Shown here: in pieces, positions 1 through 54,402 of the stretch
Numbering within the stretch: the stretch's first letter is position 1
How the letters are laid out: every line of letters starts with the position of its first letter
NCBI GenBank assembly: GCA_902784785.1
Contig: CACZWF010000002.1
Span: 1-54,402 of the forward strand
Direction: 5' to 3'
DNA length: 54,402 nt
Origin: an uncultured Bacteroidia bacterium
GTDB taxonomy: Bacteria; Bacteroidota; Bacteroidia; Bacteroidales; UBA932
Made by a program: the position numbers and the translations under genes
Notes under the pieces: generated by a model
What the model was told of the DNA's origin: nothing
The model's database searches: none
What the model saw: only the letters and a program-made list of their open reading frames with translations

Positions 1-2
1 CC

Positions 3-3000
3 TTGGATGCCTCCATCCCGGATATGACTCATCGGGAGGACAGCACGGCGCTGCGCATCCCTGCCGCTGCGGCGGCGATGAAAGTGAGTCTCACGGAAGG
101 CAAAACCACGGCCTCCCTGACGGCCGGCTCCGACATTACCGATGGCGTGATGAGTGTGCGGGACTTCCGTACGAATGCCGCACTGCGTATGGATCTGGAA
201 CGCAGCGGGCGCGAACTCAGTGGAACAGGCCAACTTGCGTTGGACAGTCTCGTGTATAACGGAATGGCCCTCGGAAACCGTACGGTGGATGTGCAGATAA
301 CGCCGTCGGAGCTCTATGAAAAAGCCGTCCGGGCGGATGTGCATCTGAACGACATCCCGCTCGAACTGGTCAGCGGCATCATTCAGATGGACGACATCGG
401 TTTGGATGGTTTTGTCCGGGCCAAAGCCACCGTGGACGGTCTGCCCGGACGCTACGACCTCTCCGCCGAGGTGCTGCCGATAGATGTCAGCGCCACCTAC
501 AAGCCTTACGATGTCAAGATGAGTCTGGGTAACACGCCCATTGTGATGAATCATAATAGAGTGGACCTCAATGATTTCCGTATCTATAGCGCGGATAGCT
601 CCTACCTGGCCCTCAATGGTGGGGTGGATATCGCTCAGATGCGTCTGGATGTAGCTGTGTCCGCCGATGATTTCTCTCCGGCGAAATTGGAAAAGGATGG
701 CCCTATCCCGGTCTATGGAAGTTTGGCGACTGATATTCAGGGGCGGGTGAGCGGACGGCTGGACAGTCTCTTTGCGGATGTGAACGTCACGATCCTGCCC
801 ACTACGGATATCACTTATCCGATTGATAAAAAGAATCTGGCGCAAGTCAAGCCGCACGGGACGGTCAATGTGAAATACGATACCGCCGACGGAGCGCTCA
901 ACCTGGACGGCGTCATCCACGTGGACGAAGGGCAGGTTCGTTATTCACCCAAGTTATACCCTATGATGCCCTTCCAGGTGGATTCGGCCAGCAATATCCG
1001 TTTCAGCGGGCCCCTCGGCAAGACGATGCTCAACATTTCCGCTTCGCAGCAGGCGAAGGCGGATGTGCAGTCGGAGGGAGAAGAGATGCGCCGGGTGGAT
1101 TTCAATACGGGTGTTCGCATCAACGGAGAACTTGATTCGCTGAATCTGGGCGCCATCGGTTTCTACCTCGAAGCCCCGAATGACGAAACCATCGAGCACG
1201 AACTCGCCGCAATGGACGAGGAAACGCGCGAGGGTACGGCGGCGGCTCTGCTGGCTACCGGAATGTATATGGGCGAAAGCAATGTGGCCGCGCAAAGGGG
1301 AGGATATGCCCTGTCCAGTATCATCAACAGCCGGCTCAATGCCGCGATGGCCAATTCCAAGATGGGAAAAATCATAGAAGTCGATATCAGCAGCGGACAG
1401 ACCGAGCACGCGGTCGGCAAGACCAATGACACAAACATCGCCATCAGCAAATCCCTGTTCAAGGACAAGTTGCGCATCACTGCCGGCTCTACCATCTCCG
1501 ACAATCCCGAGGTCAACAAAGCCAATGGCTTGCTCAGCCGAATCTCCGCCGATTATAAGCTGACAAAGTCGGGCAATGTGCTGCTGCGCCTGTTCGCCCA
1601 ACGCGACTATGACAATATTTTTGAAGGCGAACTCTATAAGTCCGGTATCGGCGTGGAGGCCGCCAAGCAATGGAAACGGGACTGCTACCTGCGTTCTAAG
1701 GGCGATACGATTACGCGCACCTACAAATTGACGGCGGATGCGGATGTCGCCTATCGTTCCAACAGCAGCATCGGCCCCAACCTCACCCTTACCCACTCGA
1801 TCCGCAACCTGATTGGGAATGGGGAGACCTTTGCGGTAAAGGGATACGGCGCCTATTATTGGGCCCTTCGCGACCGCTATCCGGGAGACCCGACCAAAAC
1901 CGACACCTACAAGGTCGGCGTCGATGCCTCGCTCACCTTCCCGTATCTGCACTGGGCGGGGGACAACAAACCCGATGGCGACACCCGTTACCGGATAGGA
2001 TACAAGTATGAGAATATTGCCGGCGGATGTCGCGTTCACAAGGCCTCCGGCGGATTTTCGTACTTCATCCGTCCTTCCCGTTACCTCACGCACGTTTTCA
2101 CTCCCATTTCGCTTTCTGTTGTCCGAACAGACATCGAAGCGAAGGGCGTGAATAGTGCGGATGCCTTTCCGGAACTCGTCAGGATGCTGGCCGGAAACGA
2201 ATTCGTCCCCTCTATCGGCTACGGGCTCACTTACAGCGATTACCGCTTCAAGCGGGGGGTCAATACGATGTTTGACTTTGAAGTGAAAGAATCAAGCAAC
2301 CTGATCAACGCGACCTATAGCGCCTTCGGCCGTCCCTGGGATGAAAAAGAGAAAAAGATTATCGGCCTTCCCTTCAACCAGTTCGTCAAACTGACGGTCG
2401 AACTGTGCAACAAGTTCAACCTGACGGAACAGGTCAGTATCGCCACCCGTCTTTTTGCGGGCGCCAATGTGCCGTTGGGAAACTCCGACAGCGCGCCGCT
2501 TTCCGAAGCGTTCTATGCCGGCGGCCCCAACAGCCTGCGGGCGGCCCAACCCTACGCCTACGGCCCGGGCAATTTCCACAGTTCCAAATACAACCAGAGT
2601 TTCTTCCACGCCGGCGATGTCAAACTGGAAGCCAACCTGGAACTGCGTTTCCCTATTTTCTGGAAAGTCTTCGGTGCCGTATTTTTTGATGCCGGCAATG
2701 TCTGGAATTGGCGCAATACTTCAGACCTCCTCAGTCCCGAGGATTACGCGCTCGTTGTCGAGAAGATGGGCTTGACCGAGGACATCCGGGACGGCATCAT
2801 CGGGAACCCGGATCTCGCCCGGCAGATTGCCCTGGGCACCGGCGCGGGACTCCGCCTCGACCTCGACGGGCTCGTCATCCGCCTGGACCTGGGTGTAGGC
2901 ATCCACGCGCCCTACCAGACCTACAAATACACCAAAGATTTCACGCCGGACTTCTCGCAGCCCATCACCACCTACTACAACATCCCTTCCGTCCTCGACG

Positions 3001-3038
3001 CCCTCCGACTTAACTTCGGCATCGGCTATCCGTTCTAA
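3..3038 (+). CDS. TamB C-terminal region fused to an Omp85/TamL-type outer-membrane barrel (5' partial)
   Basis: The frame is open from the window edge, so the N-terminus (expected inner-membrane anchor) lies outside; the TTG at base 3 is probably internal. Residues ~1-560 read as TamB (DUF490): repetitive beta-rich sequence, then the usual TamB ending with NIAISKSLFKDKLRITAGS near 478 and a segment ISADYKLTKSGNVLLRLF near 514. From ~574 to 1011 the chain reads as an Omp85/TamL barrel: THSIRNLIGNGE, FIRPSRYLTHVFTPISLS, GGPNSLRAAQPYAYGPGNF, LEANLELRFPIFWKVFGAVF and a terminal aromatic (GIGYPF). No POTRA repeats, signal peptide or stop separate the halves. TamB/TamA-type proteins help move lipids or proteins to the outer membrane. 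A natural fusion or an in-frame deletion between neighbouring tamB and tamL genes are both possible. Confidence is high for both halves. Confidence 0.85.
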   Translation: MDASIPDMTHREDSTALRIPAAAAAMKVSLTEGKTTASLTAGSDITDGVMSVRDFRTNAALRMDLERSGRELSGTGQLALDSLVYNGMALGNRTVDVQITPSELYEKAVRADVHLNDIPLELVSGIIQMDDIGLDGFVRAKATVDGLPGRYDLSAEVLPIDVSATYKPYDVKMSLGNTPIVMNHNRVDLNDFRIYSADSSYLALNGGVDIAQMRLDVAVSADDFSPAKLEKDGPIPVYGSLATDIQGRVSGRLDSLFADVNVTILPTTDITYPIDKKNLAQVKPHGTVNVKYDTADGALNLDGVIHVDEGQVRYSPKLYPMMPFQVDSASNIRFSGPLGKTMLNISASQQAKADVQSEGEEMRRVDFNTGVRINGELDSLNLGAIGFYLEAPNDETIEHELAAMDEETREGTAAALLATGMYMGESNVAAQRGGYALSSIINSRLNAAMANSKMGKIIEVDISSGQTEHAVGKTNDTNIAISKSLFKDKLRITAGSTISDNPEVNKANGLLSRISADYKLTKSGNVLLRLFAQRDYDNIFEGELYKSGIGVEAAKQWKRDCYLRSKGDTITRTYKLTADADVAYRSNSSIGPNLTLTHSIRNLIGNGETFAVKGYGAYYWALRDRYPGDPTKTDTYKVGVDASLTFPYLHWAGDNKPDGDTRYRIGYKYENIAGGCRVHKASGGFSYFIRPSRYLTHVFTPISLSVVRTDIEAKGVNSADAFPELVRMLAGNEFVPSIGYGLTYSDYRFKRGVNTMFDFEVKESSNLINATYSAFGRPWDEKEKKIIGLPFNQFVKLTVELCNKFNLTEQVSIATRLFAGANVPLGNSDSAPLSEAFYAGGPNSLRAAQPYAYGPGNFHSSKYNQSFFHAGDVKLEANLELRFPIFWKVFGAVFFDAGNVWNWRNTSDLLSPEDYALVVEKMGLTEDIRDGIIGNPDLARQIALGTGAGLRLDLDGLVIRLDLGVGIHAPYQTYKYTKDFTPDFSQPITTYYNIPSVLDALRLNFGIGYPF

Positions 3039-3119
3039 CCTGCCCGGATGGTCGGTCTAGTTCTTACGCCTCGTCCAATTGCTTTTCTATCAAATTATGA
3101 AAAACTCATAATGAAAATC

Positions 3120-3974
3120 TCATAATATCAGTTTGAATCCTACCCACAGATGGGTGAGTAGGTCACTGGCGTCCCAGGCTTCCGTCGTGCGTTCCGCCGT
3201 CAGGAAATCGGCCGCCGCCCCGTGGATCCAGACACCCAGTTCGGCCGCCGTCAGCGCGTCATAGCCCCGGGCGAGCAGGCCTCCGATGAGTCCGGTCAAC
3301 ACATCGCCGCTGCCTCCTTTGGCCAGTCCTGCATTGCCCGTATCGTTGGTATAACAAAGCCCTTTGCTCGTATAGACTCTCGTGCGCGGGCCCTTTCTCA
3401 CCAGCACGCAAGCGGTTTCCCGGCAGAAATCAAGGATGCGTTCGTCTGTTATCTGTTCCGTCGGAACCTGCAACAACCGTCCCAGTTCGCCCAGATGCGG
3501 AGTAAGAACGCTGTCGCACGGGAGCAGCGTTTTCAATTCGGGGCGCCGGGCCAGCCCGTTCAAGGCATCCGCGTCCAGCAGCAACTTTTTGGGATGGTCG
3601 GGATGCGTTTCGTTCCAGTCCTTGACCGTCCGGAGCAAAGTCGACAGGGCGGATTGGGTTTCAGCCTCCTGCCCCAGTCCGGGACCGACGGCGATGGCGT
3701 CATACTCATCGAGCGCCGGCACTGCGCTGAAATACCTCCCCGGGTCTTCGGACAGTTTGGCGGACGGATAAGCGCTCACGGCCGCCAGTAATGCCCTTTC
3801 GGTGGAATGAAGGGTCACCAGCCCGCATCCGGAACGCAAGGCCGCGCCCGTCGCCAGCAAGGCGGCTCCCGGCATTCTTTGACACCCGGCAATCACCAGC
3901 AGACGGCCGAAATCTCCTTTGTGTCCGTCTTCCGCCCGAGGCAGAAGTTTCCCCGAAAAACGCGGCTTATTCAT
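3120..3974 (-). CDS. nnrD: ADP-dependent (S)-NAD(P)H-hydrate dehydratase, single-domain
   Basis: 284 aa, the YjeF C-terminal/ribokinase-like domain only; the epimerase (NnrE) half found in bifunctional proteins is absent. Family signatures are visible: GDFGRLLVIAG near the N-terminus, YDAIAVGPGLG, LLLDADALN, LTPHLGELGRLL and the nucleotide-site loop GNAGLAKGGSGDVLTGLIGG near residue 215. The enzyme repairs hydrated NADH/NADPH in the cytosol. Its ATG overlaps the 3' end of the upstream susD-like gene by 8 bp, so it is probably translated from the SusCD transcript, an unusual partner for a housekeeping repair enzyme. It converges on the TamB-barrel gene across an 81-bp gap in which I see no clear terminator. 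Confidence 0.93.
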   Translation of the reverse strand: MNKPRFSGKLLPRAEDGHKGDFGRLLVIAGCQRMPGAALLATGAALRSGCGLVTLHSTERALLAAVSAYPSAKLSEDPGRYFSAVPALDEYDAIAVGPGLGQEAETQSALSTLLRTVKDWNETHPDHPKKLLLDADALNGLARRPELKTLLPCDSVLTPHLGELGRLLQVPTEQITDERILDFCRETACVLVRKGPRTRVYTSKGLCYTNDTGNAGLAKGGSGDVLTGLIGGLLARGYDALTAAELGVWIHGAAADFLTAERTTEAWDASDLLTHLWVGFKLIL

Positions 3975-5589
3975 ATCCCTTGTTTTGCTTGAGATTGTGG
4001 TTGACGGCGATCGCGTCGGCGGGGATGGGGAAGACCGTGGTGTAGCCGTTCTCTTCGTCCGGCAGTTGCGGACGCGAGGTCCGGGCGTCTCCGAACACCC
4101 CGAATCGGACCATGTCCTGACGGCGGTGTCCCTCCCAGCACAGTTCCAGCATACGCTCCCGAAGGATGTCGTTCAGCGTGACCGTCGTCAACGCGGGGGC
4201 GTTCGCCCGCTCGCGTACCAGATTGACAAGGTCCAACGCATCCTGACCGGAACGAAGCAGCGCCTCGGCCTTCATCAGCACCACATCCGCGTAGCGGAAC
4301 ACGACCAAGTCGTTGTGTATGTGTTTGCCGTCGGTCGTGCAGTTGGGGTCGTATTCATATTTTTTCATCCGGGCGCCCGCCACTTTTTCATCCACATTGC
4401 CCGTCAAGACCGGGGACACGGAGCGAGGCTTGTACACCAGCGGGGTGGTTTTGTTCAAATAGACCGGCTTGCCATTCATATCCACCGCCGTCCCGCTCCA
4501 GAAGTTCATTCTGAAACGCGGGTCCTCGTCGTCCTGCTCGAAATGGTTGGCGTCCAGCAACTCCAGCGTGGCGCAAGGGCCATTTTCCCCGCACATCCCC
4601 ATCGCTGCGGCGTGGTCGTAATGCAAAGAACGGAAAATATACAGGAACTGCGACGCATAGCGGTCCGGATCCATCGGAATGGTCAGGATGTTCTCGTGGG
4701 AACGCTCGTTCGTCGTGGAGAAATTCTCTGCATAAGTGGAGGACAAATGATAGTCGCCTTCGGGGAACATACTGAAGGAATCGCAGTAGTCGATACATTT
4801 TTGGTAGCATTCGGGATGGAGCGCGCGGACACCGTCCGTCCAGTCGTCATCCATATACACATCCGCGTTCAGGTACAGTTTGGCCAGCAGGCAATAGACC
4901 ACGGGACGGGTGATACGCCCGTACCAGGCGCCCAGATAATTGCTGCGTTCCAGCGGCAGCAGCGGACGGACCGCCTCCAATTCGCTCACCACAAAATCAA
5001 AGACCACGCTCCGGTCCTCCTGCTCCACTTTCGACAGCGGAACATCGTGCTCCGTGACCAGCGGCACGCGGGCATACAAATCCAGCAGATAATAATACAT
5101 AAAAGCCCGGATGGCCCGCAATTCCGCGTTGAGGCCGAGTTTCTCCTCTTCCGTCATATAGGAGGAATAACGCTCTACCAGGTACAGCGCCGTGTTGGAC
5201 TTGACAATCATCTGGAAAAGATAGTTCCAGGCATTTTTGATGGGCTCTTCCCCGTCTTCCCAGGAATGGCCGTACAGACGCGCCCAAAGCCCGCCGTCGT
5301 TCCAGTCCGCTCCGCGAATCGGAATGATGGCCTCGTCGCTCGTGATGGTCTGCAAATCATAGATACCCCGGCCGGTCCCCATAATGCCATTGCCGTTTTC
5401 ATCCGAACCGAAATGGGCGTAGAGGTCTCCCAGCGTCGCCAGATAAAAACTTTTGGCATCCTTGATCAAATCGGATTCGTCCAATTGGTCCTTGGGGTTT
5501 TCATCCAGGAAATGGCAGGAAACGACCGTTAGGGACAGCAAAAGCAGGGTCGCCGCCCGTTTGAAAGGAATATGCTGAATACTGATCAT
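3967..5589 (-). CDS. SusD/RagB-family nutrient-binding lipoprotein
   Basis: 540 aa. The N-terminus is a lipoprotein signal with the lipobox ending at Cys25 (LTVVSC), followed by FLDENPKDQLDESDLI, the usual SusD start. The RagB/SusD helical (TPR-like) scaffold follows, with LRAIRAFMYYYLLDLYARVPLVTE near residue 140 and the C-terminal RERMLELCWEGHRRQDMVRFG. SusD proteins sit on the cell surface and form a lid over the SusC transporter. Its ATG overlaps the SusC stop (TAATG), and its stop overlaps the nnrD start. No glycosidase lies in this small operon, so the substrate cannot be guessed. Confidence 0.95.
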   Translation of the reverse strand: MISIQHIPFKRAATLLLLSLTVVSCHFLDENPKDQLDESDLIKDAKSFYLATLGDLYAHFGSDENGNGIMGTGRGIYDLQTITSDEAIIPIRGADWNDGGLWARLYGHSWEDGEEPIKNAWNYLFQMIVKSNTALYLVERYSSYMTEEEKLGLNAELRAIRAFMYYYLLDLYARVPLVTEHDVPLSKVEQEDRSVVFDFVVSELEAVRPLLPLERSNYLGAWYGRITRPVVYCLLAKLYLNADVYMDDDWTDGVRALHPECYQKCIDYCDSFSMFPEGDYHLSSTYAENFSTTNERSHENILTIPMDPDRYASQFLYIFRSLHYDHAAAMGMCGENGPCATLELLDANHFEQDDEDPRFRMNFWSGTAVDMNGKPVYLNKTTPLVYKPRSVSPVLTGNVDEKVAGARMKKYEYDPNCTTDGKHIHNDLVVFRYADVVLMKAEALLRSGQDALDLVNLVRERANAPALTTVTLNDILRERMLELCWEGHRRQDMVRFGVFGDARTSRPQLPDEENGYTTVFPIPADAIAVNHNLKQNKGYE

Positions 5590-8258
5590 TAGAATTGAAT
5601 GCTTACGTTGAGGGAATAAGAACGATAGACCGGGAACGAGATTTTGTCATCCAAGCCGAAGGTGGAATCGACCACCGAAGAGTTGAGCATCGGCGTCAGT
5701 CCGGAATAACCCGTGAAGGTGGCGACGTTGTTGACGGAAGCGCTGACGCGCAGGTTGCGGATGAAACGCGCTTTGCCCAACGGGATGTTCCAGCCCACCG
5801 TGATGTAGTCGATATTGACATAATCTCCTTTTTCCAGCCAATAGTCGGTCACCAGCTGGTCGTTGATTTTCTCCTTGACCGCCTGACGCAAGACATTGTA
5901 ATAAGGGAGGGAACCCACATTCATATAAGTGAGCGAAGTGCCGTTGAAAATTTTGTGTCCGAAGGCTCCGTTCACCTGCATGGAGATATCGACGGACTTG
6001 TAGCGGAAACTGATGTTGGAGCCGAGCATCACCTTCGGAGACACCTGACCCGCCACATAACGGTCCGCTCCGTCATCGATGATTCCGTCTCCGTTGATAT
6101 CCTCGATGAGATAGTGACGCTCCCCATTCTCATCCGGATCGCTTAAACCGACGCAATGCGGCAGATAATACACACCCAAGGGCTGGCCGACAATCTGGTG
6201 GACCACATCGTTGTGCCCTCCGTGGAAGCCGGCGCCCGTCAGGGAGTTGATGCCGGCGATATCGGGGGCGGAAAGATATTCGCCCTGGTAGTAGCCGCTC
6301 AGCGAAATGAGTTTGTTCTGCTGCCAGGCCAGGTTCATATTGATATTCAACTCGACATCCTTGGTCTGAATCGGAGCGCCGCCCAATCCGATTTCCACAC
6401 CGGTGTTGGACATTTTTCCCAAGTTGGCCATCAGGCGGTTGTAGGCGAAAGGCGGCACGCCGACCTCATACTCATACAACATATCCCGGGTCAAAGAATA
6501 GTAGTAACTCACATTGAAAATCAGGCGGTTCTTGAAGAAGGCGGAGGACACATCCACGTTGGCGGAAGAACGGATCTCCCAGCGGAGGTCGGGGTTGGCG
6601 TTGCGCACGATACCCATCGATACGGCTGACGCGCCTTCGTAGGGAACGAGTTCCGTCGGCATCAGCAGCTGCCGGGAGTAGTAGGCGCTCAACGCTCCCT
6701 GGTTACCGGAAAGACCGTAGCCCACATTCAGACGGAGGTCATCCAGCCAGGAGACATTTTTCAAGAACGGCTCCTTGGAGGCCACCCAGGTCGCGGAAAC
6801 GGAAGGGAAGAAGCCCCAGCGGTGGTTGGCGCCGAAGAGCGAGGAGGCATCCGCGCGGACATTGGCGTTCAGGATGTAGCGGGAAGCGACTTTGTAGGCC
6901 CCGCCCAACATAAAGGAAAGCATCTTCACGTCCTCATAATAGGAAGCGGTGCCATCCCAGGGACGGGAAGAGCCGGCCTGCAGGGAATGGTAGCCCAGCG
7001 CGTTGGTCGTAAAGCCCGTCGTGGTGCTGTAAGAACCGTCCTGGATTCCTTTCTGAATCTCGGCCAAGGCATTCAGTTCCAAATGATGAATCCCGAAATC
7101 CTGCTTGTATTCCAGGTTGAGATTGGCCAATAGTTCCTGCGAGCGCTGCCGGCCGCGAAAAGCCTCGCCGCCGCTGGCCACATAGGTGGGCAGGAAATGG
7201 GCGTTGTCGGTCGTCGAATAAGAGTAGGAGGCGAAAAGGTCCAGTTTCAACGACTTCAAAATATCGATGCCGACTTTGAGATGCGCGTTGAACGAGGCGT
7301 TGTCGTTGTCGTATTTTTTGTCAAGCAGCGCGCTGGGATTGGAAATCTGGCTGGCGGACGGAAGGGCGGGATAAGACCCGTCCACCTTGCCGGCCGGGAA
7401 GGTCGGGTTGAAGGTCGCCGAGGAATAAAAGAGTTGCTGCAAGTCTTCCAACTGGGAAATGTGCTGCAAGGCGCCGAACATACCGAAGTCAAACTGGACG
7501 ACACCGCCGAAGGCTTTCTGGCTGAGGTCCACCTTCGCCGTGTAGTTCTGGTGGTTGTTGGTCTTGATGACCGAATTGCGGTCCAAAATGGCGATGGACG
7601 CGCGGTAGTTGCTCTCTTCAGTGCCCCCGCTGAGCGCGAGGTGATGCTTTTGGATATAGCCCACACGGGTCGGCACATCCACCCAGTTGGTGGAGGCCCC
7701 GCCGTCCTGCCAGATATAGCCGTGGCTGTTGTTCCATTCCCGGAACCCGTCGGCGGAAAGCATCTGCAGGTTCTTGTAGATGGCCTCCACGCCGCCCGTC
7801 ACATCATAACTGATGCTGAAACGGCCGCTCTTGCCCTTGACGGTGTTGACCACGATGACACCCGAAGCGCCCCGGGACCCGTACTGGGAAGTCTCGGAAG
7901 CGTCCTTCAATATGGTGAAACTCTCGATATCGCCCGGATAGAGCGTCCCCAGCGTCTCCAGGTCGCTGGTCACCCCGTCGATGACGACCAGAGGGTTGTT
8001 GCCGCCCGTCAACGAAGTCGTACCCCTCACGCGTACGGCATTGAGCATCGCGCCCCGGTCCGCGCCCGAAGAAATCGTCACACCGGCGCTCTGTCCGCTC
8101 AAGGCGCCCAGACCGTCCGTGACCAGGCCTTTGTTCATCTGTTCCCTTGTGATCGTGTGCGAACGCATCGTCGTGTCTATCTCCGACTGCGCCCCCGCCG
8201 GCAAGAGAAACGCCAGCAGCGCCACAAGGGTCGCGAGTATATTAATCCGTTTTTTCAT
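5589..8258 (-). CDS. SusC/RagA-family TonB-dependent transporter lacking the carboxypeptidase-D-like N-domain
   Basis: 889 aa from the ATG at 8258 (MKKRINILATL..., a good signal peptide ending near AGAQ); the frame extends 20 codons further upstream, but that part is not signal-like and lies upstream of the predicted promoter. The plug starts almost at once after the signal (GLGALSGQSAGVTISSG, VRVRGTTSLTGGNNPLVVIDG, SFTILKDASETSQYGSRGASG), so the CarboxypepD_reg-like domain of most SusC proteins is absent. The rest is a 22-strand type barrel ending in FPVYRSYSLNVSIQF. It imports a ligand through the outer membrane with TonB energy. A TAnnTTTG promoter lies just upstream and a terminator separates it from the preceding gene. 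Confidence 0.95.
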   Translation of the reverse strand: MKKRINILATLVALLAFLLPAGAQSEIDTTMRSHTITREQMNKGLVTDGLGALSGQSAGVTISSGADRGAMLNAVRVRGTTSLTGGNNPLVVIDGVTSDLETLGTLYPGDIESFTILKDASETSQYGSRGASGVIVVNTVKGKSGRFSISYDVTGGVEAIYKNLQMLSADGFREWNNSHGYIWQDGGASTNWVDVPTRVGYIQKHHLALSGGTEESNYRASIAILDRNSVIKTNNHQNYTAKVDLSQKAFGGVVQFDFGMFGALQHISQLEDLQQLFYSSATFNPTFPAGKVDGSYPALPSASQISNPSALLDKKYDNDNASFNAHLKVGIDILKSLKLDLFASYSYSTTDNAHFLPTYVASGGEAFRGRQRSQELLANLNLEYKQDFGIHHLELNALAEIQKGIQDGSYSTTTGFTTNALGYHSLQAGSSRPWDGTASYYEDVKMLSFMLGGAYKVASRYILNANVRADASSLFGANHRWGFFPSVSATWVASKEPFLKNVSWLDDLRLNVGYGLSGNQGALSAYYSRQLLMPTELVPYEGASAVSMGIVRNANPDLRWEIRSSANVDVSSAFFKNRLIFNVSYYYSLTRDMLYEYEVGVPPFAYNRLMANLGKMSNTGVEIGLGGAPIQTKDVELNINMNLAWQQNKLISLSGYYQGEYLSAPDIAGINSLTGAGFHGGHNDVVHQIVGQPLGVYYLPHCVGLSDPDENGERHYLIEDINGDGIIDDGADRYVAGQVSPKVMLGSNISFRYKSVDISMQVNGAFGHKIFNGTSLTYMNVGSLPYYNVLRQAVKEKINDQLVTDYWLEKGDYVNIDYITVGWNIPLGKARFIRNLRVSASVNNVATFTGYSGLTPMLNSSVVDSTFGLDDKISFPVYRSYSLNVSIQF

Positions 8259-8280
8259 ATCCGGTTCATTAGGTCCGTTA

Positions 8281-8288
8281 CAAAGGTA
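8281..8288 (-). promoter_or_regulatory. Predicted -7 promoter box (TACCTTTG) for the susC-susD-nnrD operon
   Basis: On the minus strand the sequence is TACCTTTG, a perfect match to the Bacteroides -7 consensus TAnnTTTG, 23 bp upstream of the susC ATG at 8258. The -33 region is T-rich rather than a clear TTTG. It lies after the terminator of the preceding gene, as expected for an independent operon. Confidence 0.6.
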
Positions 8289-8360
8289 ATGATTTTTAGG
8301 AAAAAGACATATCCCCAATGCCGTTTTCCTTAACTTCTTGTCTTTTAGTTGAATATGTAA

Positions 8361-8390
8361 AATCGCCTCCCGGAAATCCAGGAGGCGATT
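8361..8390 (-). terminator. Intrinsic terminator after the metallophosphoesterase gene
   Basis: AATCGCCTCC and GGAGGCGATT form a perfect 10-bp stem around a 10-nt loop, followed on the minus strand by TTTT-rich sequence (the ATT of the stem runs into TTACATATT). It lies 40 bp past the stop of the gene at 8431 and separates the long PUL operon from the downstream susC operon. T residues also follow on the plus strand, but no gene reads into it from that side. Confidence 0.8.
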
Positions 8391-8430
8391 TTCTGCAAAA
8401 ATCTATCAGTCAATACTTTAGATAAAACGG

Positions 8431-9606
8431 CTATTTGCTCTTGGACCAGTTGTGCTGCAGCTGACCTTGTTCGTCGTAGGTGTTGAGCTCGATGCCTTTG
8501 GCGGTGATGACCACATCCATCCTTTCGGTGTTGCTGTTGATGACGATGGGATATCCGATGCCGTCCACCCCGGCGTCCTGTACTTTGTATTGATGGTAAT
8601 GAGCGCTGAGCATCAGGTCAATGCCCGCCTCGGAAAGCACCGGCGTGAAGTTCTTGGACATCCATTGCTCCCCGTACCAGGCGCCCTTTCTGGAGAAGGT
8701 AGGGACGTGAATCAGGCAGATTTTGATGGGGGCGCTGGTGAAGGAAGGGTCTTTCACGGCTTTTTTCAGCCACGCCAACTCCTGGGCCCGATAATTGTCA
8801 TAATCGGCCATTCCGCTGTATTCGCAACTGTTGTCCGGCTTGTCCTCTCCGCCGTCCAGCACGATGAAGGCGGCCGGTCCCTGGCGGAAACTGTAGTAAA
8901 ATTCGCCCGTCGAGGTGGGGTACAGGTCATAGACTTTGTTGGCGTCGCGGCCGCGTCCTTCGTGGTTGCCCCGGACAAAAATGGTCGGAATTCGGGACAC
9001 CTGTTCGGCGATGGGGGCGATGCTGTGCTTGATGACCGTGTCGATGGAAACGGCATAGGAGGCGATGTCACCGTTCAGCACCAAAAAATCGGTCTTGGCG
9101 GGGTCGATGGGCGAGGCCAGCGTGGTGAATCGTTTGTCGTCGAAATGAATGTCGTTGAGGATGGAGAAACGGCAGGTGTCGGCGCGGCTGTCCAGCGTGC
9201 GGATGGAATACTCGCGCTGTCCTTTCTTCACATTTCCGAAAACCCTGCGCTCAGGTCCGTAAACGCTGCGATAGGCGTTGGAATCATCTTTGACCACCTT
9301 CCCGATGATGCGGTAGCGGTAGGCCGTACCCGGCTGGAGTCCGTCGATGCGCACGTGGTGGAAGGTGCCGGTGACACGTTTGCCGAAGCGGCTTTCATAG
9401 TAACGCGGACGGGCGCAGGTCTCAAACGACGTCCCGTCGACAGGGGCTATCTCCACATAGTCCAGAGAGGGTTCCTGACCAATCCAGATGAGCGTGAACC
9501 CGGTCTCGGACACATTGTGGACCCAGGGACCGTACATAATGTTCGCCGCACCGGCAGCCAGAGCGCTTCCTATCAAGAGGGCAAACAGGAGGATGATTCT
9601 TTTCAT
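8431..9606 (-). CDS. Secreted calcineurin-like metallophosphoesterase with purple-acid-phosphatase N-domain
   Basis: 391 aa from the ATG at 9606 (MKRIILLFALLIGSALAAGAA, signal peptide). Residues ~25-120 form a fibronectin-like purple-acid-phosphatase N-terminal domain (TGFTLIWIG, HHVRIDGLQPGTAYRYRI). The catalytic domain shows the metal-ligand blocks in order: LNDIHFDD, LNGDIAS, VRGNHEGR, CLIHVPTF and SAHYHQYK. The usual GHxH is AHYH here. This predicts a periplasmic or surface phosphomonoesterase or phosphodiesterase using two metals. It is the last gene of the PUL gene series, with its own candidate promoter, and could remove phosphate from the products of the EEP enzymes upstream (inference). 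Confidence 0.88.
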   Translation of the reverse strand: MKRIILLFALLIGSALAAGAANIMYGPWVHNVSETGFTLIWIGQEPSLDYVEIAPVDGTSFETCARPRYYESRFGKRVTGTFHHVRIDGLQPGTAYRYRIIGKVVKDDSNAYRSVYGPERRVFGNVKKGQREYSIRTLDSRADTCRFSILNDIHFDDKRFTTLASPIDPAKTDFLVLNGDIASYAVSIDTVIKHSIAPIAEQVSRIPTIFVRGNHEGRGRDANKVYDLYPTSTGEFYYSFRQGPAAFIVLDGGEDKPDNSCEYSGMADYDNYRAQELAWLKKAVKDPSFTSAPIKICLIHVPTFSRKGAWYGEQWMSKNFTPVLSEAGIDLMLSAHYHQYKVQDAGVDGIGYPIVINSNTERMDVVITAKGIELNTYDEQGQLQHNWSKSK

Positions 9607-9632
9607 ATAGGATATCAATGATTTCGTTTCGG

Positions 9633-9640
9633 CAAAGATA
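9633..9640 (-). promoter_or_regulatory. Predicted -7 box (TATCTTTG) before the metallophosphoesterase
   Basis: TATCTTTG on the minus strand matches TAnnTTTG exactly and lies 26 bp upstream of the ATG at 9606, just past the stop of the GH2 gene. The -33 element is not clear. It may give the last gene its own transcript in addition to read-through. Confidence 0.5.
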
Positions 9641-9645
9641 AGCAA

Positions 9646-11439
9646 TCAGTCCCGATTATCGTAATAATTCTTGAGGACGAAAAAGGCTTTCTTGCGGTTT
9701 CCCCGCTCGTCAATGAGGCCTTTGCGGTTGAATTCGTTCTGGATGCCCACCAAGGTGCGTTTGGGGGAACGGAAGTCTTTCAGGCACCAAGGGCTGATGC
9801 CGGCCAGACCGGGCATACGGCTCATCATTTCGATATTCTTTTGATAGAGCAGTTCCAGATATTCTTCGGTGAAGAGCTCGCTGGCTGCCCCGTAGTTGCC
9901 GTAGAGCGCGCCGCCGCCGAATTCACTCACCACGACCGGCTTGCCGGTGGGGATGTGCCAGATGACGGTGTCGCAGTTGGCGGGTGTGCCGTCATACCAA
10001 CCCACGTATTGGTTAAAACTAATCAGGTCGGTCAAGGAAATGAGTTCGTCTTCCACGAAATAATCGATTTTGTTGGTCGTCTTTTTCTCCAGGGCGGCGC
10101 TCACCAGACGGGAACCGTCTTCCTCCCGGACCTTCGCGATCAGCCGACCGAGGAAAGATAGCCGTTCCGGGGTGCGGGGGGTCTCGTTGGCCACGGACCA
10201 GATGATGGTGGCGGCGCGGTTGTAATCGCGGTGGAGCATCGTGAGCAACTGTTCCTCGGCGTTGGCGTAGGTGTCTTCCGAGGCCCAGTCGATATTCCAG
10301 TAGCAGGGGATTTCTTCCCAGAGCAGAAAGCCCATTTCTTCCGCCATACGCACCATTTGTTCGCTGTGCGGGTAGTGGGCGAGGCGCAGGAAATTGCAGC
10401 CCAGGTCGCGGGCGGCTTCCAGCAGACCTCTCACATCTTCTTCGTTCCGGCAGCGTCCGGGATTGTCGCTGATGTTCTCATCGTGCACGGCGACTCCTTT
10501 CAGGAAGATGGGTTGGTCGTTGAGCAGAATCTGCTCTCCCTCCACACGCACCGTGCGGAAGCCGATTTTGTCCTTTATGCAATCCTGGTCCGTGCGAACC
10601 ACGACTTCATAGCGTTTGGGGTTGGCGGGGGACCAGCGCTGAGGTTTGGCTTTCATCTTGAAATAAGCCATCCCGTCCTCTCCGCTGCATACTTTCTTTT
10701 TGATGCCGAGTTCGGGAATCTCCAGCGTGACGCAGCCTTTGCCACCGTCCAAACGGACGCTCGTCTCAATCTGCTTGCCGTCGAATTTTACGCGGAAATC
10801 ACGGATGAAAACCTCGGGGACGCTCACCAGCAGCACATCGCGGGTGAGTCCGCCGTAGTTCCACCAGTCGAAGTTGACCGCCGGCACCTCCGAGGCGCCC
10901 CGGGTGTTGTCCACGTGGACGACCAGGCTGTTGTCTCCCTCCCGCAGGAGGTCCGTCACCTCATACCAGAAGGGGGTGAAACCGCCTTTGTGGGTGCCCA
11001 GAATCTCGTTGTTCAAGCCCACGATGCAACTATAGGACGCGGCTCCGAAATAGAGGAACCAGCGCTTTCCGGGCGTTTTCCGGAAGGGAATGGTCCGCTG
11101 GTACCACACGCTGCCCTCATAATAATAGAGTTTGTCGGACTGCGTGTTCCAGTCGCCGGGCACTTGCAGGGTGGGGGACTGGTCGAAATCGTATTCGACG
11201 AGTTTGGTCTTGTTCTGGTAGAAATGGCGGTCAGCAAAATAGCGTTTGGACGGCTTCAAGGGGGTCATGTGGTATTTGTACAACCCGGTGTTCATCGGGT
11301 CGACGATGTAGCGCCATTCCCCGGAAAGGGATTGCGTCTGCCGTCCCTCGTACAGGTTCAACGCCGGCGGCGCGCCCCAAACGCTCAGCGCGTTCAGGCA
11401 TCCACACGCGATGGCCGCCAACAGGAACAATTTCTTCAT
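9646..11439 (-). CDS. Glycoside hydrolase family 2 enzyme (beta-galactosidase/beta-glucuronidase type)
   Basis: 597 aa from MKKLFLLAAIACG at 11439 (signal peptide); a further ATG five codons upstream would overlap the previous gene. Domains in order: GH2 jelly-roll sugar-binding domain (~35-205, NFDWWNYGGLTRDV), immunoglobulin-like domain (~210-295), TIM barrel from ~300 (GEQILLNDQPIFLKGVAVH). The acid/base Glu is in WSVANETP (Glu419) and the nucleophile in VVVSEFGGG (Glu506). The HYPHSEQM and FDWWNYGGL blocks are shared by beta-glucuronidases and short beta-galactosidases, so the sugar is not fixed by sequence. It follows the GH39-like gene with a 1-bp gap, in the PUL. Confidence 0.92.
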   Translation of the reverse strand: MKKLFLLAAIACGCLNALSVWGAPPALNLYEGRQTQSLSGEWRYIVDPMNTGLYKYHMTPLKPSKRYFADRHFYQNKTKLVEYDFDQSPTLQVPGDWNTQSDKLYYYEGSVWYQRTIPFRKTPGKRWFLYFGAASYSCIVGLNNEILGTHKGGFTPFWYEVTDLLREGDNSLVVHVDNTRGASEVPAVNFDWWNYGGLTRDVLLVSVPEVFIRDFRVKFDGKQIETSVRLDGGKGCVTLEIPELGIKKKVCSGEDGMAYFKMKAKPQRWSPANPKRYEVVVRTDQDCIKDKIGFRTVRVEGEQILLNDQPIFLKGVAVHDENISDNPGRCRNEEDVRGLLEAARDLGCNFLRLAHYPHSEQMVRMAEEMGFLLWEEIPCYWNIDWASEDTYANAEEQLLTMLHRDYNRAATIIWSVANETPRTPERLSFLGRLIAKVREEDGSRLVSAALEKKTTNKIDYFVEDELISLTDLISFNQYVGWYDGTPANCDTVIWHIPTGKPVVVSEFGGGALYGNYGAASELFTEEYLELLYQKNIEMMSRMPGLAGISPWCLKDFRSPKRTLVGIQNEFNRKGLIDERGNRKKAFFVLKNYYDNRD

Positions 11440-11440
11440 A

Positions 11441-12880
11441 CTATTCAAATTCAATCAAAACAATCGAATTATTCAGCAAATCAATGTCGACGCTCCCGTC
11501 TTCGTTGGGGAAGAGGGGGGACTCGGTGTAGAGGCGCGATGCATCGGTGACGTGATAGAACCCTTTGTTGATGCGTCCGCAGGCGAGGGAGATTTTCACC
11601 GTCTCGACATTGCAGGCGTTGTTGTCTCCGTCGTAGCGCGTCAGGAAGATGGTGGTCTTGCCATTATTGGAAGCGGCGACGGCATAGACGTCGTCCTCTT
11701 CGCTCAAGCGGCAGGCGCAGGCGTTTCCGCGCAATTTGCTCCAAGCGTAGAACGTGTAGAAGGTCGGCTGGCGCTCCATCGTCTGGATGTCATAGAAACC
11801 GCTGTAGGAGGTGTCCGGCCGATAGTCGTAGTACATCAGCATATCCACCGGGGCGTAGTGCATCGTCGCCATCACGGCGCCCGCGAAGGCCGCGCCTTTG
11901 AGCCCTCTGCGGCTCTCCCGGTTGTAGTTTTCGTAGGAAGAACCCTTGCCGGGATTCTTGAAACGGCGGTAGTTCCATTCGTTGAGGATAAGTTCGGCGT
12001 CTTCGTAGCCGTATTCCTTCATCCAACCCCGGATCAGGTCGGCCTCCATCCGGTACACGCCGGGTTCGGCGCCATACTTGTGCCAGGAAATGAAGTCGAT
12101 GGGGACCTTGTTGTCCCGCATATAGGCGAAAAATTCGGGGAAATAGGTCTTCGTTCCCTGGATGCGGCAGTAGGAGGGGCCGCCGATTTTCAAATGGGGA
12201 AATTTCTCTTTCAGGTGCTTGGCCGCCACCGCGTACATCTTGTGGAATTCCTCGATGGGGGCTCCCCAGGTGCGCGGTTCGGTTTTCCAACGGCCGGAGG
12301 TTTGGTCGAGGTCGGCCTCGTTCCAGATTTCCCAATAGCGGATGTTGTAGTGGAAACCATTGGCCCATCCCTCGTTGTAGTGCCGGATGATGTGTTCGCA
12401 GATCTTGGCCCATTTCAGGAAGTCCTTGGGCGGATAGATGTTGTATTTGGCCGCCGTCTGGTTCTCGATGCTCTGGCCGAGCCGGTAGAAAGGCTCGCAG
12501 CCCGCGTCAATCATATTCTTAATGTACAGGTCCGTCTCCCGGAAATCATAGGAAGCCGGGTCGTTGACATTCTTGCTGAAATCCCGGAAAATGGAGGCGA
12601 CATCCACCGTGTTGATGCCGTAGGTGAGGGCGGCGTCGTGGGTGCGGGCGAACGGAATGTTGAGGATTTTGAAATCCATCATTTCCATATCCATCCCTTC
12701 TTCCGGACCATTGTTGACTGCGTTCATCGGCCGGATGGGGCCGAGAACAGTGGCGGTGTCCACCACCAGGTCCACGAATTTCTGGGTGACGTTCGGTTGA
12801 ATCTGTTCCGGCTGCTGCGCCCGGACAAATAGCGGGGCCAGCAACATAAGAATCATCAGGGAAATGCTTCTACTCTTCAT
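11441..12880 (-). CDS. GH39-like clan GH-A glycoside hydrolase (beta-xylosidase/iduronidase fold)
   Basis: 479 aa with a signal peptide (ISLMILMLLAPLFVRAQ). The TIM-barrel signatures are YWEIWNEADLD with acid/base Glu188 and ILNEWNYRRF with the likely nucleophile Glu301, plus FARTHDAALTYG and ISWHKYGAEPG. These fit GH39 or a near relative; a C-terminal beta-sandwich (~375-479) is typical. Expected action is on non-reducing beta-xyloside, alpha-arabinoside or uronide-type linkages; the exact sugar is unknown. It starts inside the last codons of the GH27 gene (11-bp overlap), so the two are translationally linked. Confidence 0.8.
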   Translation of the reverse strand: MKSRSISLMILMLLAPLFVRAQQPEQIQPNVTQKFVDLVVDTATVLGPIRPMNAVNNGPEEGMDMEMMDFKILNIPFARTHDAALTYGINTVDVASIFRDFSKNVNDPASYDFRETDLYIKNMIDAGCEPFYRLGQSIENQTAAKYNIYPPKDFLKWAKICEHIIRHYNEGWANGFHYNIRYWEIWNEADLDQTSGRWKTEPRTWGAPIEEFHKMYAVAAKHLKEKFPHLKIGGPSYCRIQGTKTYFPEFFAYMRDNKVPIDFISWHKYGAEPGVYRMEADLIRGWMKEYGYEDAELILNEWNYRRFKNPGKGSSYENYNRESRRGLKGAAFAGAVMATMHYAPVDMLMYYDYRPDTSYSGFYDIQTMERQPTFYTFYAWSKLRGNACACRLSEEDDVYAVAASNNGKTTIFLTRYDGDNNACNVETVKISLACGRINKGFYHVTDASRLYTESPLFPNEDGSVDIDLLNNSIVLIEFE

Positions 12881-15086
12881 TTTTTCTATATTTTACAAAT
12901 AATACTCCGTGAGTGGGAATGGTGAAAGACGCGGGGGCATCCTTTTGTCTCCAGAGGTCGCGGCAGGAGGCGACGGCTCCGAGTCCCGCGTCGGCCAGGC
13001 TTTGGCGGACATCGAGGGTCTTTTCCGTATCCGAGAGGTTGAACAGGCCGGCGGCGAAACTGCCGTCCGCCAGCTGACGTGTCCACACTTGCAGTCCGTC
13101 CTGCTCCCAAACGCAATCGGCCGCCTGTCCCAACGGGTCTTGGTCGACGGCAATCACCTCGTGGTTGCAAAGCAGGTTGAGGGTGAAGCGGTCCGGCTGG
13201 GCGAGGTCGCAACCGATAATCATCGGGGCGGCCAGCAAGGCCCAAAGGGAAAGGTGGGAATACTGCTCATCCGCGCTCAAACGGCTTTCCCGCAGGCCTT
13301 CTCCCCAGCCCACCTTGCCGATGACCAGCATGTCGGGGTCGTTCCAATGGCCGGGTCCGGCATAGGCGGCCAGTCCGCGCTGGAGGTTGAAGCCTATGCG
13401 CAGGACGGAGGCCCAGGTGTCGGTGATGTCGCCGGTCGTCCGCCAAAGATTGGCGTCCACGTCGGCGCCCCATTGCCAGACTTTCTCCAGTCCGTATTGG
13501 CAGAGGGAATAGCAGATGTCCCGGGGTTGCTTCCGCAAGCATTTTTCCATCTTGCGATAGGGGAAGATGTGGTCCTTGCGTCCGGCTTTCGGAAGTTTGT
13601 CCAAAATGGTCCGGTACCCGCAAAGGTCATATTTCAGATAATCCACGCCCCAGGCGTTCCAAGTGTCGGCATCTTTCTGTTCGAAGCCCAGCGATCCGAG
13701 GTAGCCCCCGCAGGTCAACTCGCCCGGAGAAGAGTAAATGCCCAGCCGCAGGCCTCTCTCGTGCAGCCATTCGCCCAGTCCGGCGATGTCCGGGAACTGT
13801 TCGTTGGGCTCCAGGGTTCCGTCTGCCGAGCGGGCGGCCCCTTGCCAGGCGTCGTCAATGTTGACATAGCAATAGCCATAATCGGCCAGTCCGCTGTTGA
13901 TCAGGGCGTCCGCCGAAGAAAAGACTTTCCCTTGCGAGATGTCCAGCCCCCAGCAGTTCCAACTGTTCCAGCCCATCGGCGGGGTGAGCGCCAACTTGGA
14001 GCCAACCTTCAAGGTCAGGGCGCCGCTGCCGCTGCCGGCGGTGTTTTCAGCCGTCCATCGGATGGGATAGTCGCCCGCTTTCGCCACGCTGCCGCGCAGA
14101 ACGCCGTTTTCCGTATCCAAGGTCAGTCCGTCGGGAAGTCCGTTGGCTTGGAAGGTCATCGGCCGCAGGCCCGAGAAGGGGAGGCGGAAGATGATGGGGG
14201 AGCCGGGCCGGGCGCCGAGCACGGCGGGACCGTTGTACCGAGGCTCCTTGGGAGCAGGGGGAGTCAGGCAGTATTTGGGCGTGAAATCCCTTTCAACGCA
14301 CATTCCCGTGCGGGAATCGCGGAAGGAGACTTTCACCTGCACCGGCTCGCCCCCGTCATAATGTATTTCTTGAGAAAAGACTTCGCTTGTGTCCAGTTTG
14401 ACGCTTTTTTTGCGCGTTTTTCCCTTTGTTTCGAAGCGGAACACACCTTTCACCGGCAGTTCGCAAGATACGCTCAACAAACAATGGTCACCGTCTCCGT
14501 CTTCGCCGCAGGAAAGGGTGGTCAAATCTTCCAGCCGGGCCATTCCGATGCGGATAGGGCCGTCGTAGATGCCTCCCCGGGTGCGGCGGTTCCACACCAG
14601 CAGCGTCAGCAGGTTTTCTCCTTCCTGCAGCAGGGATGCGTCGACGTGATACAACCGGTGAGCATCCCAGGCGGATTGGGGAATCCCTCCGTCGTGGGGC
14701 ATCGTGCCCGATTTGCCGATGCGGACCCCGTTCAGGTATGATTCGTCGCAATCGTCTATATAACTCAAATCAAAGACGACAATCTGGGGATAGGGTGCCG
14801 TGGTGACAAAGCCTTCGGGCAGCGTGAAGCGGATGCGGTATTGGGCGTACATTCCTTCTCCCTGCCATTTCTGGGGGATGGCCATCGTTTCCCACGCGCT
14901 GTCGTCAAAATCGGGCGTCATCCATCCTTCGGGAGCGTCGCCCAGGTGGAAACGGGCCTCCTCAAACACCAGCGCCTCCGGTTCCACATACGAGACCGGC
15001 GCGTCGCAAGAATACAGAAGAACGCCTGTCAGAAGCGTCAGCAGGGCCCGCAGCCCGCGCGACATAAATTTCCGAAAACTTTTCAT
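12870..15086 (-). CDS. GH27 alpha-galactosidase lipoprotein with N-terminal sugar-binding and Ig-like domains
   Basis: 738 aa from MKSFRKFMSRG at 15086; the lipobox Cys is residue 27 (GVLLYSC). Domains: a GH2-type jelly-roll carbohydrate-binding domain (~43-180; ESYLNGVRIGKSGTMP), a linker, a putative Ig domain (~285-362; LPDGLTLDTENGVLRG), then the GH27 barrel (LALTPPMGWNSWNCWG ... VNIDDAWQG ... LGIYSSPGELTCGG). The catalytic Asp pair is seen in VDYLKYDLCG (Asp487, nucleophile) and RTTGDITDTW (Asp553, acid/base). GH27 enzymes remove alpha-linked galactose or N-acetylgalactosamine, some beta-arabinopyranose. It is surface or periplasm anchored and sits mid-PUL. Confidence 0.93.
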   Translation of the reverse strand: MKSFRKFMSRGLRALLTLLTGVLLYSCDAPVSYVEPEALVFEEARFHLGDAPEGWMTPDFDDSAWETMAIPQKWQGEGMYAQYRIRFTLPEGFVTTAPYPQIVVFDLSYIDDCDESYLNGVRIGKSGTMPHDGGIPQSAWDAHRLYHVDASLLQEGENLLTLLVWNRRTRGGIYDGPIRIGMARLEDLTTLSCGEDGDGDHCLLSVSCELPVKGVFRFETKGKTRKKSVKLDTSEVFSQEIHYDGGEPVQVKVSFRDSRTGMCVERDFTPKYCLTPPAPKEPRYNGPAVLGARPGSPIIFRLPFSGLRPMTFQANGLPDGLTLDTENGVLRGSVAKAGDYPIRWTAENTAGSGSGALTLKVGSKLALTPPMGWNSWNCWGLDISQGKVFSSADALINSGLADYGYCYVNIDDAWQGAARSADGTLEPNEQFPDIAGLGEWLHERGLRLGIYSSPGELTCGGYLGSLGFEQKDADTWNAWGVDYLKYDLCGYRTILDKLPKAGRKDHIFPYRKMEKCLRKQPRDICYSLCQYGLEKVWQWGADVDANLWRTTGDITDTWASVLRIGFNLQRGLAAYAGPGHWNDPDMLVIGKVGWGEGLRESRLSADEQYSHLSLWALLAAPMIIGCDLAQPDRFTLNLLCNHEVIAVDQDPLGQAADCVWEQDGLQVWTRQLADGSFAAGLFNLSDTEKTLDVRQSLADAGLGAVASCRDLWRQKDAPASFTIPTHGVLFVKYRKNEE

Positions 15087-15105
15087 TCGTTGGGAGCGGC
15101 TAAAA

Positions 15106-16383
15106 TTATTTCCAAATGACATCTCTCAAATAAACCTGGCGGCAGCCTTCGTGAACGGAGTTGAAGGCCAGTTGCTTTCCATCGGGCCGCCAGCGCGCGT
15201 GCAAATCGCAACGGGAGTATTGTTCTTTGTAGGTCTCGGGGACGAAGAAATGGCCCAGGGAAATCATAGCCTCGTCTTCCACACGCAGGAGCACCCAACT
15301 CCGATAGCCGGCCTTGTTCCAATAGCCTTCCGAACTGATAAATTGGCCGTCCGGGGAGAAGATGCAGTGTCCGTCCCAGTCCATAATGCCGGGGGCGATG
15401 TGGCGTACCGACTCTTCTTCTCCGACTTTGAGGAAGGTATGGCTCCACACGCCTTCCGCATTCCAGCGGGCCGTGATGACCATCTCATCATTGTTGCGCC
15501 AATTGAAGTGCGAGCCTTGCCAGCCGTCCGGGAAACAGCGACGCAGGTTGGTGCCGTCGGTATGGACCGTGAAGGACACCGTGGTCCATTGGTAGACGAT
15601 GCCTCGCTCGGAGAGTTGCTGTTTGAAATTCTCTACGGTGCGGGCGAGGAAAAAGATTTTGCTCGCGTCCGGATTGAGCACCGTATGGCAGAAATAGGCC
15701 AGACCGTCCTCGGAGGTGATTTCAGGCATCAAGTGTCGGGCCTGGGCCACGGACAGGATGAGTTTTTCTTCGCCTGTGGTCAGGTTCATCAGCCAAAGTC
15801 CGTCGTTTTCCGGCCAGACCTGGTCCAGCAGCGGGTCTTGTCCTTCTCCGGCATAGCCGTAGTCGGGACGGCACTGGCGCAGGCGGGCGTAGTTCAGGCT
15901 GACGGCCCATTTCCCATCTTTGGAAATCGCGCTGACAGGGCGTGGCAGGATACGTTCCACACCGCTTTTCCAATTGAGCAGGACCGTCACGAAATGTCCG
16001 TCCCGGCAATCGTTGAAGGCGCAGAGTCCGTCTTCCCAGGGCAGCCAGTGGAACATCGCCGCTTCCTGGAAATTCCAGCAGGCCGTCGTGGCGATGGGAA
16101 TGAAGCGGTTGCTGTCTTGCAAATCCACCAGTCCGAGGGTGATTCGCTCGCCGGCTTCCGGCAGGCGGCCGCTGAATCCCACTTCCAAGATGGCGACATA
16201 GCGGTTGTCGGGACTCCAGGCGTTGATGCCGAAGTAATTGGCCAGGAAGTGGTCTTCCGGTCCGGAGGTGATGGCGTAAGCCTCTCCGACTTCCGGGAAG
16301 GGGGGAAGCGTATGTTGGCAAGCGCAGAAAAGCGTCAGGCAGGCGGCCAGTCCGAGGGCTCCTTTTTTCCAAAAATGTATCAT
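15106..16383 (-). CDS. Lipoprotein with WD40/PD40-type beta-propeller, distantly like oligogalacturonate lyase
   Basis: 425 aa from the ATG at 16383, four bp after the upstream stop; a TTG four codons earlier would overlap. The N-terminus is a lipoprotein signal (LAACLTLFCAC). The body is repeated beta-propeller blades: NAWSPDNRYVAILEVG, CIFSPDGQFISSEG, ARWRPDGKQLAFNS. Histidines sit in the blades (GSHFNW, WDGHCIF, DLHARW, SVHEGC), reminiscent of the metal-binding His set of PL22 oligogalacturonate lyases, but I cannot align them with confidence. It could be a lyase, another propeller enzyme or a binding protein. It lies between the EEP and GH27 genes in the PUL. Confidence 0.6.
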   Translation of the reverse strand: MIHFWKKGALGLAACLTLFCACQHTLPPFPEVGEAYAITSGPEDHFLANYFGINAWSPDNRYVAILEVGFSGRLPEAGERITLGLVDLQDSNRFIPIATTACWNFQEAAMFHWLPWEDGLCAFNDCRDGHFVTVLLNWKSGVERILPRPVSAISKDGKWAVSLNYARLRQCRPDYGYAGEGQDPLLDQVWPENDGLWLMNLTTGEEKLILSVAQARHLMPEITSEDGLAYFCHTVLNPDASKIFFLARTVENFKQQLSERGIVYQWTTVSFTVHTDGTNLRRCFPDGWQGSHFNWRNNDEMVITARWNAEGVWSHTFLKVGEEESVRHIAPGIMDWDGHCIFSPDGQFISSEGYWNKAGYRSWVLLRVEDEAMISLGHFFVPETYKEQYSRCDLHARWRPDGKQLAFNSVHEGCRQVYLRDVIWK

Positions 16384-16387
16384 CGTT

Positions 16388-18391
16388 TCAATCAAATAAA
16401 TTCACAGGGTTGTAATCATCTTTGTCCGCGGTTCCTTCCACCGTTTCTTGCCGGCTGACCGTCGAGTAGAATTTGACTTGGGTGGCTTTTTGACCCGTTG
16501 CATCGATGACGGTGAGGCGGACGGGCGCGTTCTTCCGGGGCGTTCCGAAAAGAATCCGGGGGTTCTGCTCATAGGAAATGATGCCGTCGATGTTCCAAAT
16601 CCAGCAGACGATGCCGTTGGCAGCAGTGGAGCGGTCGGTGAAGGTCAGCGTATCGCTGAGGTACCCGTCGGGCAGGTCGAAATCGGCCTTCGGCGCGCCG
16701 GAGGCGTTCGTGTCAAGGTCGAAACAGGCGTATATGGGATAATGGTCGGAAATATACATTCCGTTCCATTTTTGCGCAACCGTCTTGAACAGCGGGCACG
16801 CCGCGATGCCGTCGTAAAAAATATGGTCAATCTGTTCGCTTTGGGTCCCCCACCAGTGGAAGGTCCGCGAGAAATTGGTCGTCCAGGCCGTCCGCCGGGC
16901 GCTCCGGTAGGCGCTCGTAATAGCGTCCATCGTCTCACTGTCTTCTTCCATATTCCAGTCAGCCGTGAGGATGACGGGCAGGTGGGAAGTGTTCTTTTGG
17001 CTAATCGTGTTCAGCACCACTTGCAATTCTTTGGGGCGGGATGCGCTGTAGAGGCTGGTGTGCGTGTTGAGGAAGAAGAACTTCTTGTTGCCGGGCTTGT
17101 AGGTCAAGATGGCCCAGGTGGCCGTGCGGCACTGCTTGTCCTCCATTTCGGGGAAATAGGAATTGACCGTCGAAGGCGTGTTGGAAAGCCAGACGGTTCC
17201 CGAACTGTTGAGGGAGATCAAATCCGTCCGGTACAGGAGGGTGGTGGATTCTTCCCCCTCGTCCGTACCCGGCACGAGTCCCCAGTAACTTTCATCCGCT
17301 ACGATGTCGTGTCCGCCTTTGCGGCCCAGGCCGTAATGGGCGTAGCCGCTGCAATTGGCTTTGATGTCTTTCACTTGTTCTTTCTCGGCTTCCTGCAGGC
17401 CGATGACGGCGGGACGGAGGCTGTTGACCATGGCGTAATAGGCTGTCTTGCGGTTGGTCCAATCCCGGTCTCCCGTATCGGGGTTGCTGCTCTTGTCTCG
17501 GGCGGATGCGAAACGGACATTGGAGGACATCACCATCAGTCCCTGCGGCTCCGGGTCGGCATCCGGCGTGTAGTCGCTGGTCGTCAGCGTATAGGACTTT
17601 CCCGCCGCCAACGTGAAGGACTTGGACGTGGAATAACTCATCTGCGTTCCGTCCGTCGCTCGGATGGTGAACCGCATGCCGCCGGAATAGGTCTGGGCGG
17701 GAATGAGGATAAATACGCTCGACCCGAAATCCACGCCGCCGTCCGGGGCGGGAACATTCACGACTGACGAGGCTCCGGACGCAGGGGTCAGGCTGCTGAA
17801 ATCCGTCGTAAACGCGCCGCTGACCTTCTCGGAGCCCAGGGTCTCGAACATGACCGACGAGAGTTTGGCATCGTAGTCTCCGGGCACCGTCAGTTTGATG
17901 GCGCTCATCAGGCAGGAAAAAGACAGTTCGGCGCCGCTCCCGCTGCCCGCCATCAAGAAGGCGGATGCGTCATAGGTGGTCGAGGACCAGCATTGGGAGT
18001 AGGGAAGAAACACCCGCGCCGAGCCACCGCTGTACTGCGTCAGAGCAGACGCGGGGTAAAGGCAACGGTACGGGGCGTTCAACACGCCCTGCAGCGTAAA
18101 ACTCGCGCGATTCGTACCCACATAAGGGGAGTCGGCGGCCAAAGCGTCGGACGCGATGCCGTTGATGGCGATGGCGTCTCCCGCTGACCAGTAATTGGGA
18201 TAGGAAGTACCGTTTTTTTCGCCCAAGTGCGTCCTGCTTCCGTCCGCTTGAGAAAGGGCTTCGGGGGAGACGATGGCCGCCTCAAAATGGTGAATTTCGT
18301 TGGACCCATCTCTCTGCCAGACCTCTGTTTCCCTGGCGCAAGTCCAAAGAAACAGAGGGAGTAGCAATAAGAGGATGACCCGTCTTTTCAC
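16388..18391 (-). CDS. Fimbrillin-like + endonuclease/exonuclease/phosphatase (EEP) + PKD lipoprotein
   Basis: 667 aa. The start is GTG (codon at 18391-18389), one base after the previous stop. The lipobox Cys is residue 18 (LFLWTCA). Residues ~36-272 resemble a fimbrillin/Mfa-like beta domain (YWSAGDAIAING, YRCLYPASAL). Residues ~284-557 are an EEP domain with its motifs intact: SSNVRF, IGLQEAEKEQ, FLNTHTS, ILTADWN, EQIDHIFYD, ISDHYPIYA. Residues ~565-645 form a PKD domain (LTFTDRSTAANGIVCWIWNI). EEP enzymes cleave phosphodiesters or phosphomonoesters (nucleic acid, inositol phosphates, sphingomyelin). Its EEP-PKD core is a diverged duplicate of the next upstream gene. Confidence 0.85.
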   Translation of the reverse strand: MKRRVILLLLLPLFLWTCARETEVWQRDGSNEIHHFEAAIVSPEALSQADGSRTHLGEKNGTSYPNYWSAGDAIAINGIASDALAADSPYVGTNRASFTLQGVLNAPYRCLYPASALTQYSGGSARVFLPYSQCWSSTTYDASAFLMAGSGSGAELSFSCLMSAIKLTVPGDYDAKLSSVMFETLGSEKVSGAFTTDFSSLTPASGASSVVNVPAPDGGVDFGSSVFILIPAQTYSGGMRFTIRATDGTQMSYSTSKSFTLAAGKSYTLTTSDYTPDADPEPQGLMVMSSNVRFASARDKSSNPDTGDRDWTNRKTAYYAMVNSLRPAVIGLQEAEKEQVKDIKANCSGYAHYGLGRKGGHDIVADESYWGLVPGTDEGEESTTLLYRTDLISLNSSGTVWLSNTPSTVNSYFPEMEDKQCRTATWAILTYKPGNKKFFFLNTHTSLYSASRPKELQVVLNTISQKNTSHLPVILTADWNMEEDSETMDAITSAYRSARRTAWTTNFSRTFHWWGTQSEQIDHIFYDGIAACPLFKTVAQKWNGMYISDHYPIYACFDLDTNASGAPKADFDLPDGYLSDTLTFTDRSTAANGIVCWIWNIDGIISYEQNPRILFGTPRKNAPVRLTVIDATGQKATQVKFYSTVSRQETVEGTADKDDYNPVNLFD

Positions 18392-18392
18392 C

Positions 18393-20906
18393 TTAATTCT
18401 CGGTGGGGGCTACGCAGGTCTTCTGTTGGTTGGCGCCCAATTGCGACCAGTTGCTTCCAGGGCCAGTGGTCTTGGGACAACTGATCTTGAAGAGCGCAGG
18501 GCCACCCTTGTTGACGGTCAGATAGATGCTTCCGTCCTTGGCGATGGTCGGGCAGGAACGGGGTTTGCCGCCGAGCGCGAGCGTGCTGATAATCTGGCCG
18601 TTGGCGGAAGACATCTTGAGCAGCCTGCTGCCATTCAGGTCACAGACATACAGATAGCCTAATTGGTCGATGGCCGCTACGCCGCAGTTGCCGGAGTTGC
18701 CGGAAGTCAGCGCCACTTCCCATTCTTTGTGGCCGTCGTCCTTGTTGAGCCGGAAGATGCTCTTGCCGCTCATATAGTAGGCGTTGCCCTGCTCGTCCAG
18801 AACGCAGCCAAAACCGTTGCGGGCGACGGTGGCGGGGATACGGACTTTCCAGATGGCTTTCGGGAAAGTATTGTCCACAATCTCGTAAGTGTTGAGGTCG
18901 TACCGGGCGCAAACCAGTTCTCCGCCGGAATTGGTTCCGGAACAGAGATAGATGGTGCCATCCTTGGCGATGGCCGGCTGGCAGCCCTTGGGCGTCATGT
19001 CGTCGCCGCTGAGCAGGTTGGAGCGCTTTCCGGCGTTGTTCGTGCCGGAGGTTCTCCAGCTGCCGCCTTCGGGCATGCCCACCTTGTAGCCGGTTCCCAG
19101 GTTCAGGTCGGAGGTCAACTTATTGGCAGAGAAGACAATCTTGCGGTCCAAAGCAATGGCCATGCCGCCGTACGAACCGCCGTCCGGCTGCAACTCTACT
19201 ACCGGGCTGTGGTCGCTCCGTTTCATCACGACCATATTGCCGTTCCATTCGCTGTCATCCCCGTCGCCGCCGCGCAGCACGACAGCCACTTTGTCGTCGA
19301 AGATGGCAGGAATCATATACTCGTATTGGGATGTGGCGCCTGTGTTGACATACCAGTTCACCCCGCTGCATCCCGGTTTGATAGAATAAAAGCCGCCGTG
19401 GCCATTGGTCGTATCATATCCGTACTGGACGGGAATATAGACATTGCCGTCGTTGTCCACGGAAGGCGTAGGGCAGCAATGGCTCATGGGGTAATCTCCG
19501 GTACCGTGCACGGGGCCGTATTCGCCGATGTTGTGGCGGCCGATTTCATTGCCGTCTGCATCGAAGCAGACCAGTTGATAGCCGGTAGAGGTTACATAGA
19601 TGCGGTCTCCGGCGGCGTTGAGCGCCGGGGAAGTCCAATAGACATACGCGCCTTCGCCGTCATCGTAATTCTGGCTCCAGACGATACTCATGTTGTGCGC
19701 GGGATCGCTGGTGACGGACATCGTCTTGGTGAGCGAGGCTTTCTGACCGTAATTGTCGGTGATGGTCAACGTGACGGGAATGTCGTCTCCGCAGGTGCTG
19801 AACACGACCGAAGGATTCTGTTCGGTGGACAGAATGCCGCCGATATTCCAACTCCAACTGGCGATGCCGCCTTCCGCCCGCGAGCGGTCGGTGAAGGTCA
19901 GCAGCGCGTCCATAACAGGAGAGGCGGGCAGATCGAAGTCCACGACCGGTTTGGGATGGACTTCCCCGCCGGCTTCGAGTTCGAAAATAGCATAGACCGG
20001 ATGGTGGTCGGAAATCCAGAATCCCTCCCATTGCATCGTCAGGGTGCGGAACTTCAGAATTTTGTCAAAGCCGCCATAGAAGACGTGGTCCAGTTGGCTG
20101 TGTTGCTGGATGGTTTTTCGGTTTCCCCACCAGTGGAAGGTCTCCGCATCATCCGTGATGGGAGCCATTCGGCGGGCGTTCGAATACAAGTCGCCGATCG
20201 CTTTCAAAATATCGTCGTCCTGTTCCAGGTTCCAGTCGGCGGTCAGTACAATCGGTAAACCCTCCGGACACTTTTGGTTGACCGTGTTCAGGATGACTTG
20301 AAGTTCCTTGATCTGCGATTCCCTTACGAGGCTGGTGTGGCTGTTGATGTGGAAGAACTTGCGTCCGCTGACTTTGTCCGTCATCACCGCCCAGGTGGAG
20401 GTGCGGCATTGTCCGTCCGTCATTTCCGGGAAACAACTGCCCGGAACATCCGGGGTGGGGGAAAGCCATACGGTTCCCCAACTTTCCACATTGATTTCAG
20501 CCGTCCGGTACAGGATGGAGGTGGATTCCCCCTTCTTGTCACCGTCTTTCCTGCCCACGCCGATGTAGGCGTAGCCGCTGCAGTTGTTGATGATGTCGCT
20601 TACTTGGTTCATTTCGGCCTCCTGAAGGCCCACGACCTGCGGACGCATCGTGTTAATCATCTTAAAATAGCCCACTTTGCGGTTTTCCCAGTCGCGAGGA
20701 CCCACATCGGGGTCGTCCGCTTTGCTGCGGGCGGAATAAAAACGGACATTGGAGGACATAATCATCAGTCCCTGAAGGGTCTCCGTAGGGTCTTCCTCTT
20801 CCTGGACGGTGTACCAGCGGCTATAGTCCAATTCCTGTTTTTTATAGCAGGAAGGAAGCAACAGAATGACGGAAAGCGCGAGTGCTAGAGTTCTCAATGT
20901 TTTCAT
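18393..20906 (-). CDS. EEP phosphoesterase + PKD + PQQ-like beta-propeller lipoprotein
   Basis: 837 aa; lipobox Cys20 (ILLLPSC). Residues ~46-315 form an EEP domain with the full motif set (SSNVRF, VGLQEAEMNQ, HINSHTSLV, VLTADWN, QLDHVFYGG, ISDHHPVYA). A PKD domain follows (~325-405; LLTFTDRSRAEGGIASWSWNI), then a PQQ-type propeller (~410-837) with blade repeats such as PSVDNDGNVYIPVQYG, PAIAKDGTIYLCSG, CVLDEQGNAYYMSGKS and PTIAKDGSIYLTVNKG. Predicted to act at the cell surface on a phosphate ester, with the propeller giving binding. It is directly downstream of SusD and paralogous to the gene at 16388-18391, which carries a fimbrillin-like domain instead of the propeller. Confidence 0.87.
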   Translation of the reverse strand: MKTLRTLALALSVILLLPSCYKKQELDYSRWYTVQEEEDPTETLQGLMIMSSNVRFYSARSKADDPDVGPRDWENRKVGYFKMINTMRPQVVGLQEAEMNQVSDIINNCSGYAYIGVGRKDGDKKGESTSILYRTAEINVESWGTVWLSPTPDVPGSCFPEMTDGQCRTSTWAVMTDKVSGRKFFHINSHTSLVRESQIKELQVILNTVNQKCPEGLPIVLTADWNLEQDDDILKAIGDLYSNARRMAPITDDAETFHWWGNRKTIQQHSQLDHVFYGGFDKILKFRTLTMQWEGFWISDHHPVYAIFELEAGGEVHPKPVVDFDLPASPVMDALLTFTDRSRAEGGIASWSWNIGGILSTEQNPSVVFSTCGDDIPVTLTITDNYGQKASLTKTMSVTSDPAHNMSIVWSQNYDDGEGAYVYWTSPALNAAGDRIYVTSTGYQLVCFDADGNEIGRHNIGEYGPVHGTGDYPMSHCCPTPSVDNDGNVYIPVQYGYDTTNGHGGFYSIKPGCSGVNWYVNTGATSQYEYMIPAIFDDKVAVVLRGGDGDDSEWNGNMVVMKRSDHSPVVELQPDGGSYGGMAIALDRKIVFSANKLTSDLNLGTGYKVGMPEGGSWRTSGTNNAGKRSNLLSGDDMTPKGCQPAIAKDGTIYLCSGTNSGGELVCARYDLNTYEIVDNTFPKAIWKVRIPATVARNGFGCVLDEQGNAYYMSGKSIFRLNKDDGHKEWEVALTSGNSGNCGVAAIDQLGYLYVCDLNGSRLLKMSSANGQIISTLALGGKPRSCPTIAKDGSIYLTVNKGGPALFKISCPKTTGPGSNWSQLGANQQKTCVAPTEN

Positions 20907-20925
20907 ACAAGTGTCGATTTAATGT

Positions 20926-22860
20926 TTACCATCCAGGATTCTGGTCCAGGGTATAGCCACGGTTGGCATAATCGCGGATAATGGAAGCCGGAATCGGACG
21001 CAGGTACTGCCTGTCGTCGGCGTGCCATTTGCGCGGAATGGACAATTGGTAAGTGATGATTTGCGGCCGGTCTTCTTCGGCCTCGCTGCCGGAATAGTCC
21101 GGGTTCGGCGCTGCCACCAGTCCCTGTTCGGTCGAGCCTTTAGGGAGCAGTTTCACATATTTGTTCGAGTGGGAGCTCGGTGGATTGTCCCGGGAGATAT
21201 AGAAGGATTTCGGCGCGCCGCCGGACGCATCGTCCGCATCGTAGAAATTGACCTTGAACGGCGAGTTGAGTTTGGGGACGTGAAGGCCAATCCAGGGGAC
21301 GCGTACAAAGTTCTCGCCTTCTTTCCAACGGTTCAGGTCGTTGGCCCGGAATCCCTCGTAGACCAGTTCGATGGCCCTTTCCCGGCGGATTTCCAGCAGG
21401 ACGGGGTCAGTTACGTCGGGATAGAAAGTGTCTTTGAGATAGTTGTCTACGCTCGTGGGCTTGGAGGTCGTCACGCCGGCCTTGTCCTCGATGCCGGCCC
21501 GGCGGCGAATCGCCCCGATGGTCTCGCTCCATTCCCCGTCGGTGAGGGTGCCCAGTTCCGCCTTGGCTTCGGCGTAATTGAGCAGCACTTCCGCGTAGCG
21601 TATGATAGGCAGGCTGTTTTCGTTTTTGCCGTCGTTGCCATTCTTGTCCACATCGTCTTCCACGAATTTAATCACGTGGTAGCCGGTGATGGCTGTTCCT
21701 TCTATCATGCCGGGGCGGCGTCCTCTCCAGTTTGCGCCGCGAATCTGATAGTAGGGGCCGCGCACGGTCTGGGCCAGGCGTTCATCCCGGTTGGTGAATT
21801 CATTTCTGAATTCCGTCAAGGAATACTTGGACTTGTCGGTAAAGCGGCTGCCGTCCTTCAGCAGGTAGGTGTAGATGAAAGCGCGGGACAGGCAGGCGCC
21901 GCTGCCGGTGGTCGTCGAGTTCCAGTATTTGTTGGCGTTGCCCGTGACCAGGTCCGTCAGAGAGGCCTGTACGCCGAGAATAACTTCGTTGGTCATCACA
22001 TCCTTGGAATAGAAAAGGCTGCGGTAACTTCCCAGCGACGGGTTGGTCATCGCATTATCCGCCAGCCATTTTTCGTAAGTCGCATCGGGATAACTGTTGG
22101 CGCAGGTTACCGTGTTGAGCGAGGCCTTCCCGGACTTCATCACCTGATCAGCGGCTCTGTAGGCCAGTTCGTACAGGGCGTTGGCCGTCCACCGGACGGT
22201 TCCTTCGTTGTGATACTTCCGCCAGGCGGCTTCAAACAGGCAGACGCGGCTCTTCAACGCCCAGGCGGCATTCTTGGAAATGCGCGTGTTGCTGATGGAG
22301 GAGAGGGTCTGGATGTGGCCGGCGGCGAAATCCAAGTCCTCGATGAGGTGGGTGACAATCTCGTCGCGGGAGTCCCGGTTTTTGTACATCTTGTCGAAGT
22401 CGGTGCTTTGCAGGCAATGCTCGAACCACGGTACGCGTCCGTAGGTGGTCAGTTTGTCATAGTAGAACCAGGCACGGAACCAGCGGGCGATTCCTTCGTA
22501 GTGATCTTTCACCTCCTGTGAAACCGTGCAGTACGGGCTATGGATGCCGTCTATGAAGAAATTGACATCGCGCAGTGCGCTCCAACTCCAAGAGGTGGGT
22601 GTCTCCGCGCTATAATTGTTGGTGTAAAATGCATCGCTGCTTTTGCATACGCCGTAGTCAGTGGAAGATCCTTCCATCGAAGCCAGGTCATTCAAGGAGG
22701 GGAGCTGTTGGTAAAAGTTCAGCGAATAGGCTTCCAAGCCTTGTTCACTGCCAAAAACATTTTCCCGCGTAACGGAAGTGACCAACGGCTCCTCCAGCGA
22801 GCAGGCGGGGAGGAAGAAAACTCCACAAAGACCAATCAGTATTATCTTAACCTTGTTCAT
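20926..22860 (-). CDS. SusD/RagB-family lipoprotein of the PUL
   Basis: 644 aa with lipobox Cys20 (GVFFLPACSLEEPL). Typical RagB/SusD features: EGIARWFRAWFYYDKLTTYG near residue 88, PIIRYAEVLLNYAEAKAELG and RRERAIELVYEGFRANDLNRW in the C-terminal half, ending with TLDQNPGW. It is the surface glycan-binding partner of the SusC encoded 5 bp upstream, and is followed after 19 bp by the EEP/PQQ lipoprotein gene. Confidence 0.96.
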   Translation of the reverse strand: MNKVKIILIGLCGVFFLPACSLEEPLVTSVTRENVFGSEQGLEAYSLNFYQQLPSLNDLASMEGSSTDYGVCKSSDAFYTNNYSAETPTSWSWSALRDVNFFIDGIHSPYCTVSQEVKDHYEGIARWFRAWFYYDKLTTYGRVPWFEHCLQSTDFDKMYKNRDSRDEIVTHLIEDLDFAAGHIQTLSSISNTRISKNAAWALKSRVCLFEAAWRKYHNEGTVRWTANALYELAYRAADQVMKSGKASLNTVTCANSYPDATYEKWLADNAMTNPSLGSYRSLFYSKDVMTNEVILGVQASLTDLVTGNANKYWNSTTTGSGACLSRAFIYTYLLKDGSRFTDKSKYSLTEFRNEFTNRDERLAQTVRGPYYQIRGANWRGRRPGMIEGTAITGYHVIKFVEDDVDKNGNDGKNENSLPIIRYAEVLLNYAEAKAELGTLTDGEWSETIGAIRRRAGIEDKAGVTTSKPTSVDNYLKDTFYPDVTDPVLLEIRRERAIELVYEGFRANDLNRWKEGENFVRVPWIGLHVPKLNSPFKVNFYDADDASGGAPKSFYISRDNPPSSHSNKYVKLLPKGSTEQGLVAAPNPDYSGSEAEEDRPQIITYQLSIPRKWHADDRQYLRPIPASIIRDYANRGYTLDQNPGW

Positions 22861-22865
22861 AGTTG

Positions 22866-25800
22866 TCAGATTTTAATGGTTAAACCGATGCTGAAGGTGC
22901 GCAGGGAAGTCTGGCTGTTGCCATCTCCCAAATTGGCGTCGCTGGGCGAGAGGTCCACGTCACCGCCCTTGGTGGCCGTGACGATGTCGATGTCCGTTGT
23001 CAGGTTGTAGATGGGAGCCCAGGTAAACAGGTTCTCTCCGGCGAAATAGATGCCGATGCCGCTGATGCCCGCCTTCTTGAACCATTTGGAGGGCATGTTC
23101 CAGCCGATCTGAACGTTTTGCAAACGGAGGTAGGAGGCGTCCATCACATAGCGGTCCACTTTGTTGGCGCTGGTGAAGAAGATGCGGTAGTAGCCCGTGT
23201 ATTTGGGCAGGAAGGCATCCTTGTGTTCCGGTGTCCAGGCGTTGTTGACCGTCCAGGCCAGGGCGTTGCCGTACGGGCGGTGGTACTGTCCCCAGATGAT
23301 GGACTCGCCGCTGGGGTACCAGTCCTGCTTGCCCACGCCCTGGAACATCGCGGAAGCGTAGATGCCGTTCCATTCCAGGCTGAGCGAGAAGGAATACAGA
23401 TAGCGGGGATGCTTGTTGGCGATGCGGATCTGGTCGCCCGGGTCGTCCACCGTATTCGATCCCTTGTCAATAATCTGGTTGCCGTTGCGGTCGACGAGGA
23501 TGACGTCGCCGGCCTTGGTGGAATAGCCTTCATTGAGTTGCATGATGTTGTTGACATAGGGCCGGCCGGGACCGTAGTAGTTGTTGACCTGATAGAGGCT
23601 GTCGAAGAAGCCGCCGAACTGATAGCCCCAGATTTCCCCGATTTCCTGTCCCTCGTAATAGTCGGTGAGCGACTTGGTGGGGTTGTTGTAGCGGGTGATG
23701 AAAGAACGGTTGTCGGACAGCGAGGCCTTCACGCCCACGTTGAGGTTGTGTCCGCCCACGGGGAAAGAGCCATCGTATCCTATGCTGACTTCAAAGCCCC
23801 GCGTGACGAGGTCAGCGTAGTTGCCCTTCGGAGGATCCGCCCCGTAGGTGTCGGGCAGGGTGGGGCCGACGGTGTACATATTCAAGGTGTTGCGCACATA
23901 ATAATCGGCGCTGAGGTTGATGCAGCCGTTGAAGAAGCCCAGGTCGATACCGCCGTCCACCGTCCGGGAGGTCTCCCAGGTGAGGTTGTCCGGAATCTGG
24001 CTGGGGATGCTGGTCATCCTTCGTTTCGCTTCGCCGTCGATAACGTTGCTGAGGGTGGAGAAACTGAAACGTTCGAGATAGGAATAGGCAGCCACGTTAC
24101 CGTTGCCGAGTTCGCCCCAGGAACCCCTGAACTTCACATTGGAGATAATCTTGGGATCGACTTTCCACCAATGCTCGCGCGACAGTCGCCAGGCGACGGA
24201 TACCGAAGGGAAGAAGCCCCATTGCTGGTTGGAAGGGAATTTGGAAGAGCCGTCATAGCGGCCGTTGATTTCCAGCAGGTAGCGCTCGTCGTAGGCATAA
24301 TTGATGCGGGCGAAGACGCCGGAAGTCCGCCACATGCTCTCGTGGGACCAGTTGGTCATCGTCTCGCTCAAGGCCAGGTTGATGGATTCGACATTGTTCG
24401 CCAGCAGGCCGTAGCGGAGCGTCTCGACAGTTTTTCCGGTCTGACGCTCGAAGTTGTAACCCAACAAGGCGTGGAAGTCGTGCTTGCCGCCGAAGATTTT
24501 CTTGTATTCGGCATAGGCGTTGACCGACATATAGTCGCCCCGGTACCAAGTCTCGTTGACATAGTCGTTGACGCCGGGCGTTCCGATGTAGTCGATGTGT
24601 CCCGGAGCGTCGCTGTAACTGATGGTCGCCTTCTTTTTCTTGTTGTTGTACCAGTTGATCTTGTAGGAGAAGTCGGCGTTGACGCTGAAACTGTCGTCAA
24701 AGAAGGACGCCTTCACGCCGGTCGTAGTCGTGAAAGTGTCGCGCAACTTGTCCGTATAGGTGTTGCCTTGTACCAGACCGCCGATGGCAGCGGCTCCGGT
24801 GAAGGTCAGCGTGCCGTCGGGGTTGTAGAGCGGGGAGCAAACACGGCCGTTGTCCTGGATGCTCCGCAGGAAGTTGCCGCTGTTGCCGCCGTTGTCGGAG
24901 GCCGGGATGTGGTTCTTCTCGTGGTTGTAGGACATATTCTCCCAGATTTTCAACCATTTGTACGGCCTGGCGGTTACCTTGGCCCGCAGCGCGGTAGTCT
25001 GGTACACATCCGGATTGTAGTTGAGGATGCCGTCATATTTGTAGAGACGGCCGGAGAGGTAGTAGTCGAGTTTGCCCGTCGTGCCGCTGGCGGAGAGGTT
25101 GTGGGTATGGGCCAGCGTATAGGGCTTGTAGATGAGTTTGTAATAGTTGGTGTTGCCGTAATAGACATATTTCCCGTCTTCGCCGATGGCGGTGTCACCG
25201 GGAATCCGGTAACTCTTGCGGTGCTTGAACTCGTCCATCCAGTCCTGGTTCCAAGACATATCTCCGTTCAGGAAGGTGACCGGTTCGTAGCCGTAATAAT
25301 TGTAGTAGGCATCCCGGAACAGGCTGGCATAGACATAACCGTCATCAATAATGTTCGGCAGGTTGGTCGGGGACAGGAAGGAAATGTTGCCGCTGTAGTT
25401 GAAGTTAAACTTGCCGGCATCCTCCGACGCGCTCTTGGTCGTGATGAGCACGACGCCGAACGTCGCCCGGGAACCGTAGATGGAGGCAGAGGCCGCATCT
25501 TTCAGCACGGACACGCTTTCGATGTCGTCCGGGTTGAGCAGGGCGGGGTCGCCTTCCACGCCGTCAATCAGCACCAGCGCGCTGCCGCCGCCACCCACGG
25601 AGGTCGCACCACGGATGTTGAAATCAGCGGTACGGCTGGGCTTGCCGTCGGAAAGCGAGATGTTGAGGTTCGGGATGGCGCCCACCAGCATCTGCGTGGC
25701 GTTGGCGGCGGGACGGCCTTCGAACACTTCCGCAGAGACTTGGTCCACGGCGCCGGTCAGGTTGGCCCGCTTGACGCTGCCGTAACCCACGACCACGACA

Positions 25801-26117
25801 TCCTCCAGATACTCGGAGGAAGTTTTCAGGCGGATGGTGAGTTTGGTGGAATTGGCCGCCGTGAAGACATAGTCGGCGTAACCCAGGGAAGACACCACGA
25901 TTTCCTGACCTTTGGGGGCCTTGAAAGAGAAGGCTCCGTCGAGGTCGGTGATGCTTCCGACATTGCTGCCCTTGACCAGCACGGAGGCTCCGATGATGGT
26001 CTCACCGGTGGCGTCGTCCAACACGACACCGTTGACGGTGACATCGCCTTGCGCGCGGGCCGTCCAGCCTGCGGAGAAGGCGAGCGCCAAGCATAGAGTT
26101 GATAGAATTTTTTTCAT
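22866..26117 (-). CDS. SusC/RagA-family TonB-dependent transporter of the PUL
   Basis: 1083 aa. Signal peptide (MKKILSTLCLALAFSAGWTARAQ), CarboxypepD_reg-like domain (~24-110; VNGVVLDDATGETIIGASV), DVVVVGYGSVKRANLTGAV before the plug, plug with FNIRGATSVGGGGSALVLIDG and SVSVLKDAASASIYGSRATFG, then a long barrel ending LRTFSIGLTIKI. It imports oligosaccharides across the outer membrane with TonB energy, partnered with the SusD at 20926-22860. A perfect -7 promoter box and a small hairpin lie upstream, between it and the HTCS regulator gene that probably controls it. Confidence 0.97.
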   Translation of the reverse strand: MKKILSTLCLALAFSAGWTARAQGDVTVNGVVLDDATGETIIGASVLVKGSNVGSITDLDGAFSFKAPKGQEIVVSSLGYADYVFTAANSTKLTIRLKTSSEYLEDVVVVGYGSVKRANLTGAVDQVSAEVFEGRPAANATQMLVGAIPNLNISLSDGKPSRTADFNIRGATSVGGGGSALVLIDGVEGDPALLNPDDIESVSVLKDAASASIYGSRATFGVVLITTKSASEDAGKFNFNYSGNISFLSPTNLPNIIDDGYVYASLFRDAYYNYYGYEPVTFLNGDMSWNQDWMDEFKHRKSYRIPGDTAIGEDGKYVYYGNTNYYKLIYKPYTLAHTHNLSASGTTGKLDYYLSGRLYKYDGILNYNPDVYQTTALRAKVTARPYKWLKIWENMSYNHEKNHIPASDNGGNSGNFLRSIQDNGRVCSPLYNPDGTLTFTGAAAIGGLVQGNTYTDKLRDTFTTTTGVKASFFDDSFSVNADFSYKINWYNNKKKKATISYSDAPGHIDYIGTPGVNDYVNETWYRGDYMSVNAYAEYKKIFGGKHDFHALLGYNFERQTGKTVETLRYGLLANNVESINLALSETMTNWSHESMWRTSGVFARINYAYDERYLLEINGRYDGSSKFPSNQQWGFFPSVSVAWRLSREHWWKVDPKIISNVKFRGSWGELGNGNVAAYSYLERFSFSTLSNVIDGEAKRRMTSIPSQIPDNLTWETSRTVDGGIDLGFFNGCINLSADYYVRNTLNMYTVGPTLPDTYGADPPKGNYADLVTRGFEVSIGYDGSFPVGGHNLNVGVKASLSDNRSFITRYNNPTKSLTDYYEGQEIGEIWGYQFGGFFDSLYQVNNYYGPGRPYVNNIMQLNEGYSTKAGDVILVDRNGNQIIDKGSNTVDDPGDQIRIANKHPRYLYSFSLSLEWNGIYASAMFQGVGKQDWYPSGESIIWGQYHRPYGNALAWTVNNAWTPEHKDAFLPKYTGYYRIFFTSANKVDRYVMDASYLRLQNVQIGWNMPSKWFKKAGISGIGIYFAGENLFTWAPIYNLTTDIDIVTATKGGDVDLSPSDANLGDGNSQTSLRTFSIGLTIKI

Positions 26118-26134
26118 AAGGTTTTTACGTCACA

Positions 26135-26173
26135 CCCGGATGCAACCGGGCTATCATACCAATTGCAAATTTA
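26135..26173 (-). promoter_or_regulatory. Predicted susC promoter (TAAATTTG) with a hairpin in the leader
   Basis: TAAATTTG on the minus strand at 26173-26166 matches the -7 consensus; the start of transcription should fall near 26160, leaving a leader of ~40 nt before the ATG at 26117. The leader contains the inverted repeat CCCGG-N6-CCGGG at 26135-26150, which could be an RNA hairpin or a protein site. The HTCS-binding site itself cannot be recognised. Confidence 0.55.
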
Positions 26174-26231
26174 TCTTGGGCACCTTATTATTAATAGAAG
26201 AATTCTGCCAAGAAATATCGCGATTCTCAAT

Positions 26232-29200
26232 TTACCCCCGCAAAAGATGGTTGCGGTATTCGCGGGGCGTCACCTTGAATTTTTCTTTGAACTTGAGCGT
26301 GAAGAAGGACGGCGTGTTGAATCCCACGGTGTAGCCGATGTCGGAGATGGGCAGGGATTTGTCGCGGAGCATTTCGGAAGCCTTTTTCAAACGGACGTCC
26401 ATCACATACTCGAGGGGCGTCATTCCGGTCAGGGCCTTCATCTTGCGGAACAGGGAAGAGGGGCTGATGTGGACCAGTTCCGCCAGGTCTTCCACCTTGA
26501 TTTCTTCCGCCAGATGGGCAAAAGTGTAATCTTGGATACTCCGCAGGAATTTCACGTCCAAAGAGGGGAGGGATACGTCCGTGGAGCGGGCATCGGGAGA
26601 CGAGGTGAAGAAATCCCGCATGCGCTTGCGGTTCTCCAGCAGGTTGCTGACCGTGGAGACCAGCAGTTCGGGAGAGACCGGTTTTTCCAGCCACGCGTCG
26701 GCTCCCTGCTCCAGTCCTTCCAGATGGGAGGCCTCGCTCACGCGCGCCGTCAGCAGGATGACGGGGATATGGCAGGTGGACAGGGTGGTTTTGACCATTT
26801 TGCACAATTCCAGCCCGTCCATTTTGGGCATCATCACATCGGACACAATCAACTGCGGCATCTGCTCGGAATCAATCCGCGCCCAAGCCTCTTCTCCATC
26901 CTTGGCGCTGATGACGTTGAAATGCTTTTGCAGCACCCGGCAAAGCACCCGGTTCATATCCGCATCGTCTTCCGCCACCAGGACGGTGTTCTCGAACAGT
27001 TTCAAATCGGCCGCTTGCTGCGGCTCGTTTTCGGGGGCCAGGGGCAAGGTGAGGATGAAGCGGTTGGTGGACGCATCGCGGTCCATTTCCAGTTTTCCGT
27101 CCAGCAATTGGGCGAAAGCCCGGCTGGTAGGCAGGCCCAGTCCCGTGCCTTCCACAATCTTGTCCCGGCCGGACTCATAGCGCACGAAAGGCTCGAAAAT
27201 GCCGTCCCGTTTGTCCAGGGGGATGACGGGACCGTCGTTCTCCACGCTCAGCAGTGCGCTTTTCCGCTGGCGGCGGAGCGAGAGGACGACTCGTGTGAAA
27301 GAATATTTCAAGGCATTGGAAAGCAGGTTGTCCAGAATACGGGCCAGCGCGTTCTGGTCCAGCAGGCAGATGATTTCTTCGGCGGGCAACTCCAGCGAGA
27401 GTTCTTTCTGTTGCTCGCGGAAGGAGGCGGCGAAACGGCTTTCGGCCTGTTTAACCTCGGCGCGCAAATCCGCGGGTGCCGGGTGGACCGAGTAGGAATA
27501 GTTTTCCAGCTTCTGGAAGTCCAGCAATTCGTTGACCATCACCGTCAGCCGCAGGCTGTTGCGCCGGATGATGTCCAGATTCTCCACCACATCCGGCTGG
27601 CTGCTCGTGCCCAGTTTCTCCCAAAGGGATTCCAATGGCAGCAGAATCAAAGACAGCGGGGTGCGGATTTCGTGGGCCATGCTGGACAGGAACTGCATGC
27701 GGGATTGGTAGGTTTTCTCCTCCTGTAGCCGGGTCATTGTTTTCCTGACGCGGCGCTGGGTGGCATGGACCAGAATGAACATCAGGGTACTCAAGAGAAT
27801 CAGGTAGGTCAGCATCGCAGGAACGCTCAGCAGGGGAGGAGGGGCGATATGGATGGTCAGCTGTCGGGAGACTGCCTTATCCAGTCCGGAAGGACCCACA
27901 AGTAGGATTTCCAGCTTGTGTCTGCCGGCGCTGAGGGACTGTAGGTGGATGCTTCCGTCGGACACGGGGGCATAATCTCCCTCGTCGTCCAGTCTCCAGA
28001 GCAGTTTGTAGGTTTTGAGCGCGCTGTAGTCCAAACTGGCCACTTGCAGGTGGAATGTGTTGTTCTTGTAAGGCAAACGCAGTTCATCGGTACGGTCGTC
28101 CATACGCTTTCCGGGAATGTCGAATCCGGCAAATACGATGACGGGCGGCACCGTCCGCTCTTGCATCAATTTGTCAGTATGCAGGGAGATGAACCCGTTC
28201 GCTGTTCCGGCGTACAAAGTCCCGTCCGAAGCGATAAAGTTGGAAGAGTAGTTGAAGTTTCCGCTGCGCAGGGCTTTCACGTCGAGCGACAGCAGGATGT
28301 CCAGGTCGTCCGGATGGCAGGCCAGCAGTTGCCAGGGCGTCGTCATCCAAAAGAGGCCTTGGGCGTCTTGCGACACTTTCAAGATGCGGTGGGGGAACTG
28401 CTCGTTCGGCCGCATGTCCTCGAAACGGTCCGTGACCGGGTCGTAGCGCGCCAGTCCCTGTCCGTCCGTCGCAATCCAGATGCGTCCGTTCTTGTCCTCG
28501 AAGAGGTCGGTCAGCATATACAGATTGGGAATCGTATATTTGAAAAGCCCGCTGGAGGAGTAGCGCCAAATTTCTCCGGGAATGGTCCCGACCCAGATCT
28601 GCCCGAAACGGTCCCGCAGGATGCGCACCACTTGTTTCGATTCCAGTTCTATCTCGCCGATGAAAGCATTTTGCTCTACCTTTCCGGCGCAGAAGGATTC
28701 CTGACATCCAATCCAGAGCCGATTTTTGGCATCCCGGCAGAAGGTATAGGCCATTTTGTGCCCATCCTTCACCACTTCGTTTTTCTGCCGCTGCAAATCG
28801 ACCCGGTAGGTGGGCAGATCGTTGCTCAGGCTTCCCACCCACAAATGTTCCTCTTCCGCCCATAGTCCCAGAATGTTCTTGGCGCCCCGCTGGGCAAAAG
28901 CGGGCGTTTCCAGTTTCTGCTTTCCGGGGTCCAGCCGCAACAGTCCGCGCGTGTCGGTTCCCACCCAGATGAAATGCTGCTGGTCTTCCGTGAATTCACG
29001 CGCTTTGAAATCAGGCCCTCCGATGTCGTCTGCGCTCCAATTTTGCAATTGGGCGATGTTTTTCTCAAAGCGGGCGGCTCCTTCGAAATAGGAACCGGCC
29101 CACACACCTCCGTACCGGTCTTCGCAAAGGCAGCGCGTGCGCGTTTCCCGCAGGGAATGATTGTGGGGTTTCTCCTTGGTGTAATGATGCTTGACGGCCA

Positions 29201-30020
29201 GGCAACTGTCCAGGACGAATACCCCGCTTCGGGAGGCCAGCCAAATGTCTCCGTCGCTGTGTTCCAGCACATCTTTGATTTCGTGGAACAAACGGTCCTT
29301 GCGGATGGATCCGTCGCGGGTGTCCAGAATGAGGTTGTCTCCGTTGAAGGAGGTGAGAAACAGATAATGCCCCGCGATGAAAACATCGCTCGGCTTGCTC
29401 TCGCCGATGAACTCCCGGGCCTGGTCGGACAGGGGAAAAGGCTGCGTCCGCCCGTTTTCCAGAACGAGCAGTTCCCTGTCCCGGGTCAGCAGTACCAGCG
29501 CGGAGCCTTTCTTGTCGCGGCACAGCGAAAGGAGGGAATGCGGAAGGGTCTGCCGGGCGCCGTCACGGGTGTTGATGCCGAGCATTCCACTTCTGCAGGG
29601 CATCCAGAGCACCCCGTCACCGTCCAGTCCCATGTGGGAGATAATCGTGAGTTTCTCATTTGTCGTCGGCTCGGTCTCCACGATTTGCATCCTGTCCTCC
29701 CGGACATCATATTTGAGCAGGCCGGTGGTCGTTCCCACCCAGATATTTCCGTATGCGTCTTCCGCCAGCGATTTGACGTGGCGGGTGCCGTGCTCCTGAT
29801 AGGGAAAAGCCAGGTGGCGGATGTGGCATCCGTCGTAGCGGTCCAGTCCGTCGTTGGTTCCCAGCCAGATGAAACCTTGCCGGTCGGAAAGAATCACGTT
29901 GATGTAGTTGTCGGAAAGCCCGTCTTCCTGGCTCAGATAAGACAGGATGTACTCGTCACCCGCCGCGGCCGCTCCCAAAGGAAGCAGCAGGCAGAGCAGG
30001 ATTTGAAGGGCTTTTCTCAT
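26232..30020 (-). CDS. Hybrid two-component system (HTCS) regulator of the PUL
   Basis: 1262 aa from the ATG at 30020 (MRKALQILLCLLLPLGAAAAG, signal peptide); an in-frame TTG seven codons upstream is less likely. Domains: ~20-640 periplasmic two-propeller sensor made of Reg_prop repeats (IWLGTNDGLDRYDG, NIWVGTTTGLLKYD, RIWIATDGQGLARYD), Y_Y_Y domain (~650-720), one TM segment (~725-750), HisKA with phospho-acceptor His783 (SSMAHEIRTPLSLI), HATPase (LDNLLSNALKYS, GTGLGLPTS), receiver (VLVAEDDADMN; phospho-acceptor Asp1061 in VSDVMMPKMDG; EKPVS), and C-terminal AraC-type HTH (~1165-1262; GYTVGFNTPSFFTLKFKEKF). It senses an oligosaccharide and activates the adjacent susC operon. Confidence 0.96.
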   Translation of the reverse strand: MRKALQILLCLLLPLGAAAAGDEYILSYLSQEDGLSDNYINVILSDRQGFIWLGTNDGLDRYDGCHIRHLAFPYQEHGTRHVKSLAEDAYGNIWVGTTTGLLKYDVREDRMQIVETEPTTNEKLTIISHMGLDGDGVLWMPCRSGMLGINTRDGARQTLPHSLLSLCRDKKGSALVLLTRDRELLVLENGRTQPFPLSDQAREFIGESKPSDVFIAGHYLFLTSFNGDNLILDTRDGSIRKDRLFHEIKDVLEHSDGDIWLASRSGVFVLDSCLAVKHHYTKEKPHNHSLRETRTRCLCEDRYGGVWAGSYFEGAARFEKNIAQLQNWSADDIGGPDFKAREFTEDQQHFIWVGTDTRGLLRLDPGKQKLETPAFAQRGAKNILGLWAEEEHLWVGSLSNDLPTYRVDLQRQKNEVVKDGHKMAYTFCRDAKNRLWIGCQESFCAGKVEQNAFIGEIELESKQVVRILRDRFGQIWVGTIPGEIWRYSSSGLFKYTIPNLYMLTDLFEDKNGRIWIATDGQGLARYDPVTDRFEDMRPNEQFPHRILKVSQDAQGLFWMTTPWQLLACHPDDLDILLSLDVKALRSGNFNYSSNFIASDGTLYAGTANGFISLHTDKLMQERTVPPVIVFAGFDIPGKRMDDRTDELRLPYKNNTFHLQVASLDYSALKTYKLLWRLDDEGDYAPVSDGSIHLQSLSAGRHKLEILLVGPSGLDKAVSRQLTIHIAPPPLLSVPAMLTYLILLSTLMFILVHATQRRVRKTMTRLQEEKTYQSRMQFLSSMAHEIRTPLSLILLPLESLWEKLGTSSQPDVVENLDIIRRNSLRLTVMVNELLDFQKLENYSYSVHPAPADLRAEVKQAESRFAASFREQQKELSLELPAEEIICLLDQNALARILDNLLSNALKYSFTRVVLSLRRQRKSALLSVENDGPVIPLDKRDGIFEPFVRYESGRDKIVEGTGLGLPTSRAFAQLLDGKLEMDRDASTNRFILTLPLAPENEPQQAADLKLFENTVLVAEDDADMNRVLCRVLQKHFNVISAKDGEEAWARIDSEQMPQLIVSDVMMPKMDGLELCKMVKTTLSTCHIPVILLTARVSEASHLEGLEQGADAWLEKPVSPELLVSTVSNLLENRKRMRDFFTSSPDARSTDVSLPSLDVKFLRSIQDYTFAHLAEEIKVEDLAELVHISPSSLFRKMKALTGMTPLEYVMDVRLKKASEMLRDKSLPISDIGYTVGFNTPSFFTLKFKEKFKVTPREYRNHLLRG

Positions 30021-30061
30021 CGTCCGGTTTTCTGCCTGCAAGTTACAAAAAAATCCGGAAT

Positions 30062-31570
30062 TTATCTACTTGGGGTCGAAGGTTGGGCGGAAAGTGTATT
30101 CTTTCCCTTGCGGATGGCGTGCCCCTCCCCATTGATATACAGGGTGTAGGGCTTGTTGCTGACCACCGTCACCCGGCCGTTCTCATAGAGAATGTCGGTG
30201 GTGATGTCTCCGAACGAGAGTTTTTGTATGCCGTGGCGGCAGGTCTGGTGCAGGTTCCACCGGACGGTGCCTGTCAAGGCGTCCACGTCGTAGAAGCCCA
30301 GCACGTTCTCGATAAAGAGCGAGATGGGGCCGAGCGCCGACCAGCCGCAGAAATCGGCTTTGACGGATTTGACCTGACTGCCGCTGCCCGTGTGTTTGCT
30401 GGAAGGTTCGGGCTTGGTGGGACTGTAGCACTCCCAGATGGTGTGCGGGTCGTATTTGACATAGGTTTGCCACATGTGTTCCAGAATGTCCTGGGCGTTG
30501 CGGTCGGCTTCTTCGAAGAATCCGTATTTTTCCAACGCCTTGATGCCCATATAGGCCGTCGGAAGCCAGATGGAGCCTCTCCAGTAGTTCCCGTCGGGGT
30601 CGAACATTTCGTCGTCCCGCGATACGGAGGTCCAGGGGAGGGGGCCGCCGAGTTTGTTGTCCTGCAGGGCGAAACGAACCATCGCCGCGGCCTGCTTCTG
30701 CGAGGGAATTTCCGCCAGCATCGGCCAGAAGGAGGCCGGGGTCAAGATATGGGTTTTGGAAAGGTCGCCTTCGCGGATGTCGTAGTAGCAACTGTCGCGG
30801 TCATCCCAATAGTAGGTGTTGACTTTTTCTTTCAGGTCTTCGTATTTTGCCTTGTATTCCTGCTCTGTATCCGCGTCTCCGGCCATCCCGGCCAGGCGCG
30901 AGATGTAGAGGGCGGAAAGGGCCTGCTGGGAGATGGCGTCCACCCAGAAGAGGGGCATTTCCCGTACGCGCGGCGTGTTGTCCATTCCGCTCTGCCAACG
31001 GTTCCAGTTGTAGCCGATGCCCTTGTACTCGATGCGAATGCCGTCGCGGCTGATGGGGAAGGGGAACTGCGTGTCGTGGTTCATCGTGTTGAACAGGTCG
31101 AAATGCCGCTGCAGGAAGCGCGTTTCGGTGAGGAGTTGCTTGATGTGCGCCTTGTCGCCCGTGAATTTGTAATAATCATTCTCCACCCAGGCGAAGAAAG
31201 GCGGGTTGTCGGGATGCTGGACGCTGATGGGCGAGCCGGCGTTTTCAAGCAAGGTGTAGTAGAAATTATCCAGCGTCTCGATGCCCGGGAATTGTTTCGG
31301 GGCATACTTACAGAACAGGACCATGAACTCCGAGTCCCAGATCCAGATGGCGTCGTCCCGGAATCCCTCGTCCATATAACGGGGCTGCGGAAGACCGGGC
31401 TGCTCCTTGATATGGTCCTTGGCCTGCTCCCAGGCCGTCCAGTAGAAGTCTACATATTCCGGCTTCTCGTCAAACACCGGCGTGGGAATGCCCCCCGCCT
31501 CTTCTTCCCGGGCGCATCCCGCCATCGCGAAAAGCATCCCCAAAACAAAAACAGCAAGTCGTTGTGTCAT
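30062..31570 (-). CDS. MGH1-like/GH63-type (alpha/alpha)6 glycoside hydrolase lipoprotein
   Basis: 502 aa with lipobox Cys19 (GMLFAMAGCA). The sequence shows (alpha/alpha)6-barrel features of the GH63/GH37/MGH1 group: RYMDEGFRDDAIWIWDSEFM near residue 65, PPFFAWVENDYYKFTGD, GYNWNRWQSGMDNTPR near 190, ILTPASFWPML, NYWRGSIWLPTAYMGIKAL, and TIWECYSPTKPEP. Asp in WQSGMDNTPR and Glu in WECYSP match the places of the acid/base pair of this clan (inference). Substrate could be an alpha-linked glucose or mannose derivative. It is encoded 41 bp upstream of the HTCS gene and may share its transcript, so it belongs to the PUL. Confidence 0.8.
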   Translation of the reverse strand: MTQRLAVFVLGMLFAMAGCAREEEAGGIPTPVFDEKPEYVDFYWTAWEQAKDHIKEQPGLPQPRYMDEGFRDDAIWIWDSEFMVLFCKYAPKQFPGIETLDNFYYTLLENAGSPISVQHPDNPPFFAWVENDYYKFTGDKAHIKQLLTETRFLQRHFDLFNTMNHDTQFPFPISRDGIRIEYKGIGYNWNRWQSGMDNTPRVREMPLFWVDAISQQALSALYISRLAGMAGDADTEQEYKAKYEDLKEKVNTYYWDDRDSCYYDIREGDLSKTHILTPASFWPMLAEIPSQKQAAAMVRFALQDNKLGGPLPWTSVSRDDEMFDPDGNYWRGSIWLPTAYMGIKALEKYGFFEEADRNAQDILEHMWQTYVKYDPHTIWECYSPTKPEPSSKHTGSGSQVKSVKADFCGWSALGPISLFIENVLGFYDVDALTGTVRWNLHQTCRHGIQKLSFGDITTDILYENGRVTVVSNKPYTLYINGEGHAIRKGKNTLSAQPSTPSR

Positions 31571-31591
31571 TTCCAGTTCTTTTTTAATTAG

Positions 31592-32344
31592 TTATCTCCA
31601 GGACTGCCCAATATCCCAATGGACGGCATACTTGGCAGTAGTCTTTTCAGGAGGTAAATTGAATTCTTTCAATACCATATCATACACATGGGGATACTCT
31701 TCCAGCCACTTTCCTGCCGCCACTTCAAATGTGTCTTCATCAATGTTATAGAACACCCTGCCGCGTGGCTTGTCTTGATAGGCGCCGATAAACAGTCCCG
31801 TTCCATCGCCTTTATATTTCTGCTTATAGAACTCTTTCTTCCAAACATCCTCGTGAAGTTCAGAACAAGTGATTCGACCCTCAGAAGCATTGGCTTTGGA
31901 GTAGTCGTCCAGAGGGTGTGATACCACGCCGAAGAGTTCATCCCTCCCGATGCTATACCAAAATATGCCTACTTTTGGCGTATCGCCTTTGCCGCGATTG
32001 GCGGCCATCTGGGCAAGAACATTGCGGTACTCGTCCTCTCTATAGCCGGTCTGTTGAAAGTTGGACGAGGGGACTGGGGTCGTGTTCGGAAGGACGTTCT
32101 TGCCAATGGCATATATCTTCACTTCGTCCGGGAGAATCTGATACACGATTTGTCGGCAGAAGCCATATTCGCGGCTCCAAAGCCCGGCAAGAGCCCCGGT
32201 AAGCGCTTGAGGAGAGCCTTTCCCTGTTTCCGGATGGGCCAACACATCCTTAAGCACATCTTTGATTTGATCTGCTTCCCGAGGGGTTGAAACCTTTATT
32301 TCATTGTAGGACGTCAGGGATTCCGGCGTGAACAAAAGTCTCAT
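31592..32344 (-). CDS. YoeB/Txe-like toxin domain with a 165-residue C-terminal extension
   Basis: 250 aa. Residues 1-84 align without gaps to E. coli YoeB as I remember it (e.g. GLWSREYG against GFWSRRIT, IVYQ against LVYA). The YoeB catalytic positions Glu46, Arg65, His83 and Tyr84 read Gln46, Gln65, Asn83 and Val84 here; Arg64 is the only nearby substitute. Residues ~95-250 form a second domain I recognise only as an uncharacterised type (PKVGIFWYSIG, ELHEDVWKKEFY, PRGRVFYNIDEDTFEV). The start overlaps the antitoxin stop (ATGA). YoeB cuts mRNA in the ribosome; this protein may be inactive, work differently, or act through the extra domain. Confidence 0.75.
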   Translation of the reverse strand: MRLLFTPESLTSYNEIKVSTPREADQIKDVLKDVLAHPETGKGSPQALTGALAGLWSREYGFCRQIVYQILPDEVKIYAIGKNVLPNTTPVPSSNFQQTGYREDEYRNVLAQMAANRGKGDTPKVGIFWYSIGRDELFGVVSHPLDDYSKANASEGRITCSELHEDVWKKEFYKQKYKGDGTGLFIGAYQDKPRGRVFYNIDEDTFEVAAGKWLEEYPHVYDMVLKEFNLPPEKTTAKYAVHWDIGQSWR

Positions 32345-32580
32345 AGCGAGTCAATATCTACTTCGATAAACTCCTGCTTCCGGGCCGCATCCAGCACATC
32401 AGGACTGAAGCGGGACGAAAGGACTGAAGCCGTGCGAACCATCGCGTTGTATTCGTCCAAGGATACAAGCACTGCTCCTTGTTGTCCTCGGTTGATGAGG
32501 ACAGGCTCATTGCTTGCAATGACTGAATCAATGTATCCCTTGATACTTTTCCTAAAATCTGTAATCGTCGTCGTAACCAT
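32341..32580 (-). CDS. YefM/Phd-family antitoxin
   Basis: 79 aa with the YefM/Phd pattern: N-terminal DNA-binding half (TITDFRKSIKGYIDSVIASN, EPVLINRG, AVLVSLDEYNAM) and an acidic, poorly ordered C-terminal tail (KQEFIEVDIDSL) that would bind the toxin. It precedes the toxin gene with a 4-bp ATGA overlap. The promoter upstream carries two TGTACA motifs, the core site reported for YefM-YoeB autorepression in E. coli. Confidence 0.9.
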   Translation of the reverse strand: MVTTTITDFRKSIKGYIDSVIASNEPVLINRGQQGAVLVSLDEYNAMVRTASVLSSRFSPDVLDAARKQEFIEVDIDSL

Positions 32581-32599
32581 CGTATACTACTTTTTCCCG

Positions 32600-32631
32600 C
32601 AAAGATATGTACAATTTTCTGTACAAGCAAA
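32600..32631 (-). promoter_or_regulatory. Toxin-antitoxin promoter with paired TGTACA operator
   Basis: On the minus strand: TTTG at 32631-32628 (-33), a 20-nt spacer, TATCTTTG at 32607-32600 (-7). The spacer holds two TGTACA palindromes (32620-32625 and 32608-32613), 12 bp centre to centre, so a bound repressor would cover the promoter. TGTACA is the published core of the E. coli yefM-yoeB operator; use of it here is inferred from the match. Confidence 0.75.
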
Positions 32632-32643
32632 TATTTGCCAGGA

Positions 32644-32660
32644 AAACCGTCGCGACGGGA
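32644..32660 (-). terminator. Likely intrinsic terminator after the beta-helix gene
   Basis: Directly after the stop at 32661, the minus strand reads CCCGTCGCGACGG then TTTTCC: a short GC-rich hairpin (CCGT/ACGG with a 4-nt loop) followed by four T. It separates the beta-helix gene from the toxin-antitoxin promoter. The stem is short, so efficiency is uncertain. Confidence 0.5.
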
Positions 32661-35600
32661 TTAGTTCTGGTAGCAGCCGGGCCAGGAGGTGGCGCCGCGG
32701 CTGCGTCCGTTGATGTCCTTGCCCAGGGCGCCGATGGAGTTGAGCCAAGTGTAGAAATCGGAGTCGGCGCTGTTGATCTGCGTGTTGACATCTGCGGTCA
32801 CGGCCTTCATTCCACTGTTGGTTCCCGTCATCGTACCCGTCCAATACATATATTTGTAGTAATTGGGGCTGACACCTGGTGCGACATATCCGCTGAACGA
32901 TGTGCTGTTGGCGGTATAATTGTGACCCGATCCAGTGTCCACAATCCAGTTGGTTCGATTGTCTCCTTCTTTGGATGTCTTGCAATAGTATGAAGTTACG
33001 GGAAGTTTGGTCCCACCTTCTGCTATGCTTGTTGAACCATCGACGATAATATCCCCGTTCACCCAGAAACTGTTCCCACTCGTTTCGTAAGAACAGAGGA
33101 TGCTGTTCAATAAGTAGAAGTTCCCCTTGTTGTGGAACTTGACAACGCCCCAGTTGTTCTTGCGGGCCCCGCCGGCATCAGGCGCTCGGTAGTTGTCTCC
33201 TACGATAGTGCTGTTTGCAAGCGTGAAAGTGCAGGATGCATTGTCCATACAAATCCAAGTGATATCATCCGTGTTTCGTCCACCGTAGTTGTCATGGAAG
33301 GAACAATTGTTTAACCCGATTTTGGCGCTACCTAAATTCGCAATCACCGTTCCTCGAACACCGCCGTATACATCCTCGCTGTTACCGGTCCCGGAGGTGT
33401 TTTCCTTGAATTCGCAAGCATTGAAGTAGAATGTGGTGCCGAGACGATTGTTGATAATAGCCGCACAATTGGTGTTTTTGGAATATTTTCGATTGGAGTA
33501 GTTCCCGTCAAAAACGCATCCGTTGAATAGTCCTTTCGCTTGGGAGGAGTTGAAACGAATGATTCCACCATAGACGGGATCTAGGTTCGTAGAAAAGTAA
33601 TTGTAGTTGCCTTTCATCGTCGTGTTGGTGAAATTGACTACGGTTCCGCCTTGGGTCGCGTAAATCACCGCTCCGGCGTGGTGGTCATCGCTGGCTCCGC
33701 CTGCTCCTGTGGCGTAATTGCCCTCGAATAAGCAATCGGTGAAGTTATAACTGGCGGCGCCATTGGCCGTATAGACGGCTCCGCCGCCTTGGTCGGTGTG
33801 GTTGGCCTTGAAAGTAGTGTGGGAGAAAGCGAAATCACCGGCTGCGACCAGAGCCACACCGCCGCCGTTGGCGCTGGAGGTGTAGCAGTTCTTAATCACG
33901 ACGGTGCTGTCGCTGTGGTCAGGGTCGCCGATGTTAACATCGCCCGTCGTATTGAGGTACATAGCGCCGCCGTCCGCCGTCCCGTAGCATCCGTCAATGG
34001 TGCAGTTGCCGGTGATGGTCAGGTTGCCGGAAGTGGAGGATTCTGTATCGACCCCTTCTACCTTATTGACGATGCGCATTACAATAGCGCCGCCGCCAAA
34101 GGCCGTGGAATGGCAGTTGGTCATTGCGGTGGTGCCGTTGAAGGTGACAGTACTCCCTCCCCGGTTGTACAGGACCGCTCCTCCCCCGTCAGTGTTGTTG
34201 AGGAAGGTGCAGTCGGTAAACTCAAGGTCCATGTCGTTGGCTTCCAGCACGCGGATGCAACTGCCGGTATTCCCTTTAAAGGTCAGTCCGCTAGCGGCAA
34301 AGGAGTTGACGTTATGGAAACGCAGGGAGGCTCCGTCATTTCCCTTAAACTCGGTATCAATCACTCGGATGTCGCCGGCGCCGGTGAATCCGATGGCAGA
34401 CCCGTGGTTGGAGGCGCTATTGAAGGCGAAAGAGCAGTCTTTGATGGTGGTGGTTCCGTTGCCCAGCATCAGCGCGCCCGAATCACCATTGTCGTTGCTG
34501 TTGTTCCAGAACTGGCAGTTGGTCAGTTTTAAGGTCGAGTTGATTTGTTGGAGACGGATGGCGCCCGCCTCTCCGCCGGATTCTCCCCCGGTACCTTCGA
34601 TAAATTTACACTTGTTGATACTCAGGTTGATGGGCGAGTCAATGTTGAAAATGCGGTGCTCGCTGTTGCCGGTAAAGACAGTGGTGTCGCCATTGGCCTC
34701 CGTTCCTTCGAAAGTGAGGGAGGGAACCGAGGAAGTCTGTCCGAGGAAACCCAGTTCCACCATCTCGCCGAGGTTGTAGGTGCCCGCCGCGAAGTGGAAT
34801 GTCGTCCCATTGAGCAGGGCCGCCTTCCAGGCAGCATCGTCGCTGGTGCTTTGTGCGGCAACCAGTGTTTTGAACTGGTTTTTATCCATCGCATTGGCTG
34901 AGTTGTGACCGGTTTTGCGACCAGAGCCTGAGACGGAAACATAATAATCTTTAGTTGCGTGCGTGTCCACCGATTTGAGCGTGGTGAATTTGCCACGTTC
35001 GAGGATGTATTCTATCGGATAGCAGAATGGCGTCTGGGCGACTGCGCCTTTGTAGGGCGTCACGCGGAAGCCCGTGCTGAGGGTGCAGGGGACAGCGGCT
35101 ATGTAATAAGTACCGGTTCCGTCAATATTTAGGGTAATTGATGAGGACCTTTTGTCGTTGGTTTCCAGGCTGCCTTTGTCTTGAAGGGCCCCTCCGGCTG
35201 TGATGCGGTACTCCAATTCCCCAGCGATATATTCTCCACCTTCGCTGGAAACTACGATTTTAGTAATATCCGGATCGGAGATGCCAATCTTAAAGATAGC
35301 GGCAACATTTTGGAAAGAGAGCGTGGTATTCCAGACGTCGTCGCTTCGAGTAGTCTTGGCGAGGGAAAAATCCGCTGCGGCGAATGTACCAGAAGCGGGC
35401 TCGGCAGGGAACCAAATACGCACGCGAGGCGTTCCGCTGACGTTGGCGGAATGGTAGGTCGCAGCAGAGGCCGGGTAGGTGACATACAAGTAGTCTAGAA
35501 CATCATCCCTGACATTAACGGCCTCAAAGGCAGTTGTGGATCCAGTGGACTTGGCTGTCGTTTTGTAATTCACGATACTCTTCGTATCTTTTCCTTCTTC

Positions 35601-35945
35601 TTGGTAAGAAGCATCAAATCGCACCTGGTCTCCCGCTACCCAATAGACATGTTTATCTCCGTCGAAGGTGGTCTTGGTGGGGGCTTCGGCGGTGAAGTTT
35701 AGTTCAACAAGATTTCCTCCATAAGGATCGCCCTCTTCCTGATAGCCGCATTCGTCCCAAGGCTCTTGCGGCTCATCTTCCGGATTACCGGGCTCGTCCC
35801 CTTCGGGCTCGTCCGTTTGCTCCTGTGATGGTTGGGTAGATATCTCATTCTCCTGAACGAGTTTTTCTTTCGAGCAGGAGAGGACGGTCAGCGAGCATAT
35901 CGCGAGAAACAATAGAAGAATTCTATGCAGTCGTTTCGTTTTCAT
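32661..35945 (-). CDS. Large right-handed beta-helix lipoprotein with fimbrillin-like N-domain (copy A)
   Basis: 1094 aa from MKTKRLHRILLLFLAICSL at 35945; the open frame runs upstream over another small gene, so this ATG is preferred. Lipoprotein signal ends at LTVLSC. An acidic Pro/Glu-rich linker follows, then a fimbrillin-like domain (~70-330; KHVYWVAGDQVRFDASY) and a long parallel beta-helix of POMP-like repeats (GGGAVYTANGAASYNFTDC, FEGNYATGAGGASDDHHAG). The C-terminus has the choice-of-anchor-Q-type ending (WLNSIGALGKDINGRSRG, SWPGCYQN). Predicted surface-exposed adhesin or glycan-binding protein. It is a tandem paralogue of 36139-38961, sharing near-identical DNA stretches, and is preceded by a microprotein gene 13 bp upstream. 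Confidence 0.88.
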   Translation of the reverse strand: MKTKRLHRILLLFLAICSLTVLSCSKEKLVQENEISTQPSQEQTDEPEGDEPGNPEDEPQEPWDECGYQEEGDPYGGNLVELNFTAEAPTKTTFDGDKHVYWVAGDQVRFDASYQEEGKDTKSIVNYKTTAKSTGSTTAFEAVNVRDDVLDYLYVTYPASAATYHSANVSGTPRVRIWFPAEPASGTFAAADFSLAKTTRSDDVWNTTLSFQNVAAIFKIGISDPDITKIVVSSEGGEYIAGELEYRITAGGALQDKGSLETNDKRSSSITLNIDGTGTYYIAAVPCTLSTGFRVTPYKGAVAQTPFCYPIEYILERGKFTTLKSVDTHATKDYYVSVSGSGRKTGHNSANAMDKNQFKTLVAAQSTSDDAAWKAALLNGTTFHFAAGTYNLGEMVELGFLGQTSSVPSLTFEGTEANGDTTVFTGNSEHRIFNIDSPINLSINKCKFIEGTGGESGGEAGAIRLQQINSTLKLTNCQFWNNSNDNGDSGALMLGNGTTTIKDCSFAFNSASNHGSAIGFTGAGDIRVIDTEFKGNDGASLRFHNVNSFAASGLTFKGNTGSCIRVLEANDMDLEFTDCTFLNNTDGGGAVLYNRGGSTVTFNGTTAMTNCHSTAFGGGAIVMRIVNKVEGVDTESSTSGNLTITGNCTIDGCYGTADGGAMYLNTTGDVNIGDPDHSDSTVVIKNCYTSSANGGGVALVAAGDFAFSHTTFKANHTDQGGGAVYTANGAASYNFTDCLFEGNYATGAGGASDDHHAGAVIYATQGGTVVNFTNTTMKGNYNYFSTNLDPVYGGIIRFNSSQAKGLFNGCVFDGNYSNRKYSKNTNCAAIINNRLGTTFYFNACEFKENTSGTGNSEDVYGGVRGTVIANLGSAKIGLNNCSFHDNYGGRNTDDITWICMDNASCTFTLANSTIVGDNYRAPDAGGARKNNWGVVKFHNKGNFYLLNSILCSYETSGNSFWVNGDIIVDGSTSIAEGGTKLPVTSYYCKTSKEGDNRTNWIVDTGSGHNYTANSTSFSGYVAPGVSPNYYKYMYWTGTMTGTNSGMKAVTADVNTQINSADSDFYTWLNSIGALGKDINGRSRGATSWPGCYQN

Positions 35946-35958
35946 CGTGCAATCAAAA

Positions 35959-36102
35959 TTAATCATCACCAAAGATATCGTCTTCCGTGTAGTCCTCCTT
36001 CGTACTTTCGAAATCGGAACCGACAAGAACCTCCCAATCCAGGTCTGATGCACAGACCTGGATGGAGGGAATACTGTATGTTTTCTTCTTATTGCTATTC
36101 AT
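35959..36102 (-). CDS. 47-aa microprotein preceding beta-helix protein A
   Basis: Read directly from the sequence: ATG at 36102, TAA at 35961-35959. The N-terminus is basic with a Tyr (MNSNKKKTYSIPSIQV), the middle hydrophobic/acidic (LDWEVLVGSDF), and the C-terminus acidic (KEDYTEDDIFGDD). A second microprotein with the same ending (KEDYTIVDMFGND) precedes the other beta-helix gene at the same distance, so both are probably translated. Short Bacteroidota proteins of this look are known to me only as hypotheticals. It ends 13 bp before the lipoprotein ATG. It could be a secreted peptide precursor, a chaperone-like partner or a leader peptide; no function is assigned. Confidence 0.7.
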   Translation of the reverse strand: MNSNKKKTYSIPSIQVCASDLDWEVLVGSDFESTKEDYTEDDIFGDD

Positions 36103-36138
36103 CGCGAATATGTTTAAGTTAAGGTAGGCGCGGACGGC

Positions 36139-38961
36139 TTAGTTCTGGTAGCAGCCCGGCCAGGAGGTGGCGCCCCGGTTGTTGCCATTGATGTCCTTGC
36201 CCAGCGCGCCGATGCTCTCCAGCCAAGCGTAGAAGTCGGCATCGGCCTCTTCAATCTTGCTATTGACATCTGCGGTTGCGGCTTTCATACTGCTATTGGT
36301 GCCGCTCATCGTTCCGTTCCATGCATAGATGCCGTCCCAACCGCTGAAGGAAGTGGAGTTGGCGGTATAATCGTGACCGGATCCGGTGTCATCGCCCCAG
36401 TCAACCCTGCCGTCTCCCTCTTTGGAGGTCTTGTTGTAATAAGAAGTGACAGGCGTGGCGTCGGAGAACCAAATGCAGTTGCCATCCGTTTGCTTGGAGC
36501 AGATGATGTTGTTCAGGAATTGATAATCGCCGCTGGTCTGTTTGATTCGTATAACGCCCCAGTTATTCTTGAAAGTCCCGCCATAGCGCGTAAGATCGCC
36601 GACAACTGTGCTGTTGGAAAGGATGAAACGGCTACCTGTTTTATCAAGGCAAATCCAGGATATTTCGTTAGTATTTCTGCCACCATAATTGTCGTGGACG
36701 GAACAGTTGTTCATTCCGAGGAGACCGGTGCCGCTTGACCAAATGACCATACCGTGCGTTCCTCCGTAGGTGGTGCCGTCGTTGCCGGTTCCGGAGGTGT
36801 TTTCCTTGAACTCGCACGCATTGAAGTAGAAGGAAGTGCTGAGGCGGTTGTTGATGATAGCGGCGCAGGCCGGATTGGCGGAGTAGGTTCTGTTGGTGTA
36901 GTTTCCGTCAAAGACGCATCCGTTGAAACGACCCTTCGCATTGGAGGAGTTGAAGCGGATGATGCCGCCGTAGATGAGATCTTCGGAGACAATGTTATAG
37001 TTGCCTTTCATCGTCGTGTTGGTGAAATTGACCACGGTTCCGCCTTGGGTCGCGTAAATCACTGCACCGGCGTGATGATTATCGCTGGCTCCGCCTTCTC
37101 CCGTGGCGTAATTGCCTTCGAACAAGCAATCGGTGAAGTTATAACTTGCACTACCGCTGGCCGTATAGACCGCTCCGCCGCCCAAGTTGGTATGATTCCC
37201 CTTGAAAGTGGTGCCATTGAAGGTGAAATTGCCGGCAGCGACAAGGGCGACCGCCCCGCCGTTCAAGCCGACGCTATAGCAATCCTGAATGGTTCCGCCT
37301 GTCACGAGCAGCGTTCCGGTGGAGGCTGAACGGATGGCGGCGCCTCCAGTGAAATCATTCTCGGCGGTGCTTTCTGTCCTTTCCACGCTGACATTCTTGA
37401 TGTTGACTCTCGTCAAGGTTGCATTGTCTGCGTCGTTAATATATACAGCCGTACCCGTGCCGGAGTTGATGTTGCAGTCCTGCATGTTGAGCGTGGCGGA
37501 AGCGCTGTTGACATAAACGGCGTTGCCGTTGCCGCTATTGCTGGTGAATGTACAACTGTTGAGGGTCACTGTCGCCTCTTCGGCATTAATAGAAGCACCG
37601 TTAGAAGCGCTGTTACCTGTAAACTCACAGTTCGTAATGGTGGCCGTACCTTTGATCAGGTTAATGGCGCCGCTTTGTCCGCTGGTTTGGTTGTTCTCGA
37701 AAACGCAATTCTCCAATTGCAGTTTCGCGGACGAAGTGTTGACACGAATGGCCGCACGGTTGGAGTTGCCGTTGGTCCCGGTGAATTTGACATTCTTGAC
37801 GGTGACGTTGGTGCTCGACTTGGGCCAGAGCATACCGGCCGGATCGCCGCTGCCACCGATGAAGGTGGTCATCGCAGAGCCGGAACGGGTTCCTTCGAGG
37901 GTGAAATTCACCTCGCTGTGTCCCGAGAAGTCGGGCTGGACATAGTCTCCGAAGGTGAATTCATCAGCGGAGAAATGGAAGGTCGCTCCCCGGACCAGGA
38001 AGTGGTTGTCTCCGTTCTTGACAAAGTCCATGAATTGGGCGGCGGACATCGCGTTGTTCCAACCGGAGCCACCCTTGAGTCCGGAGCCCGACGGGGTGAC
38101 GTAGAATTGTCCGTTGTGCTGGTCGACGTCCGTGAGTTTGGTAATCTGGCCGGCCGCCAGGGTGTAGGACCCGACAAAGGTGAAAGGAGTCATTGTTTCG
38201 CTACCCTTGAGCATCGTCACTCGGAATCCGTTGCTGACCGTTCCCGGGATGACGGGGATGAAGTATTCCCCCGCGCCGTCAACGGAGAGGTTGACTTTTG
38301 TGGAAGCGGAGGCTACTTCGCCGAATGCCAGGTCGCCGGAGGCGTTGAAGGAGACAGGCAACGTGCCGGCCATCGCTTCTCCGTCCAGACCCTCGACCGA
38401 AATTTGGGTGATTTCGTTGTCGGTGATGCTGATTTGCAGCAGGGAGGCGATGTTCTTGAAGTGGAGGGAGGTGTTCCACACGCCGTCGGTCTTGACCGCC
38501 TTGGCCGCCGAGTAGTCCGCGCTGGCGAATGCGCCGCTGGTGCGGTTGGAGGGGAACGAGATAGAGAGCGTTCCGTCTTCACATTCGGAAGCGATGGTGG
38601 CCGGATAGGTCACATACAAAGCGCTCAGTTCTTCGGGAACCGTAATGTCCGAAAAGGCTGTGCTGTGCGCGCTGGACTGGGCGGTGGCGTCGTAATTGGT
38701 CTCGCCGTCCCAGAAACGGATGGCGTCTCCCGCCACCCAGTTGACGGTCTTGCCGTCGGAGGCCAGGCTGGTCTTGGAGGTCGCTTCGGAGGTGAAGGTC
38801 AGGGTGAAGGTCCCGTCGGGGTTGACCACCACGCCGCTTTGCTCCTGCTCGGGGGTGTCGGAATTGATATTCTCTTGCGTAGCGGGCGTCGCCTCTTTGG
38901 CGCAGGATGCGACCAAGAACGCCGCCATAACGAATGCTGTCAGGATGTTTTTCGTTTTCAT
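36139..38961 (-). CDS. Large right-handed beta-helix lipoprotein with fimbrillin-like N-domain (copy B)
   Basis: 940 aa. Lipoprotein signal (ILTAFVMAAFLVASCAKE), Thr/Glu-rich linker, fimbrillin-like domain (~45-285; KTVNWVAGDAIRFWDGETNY, SALYVTYPATIASE), then beta-helix repeats (GNSASNGASINAEEATVTLN, GGGAVYTASGSASYNFTDC) and the C-terminal WLESIGALGKDINGNNRG...SWPGCYQN. No sorting-signal-like extra domain is seen after the anchor-Q end. It is the upstream member of a tandem pair; 36 bp downstream of its stop begins the next microprotein, and I see no terminator or promoter between, so the four genes may form one transcript. Likely surface-exposed, with binding or adhesion as the probable role (inference). 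Confidence 0.88.
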   Translation of the reverse strand: MKTKNILTAFVMAAFLVASCAKEATPATQENINSDTPEQEQSGVVVNPDGTFTLTFTSEATSKTSLASDGKTVNWVAGDAIRFWDGETNYDATAQSSAHSTAFSDITVPEELSALYVTYPATIASECEDGTLSISFPSNRTSGAFASADYSAAKAVKTDGVWNTSLHFKNIASLLQISITDNEITQISVEGLDGEAMAGTLPVSFNASGDLAFGEVASASTKVNLSVDGAGEYFIPVIPGTVSNGFRVTMLKGSETMTPFTFVGSYTLAAGQITKLTDVDQHNGQFYVTPSGSGLKGGSGWNNAMSAAQFMDFVKNGDNHFLVRGATFHFSADEFTFGDYVQPDFSGHSEVNFTLEGTRSGSAMTTFIGGSGDPAGMLWPKSSTNVTVKNVKFTGTNGNSNRAAIRVNTSSAKLQLENCVFENNQTSGQSGAINLIKGTATITNCEFTGNSASNGASINAEEATVTLNSCTFTSNSGNGNAVYVNSASATLNMQDCNINSGTGTAVYINDADNATLTRVNIKNVSVERTESTAENDFTGGAAIRSASTGTLLVTGGTIQDCYSVGLNGGAVALVAAGNFTFNGTTFKGNHTNLGGGAVYTASGSASYNFTDCLFEGNYATGEGGASDNHHAGAVIYATQGGTVVNFTNTTMKGNYNIVSEDLIYGGIIRFNSSNAKGRFNGCVFDGNYTNRTYSANPACAAIINNRLSTSFYFNACEFKENTSGTGNDGTTYGGTHGMVIWSSGTGLLGMNNCSVHDNYGGRNTNEISWICLDKTGSRFILSNSTVVGDLTRYGGTFKNNWGVIRIKQTSGDYQFLNNIICSKQTDGNCIWFSDATPVTSYYNKTSKEGDGRVDWGDDTGSGHDYTANSTSFSGWDGIYAWNGTMSGTNSSMKAATADVNSKIEEADADFYAWLESIGALGKDINGNNRGATSWPGCYQN
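36998..37213. repeat. 216-bp near-identical segment shared by beta-helix genes A and B (partner 33604-33819)
   Basis: Bases 36998-37213 and 33604-33819 align without gaps and with only scattered differences, far more similar than most of the two genes. They encode the blades containing TTMKGNYN, GGTVVNFTN and SYNFTDCLFEGNYATG. This looks like recent gene conversion or a recent partial duplication. Confidence 0.85.
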
Positions 38962-38972
38962 AGCGCTTAGGA

Positions 38973-39101
38973 TTAATCGTTGCCAAACATGTCTACAATC
39001 GTGTAGTCTTCTTTGTCTCCGCCGCTGGAGACCATCAAGATACTGCTAGTCCGCAACAAGCAGGACTTGCAATGGGGTTGGGTGTACTTTTTATTTTTCA
39101 T
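38973..39101 (-). CDS. 42-aa microprotein preceding beta-helix protein B
   Basis: ATG at 39101, TAA at 38975-38973, ending 11 bp before the ATG of the beta-helix lipoprotein. The N-terminus is basic (MKNKKYTQPHCKSCLLRTSS) with a CxxC pair, a short hydrophobic/serine stretch follows (ILMVSSGG), and the acidic end KEDYTIVDMFGND matches the end of the microprotein at 35959-36102. Conservation of end, size, position and spacing while the middle differs argues for selection at the peptide level. A -7-like box lies 22 bp upstream. Function unknown. Confidence 0.7.
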   Translation of the reverse strand: MKNKKYTQPHCKSCLLRTSSILMVSSGGDKEDYTIVDMFGND

Positions 39102-39122
39102 ACAAACAAAATTTTCACACGG

Positions 39123-39130
39123 CAAAGTAA
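39123..39130 (-). promoter_or_regulatory. Candidate -7 box (TTACTTTG) before the microprotein/beta-helix series
   Basis: TTACTTTG matches TAnnTTTG at seven of eight positions and lies 21 bp upstream of the microprotein ATG at 39101. The region further upstream is AT-rich without a clear TTTG. It is the only promoter candidate I see for the four genes at 39101-32661. Confidence 0.4.
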
Positions 39131-39185
39131 CCTTATATTATAAAAGGATTTTATAGCGATAGTTGAAAAAAATATAAGGATTCTT

Positions 39186-39225
39186 GCAGAAAAGAAAACA
39201 CCTGCCGTGCGTGGAGCACAACAGG
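39186..39225 (-). terminator. Intrinsic terminator after the beta-helix gene at 39257
   Basis: The minus-strand RNA forms a 10-bp stem, CCUGUUGUGC with GCACGGCAGG (two G-U pairs), around a 5-nt loop, then UGUUUUCUUUU. The G-U pairs would be C-A mismatches on the other strand, so the terminator is oriented for the minus-strand gene whose stop is 31 bp upstream. Confidence 0.85.
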
Positions 39226-39256
39226 CGTAGGGCCGTTAAGAAAAGGTTGCTTCTCG

Positions 39257-40645
39257 TTAGCGAGGCATCTGGGCGCCGTAACCGGCGACTTTTCCAAAGA
39301 GGTCTTTTGCTTTTTCCCAAGGATACTTGTTACAGTACATGCTGGGACGTACAATCTCGCTACCCTGCTGGTTTAGCCCGAAGAGGCGGTTGACCTGGTT
39401 GGCGGCGGAGTTGGGGTTGTAGGTCTGGGAGGAGATGATCTTCAGTGTCATGAAGCCCTCGAGATAGGACTTGTCGATGGCGTTGATGAATGCTTCGTTC
39501 TCCGGCATTTCCACGTTGCCTTCGTATTTGGGTCCGATCTGCTCGGCTTCCTCAATCCGGGCGGCGGAGACGGAAATGGAGGCGGCGCCGGAGGAGGCCA
39601 GTTCCAGGTCTCTGCGGTTGGCGAAGAAGTAGTTGTCGTAGAGGTTGCTGATTTTCTCTTTTTCCATGGCCTTGTTGGACTCATAGAAAACACGTTCCAC
39701 CGCGCAGTTGCTGTTGCAGCCGAAGATGTTGTTGTGGACGTTGATGGTGCGGATGCCGTTCATGAAGCGGAAGCCCTGTCCCATATCCTCGAAGGCCTTC
39801 GTGCGCGTCCAGGTGAAGAGGACGGTGTTGTGGTGGAAATCGAGGGAGACCAGGGGGATGTCTGCGTCGCGGACATTGCCCTTGACCTGGCAGGCGGCGT
39901 AGCGGCAGGAGATGAAAATATTGTTGGAAATCTCCATATGGCCTTTGCCCATCAACGCGCAGATGCCGTAGTCGCGGCAGTTAACGAAGATACAGTTGGA
40001 GATACGGATGTTGCCTTCCACATCGAGGTGCAGACCGTATTGGTCTCCGTTGGCGAAGCCGACCTTGGGGCAGTTCGGGGAGGCGTTGGGCTCCACGAAA
40101 CGGCCGGTGAGCATACCCTCGTTGGGGGTTCCAGTGACGGGATCCTTCACATTGGCGACACAGTAGATGTTGCTCTCGCCAAAGTCGAAGACAAATCCGT
40201 CAATCACCACCTTTCCTTCGGGACCGCTGTAGCCGTACGGACGACGGGCGTTCAGATTGAACAAAGGAGCGATGAATTTCTGGTCGGTGGGTTGGAACTT
40301 GGTGACATACTTGATGACGTCGCGCTCGCTGAAATCGGGGGAGTAGCCTCCGTAGATGCTGATGAATTTGCCCATATCGTGGGTGGCGTTGGCGAAACGT
40401 CCGCTTTCGATGTAGCCACGGTCAAGGCTGCCGAGATAATTGCCTTCTGCCACGAGGATGGTGTCGTCGTCGCTGGCCGCGTCGATGGCTTTCTGCAAAT
40501 CCTTCATCGGTTTTTCAGCGGTCAATCCGTCGGAACGGGCGGAACCGGTGGATGCGCTGACATAAAAAGTCTTGCCTTGCGCGAAGGCGAGGGTGCCACT
40601 GAGCAATACGAGCGTCAGAACGGCGGAGATTTTGGGGAGTTTCAT
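39257..40645 (-). CDS. Secreted right-handed beta-helix protein (DUF1565/pectate-lyase-like fold)
   Basis: 462 aa from MKLPKISAVLTLVLLSG at 40645 (signal peptide to AFAQ). FYVSASTGSARSDGLTAEKP and MKDLQKAIDAASDDDTILVAEGNY are the typical DUF1565/beta-helix opening; later coils carry NIRISNCIFVNCRDYGICAL, HMEISNNIFISCRYAACQV and TINVHNNIFGCNSNCAVE. It lacks the fimbrillin-like domain, lipobox and anchor-Q end of the two larger neighbours. Catalytic residues of a lyase cannot be identified; binding or structural roles are equally likely. It has its own promoter (40683-40713) and terminator (39186-39225), so it is a single-gene unit. Confidence 0.8.
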   Translation of the reverse strand: MKLPKISAVLTLVLLSGTLAFAQGKTFYVSASTGSARSDGLTAEKPMKDLQKAIDAASDDDTILVAEGNYLGSLDRGYIESGRFANATHDMGKFISIYGGYSPDFSERDVIKYVTKFQPTDQKFIAPLFNLNARRPYGYSGPEGKVVIDGFVFDFGESNIYCVANVKDPVTGTPNEGMLTGRFVEPNASPNCPKVGFANGDQYGLHLDVEGNIRISNCIFVNCRDYGICALMGKGHMEISNNIFISCRYAACQVKGNVRDADIPLVSLDFHHNTVLFTWTRTKAFEDMGQGFRFMNGIRTINVHNNIFGCNSNCAVERVFYESNKAMEKEKISNLYDNYFFANRRDLELASSGAASISVSAARIEEAEQIGPKYEGNVEMPENEAFINAIDKSYLEGFMTLKIISSQTYNPNSAANQVNRLFGLNQQGSEIVRPSMYCNKYPWEKAKDLFGKVAGYGAQMPR

Positions 40646-40677
40646 ATACCTTAAATATTGGATTTGCAAGAATATTC

Positions 40678-40709
40678 TGTTGCAAAGATAAATAATAATA
40701 CTACTTTTG
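40678..40709 (+). promoter_or_regulatory. Promoter of the DUF6122 gene, interlocked with the divergent one
   Basis: Plus strand TTG at 40680-40682 (-33-like), 19-nt spacer, TACTTTTG at 40702-40709 (-7), only 4 bp before the ATG at 40714. The start of transcription would be at or just inside the ATG, so the mRNA may be leaderless or nearly so. The two divergent promoters cannot easily be bound by polymerase at once. Confidence 0.55.
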
Positions 40710-40713
40710 CAAA
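40683..40713 (-). promoter_or_regulatory. Promoter of the beta-helix gene at 39257-40645
   Basis: Minus strand TTTG at 40713-40710 (-33), 19-nt spacer, TATCTTTG at 40690-40683 (-7), a very good Bacteroides-type promoter. It interlocks with a plus-strand promoter in the same 36 bp. Confidence 0.75.
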
Positions 40714-41055
40714 ATGGAATGGTTGAGATTTGTCATACATTACGGTCTGCACTTCTTCGGACCCTTGCTGCTGGCCCTTTTCTTTCGTAAGGACCGTCGG
40801 CTGAAGGCCTATCTGATCATGCTGGCCACGATGCTGGTGGATGCGGACCACCTGCTGGCCACGCCGATGTTCGACCCCACGCGGATGAGTGTCGGTTTCC
40901 ATCCGCTTCACTCCCACTACGCCATCGCCGTATATGTGCTCATGTGCTTCCTTCCCTATGAGAAATGGCACTGGCCGTGGTGGCTCCGCGCCGGCGGCCT
41001 CGGTCTGGTCTTACACATGTTCACCGACTGGCAGGACTACACCCTCTGGATGTAG
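40714..41055 (+). CDS. DUF6122-family small membrane protein (YdjM-like metal-site motif)
   Basis: 113 aa, the usual length of this Bacteroidota family. Hydrophobic helices at ~8-24, ~33-48, ~68-82 and ~92-104. Conserved polar motifs lie near the membrane: HYGLHFFGP, LVDADHLLATPMFDP, FHPLHSHYAI and LHMFTDWQDY, a His/Asp pattern like that of inner-membrane metal-dependent hydrolases such as YdjM. Enzymatic activity is unproven. It is a single gene convergent with the sigma-C39 gene. Confidence 0.85.
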   Translation: MEWLRFVIHYGLHFFGPLLLALFFRKDRRLKAYLIMLATMLVDADHLLATPMFDPTRMSVGFHPLHSHYAIAVYVLMCFLPYEKWHWPWWLRAGGLGLVLHMFTDWQDYTLWM

Positions 41056-41115
41056 GCCATCCGAGATAATTCAGTGGGGTACTACCTATCATCGGGCCAA
41101 CAAATGAATACCAAG

Positions 41116-42153
41116 CTATTTCTCAATGAATACGCAGTAATAGTTGGAATCCGACCAGGCATCTAGGAAGTGCGCGATGCTGACGGGCAGGGGAATGGGG
41201 CCGAATGCGGGGTCGTATAGGGCGACTTCGTCCCTGTTGATATCGACGGAGAGCACGACGACGCAATGGTCCACGATACCGCCCGCGAAAACATCTTCCA
41301 ACCTCTCTTCCACGGGATTGCCTATCAATTCGCCGCCATCGACGGCCGCCAGCACTTGCTTGCCTTCATCCAGGGCCTTCATTACATCTTGCAGCGTCGC
41401 CTCGTTCACTTTCTCCACCTTCAAGCCAAACTCCCGGGCCGTGTTACCCAGGTCCTGAACCTTGGCGCCGTCTTCCATCAGCCATCCTTTCTTCATGGCC
41501 AGGTCGCGCAACTCATCCAGGGATTGATGGATGCCGAAGCAATGCAGGATATACTCTTCGCAACGGATGGCACATAACGAATCGCCTCTCGTACGGGCAA
41601 TCTTCATAATCTCCTCCAACTTCTTCAGCGCCCGTACTTTCATATTGTAAAGATTGGCTTTCTTGATGCCGGTCAATTTTTCCAGTTCATCGAAACTCAT
41701 CTCTTCTATGATGAGTTTCTGGAGAATCAGTCTGTAATTTTCGTTCTCTATCTGGTCCAATATGGCGGCAACCCGCATGTCTTCTTCTAATTGTTTCCGG
41801 TCCGGTCTTTCGGGATTCTCATCTTCAATTTTCTGCGCTTCATATAAAAGACGGTCCCCACTCTCATGTTCTATCACTCTTTCCCGATTTTTCTTTTCCA
41901 AGAAGTAGTTACGGGCCACGGATTTCAGCCATCCGTAGATGTTGGAACGACCTTCAAACATCCTGAGCCGTCGGGCATCGTCAGCCATCAGGTGCAGATA
42001 GAGTTCATTGACCAATTCGTCATAATCGGCCTTGTTGTCGAAAATCTTGCCAATCAGAGCGTAAAAGAGCGGCTTGCACATCTTGAAAAAGAAGTGCTGC
42101 GTAATCTTCTCGTCCCGGGCAATCAGTCCCTGTATGATTTCCTGATCGGTCAT
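41116..42153 (-). CDS. Sigma-70 (ECF-like) factor fused to a C39/papain-like cysteine peptidase domain
   Basis: 345 aa. Residues ~20-90 are sigma region 2 (YDELVNELYLHLM, FEGRSNIYGWLKSVARNYFL) and ~123-185 region 4 with its HTH (MSFDELEKLTGIKKANLYNM). Residues ~190-345 form a C39-like domain: DSLCAIRCEEYILHCFGI with candidate catalytic Cys194 in the CxxxC pattern of the family, QVLAAVDGGELIGNP, IVDHCVVVLSVD with His296, and LYDPAFGPIPL with Asp314. The Cys-His-Asp triad looks complete. The peptidase half could cleave an anti-sigma factor or the protein itself, or serve as a ligand-binding module (inference). It lies 23 bp after the ATPase gene and probably shares its transcript. Confidence 0.88.
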   Translation of the reverse strand: MTDQEIIQGLIARDEKITQHFFFKMCKPLFYALIGKIFDNKADYDELVNELYLHLMADDARRLRMFEGRSNIYGWLKSVARNYFLEKKNRERVIEHESGDRLLYEAQKIEDENPERPDRKQLEEDMRVAAILDQIENENYRLILQKLIIEEMSFDELEKLTGIKKANLYNMKVRALKKLEEIMKIARTRGDSLCAIRCEEYILHCFGIHQSLDELRDLAMKKGWLMEDGAKVQDLGNTAREFGLKVEKVNEATLQDVMKALDEGKQVLAAVDGGELIGNPVEERLEDVFAGGIVDHCVVVLSVDINRDEVALYDPAFGPIPLPVSIAHFLDAWSDSNYYCVFIEK

Positions 42154-42176
42154 GCGCTGGCAGATATGGTTGGAAT

Positions 42177-43550
42177 TTAGCAGCGAGTATTGTTTATCAC
42201 GTCTTCCGGTCCCAAGGCGTTTCCGAGATTGTCTTCAGGGGTGACTTTGGTGAAAAGTATGATCCGGATGTCTTTCCCTTGTGCGAAGGGCAGGGCCTCG
42301 GAAATGCGTTGGAGCCGGCGGGTGAGCAGGCGGCCGTTTTCGCCGTTGGTCCACTTGCATTCTCCAATCAGTAAAGTCTTATGGTCCAAAGATTCGGCTA
42401 CAATATCCAGTTCAACATCTTCCCATCCTTCATCCAGCTTTACCTTTCCCCACCATCGTCGGGCTACGCCATAAGTAATTCCGCTTATCGTATTCCCCGT
42501 TACCGATTCACGGCATAAATGCTCCCACCAATATCCGATGTGCCCCGGGAATCGTTCTTCCATCAGCGAATCAATAGGACCAAACCGTCCTAATTCGATG
42601 AACGAGCGGTTGGGGATGACGAACTGGTAGTAGAAACTCAAGAAAGGGTCTGCAATGTGGTATAAGCTTTTCTTGCTATTCTTGGGCGATTCTCCGAATG
42701 GCGTCTCTTTTTCTAAATATCCCAAATCCACCAATTTGGCTAATGGGCGGGACAGGTTGGTGGCCGGCTCTCCGCAACGGGACGCAATCTCGCTGAGGCG
42801 ATGTACACCACGGCCGACAATGGACATGATGGTGGATACTTTCACCGTGTCTTTGATGTCGTCTTTGAAAAGTCGTAACGGCTCTTCGTACAAGATTCCA
42901 AATGGGGAGAAAATATGCGTGTCAATGGCCTCGCGCAAGTTTGATTCCATCTCCCTAAGCTTCCAGTAACGCGGCACTCCGCCCCATACAGAATAGTCCT
43001 CAATGGCTTCTTCGGCATTCACCCCCAAAGCTTCTTGCAAGTATGGCAACTTGATGGGATGCATATTGAAATCAGAATTTCCCCTGCCGTAGAGTGGAGA
43101 TTGTTCATCGTGCGTGAGATTATACATCATCGTTTGCGACGATCCGCACAAAATCAGATGATACTTCAAATCGCCATTGTCCAGCAAACTTTGGATAATG
43201 GATGGTAACGCAGGTGTGTTCTCTGCCAGATAAGGGAATTCGTCCAAACAAAGCGTAATCCTGTCCGTGATGCGGTAATTCAATGCGGTAAGCAGCGTCC
43301 TCCAGTCTTTGTATTCGACATCAGCGAAGCCGGGGAGGTGAGCGGAAATAACCTGTGCACATAAGCGCATTTGTTCAATGGCATCTGTCCGATCCGCTTC
43401 GAAATAGATATCTTTTTCAGAAAGTACTCGTCCGATCAAAGAAGATTTTCCAATTCGGCGTCGCCCTCTGATAATCACAAAAGACGGTTCTGGCGCATTG
43501 AGGAGCCTTTTCAATCGCTCAATTTCTTCTTTCCGGTCAACAAATTTCAT
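42177..43550 (-). CDS. AAA ATPase with DUF234/PD-(D/E)XK-like C-terminus
   Basis: 457 aa. The N-terminal ATPase shows FVDRKEEIERL, Walker A RGRRRIGKSSLI, Walker B TLCLDEFPYLAE and the sensor-like LILCGSSQTMM. A winged-helix segment follows (~250-310), then the DUF234 domain, with VELDIVAESLDHKTLLIGECKW near residue 395 resembling a PD-(D/E)XK nuclease core. Such proteins are multi-copy in Bacteroidota and archaea and of uncertain function. Its promoter is flanked by an 8-bp inverted repeat. A remnant of a second copy (last 27 codons plus promoter region) lies at 50486-50625 in the same orientation. Confidence 0.88.
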   Translation of the reverse strand: MKFVDRKEEIERLKRLLNAPEPSFVIIRGRRRIGKSSLIGRVLSEKDIYFEADRTDAIEQMRLCAQVISAHLPGFADVEYKDWRTLLTALNYRITDRITLCLDEFPYLAENTPALPSIIQSLLDNGDLKYHLILCGSSQTMMYNLTHDEQSPLYGRGNSDFNMHPIKLPYLQEALGVNAEEAIEDYSVWGGVPRYWKLREMESNLREAIDTHIFSPFGILYEEPLRLFKDDIKDTVKVSTIMSIVGRGVHRLSEIASRCGEPATNLSRPLAKLVDLGYLEKETPFGESPKNSKKSLYHIADPFLSFYYQFVIPNRSFIELGRFGPIDSLMEERFPGHIGYWWEHLCRESVTGNTISGITYGVARRWWGKVKLDEGWEDVELDIVAESLDHKTLLIGECKWTNGENGRLLTRRLQRISEALPFAQGKDIRIILFTKVTPEDNLGNALGPEDVINNTRC

Positions 43551-43560
43551 GAGGCAAAAT

Positions 43561-43604
43561 AATTATGCTCTGCAAACATAATGTTTTTATTGCATAATTC
43601 CAAA
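43561..43604 (-). promoter_or_regulatory. ATPase-gene promoter bracketed by inverted repeat AATTATGC / GCATAATT
   Basis: Minus strand: TTTG at 43604-43601 (-33), 20-nt spacer, TATGTTTG at 43580-43573 (-7). AATTATGC (43561-43568) and GCATAATT (43592-43599) form a perfect 8-bp inverted repeat, 23 bp apart, one arm in the spacer and one near +1. The same arrangement and spacing occur at 50583-50621, which argues for a dimeric repressor site. Confidence 0.65.
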
Positions 43605-43645
43605 TACTGCTTGTGTTTATTTGATTTTTTGTCTTCGACTTCCGG

Positions 43646-44257
43646 TCATGCACCTGCGGATACGGTGATTTTATGCATCAGATCCGGGTTCTGTTTCAGT
43701 TGCGCGTTCAAGTCGATGTGATAGGTCACTTCTTCCCGCAAGGCCGGGGCCGTCGATGACGAGTCCGCAAAATTCCAGGTAAGCAGGACGACCTGTTTCT
43801 TCAGTGACTTGATCTTGCGGGCGAGCATTTCGTGGTCCGCATCCCCGGTGATGAGCACGACAAAGTCGAAATCCCGGTACACCGCCAACTCATACGTCTC
43901 CAGCGCGAACCAGACATCGATGCCCTTTTCTTTAATCGTGCCATCCGGCATCTCATAAATGTGTTTGTAATGGAAAACCACATCGTTTTCAATGAGTTTG
44001 TCCTCAAACTTCCGGTCGCTCTCGAGTTTCTGCTTCTGCTTGGCCTCAAAAGCCTTGAAACGCCCTTGAAAATAATGGCTTTCTGTAATGATGCAGGATT
44101 CCCTCGGAAGCTCGAACTTTTCCGAAATGCACGTGCGGATATGGCTCATTATCCCCTTGAGATTGACCTTTGAATTCGGCTGCAGTCCCTTGTTCATTTC
44201 CATGAAATAGCCCCCGTCTATGAAAAGACCGATGGAGTAGATTTGGTTTTTGGACAT
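43646..44257 (-). CDS. NYN-domain (PIN-like, LabA/DUF88) protein
   Basis: 203 aa. A NYN nuclease fold is suggested by the acidic motifs YSIGLFIDGGYFMEM (Asp14), KEKGIDVWFALETYELA and FDFVVLITGDADHEMLARKI, with the final VVLLTWNF strand. These Asp residues would bind metal for RNA cleavage. YFQGRFKAFEAKQKQKLE is a helical insert. No partner gene in an overlapping operon is seen; 72 bp separate it from the preceding AT-rich genes. RNA processing or defence are both possible roles. Confidence 0.85.
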   Translation of the reverse strand: MSKNQIYSIGLFIDGGYFMEMNKGLQPNSKVNLKGIMSHIRTCISEKFELPRESCIITESHYFQGRFKAFEAKQKQKLESDRKFEDKLIENDVVFHYKHIYEMPDGTIKEKGIDVWFALETYELAVYRDFDFVVLITGDADHEMLARKIKSLKKQVVLLTWNFADSSSTAPALREEVTYHIDLNAQLKQNPDLMHKITVSAGA

Positions 44258-44329
44258 AGTAATCAGTTGAAAGGGGTTAGTGAATAGTTGGTTGTGTGCA
44301 GATATGGCGTTCCCTTCGGTTTAGAAAAA

Positions 44330-44926
44330 CTACATATCTTTCATGATTTTGCCAAGCTGTCCGTCAGGATGAAATTTTTTGAACGAATCAATTGTGAGTT
44401 CGTCCATTTCCGTTAATGCACATAATAAGGCATCACCAACGGCCATCATCGCTGTTGTCGAGGTTGATGGAACTAAGCCAAAAGGACCTGCTTCTGATGT
44501 GGGTACAGCGATGAAGCATTTGGATAGTCGCGCTAACGAGGACAAGTTGTTTCCAACAATTGATAAAATAGGGACATTGCGTTCTCGGAGAGCCATAATT
44601 CCGTTTAGTAGAATATCCGTTTCTCCGGAATTAGAAACAGCAACAACAATATCTCCTTCGCTAATGGCACCCATTTCTCCGTGAAGCAAATTTAGGGGAT
44701 CGATGCAAAAAGATGCATATCCCAAACTGCTGAAGGATGATGATATCTTATTCGCAACGTAAAAGCTTTTCCCAACACCCGTGAAGCAAAACTTACCGTG
44801 ACAGGCTGACATTTCTTTTGCAAAAAAGAGATAAGACTCATCTACTTTGTCGACCAATGATAGAAGAGCATCACTTTCTTGCTTGAGACATTCTTTAGCT
44901 CTATTTAACAGTGGTTGATGGTTCAT
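44330..44926 (-). CDS. SIS-domain sugar-phosphate isomerase, KdsD/KpsF-like (arabinose-5-phosphate isomerase), no CBS domains
   Basis: 198 aa from the ATG at 44926, 26 bp inside the end of the upstream gene. The SIS domain of KdsD/KpsF is clear: FTGVGKSFYVANKISSSFSS, LLHGEMGAISEGDIVVAVSN (the HGxxG motif), SNSGETDILL, EAGPFGLVPSTSTTAMMAVG and FHPDGQLGKIM. It stops where the CBS pair begins in the ~320-aa enzymes, as in some short isomerases. Reaction: D-ribulose 5-phosphate to D-arabinose 5-phosphate, the substrate of KdsA encoded two genes upstream. Low GC compared with the rest of the window suggests a foreign source. Confidence 0.87.
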   Translation of the reverse strand: MNHQPLLNRAKECLKQESDALLSLVDKVDESYLFFAKEMSACHGKFCFTGVGKSFYVANKISSSFSSLGYASFCIDPLNLLHGEMGAISEGDIVVAVSNSGETDILLNGIMALRERNVPILSIVGNNLSSLARLSKCFIAVPTSEAGPFGLVPSTSTTAMMAVGDALLCALTEMDELTIDSFKKFHPDGQLGKIMKDM

Positions 44927-46127
44927 TTGTATTTTTCGATTGCCGATTGTTATTTTGTTGAGTTTCTTTAGTATCATTTAGTTTCTCTATTATGTCTATG
45001 ACGTATTTATCTAATTGATCGTTGAACTCTTTTTGCATACCTGTTATTTGGCAAAACCCCGGACGAACAGCTCGTTTGTCGTTTTCTTCTAAATGATTAT
45101 ATAACCATGATTCAATAGCTATAAAAATATCGTCGAATGCTGCAACTTGTTTTTCCCATTGTACAACTCCGCCTTTAGAACTTTCAAAACTATCATCAGA
45201 TCTCATTGCAATTGCTTCTGATTGTAGGGGTAAAATTAAATTATAGTGTGTCATCAGGGCATGCATAGTTAAAAAGCTCTGAAAATCAGAAAATTTAACA
45301 TTGGCTGTGGCGTCTGTTTTAATGTCATTCCCGGCCTTATTAATGACATTAAGGCAATAAGCACTGTTCTTGCGTGCATTTTCATAATGCGGCAAAATGA
45401 GAAGGTATTGTATGATTGCGCTTGCTGCCCAACCTATTGACCATGCTGCATAATATGTTGTGTCTAATTTGTTAATATTACTATGAGCCAGTTGTTCCAA
45501 CATGGTGGCGGACATGCGACAAGAATGGCCTTTGTCCTTCCTGATTTCATTTAGGGATGTTTTGTATTTTTCAACTTCGCCATCTACTTTTTTCTCAACT
45601 AGTTCGTGTACTTGATTCCTTGAAACCATACGTGAGACTAGTGTTGGAATCAATGTTGAGAGTGCCACTGTCAATGTTACAGTAAGTAGTTGTAAAACAT
45701 CACTACTGCCTGAATGAGATAGATCTTTCGCTTGCGTTATCATATAGCCCACTAAAACTATAACGGTACAAACTAACAATGCAAATAATCCGTTTACTGA
45801 AAAAATCCATGCAATTAAATTGCTGATATCATACCCAATTTGTTCAAATATTCCTTTCTTTTTCGATTGAAATTCATTGAAATAATAGATAAGTAGTGCT
45901 GAAACAATGAAGATTAAGCAAATTAAAGAGATTGTGTCAATGCGGCTGCAAATATCTTCAACCCAATAAAAGCAGCTGCTATTGGGATTAGAGTTTTGAG
46001 GGATAATATAGCATGCAGTTGCTATTATTATTGTGTAAATGACAATCATCTTTACATGCTTTCTGAGGAAATTGCATATTTCAGAAACGAACTTCTTTTT
46101 TTTGCTGTTTTCTTCCATAATACTCAT
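44901..46127 (-). CDS. Uncharacterised four-TM membrane protein between KdsA and the isomerase
   Basis: 408 aa. Start at 46127, overlapping the kdsA stop by 4 bp (ATGA), so translation is coupled. Hydrophobic segments at ~26-43, ~65-84, ~105-131 and ~143-165, then a mostly helical ~240-residue cytosolic part (HELVEKKVDGEVEKYKTSLN, HSCRMSATMLEQLAHSNINK) ending in a low-complexity Gln/Asn/Thr tail. I do not recognise the family. It could anchor or regulate the sugar-phosphate enzymes, or be an independent effector acquired with them. Confidence 0.8.
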   Translation of the reverse strand: MSIMEENSKKKKFVSEICNFLRKHVKMIVIYTIIIATACYIIPQNSNPNSSCFYWVEDICSRIDTISLICLIFIVSALLIYYFNEFQSKKKGIFEQIGYDISNLIAWIFSVNGLFALLVCTVIVLVGYMITQAKDLSHSGSSDVLQLLTVTLTVALSTLIPTLVSRMVSRNQVHELVEKKVDGEVEKYKTSLNEIRKDKGHSCRMSATMLEQLAHSNINKLDTTYYAAWSIGWAASAIIQYLLILPHYENARKNSAYCLNVINKAGNDIKTDATANVKFSDFQSFLTMHALMTHYNLILPLQSEAIAMRSDDSFESSKGGVVQWEKQVAAFDDIFIAIESWLYNHLEENDKRAVRPGFCQITGMQKEFNDQLDKYVIDIIEKLNDTKETQQNNNRQSKNTNEPSTTVK

Positions 46128-46885
46128 TTTATGTCGTTTGTGATTTTGTTAAGTAAATTCAACTCTAAAACAGATGTCCCATCACTGAGGGCCTGCTTGG
46201 GTTGAGGATGAACTTCAAAAAAGTAGCCATCTGCCCCAAAAGCTTTTGCTGCGAGCGCCATAGATGGAATGTACTTTGGAGACCCACCGCTGGTGCTGCC
46301 ATTTGCTGATGGTTTTTGCGTACTATGTGTGCAATCCATAATAACGGCATCGGCGAAATCTTTCATTAGGTCAATGTTGCGGAAATCGACAACTAAATCA
46401 TTATAACCAAAGAAAGTACCCCTCTCTGTGAGAAATACCTTTTCAGCACCAGCCATTCGTGCCTTTTCTACGGCAAATCGCATATCACTGCCAGACACGA
46501 ACTGACCTTTCTTTATATTAACAATCCTTCCTGTTTTTGCAGCGCTTTGGATTAAATCTGTCTGTCTGCACAAAAAGGCAGGAATCTGAATCATATCTGC
46601 AATTTCAGCTACGGGATTAGCTTGCCATACTTCATGAATATCGGTCACAATTTTGAGCCCATATGTCTCCTTGATGCGAGATAGTTCTCGGAGCCCATTC
46701 TCAATCCCTGGCCCACGATAAGAATTATACGATGTCCGATTGGCTTTGTCAAATGATGCTTTAAAATACACATCAAAATGCCCTTTTTTTGAGATGGGTA
46801 CCAAGTACTGAGCAATCGTATCCATTACATCTTTGTGCTCAATGACACAAGGCCCGGCAATTAATATGGTTTTCATTTTTCGCAT
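46124..46885 (-). CDS. kdsA: 3-deoxy-D-manno-octulosonate 8-phosphate synthase
   Basis: 253 aa (ATG at 46885; another ATG three codons later at 46876). Family motifs: FKASFDKANRTSYNSYRGPG, KIVTDIHEVWQ, QIPAFLCRQTDLIQSAAKTG, NIKKGQFVSG, ERGTFFGYNDLVVDFRN, CTHSTQKP and FFEVHPQPKQALSDG. The N-terminal IAGPCVIE has Cys where metal-independent enzymes have Asn, indicating the metal-dependent class. It condenses arabinose 5-phosphate with phosphoenolpyruvate to give Kdo 8-phosphate in the cytosol. It is first in an AT-rich operon with the four-TM protein and the KdsD-like isomerase. A chromosomal kdsA for lipid A-core synthesis would be expected elsewhere, so this is probably an accessory copy (inference). 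Confidence 0.93.
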   Translation of the reverse strand: MRKMKTILIAGPCVIEHKDVMDTIAQYLVPISKKGHFDVYFKASFDKANRTSYNSYRGPGIENGLRELSRIKETYGLKIVTDIHEVWQANPVAEIADMIQIPAFLCRQTDLIQSAAKTGRIVNIKKGQFVSGSDMRFAVEKARMAGAEKVFLTERGTFFGYNDLVVDFRNIDLMKDFADAVIMDCTHSTQKPSANGSTSGGSPKYIPSMALAAKAFGADGYFFEVHPQPKQALSDGTSVLELNLLNKITNDIK

Positions 46886-46912
46886 TAAGTTTCAGATGAG
46901 ACTTTTTCTACC

Positions 46913-46940
46913 GGGGGTGATCAAAAGTAGTATGACCCCC
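46913..46940 (-). promoter_or_regulatory. kdsA operon promoter (TACTTTTG) inside a GGGGGT/ACCCCC inverted repeat
   Basis: Minus-strand TACTTTTG at 46929-46922 matches the -7 consensus, 36 bp upstream of the kdsA ATG. It lies between GGGGGT (46913-46918) and ACCCCC (46935-46940), which could be a repressor site or a hairpin. No good -33 TTTG at the normal spacing. The rest of 46886-47040 holds nothing I can name. Confidence 0.5.
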
Positions 46941-47040
46941 TTCAAAAAAGACATTAGAGTCGCCCAATAGATGTCGGGTCGGAGCGTCCAGAGAAATTAC
47001 AGTGGTATGGTTACTATGTTTTCCTATCATGATCCTTCCA

Positions 47041-48297
47041 CTAGAAGTGTATCATCCCAATTTTGCTTCTCTCAATAGCAATATCAATCAGTATTGATAA
47101 TGATATTAATTTCTCAAGTTCTTGTTTTGTCCAGAAATCGGCTTTCATGAGATTATAATATTCGCTCAACTCGTTGGAAAGTGCATTTATGTAGGATTCT
47201 TTTATATCTTGATTATAATCATCTTTTAGTCCGGTTTTAATATCGCTTAAAAACGCTATTTTCTTATTGTCAATATGTGGGAATATCGACGATTTTTCAA
47301 AGTATTTCTCTGTTTCATTTCCGCTAAGAGCCTGAATTAACTTTTTCAATTCTTCCTCAGATCGTAACCATGTGTTAGAAGATACTTCTCTTTGAGCAAC
47401 CAGTAAATCGCCGGTCTCTAGTTTAGACTGTATATAACTCAATGTATAGGGGTCAATTAGCCGATTGATATTATCATACAGTTTGTTGATATGTTCTGAG
47501 AGTATAATACCTATTGCGCGATTTGTAATATCTCCCTCTTTTTCGTATTTGTATTTAATTTTACCACTAATTTTGTTCATCTCCGCTTCAGTTGAAACCA
47601 TTTTCCGTATTAGGTAAAATGGTTTAAAGAGCAAGTTGTCAAAGTCCACATTTAAGTCCTCTTGTTTTATTGTAGGGACACATAGATGAGATAGAGCGAC
47701 ATCCACTTCCGTATCATAGTTTCTTAATAGGAGTTTAATTTCATGCATGATACTATAGTACTCACTATCAAGATTTTGTTCATCCTCAGGTAAGAGCTTG
47801 AGTTTTAGCAAATGTGATTCGGACGGATGAGATTTCCATTTTGAAAAAAGCATGGAATTCTGTTTCTGACTTCGACTCTTTTTCATTACTTTGTTATCAT
47901 CATCTAAGTACTTCTCTTTGAATGCAATGGTGACAATAAGATTCCTATAAAAATGACGGATAAGATCTTTAAAGCGTTCTTTTTGATATTCGATGGGAGC
48001 ATTGCGTGTATGGCTTTCCGTTTTCTTTTGTGCTATATATGTTATGAACCCGACAAGAAGGGCTAACAAAGCAATCCAAAAACCGAGATTGACAGAATCG
48101 AAACCCTTGGGCAATCTAATTAGTTCAATCAATGAATATGGTTTTGCAGAATTGTCGATTGATTCAAGACGGCCTTTAGAATCCGGATCAAGTGTGACGA
48201 CTTGAACGCTTTCTGTTGTTCTTTGGCTGTTAACTTGAGCTGGCATTGTACCTGAAAATAATGTCAAAAGAATACTAATGATAATTGTCTTTTTCAT
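47041..48297 (-). CDS. Uncharacterised exported/membrane protein with helical cytosolic domain
   Basis: 418 aa. Signal peptide (MKKTIIISILLTLFSGTMPAQ), a ~45-residue periplasmic stretch, one TM segment at ~71-90 (NLGFWIALLALLVGFITYIA), then a ~325-residue, mostly helical, presumably cytosolic part (RHFYRNLIVTIAFKEKYLDD, HPSESHLLKLKLLPEDEQNL, LLFKPFYLIRKMV). I do not recognise the family. AT-rich, lying between the kdsA operon and the TIR-like gene in the accessory island. A role in membrane sensing or defence would be a guess. Confidence 0.7.
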   Translation of the reverse strand: MKKTIIISILLTLFSGTMPAQVNSQRTTESVQVVTLDPDSKGRLESIDNSAKPYSLIELIRLPKGFDSVNLGFWIALLALLVGFITYIAQKKTESHTRNAPIEYQKERFKDLIRHFYRNLIVTIAFKEKYLDDDNKVMKKSRSQKQNSMLFSKWKSHPSESHLLKLKLLPEDEQNLDSEYYSIMHEIKLLLRNYDTEVDVALSHLCVPTIKQEDLNVDFDNLLFKPFYLIRKMVSTEAEMNKISGKIKYKYEKEGDITNRAIGIILSEHINKLYDNINRLIDPYTLSYIQSKLETGDLLVAQREVSSNTWLRSEEELKKLIQALSGNETEKYFEKSSIFPHIDNKKIAFLSDIKTGLKDDYNQDIKESYINALSNELSEYYNLMKADFWTKQELEKLISLSILIDIAIERSKIGMIHF

Positions 48298-48473
48298 AGT
48301 GCTATTTTTATTTATTGTTTATTTGTCAATATATTCCGTACTTCACGCCACTATGTGCGGTCATCTAGAACTCTTGTTCGCTGTCGGCGGCAACTTTGCC
48401 GTATGGCTGGCTGGAGTGCTCGGTGATGATAGCAACAGTACCATGAGTACTTATTAATTTTGTTCCTGTGTTT
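48298..48473. other. Gap of 176 bp with a GC-richer patch, no gene assigned
   Basis: No TAnnTTTG box faces the gene at 48297. Bases ~48350-48445 are visibly richer in G/C than the flanks and open in more than one frame: a 34-codon plus-strand frame beginning at an ATG near 48353 (HLELLFAVGGNFAVWLAG) and a minus-strand frame with THGTVAIITEHSSQPYG. It could be a gene fragment or a small hydrophobic peptide gene; evidence is too weak to call either. Confidence 0.3.
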
Positions 48474-49787
48474 TTATTTTTTTCTAGCCTCAACTGCTCT
48501 TACCCATTCTTGTATGATTGCCCGGTCATCTTTGCTGAAGCTGCCATTTACAAATTTAACGAAGAACATACTCGGGTCATTCTGAACTACCGCCTCGTCA
48601 AAAATACCGTTTCTAAGCAGACCATCGTCTTCGGATATAATTAAGCAAGGAAGTCCCAGGGAACGGGCAAATGCCGTCTCAATTTGCATCCACGGAGAGG
48701 GGCAAAGTACGTTGCTTAGCAGCTCCATTTGGTCCTCTCTGGGTTTACGTATCTCCCCAGAGAGCACTTTCATATGAGCAAAGGCCAACACAACAACGCC
48801 ACTACAATGGGACATGGTATCTTGAATCATATTCAGTTGACCGGAATCTCTGTATTCGTCTCTCTCAATACAGTCAAAGGAAATCTTAAAGTTTGTTTCG
48901 AAGTCATTCTGAATGGCTATGCGATCCAAGTTTTTCTGAATGTCCATACTCCCAAGCTTGCTGAGAAAGACCTTCATATTCCGACCTTTGTCAGCATATA
49001 CTATCTCATTTCGTTTTTGGCCGAAAATTCCGTCTGCGTCAAGGTAAGAGAGAAGTTGCTCTTTAAGTGGTTTCTCTACTTTTTTTTTTTTTTTTACTAA
49101 TACTTGTGAAAGCCGTTTGGCTCCATCGAAATTGGCCCCCGTCAAATCGCACGCATAAAACTTGACTCCGCGAAGATCTGACTCAAAAAAAGAAGCTCCG
49201 CGGAAAGAGCAATTGTGGAATGATGTTCCATAAAGGAGTGTATCATAGAATACTGCTTTGTCAAAATTTACATTACAGATGGTGCTTTCAGAGGCATCTG
49301 ACCGATATAAATCGGCGCTTCGAAGGTCAATGCTTCTTGAATTATACTTCACTTTCCCGGTAATCTCAAATTGTATCCGATTCTTAGGCTTTATGCTGAT
49401 GAAATGGAGATTCGTTTCTTGAAGGTCAAGTCCGTTGGCGTGTTTGATATAAGACAAGCTGTCTCCTAAAGTCTTTTGGAGACGGCCTGATTTGCGATGT
49501 TTTAAAGCCGTGCAAATGATACTGATGGCTTCCTTGGAGTGAGAGAAAAAAAGAAAGTAGCGTCGATTGACGTAATATCGCAACTGAACGGCTGAAGAAA
49601 GTTGAGCCATCTCATTGTTTGCTTCATTAATTTTATCGGCACATTGATCGAAACGATTATTCCAAGTCCGAATAGCTTCGAAGATAACAGCCGCAGCGCC
49701 CGCGATAAGCGTTATGAGGGCTAGGCTCACTTGCCATTGACCAGATGTGTCAGCAGTAAGAGGTAGTAGACTAAGGAATGTATTCAT
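48474..49787 (-). CDS. Membrane-anchored pentapeptide-repeat protein with TIR-like C-terminal domain, interrupted by an A16 tract
   Basis: 437 aa. TM segment at ~19-37 (QVSLALITLIAGAAAVIFEA), helical linker, pentapeptide repeats at ~153-225 (IDLRSADLYRSDASESTICN, CSFRGASFFESDLRGVKFYA, LTGANFDGA), five Lys at 232-236 encoded inside a 16-A tract, then residues ~245-437. The last part resembles a TIR/nucleoside-hydrolase-like fold: HCSGVVVLAFAHMKVLSGE, CPSPWMQIETAFARSLGLP with Glu370 as a candidate catalytic residue, and CLIISEDDGLLRNGIFDE. Such domains often cleave NAD in antiphage systems; that is inferred. Loss or gain of one A gives a stop within six codons, removing the whole domain. Its promoter belongs to a 67-bp repeat shared with the M48 gene. 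Confidence 0.75.
   Translation of the reverse strand: MNTFLSLLPLTADTSGQWQVSLALITLIAGAAAVIFEAIRTWNNRFDQCADKINEANNEMAQLSSAVQLRYYVNRRYFLFFSHSKEAISIICTALKHRKSGRLQKTLGDSLSYIKHANGLDLQETNLHFISIKPKNRIQFEITGKVKYNSRSIDLRSADLYRSDASESTICNVNFDKAVFYDTLLYGTSFHNCSFRGASFFESDLRGVKFYACDLTGANFDGAKRLSQVLVKKKKKVEKPLKEQLLSYLDADGIFGQKRNEIVYADKGRNMKVFLSKLGSMDIQKNLDRIAIQNDFETNFKISFDCIERDEYRDSGQLNMIQDTMSHCSGVVVLAFAHMKVLSGEIRKPREDQMELLSNVLCPSPWMQIETAFARSLGLPCLIISEDDGLLRNGIFDEAVVQNDPSMFFVKFVNGSFSKDDRAIIQEWVRAVEARKK
49080..49095 (-). repeat. A16 homopolymer inside the TIR-like gene
   Basis: Sixteen A on the coding (minus) strand, read GTA-(AAA)5-GTA-GAG. With 15 A the frame becomes ...AAG-TAG; with 17 A it becomes AGT-AGA-GAA-ACC-ACT-TAA. 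Both neighbours therefore stop at once. Tracts of this length are prone to replication and transcription slippage. Confidence 0.95.
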
Positions 49788-49813
49788 ATCCCTAAATTAT
49801 CATGTTATTTTAC

Positions 49814-49880
49814 AATGAATTGCAGCAACATTTCTTCGCACGCGAATATTGATGCCAAATTTAATAAAATTATCGGAATT
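49814..49880 (-). promoter_or_regulatory. 67-bp promoter-leader repeat, copy 1, before the TIR-like gene
   Basis: It aligns without gaps to 53025-53091, 58 of 67 bases identical by my count. On the minus strand it contains TAAATTTG at 49863-49856 (-7 box) and, in the first ~25 transcribed bases, the near-palindrome TTCGCGTGCGAA (49833-49844), then ATGTTGCTGCAATTCATT. The TIR-like ATG is 27 bp after its end. The remainder of 49788-49959 carries only the short upstream region of the divergent acetyltransferase. Confidence 0.8.
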
Positions 49881-49959
49881 ACTTTATATATAAACAGAAA
49901 TTTATCAATATGATAGGGATTTGCGGCTTTATCTCGAACTTTTTCGCGATATTTGCATT

Positions 49960-50391
49960 ATGAATCTTACGTGCAAGGCTTTTAAAGAACTCTCGGTTTC
50001 AGAGTTGCATCGAATCATGATGACGCGTTGCGCTGTATCTGTTGTTGAGCAGCATAACCCCTGTCAGGAGATTGATGAAACGGACGCAAAATGCTTCCAT
50101 ATCTGGCTCGAAGATGATGGTCAAATCCTTTCATACGCACGTGTGTTTCAAGATGCTGATGGTCTTTCCCACATCGGGCGAGTTCTTTCTACATTAAGGG
50201 GGAAAGGCTACGGTGCGCGTATAATGGGGGCCGCTATCGAAGCCTGTCATAACTATTTTGGGATGGCTCCTATTCTGTTGGAGTCCCAATGTGCAGTGTC
50301 TGACTTTTACGCAAAGCATGGCTTCAAAGTCATTTCGGAAATATTTCTGGAAAACGAAATCCCCCACGTCCTTATGAGGCGTGAGGGGTAA
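49960..50391 (+). CDS. GNAT N-acetyltransferase, ElaA family
   Basis: 143 aa from the ATG at 49960 (MNLTCKAFKELSVSELHRIM); the frame extends upstream from a TTG, but that part overlaps the promoter region. ElaA pattern: RCAVSVVEQHNPCQEIDETD, HIWLEDDGQILSYARVFQDA, HIGRVLSTLRGKGYGARIMG (acetyl-CoA loop RGKGYG) and AVSDFYAKHGFKVISEIFLE. The acceptor is unknown. Divergent from the TIR-like gene; a box-like GATATTTG lies only ~5 bp before the ATG. A weak inverted repeat (GTGAT/ATCAC) follows near 50395 but has no T-run. Confidence 0.88.
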   Translation: MNLTCKAFKELSVSELHRIMMTRCAVSVVEQHNPCQEIDETDAKCFHIWLEDDGQILSYARVFQDADGLSHIGRVLSTLRGKGYGARIMGAAIEACHNYFGMAPILLESQCAVSDFYAKHGFKVISEIFLENEIPHVLMRREG

Positions 50392-50485
50392 GGCTGTGAT
50401 ATGTTATCATCACATATTATCTCCCCAAGACTGCTATTCATAGACAACTATTTGATGAGGGCATCTGCTTGTTGATGCTTTTTTC

Positions 50486-50569
50486 CTATTTCAAATAGTT
50501 TATCACGTCTTTCGGCCCCAAGGCATTTCCCAAGTCTTCTTTAGGAGTGACTTTGGTGAAAAGCACAAT
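50486..50569 (-). pseudogene. C-terminal remnant of a second DUF234 ATPase gene
   Basis: Reading the minus strand from 50569 gives 27 codons then TAG (IVLFTKVTPKEDLGNALGPK, DVINYLK), matching the end of the ATPase at 42177-43550 (IILFTKVTPEDNLGNALGPE, DVINNTRC). Directly upstream of it, with only ~12 bp between, comes sequence matching the promoter of that gene. About 1.3 kb of coding sequence is therefore missing. The alignment of the two loci is ~80% identical by eye. The remnant overlaps, in another frame, the read-through end of the broken DA1-like gene. Confidence 0.85.
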
Positions 50570-51276
50570 CTATGCTTTAAATAATTATGCCCCGTAAACA
50601 TAATGTTTTTATTGCATAATTCCATTGCAAATTCGTGAGCCAAGATGCCTTTGAAAACCAGGCGCGGAAGATTCTCGTGAATCGTTATCTGACAGGAATA
50701 GCGCAATCTTGAGGGAGAAACCTTGCCGGAATTTAATCCCCAAAGTCCTCTCCCAAGTTTCTTGGACTCTTCTTTCATATCCGAAAAACTGATATGAATG
50801 TCGTTGGGGATACCCGTAATGTCTTTCTTTTGGAAGACTGCCATTACTTCAGCGCGGCAGCGTTCGATTTCTTCAGGCGTTTTTACAATGGACTCGGCGC
50901 ATTTGTCACAAATGAACCTATCTACCAGCTTGTTTCCGCCGTTCGTAAAATAGCTGTATTTAAACGAGTGCCCGTTTCGGACAATGGTTCCACAATATTG
51001 ACAAATTGTCCCGTGTTCGCGGCAAGCGGTGTTTCCCCAATAGTCGCTTACATAACGATGAGCGGTTTCCCCGCACACGCAACAAACAGGAGCAGAATAT
51101 AGACATGAGAAGTGATAATTATGTCCATTAAAAACCTCTTTGGGATGAGAAAATTCATTGCGGATTATCTTGCCGCACTTATAGCAAGTCCTGCACGACT
51201 TATGGTAAAACTTGCCGTCGATTTCGACAGCGTCAAGCGCAGTCACGACCTTATGACAATCCGGGCAAACTCTCAT
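50503..51276 (-). pseudogene. LIM-domain/DA1-like metallopeptidase truncated inside HExxH
   Basis: 257 codons from the ATG at 51276, but only ~216 belong to the family. Residues 1-130 hold zinc-finger/LIM-type Cys/His pairs (CPDCHKV, CRTCYKCGKII, CCVCGE, CQYCGTI, ICDKC). Residues ~150-215 match the DA1 peptidase domain (CQITIHENLPRLVFKGILAH) up to His214-Glu215 of the HExxH zinc motif. The next codons (FAMELCNKNIM) come from the promoter region of an ATPase gene, so the second zinc His and all the rest are lost at ~50621-50628. DA1-type proteins are ubiquitin-linked peptidases in plants; bacterial ones are uncharacterised to my knowledge. The peptidase cannot be active; a Zn-binding product may still be made. 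A TAAATTTG box lies at 51377-51370. Confidence 0.82.
50583..50621 (-). promoter_or_regulatory. Copy of the ATPase promoter with the same inverted repeat, -7 box mutated
   Basis: AATTATGC (50583-50590) and GCATAATT (50614-50621) are again 23 bp apart, as at 43561-43599. The -7 box reads TATGTTTA rather than TATGTTTG. It drives no intact gene and is best seen as part of the deletion scar. Confidence 0.7.
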
Positions 51277-51369
51277 TTCTTAGCGTTCTGATTTGTTCGA
51301 AATATTTTTACAAGAGGTAAAACCAACAGCCAATATGTAATCCCCCAAAGGATTAAACATTAATAATGA

Positions 51370-51438
51370 CAAATTTATGAAATAAAAATCTATCATTCGT
51401 AGAAAATTTTCTTAATTTTAGCAAAAAATGTAACTTCG
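51370..51438. promoter_or_regulatory. Divergent promoter region between the DA1-like and RyR genes
   Basis: Minus strand TAAATTTG at 51377-51370 (perfect -7 consensus) faces the DA1-like gene, with ~85 nt of leader. Plus strand TAACTTCG at 51431-51438 (one mismatch) with TTTTC ~19 bp upstream faces the RyR gene, 22 bp before its ATG. The rest of 51277-51460 is AT-rich with no gene seen. Confidence 0.4.
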
Positions 51439-51460
51439 CAAAGATAAAAGAATTAGTGAG

Positions 51461-51712
51461 ATGGCTTATTTACCGCAACCGCTTGATGAATCGAAAGTTG
51501 ATTTGCCGGAAGGACTGGATGAGTTGACGGAGTCGCTGGCTAAAAATGTCCATGAGGTCTGGTCCTCCGGCAGGCTCGCCGAAGGGTGGAAATGGGGCCC
51601 GGTCAGGGATGATGCAAAGAAAGAGCACCCCTGCCTAATACCCTACGAGGAGTTATCGGAAGAAGAAAAGAGCTATGACCGTGCCACAGCTCTTTCTACC
51701 ATTAAATTATAA
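51461..51712 (+). CDS. Stand-alone RyR (ryanodine receptor-type) domain protein
   Basis: 83 aa, just one domain. The RyR signature is clear: YLPQPLDESKVDLPEGLDEL, NVHEVWSSGRLAEGWKWGP, RDDAKKEHPCLIPYEELSEE and EKSYDRATALSTIKL. In eukaryotic calcium channels the domain occurs in repeats; bacterial single-domain versions exist, including in Bacteroides, with no settled function, and RyR domains have been linked computationally to nucleotide-signalling conflict systems. No signal peptide or TM. It converges on the M48 gene with only 14 bp between them. Confidence 0.93.
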   Translation: MAYLPQPLDESKVDLPEGLDELTESLAKNVHEVWSSGRLAEGWKWGPVRDDAKKEHPCLIPYEELSEEEKSYDRATALSTIKL

Positions 51713-51726
51713 GGTAAGCCGCTAAG

Positions 51727-52938
51727 CTAGCAAATTGCGTCGAATGAGGGGGTGAAGTTCCGTTGAATCATCGCGGCGAATTGTTGCGAAATCTCCTTTT
51801 CCGAGAAGTTGAGGCTCTTGCCGAAGCCATAAACGAACGAAATCTCATCATTGGCTATCTGCTTGTCGGATATCACCAAACTGATGACATAGGCCAGCAA
51901 ATTCTCACGCATCGCGGGTTCCAACGTAAGGATGATGTGAACCGACTGCTCAAAGAGTTGTTCGACATTGGCTTTCGCAATGGCATCTAGAAACGGGGTC
52001 GGGAAGATTTTAACGCCGGATATGTGTTGGAGGATGTGTTCCACTTCTTTTTCCGAAACTTTGTCGTCCGCATTGGCTACAAGAAGGCCTGCCGATGCGA
52101 TAAATATGGCCAAGTGTTCATCAATAGGGCTGTTCCCAATCTTCAGCAGGCATTGGATTAGGTCTTCCATTTCTTTCTCCAGCGCTTCTTCGCTGCCGGA
52201 CGTGGCAAAGAGACGGATGGCCTCCACACGTACCGGGTTTACCGGGTGATCGTAGCTGTTGAGCCCTTTCCCTTCCAAGAAATACTTCAGCCGTTTTTTG
52301 TTATTCGCCAGATAAGCCTCGATGCTGACGTTCATCTTCTCGAAATCCAGGCCTGAAGCCATCTTGAAGAAAGCGGAAACGCAGGCATTCAGGTTCCCAT
52401 TGGCCCAAAAACCATAGCGGTCGGCTACCAACTCTGCCAGCTGGTCGTGCAAACGAATCTTATAGGCCAGTATCATGGGCGGGTCTATATGTTCCGGAGG
52501 GAATACGAAATAAATGAGGCGCTTGAGTGCGGTGTCTTTGTTGATGATGTGCCCCAGTTCGTGTCCGACGACGAAGCGAAGCTCATCTTCGCTCATCAGC
52601 CCGAACATCGCGGAATTGACATTGACAATATGGGGTTCTCCTTCTTCTTCCGAAGCTACGGAGAAAGCATTGATGGAACTGTCTCCGGTCACATAAAAAT
52701 CCACCGGTTCTTCAAAGCCAAGACGTTGCTTGACTTCCTGGCACAATTTGTAGAAGTCCGGAAGAATATCTTCTTCCACTTTCATACAATGGCCTTCCAT
52801 TCGGTTGCGCCAATAATCATTGCCGGATCCGTCGTTGGCTGATTTCAGGATGGCATTCACGACCGAGCCTTGCAGTGCTTGATAAATCTGCTGTCCAAGT
52901 TCCTGTTCCAGTTTGATCGTGGGGTTTAGTTGAGGCAT
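51727..52938 (-). CDS. M48-family metallopeptidase with TerB-like C-terminal domain
   Basis: 403 aa. No signal peptide or TM helices, so probably cytosolic, unlike HtpX. The peptidase part shows HIVNVNSAMFGLMSEDELRF, the zinc motif HELGH at 126-130, and HDQLAELVADRYG with the third ligand Glu near 169. Residues ~265-400 form a helical TerB-like domain (HLAIFIASAGLLVANADDKV, SEKEVEHILQHI, LVISDKQIANDEISFVYGFG), a module seen in tellurite-resistance/stress proteins. Its upstream region carries copy 2 of the 67-bp promoter-leader repeat, linking its control to the TIR-like gene. Confidence 0.9.
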   Translation of the reverse strand: MPQLNPTIKLEQELGQQIYQALQGSVVNAILKSANDGSGNDYWRNRMEGHCMKVEEDILPDFYKLCQEVKQRLGFEEPVDFYVTGDSSINAFSVASEEEGEPHIVNVNSAMFGLMSEDELRFVVGHELGHIINKDTALKRLIYFVFPPEHIDPPMILAYKIRLHDQLAELVADRYGFWANGNLNACVSAFFKMASGLDFEKMNVSIEAYLANNKKRLKYFLEGKGLNSYDHPVNPVRVEAIRLFATSGSEEALEKEMEDLIQCLLKIGNSPIDEHLAIFIASAGLLVANADDKVSEKEVEHILQHISGVKIFPTPFLDAIAKANVEQLFEQSVHIILTLEPAMRENLLAYVISLVISDKQIANDEISFVYGFGKSLNFSEKEISQQFAAMIQRNFTPSFDAIC

Positions 52939-53024
52939 GATAGGAGCTTTATTTGATTACGTTCGGTTGGTTAGAGTACATACCACTATCAATGATATGG
53001 TGCTCAAATTTCATTCGAATTGAT

Positions 53025-53091
53025 AATGAATTGCAGCAACATTTCTTCGCGCGCGAATACTGAGGCCAAATATAGCAAAAAAATCGGAACT
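53025..53091 (-). promoter_or_regulatory. 67-bp promoter-leader repeat, copy 2, upstream of the M48 gene
   Basis: Minus strand TATATTTG at 53074-53067 (-7 box), then the perfect palindrome TTCGCGCGCGAA (53044-53055) and ATGTTGCTGCAATTCATT, as in copy 1 at 49814-49880. The M48 ATG is ~87 bp beyond the end of the repeat, so the leader would be ~120 nt. The rest of 52939-53150 shows no other feature. Confidence 0.75.
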
Positions 53092-53150
53092 CTCGCTTGT
53101 ATCTTGTAAAAATCTTATAAACGGATGATTATAATTCTGTTCCCTCGCAT

Positions 53151-54161
53151 TCACCGGCAATTTTTCAGGAAGCGAAGAATGTTGTCGAGGTTGACGCGGA
53201 GTTCGATGTGCAGTATAAGAAGATACTGAAAATCAGGAATTGATGACTCTTTGTCGACGATGTCGACTCTCCCCAGATCATCGGCTTTGAGATATTCTCC
53301 GATCGAACTCTTTCTGAAAAAATAAGTCTGTTCCAGAATGTTGATAAATTCCTTGTCGGCGGTCCGGGTCATCGAGAGGAACCGGTCGTTGGAGAAGAAT
53401 TTCAGGTCTTGGGGTGTTTCCGGAATGACTGTGGGCCTGACGAATTTCGGTTTAATGGAATAGGATTCGCAAAAATCTTCGTAATGTTCCCATAGGTCGC
53501 GGATGGTCGTGAAGAACTCCCGGTAGTCATCAGGCAGTTCATTATCAGGGCATTCGGGCTTGAAGTTCAAATAGGTGGTCAAGAGTTTTTCTTCCCCATC
53601 AACACGCTCATACCTTCTGTAATATTCTTCAAACCATAACCCTTGCAGTGTCGGTCGATGAATGTCGAAAGAAAACTTTTCCAGAGAGCCCAGCGTCCAT
53701 CGTGTCCATTTTTCGTTGCGCTTGTATAAGGTATCCAGCGCCGGAATCTTGAAGGTTGCTTCTTCGCTCCGGTACAACGAATACCCGTTCCGTTGAACAT
53801 ACTTCTTGATTGCATTTGTGTCCAAATCCATCCTTTGCGCCAATCTGTCCCATTCTTCTTCCGTAATCTGGAGGAGGTCGGCGACGGTATCGACCCGGCA
53901 CGCATATAATGCATCTATTGTTTTTGGGGGAAGATCCATCTGTGTGCGCAAGGTTGTCAGAAAGTTCGATGGTCCCTGCATCGCGTCCTTGAGCGCCTGG
54001 GCCATCAGATGCTCTTCCCAGGAACGTTGGATACCGGCTGAACGGTAGGACTCGCTTGCGATCCGGTAGTTTTCACGCATTTGCCCGTCCAGATGCTTGG
54101 AACGGTATTTTTTGATGCACTTGAGAAGGAATGGATTGATGCGAATAGAATCTGTGCTCAT
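53151..54161 (-). CDS. Uncharacterised protein with a helix-hairpin-helix/alpha-CTD-like segment
   Basis: 336 aa, no signal peptide or TM. Residues ~76-128 (LPPKTIDALYACRVDTVADL, LQITEEEWDRLAQRMDLDTN) resemble the RNA polymerase alpha C-terminal domain or a related HhH fold, which often binds DNA. The remainder is charged and helical (FFTTIRDLWEHYEDFCESYS) with no family I recognise. It starts 12 bp after the stop of the partial gene at the right edge and is probably co-transcribed with it. Confidence 0.7.
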   Translation of the reverse strand: MSTDSIRINPFLLKCIKKYRSKHLDGQMRENYRIASESYRSAGIQRSWEEHLMAQALKDAMQGPSNFLTTLRTQMDLPPKTIDALYACRVDTVADLLQITEEEWDRLAQRMDLDTNAIKKYVQRNGYSLYRSEEATFKIPALDTLYKRNEKWTRWTLGSLEKFSFDIHRPTLQGLWFEEYYRRYERVDGEEKLLTTYLNFKPECPDNELPDDYREFFTTIRDLWEHYEDFCESYSIKPKFVRPTVIPETPQDLKFFSNDRFLSMTRTADKEFINILEQTYFFRKSSIGEYLKADDLGRVDIVDKESSIPDFQYLLILHIELRVNLDNILRFLKNCR

Positions 54162-54173
54162 AATGATTCAATT

Positions 54174-54402
54174 TTAGAAGCCGATTTTACCTTTCTTTTT
54201 GTCCAGTTTGAAGGTCTTGACGTCCGCGAGTTCGACCTGGTGTACCGCGGGGCGCTCGGGCAGGCCGGCTTCGCGGAGGATGACCTGCTGGTGAATGGTC
54301 CGGGCCATCAGTTTCATCGTACGGGCGTTGGTCTCGATCGAGGCGCTCAGGGAGTTCAGATAGCCTCGGATATGCGCTTCGGCTTCCGGGGTGATAGTGG
54401 CT
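54174..54402 (-). CDS. C-terminal fragment of an uncharacterised protein (cut by the window edge)
   Basis: The frame ends at TAA 54176-54174 and is open for 76 codons to the edge (AEAHIRGYLNSLSASIETNA, LMARTIHQQVILREAGLPER, basic end KLDKKKGKIGF). GC-rich codons in contrast to the AT-rich island. Not recognised. An internal ATG exists (MKLMARTIH...), but helical sequence continues upstream of it, so this is probably only the tail of a longer gene. Confidence 0.6.
   Translation of the reverse strand, partial: ATITPEAEAHIRGYLNSLSASIETNARTMKLMARTIHQQVILREAGLPERPAVHQVELADVKTFKLDKKKGKIGF

Follow-up and report, generated by a model that had tools for sequence, protein, structure and literature searches.

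A conserved fusion of an ECF-type sigma factor with a C39-like domain in Bacteroidales and its probable origin from a neighbouring partner gene

Several groups of ECF sigma factors combine a sigma core with a regulator in one chain or in two adjacent genes. ECF sigma factors with a C-terminal extension have a folded domain after the core and no separate anti-sigma gene beside them; IutY/ECF243, ECF48 and ECF52 are sigma factors fused to an anti-sigma factor and are membrane-bound; and the ChrR-type soluble anti-sigma factor consists of a ZAS head and a cupin-like sensor (PMC8999054). The protein described here shares the architecture of the first group and differs from it in having a C39/papain-like extension; the term C39 is absent from the main text of PMC8999054. 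Like IutY/ECF243, ECF48 and ECF52, it would have originated by the joining of a sigma factor to its regulator, but it has no anti-sigma-like head and only the neighbouring domain is left. Its split relatives resemble the ChrR type in having a small head and a second domain encoded next to a sigma gene, whereas their second part is C39-like, often with a RyR domain, and, among the heads seen, a zinc-ligand motif is present in one only (L052).

The C39 domains of ComA and PCAT1 have the same fold and the same Cys-His-Asp positions as the fusion, which, in contrast to them, has no ABC transporter part, no known leader-peptide substrate and no oxyanion Gln. RyR-domain proteins, represented by the structure 3nrt and by the phage protein RyDEP (accessible part of PMC13232231), are related to about half of the split relatives through their RyR domain, which the fused proteins lack. 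According to the same part of that source, phage RyR-domain proteins degrade or sequester cyclic ADP-ribose immune signals. A literature search, in which the coverage of subscription journals was thin, returned no paper on a sigma-C39 fusion.

The window, that is, the whole analysed stretch of 54,402 nucleotides from an uncultured Bacteroidia bacterium (GCA_902784785.1, contig CACZWF010000002.1), encodes the fusion as one uninterrupted reading frame; the features are given in Table 1. Residues 22–182 match the sigma70-ECF model TIGR02937 (E = 1.6e-15, 57.1 bits against a cut-off of 42.9), and with regions 2 and 4 and no region 3 the protein belongs to the ECF sigma factors, while the Pfam matches to regions 2 and 4 (E = 0.003 and 0.015) both lie below the gathering score. 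In the C-terminal part, PF03412 (Peptidase_C39) matches residues 192–251 above the threshold (E = 1.7e-6, 28.3 against a gathering score of 22 bits) and PF13529 (Peptidase_C39_2) matches residues 190–316 just below it (21.2 against 24 bits); in the fused relative L065 the PF03412 score of 20.5 is also below the gathering threshold. Pfam found no ABC transporter domain in the chain, which places the protein outside the C39 exporter type. The first-pass annotation had proposed a single chain with a sigma factor and a C39/papain-like domain and had noted that no separate anti-sigma gene adjoins it. Both points are borne out, the first by 345 residues in an open frame with TIGR02937 and PF03412 above their cut-offs, and the protein is thus a sigma core joined to a folded extension with no anti-sigma gene beside it. 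Searched against its own genome, the window protein gave one match.

Table 1. Features of the window discussed in the text, with coordinates and strand.
Feature	Coordinates	Strand	Remarks
Sigma-C39 fusion gene, 345 residues	41116..42153	-	Single ORF without internal stop
Sigma region 2, residues 23-90	41884..42087	-	Weak Pfam match; TIGR02937 covers 22-182
Sigma region 4, residues 138-179	41617..41742	-	Weak Pfam match
C39-like domain, residues 190-345	41119..41586	-	Abuts sigma region 4; no space for an anti-sigma-like head
Cys194 codon, putative nucleophile	41572..41574	-	Kept in 32/32
His296 codon	41266..41268	-	Kept in 32/32
Asp314 codon	41212..41214	-	Asp in 27/32, Asn in 5/32
DUF234 ATPase gene	42177..43550	-	Directly upstream of the fusion; PADLOC candidate family PDC-S27, E=1e-39
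NYN-domain gene	43646..44257	-	Homologue directly before sigma-C39 in L060, L064
LIM-domain gene	50503-51276	-	LIM match E=7e-5
Lone RyR domain gene	51461-51712	+	PF02026 E=1.4e-29; distance to the fusion 9.3 kb; RyR family shared with about half of the split partners
M48 peptidase gene, weak TerB match	51727..52938	-	67% homologue directly before sigma-C39 in L065
336-residue gene after AAA	53151..54161	-	Homologues near sigma-C39 in L060, L063
Tandem AAA (SpoVK/CbbX-like) gene, C-terminal end	54177..54386	-	Cut by contig end; homologues near sigma-C39 in L059, L061, L062

The fusion is real and conserved, and it is rare in its family. Seven further Bacteroidales/Bacteroidia genome bins carry it (L059–L065, where L063 is G113), eight with the window, at 69–77% identity to the window protein. 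They were obtained from a profile scan of the species-genome collection, which gave 20 loci among 29 pattern stretches, seven of them fused; an earlier scan of species genomes with the window protein alone had found no relative in 50 pattern stretches. The record titles of three of the seven name the ruminant stomach (roe deer once, water buffalo twice). In a survey of 299 genomes of the same family, a full-length match was present in two only, the window's own and G113 (74% identity), and G162 retained a C-terminal remnant; both G113 and G162 contain broken copies of the fusion. A scan of a viral contig collection with the C39 profile, covering 57 pattern stretches, yielded no relative and hence no viral carrier.

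The eight fusions form one clade in the trees of both domains (support 100/100 and 100/99). The mean pN/pS over the eight proteins is 0.22 for the C39 part and 0.26 for the sigma part, indicating that the whole fused chain is under selection; for the window protein against the seven others, the value in the C39 part is 0.17–0.26. Given these ratios and the same fusion in seven other genome bins, we rejected an assembly artefact as its source. G113 also shows what is probably the trace of a deletion (L031 1939-4284): behind a caspase-domain gene, the initial 42 codons of another sigma-C39 copy stand before the final 43 codons of the tandem AAA gene.

For the comparison with non-fused proteins, a survey of 393 genomes of the same order, 14 of which had a match, was pooled with the species-genome scan, giving 24 non-fused homologues after copy removal and, with the eight fused proteins, an alignment of 32. 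L058 (partial profile cover, E = 8e-4), G052 and the G162 remnant were left out, and second copies of the same record were dropped (L002/L031/L063, L005/L032/L045/L066, L004/L033/L068, L003/L034/L071, L012/L036/L075, L014/L037/L078 and window/L001/L046). A sigma gene lies directly upstream of the C39 gene in 18 of the 24 non-fused homologues (TIGR02937 E ≤ 7e-5, with 4 of the 18 above the cut-off), and in 14 of these 18 the two genes overlap by 4–29 bases. No sigma model matched the gene upstream of L078; L073 and L074 begin too near the contig end to judge the presence of such a gene; and in L057, L076 and L077 neither a head nor a sigma gene was seen.

An anti-sigma-like head of the type SEELLAAYLDGNATxEE precedes the C39-like domain in 21 of the 24 non-fused homologues by eye and in 20 by pattern, which misses L054. 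The zf-HC2 model matched three of the five heads scanned (L052, L055 and L040), weakly and below the gathering score (E = 0.008–0.01), and did not match the remaining two (L066 and L070). The L052 head, the only one in which a zinc-ligand motif was seen, retains H-x3-C-x2-C. Structure prediction gave the head of the split protein at low confidence. Behind the C39-like domain, a RyR-like motif was found by pattern in 12 of the 24, or in 13 if L047 is counted by eye; the two proteins tested with the RyR profile matched it strongly (L066, E = 2.5e-32; L070, E = 1.1e-29), and the L066 model is 57–60% identical to chains of the Bacteroides thetaiotaomicron RyR structure 3nrt. Judged from sequence, the split relatives would be laid out as soluble anti-sigma factors carrying a further domain, the partner acting as the anti-sigma factor.

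Two loci show a variant of this arrangement: in L040 (9813-14099) and L041 (5509-9771), a related sigma gene and a head-only partner are followed by a 498-residue gene and then by a gene that is Hsp70/actin-like by eye. The anti-sigma-like head may therefore pair with more than one downstream cargo. In Dactylosporangium (L076 8812-9501 and L077 8821-9510), the C39-like protein is free-standing and keeps the Gln residue discussed below; the frame adjoining it in L076 is dynamin-like by eye.

Because a sigma gene adjoins the C39 gene in 18 and the head precedes the C39-like domain in 21 of the 24 non-fused homologues, the sigma factor probably took over the C39-like domain of its partner. The fused proteins run from sigma region 4 straight into this domain, without a RyR domain, and in a tree rooted on the actinobacterial rows the eight fusions nest among the split forms; from this outgroup root, the split form would be older than the fused one. 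With no head at the junction and the fused proteins nested among the split forms, a single event that removed the head and attached the C39-like domain to the sigma factor is the most parsimonious history. The first-pass annotation had spoken of a peptidase built into the sigma factor. The fusion itself is true, but the domain was not added from nowhere, since in the relatives it sits in the gene of the anti-sigma-like partner.

The catalytic set of the C39-like domain is conserved throughout. Cys194 and His296 are present in all 32 aligned proteins, and the position of Asp314 holds Asp in 27 and Asn in five, so the fusion has the Cys, His and Asp/Asn of peptidase family C39; Cys194 and His296 account for two of only six columns, out of 158, that are identical in all 32. 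All three residues, Cys, His and Asp, also occur in G052, outside the aligned set. The residue numbers given by the first-pass annotation hold in the alignment, and the loss of the triad among homologues that it had named as a ground for a non-catalytic domain was not found. This conservation is not a product of the search, since the species scan picked up its 20 loci via a C-terminal motif from which all three residues are absent. In C39/papain enzymes, a Gln before the catalytic Cys shapes the oxyanion hole and matters for these enzymes. Six residues before Cys, it is found in L053, L055, L057, L076 and L077; all eight fused proteins have Thr or Ser there and thus lack this feature of family C39, which favours binding rather than catalysis. 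As far as can be judged from the residues, peptidase activity of the fusion is plausible. In the accessible part of PMC10630487, the activity of ComA is lost when Cys17 or His96 is changed.

In the AlphaFold2 model of the fusion (mean pLDDT 81.5, pTM 0.49), Cys194 starts helix 194–205, His296 starts strand 296–304 and Asp314 follows strand 309–313. At this pTM, the placement of the domains relative to each other is unsure. Foldseek placed the ComA peptidase (5xe9_A, E = 5.2e-4, TM 0.78 on target) among the best fold matches; ECF sigma chains were also matched, as was the acyl-enzyme of the phytochelatin synthase-like Alr0975 (2bu3, E = 6e-4). Residues 93–119, between the sigma regions, have pLDDT below 50, and between region 4 and the C39-like domain low confidence is limited to residues 185–189. 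The structure prediction proposed in the first-pass annotation thus put the triad at the expected helix and strand ends of a ComA-like fold; that the three residues meet in space is suggested by topology and homology.

In the upstream regions of genes around the fused loci we noticed by eye a promoter-like motif, GATAGATT-N13-CGTCTT. Since it was first seen in the same loci in which it was later counted, it is the whole-genome searches that carry weight. These found eight exact copies, all on the contig with sigma-C39, in five of the seven other fused genomes, no exact copy in the remaining two and none in seven split-form genomes; the number expected by chance in the seven loci (93,632 bases) is about 0.0006. 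At exactly one mismatch, the seven fused genomes gave 10 matches (two of them in the L059 locus) against seven in the seven split genomes, which is hardly different. The exact 15-base form was present in four of 298 family genomes, G113, which has the fusion, G218, G269 and G286.

In all six loci that have a conserved 139-residue gene, the motif stands 25–35 bases before it with 0–2 mismatches. Other copies precede the tandem AAA gene in L061 and L062, a 262-residue gene in L063 and, at more than 100 bases, a 184-residue gene in L059 and L065. Pfam and NCBIfam gave no clear function for the 139-residue protein (best match DUF6717, E = 0.024). ECF sigma factors usually read a bipartite promoter close to the gene that encodes them. 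On this distribution, the sigma-C39 proteins would read GATAGATT-N13-CGTCTT.

The genome of the window contains neither an exact copy of the motif nor a match to the 139-residue gene, and of its tandem AAA gene only the C-terminal end lies on the contig. Within the window, six sites with up to three mismatches compare with 4.2 expected, and 24 of 100 shuffles gave as many, which is the level of chance. A site with GATAGATT before the LIM gene (near 51365, minus strand) was considered as a promoter and rejected, because a 15-base spacer and two mismatches have to be allowed for it to fit. The whole genome has 25 matches with up to two mismatches against seven for the reversed control, none exact and one (C11) with a single mismatch; this excess is unexplained, and degenerate sites in the window's own genome are possible.

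Taken together, we lean towards an ECF-type sigma factor under the cis control of a C39-like domain that once belonged to its partner, and rate this as somewhat probable. The older arrangement would be a sigma gene followed by a gene for an anti-sigma-like head and a C39-like domain, with RyR in about half of the cases; one Bacteroidales clade would have lost the head and come to carry the C39-like domain directly on sigma region 4. The domain would inhibit the sigma factor by contacting region 4 or the linker between regions 2 and 4, and binding or turnover of a ligand or peptide at the Cys-His-Asp site would be the switch. After this rearrangement, the sigma factor would transcribe a small local gene set from GATAGATT-N13-CGTCTT promoters, its chief targets being the 139-residue protein and the tandem AAA protein. 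A fuller version is rather doubtful as a whole. In it, the sigma factor would carry a catalytic unit of the cysteine peptidase type as its switch, and ligand turnover or cleavage of the chain in cis at the active site would activate a dedicated set of local promoters in a defence-like island; the system would have evolved from a sigma/anti-sigma pair in which this unit worked next to a RyR domain, a possible sensor of nucleotide signals. If the cis-regulated sigma factor is the right reading, the locus lets one trace how a sigma factor and its partner became a single self-regulated protein, with split relatives for comparison; the C39-like domain would join the known sigma regulators, and, with a candidate promoter and a target gene named, the mechanism is directly testable. 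The RyR domain, present in about half of the split relatives, also links the C39-like domain to a family with phage members that degrade or bind nucleotide immune signals (accessible part of PMC13232231).

Other explanations were weighed against the same data. The domain could be a working cysteine peptidase that cuts its own chain or linker, self-cleavage freeing the sigma factor upon a signal. The retention of the Cys, His and Asp/Asn set in all 32 proteins, with loci found via a motif that lacks these residues, the C39 fold and the need of ComA for its Cys17 and His96 (accessible part of PMC10630487) agree with this, as does the poorly predicted segment between the sigma regions (residues 93–119). 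We nevertheless consider self-cleavage unlikely: the Gly-Gly pairs of the window protein occur only at 273 and 291, inside the C39 domain and not in the linker or at the junction, no other conserved cleavage motif is visible by eye in the alignment, none of the eight fused proteins has the oxyanion Gln, and only the five residues 185–189 are of low confidence between region 4 and the domain.

Alternatively, the C39 domain could be an enzyme of acyl transfer or hydrolysis whose substrate is a different protein or else a small thiol or peptide; its fusion to the sigma factor would then serve only to keep enzyme and response linked. The match to the Alr0975 acyl-enzyme and the headless homologues in Dactylosporangium and L057 speak for such a substrate, but the position of the domain's gene beside a sigma gene in 18 of the 24 non-fused homologues points to sigma control, which makes this explanation quite improbable. 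A further possibility is a relic domain without catalytic function, attached to a sigma factor that, in the window strain, is either always active or dead. We hold this very improbable in view of the pN/pS of 0.17–0.26 in its C39 part and the invariant Cys and His, even with the oxyanion Gln missing, broken copies present in G113 and G162, and no good promoter site or 139-residue gene found in the window genome.

The neighbourhood of the fusion varies. Directly before it are the DUF234 ATPase gene (after NYN) in the window, NYN in L060 and L064, M48 in L065, tandem AAA in L062, an SH3b and membrane protein in L061 and L063, and a different ATPase, of the ATPase_2/AAA_14 kind, in L059. The membrane protein next to the fusion (L061 6812-8437, L063 6900-8426, L062 7827-8984) gives an SH3 match in L061 and L063; PARP is matched weakly, and only in L063 and L062. 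In the window, the NYN, M48, AAA end, 336-residue, RyR and LIM genes lie within 14 kb. The first-pass annotation had linked the fusion to the DUF234 ATPase on a likely shared transcript. The gene does lie directly upstream, but the partnership is not conserved: L063 alone among the seven other fused loci holds a homologue, four genes away. We rejected it as a functional partner; the gene is probably an interloper, and, given L059, a looser link of the fusion to ATPase_2/AAA_14-type ATPases is possible.

Our impression is that the island around the fusion is defence-like. PADLOC, run on eight proteins, gave no match for five of them; the AAA protein of L059 weakly matches IetA, an anti-phage ATPase, and the sigma part of the fusion weakly matches Csa3 (E = 5.7e-5), which we take as a helix-turn-helix resemblance. 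LIM domains, one of which is encoded in the window, are unusual in bacteria. At 50498-50569 on the minus strand, a 24-residue stretch matches the end of the DUF234 ATPase at 79% identity and is perhaps the remnant of a second copy.
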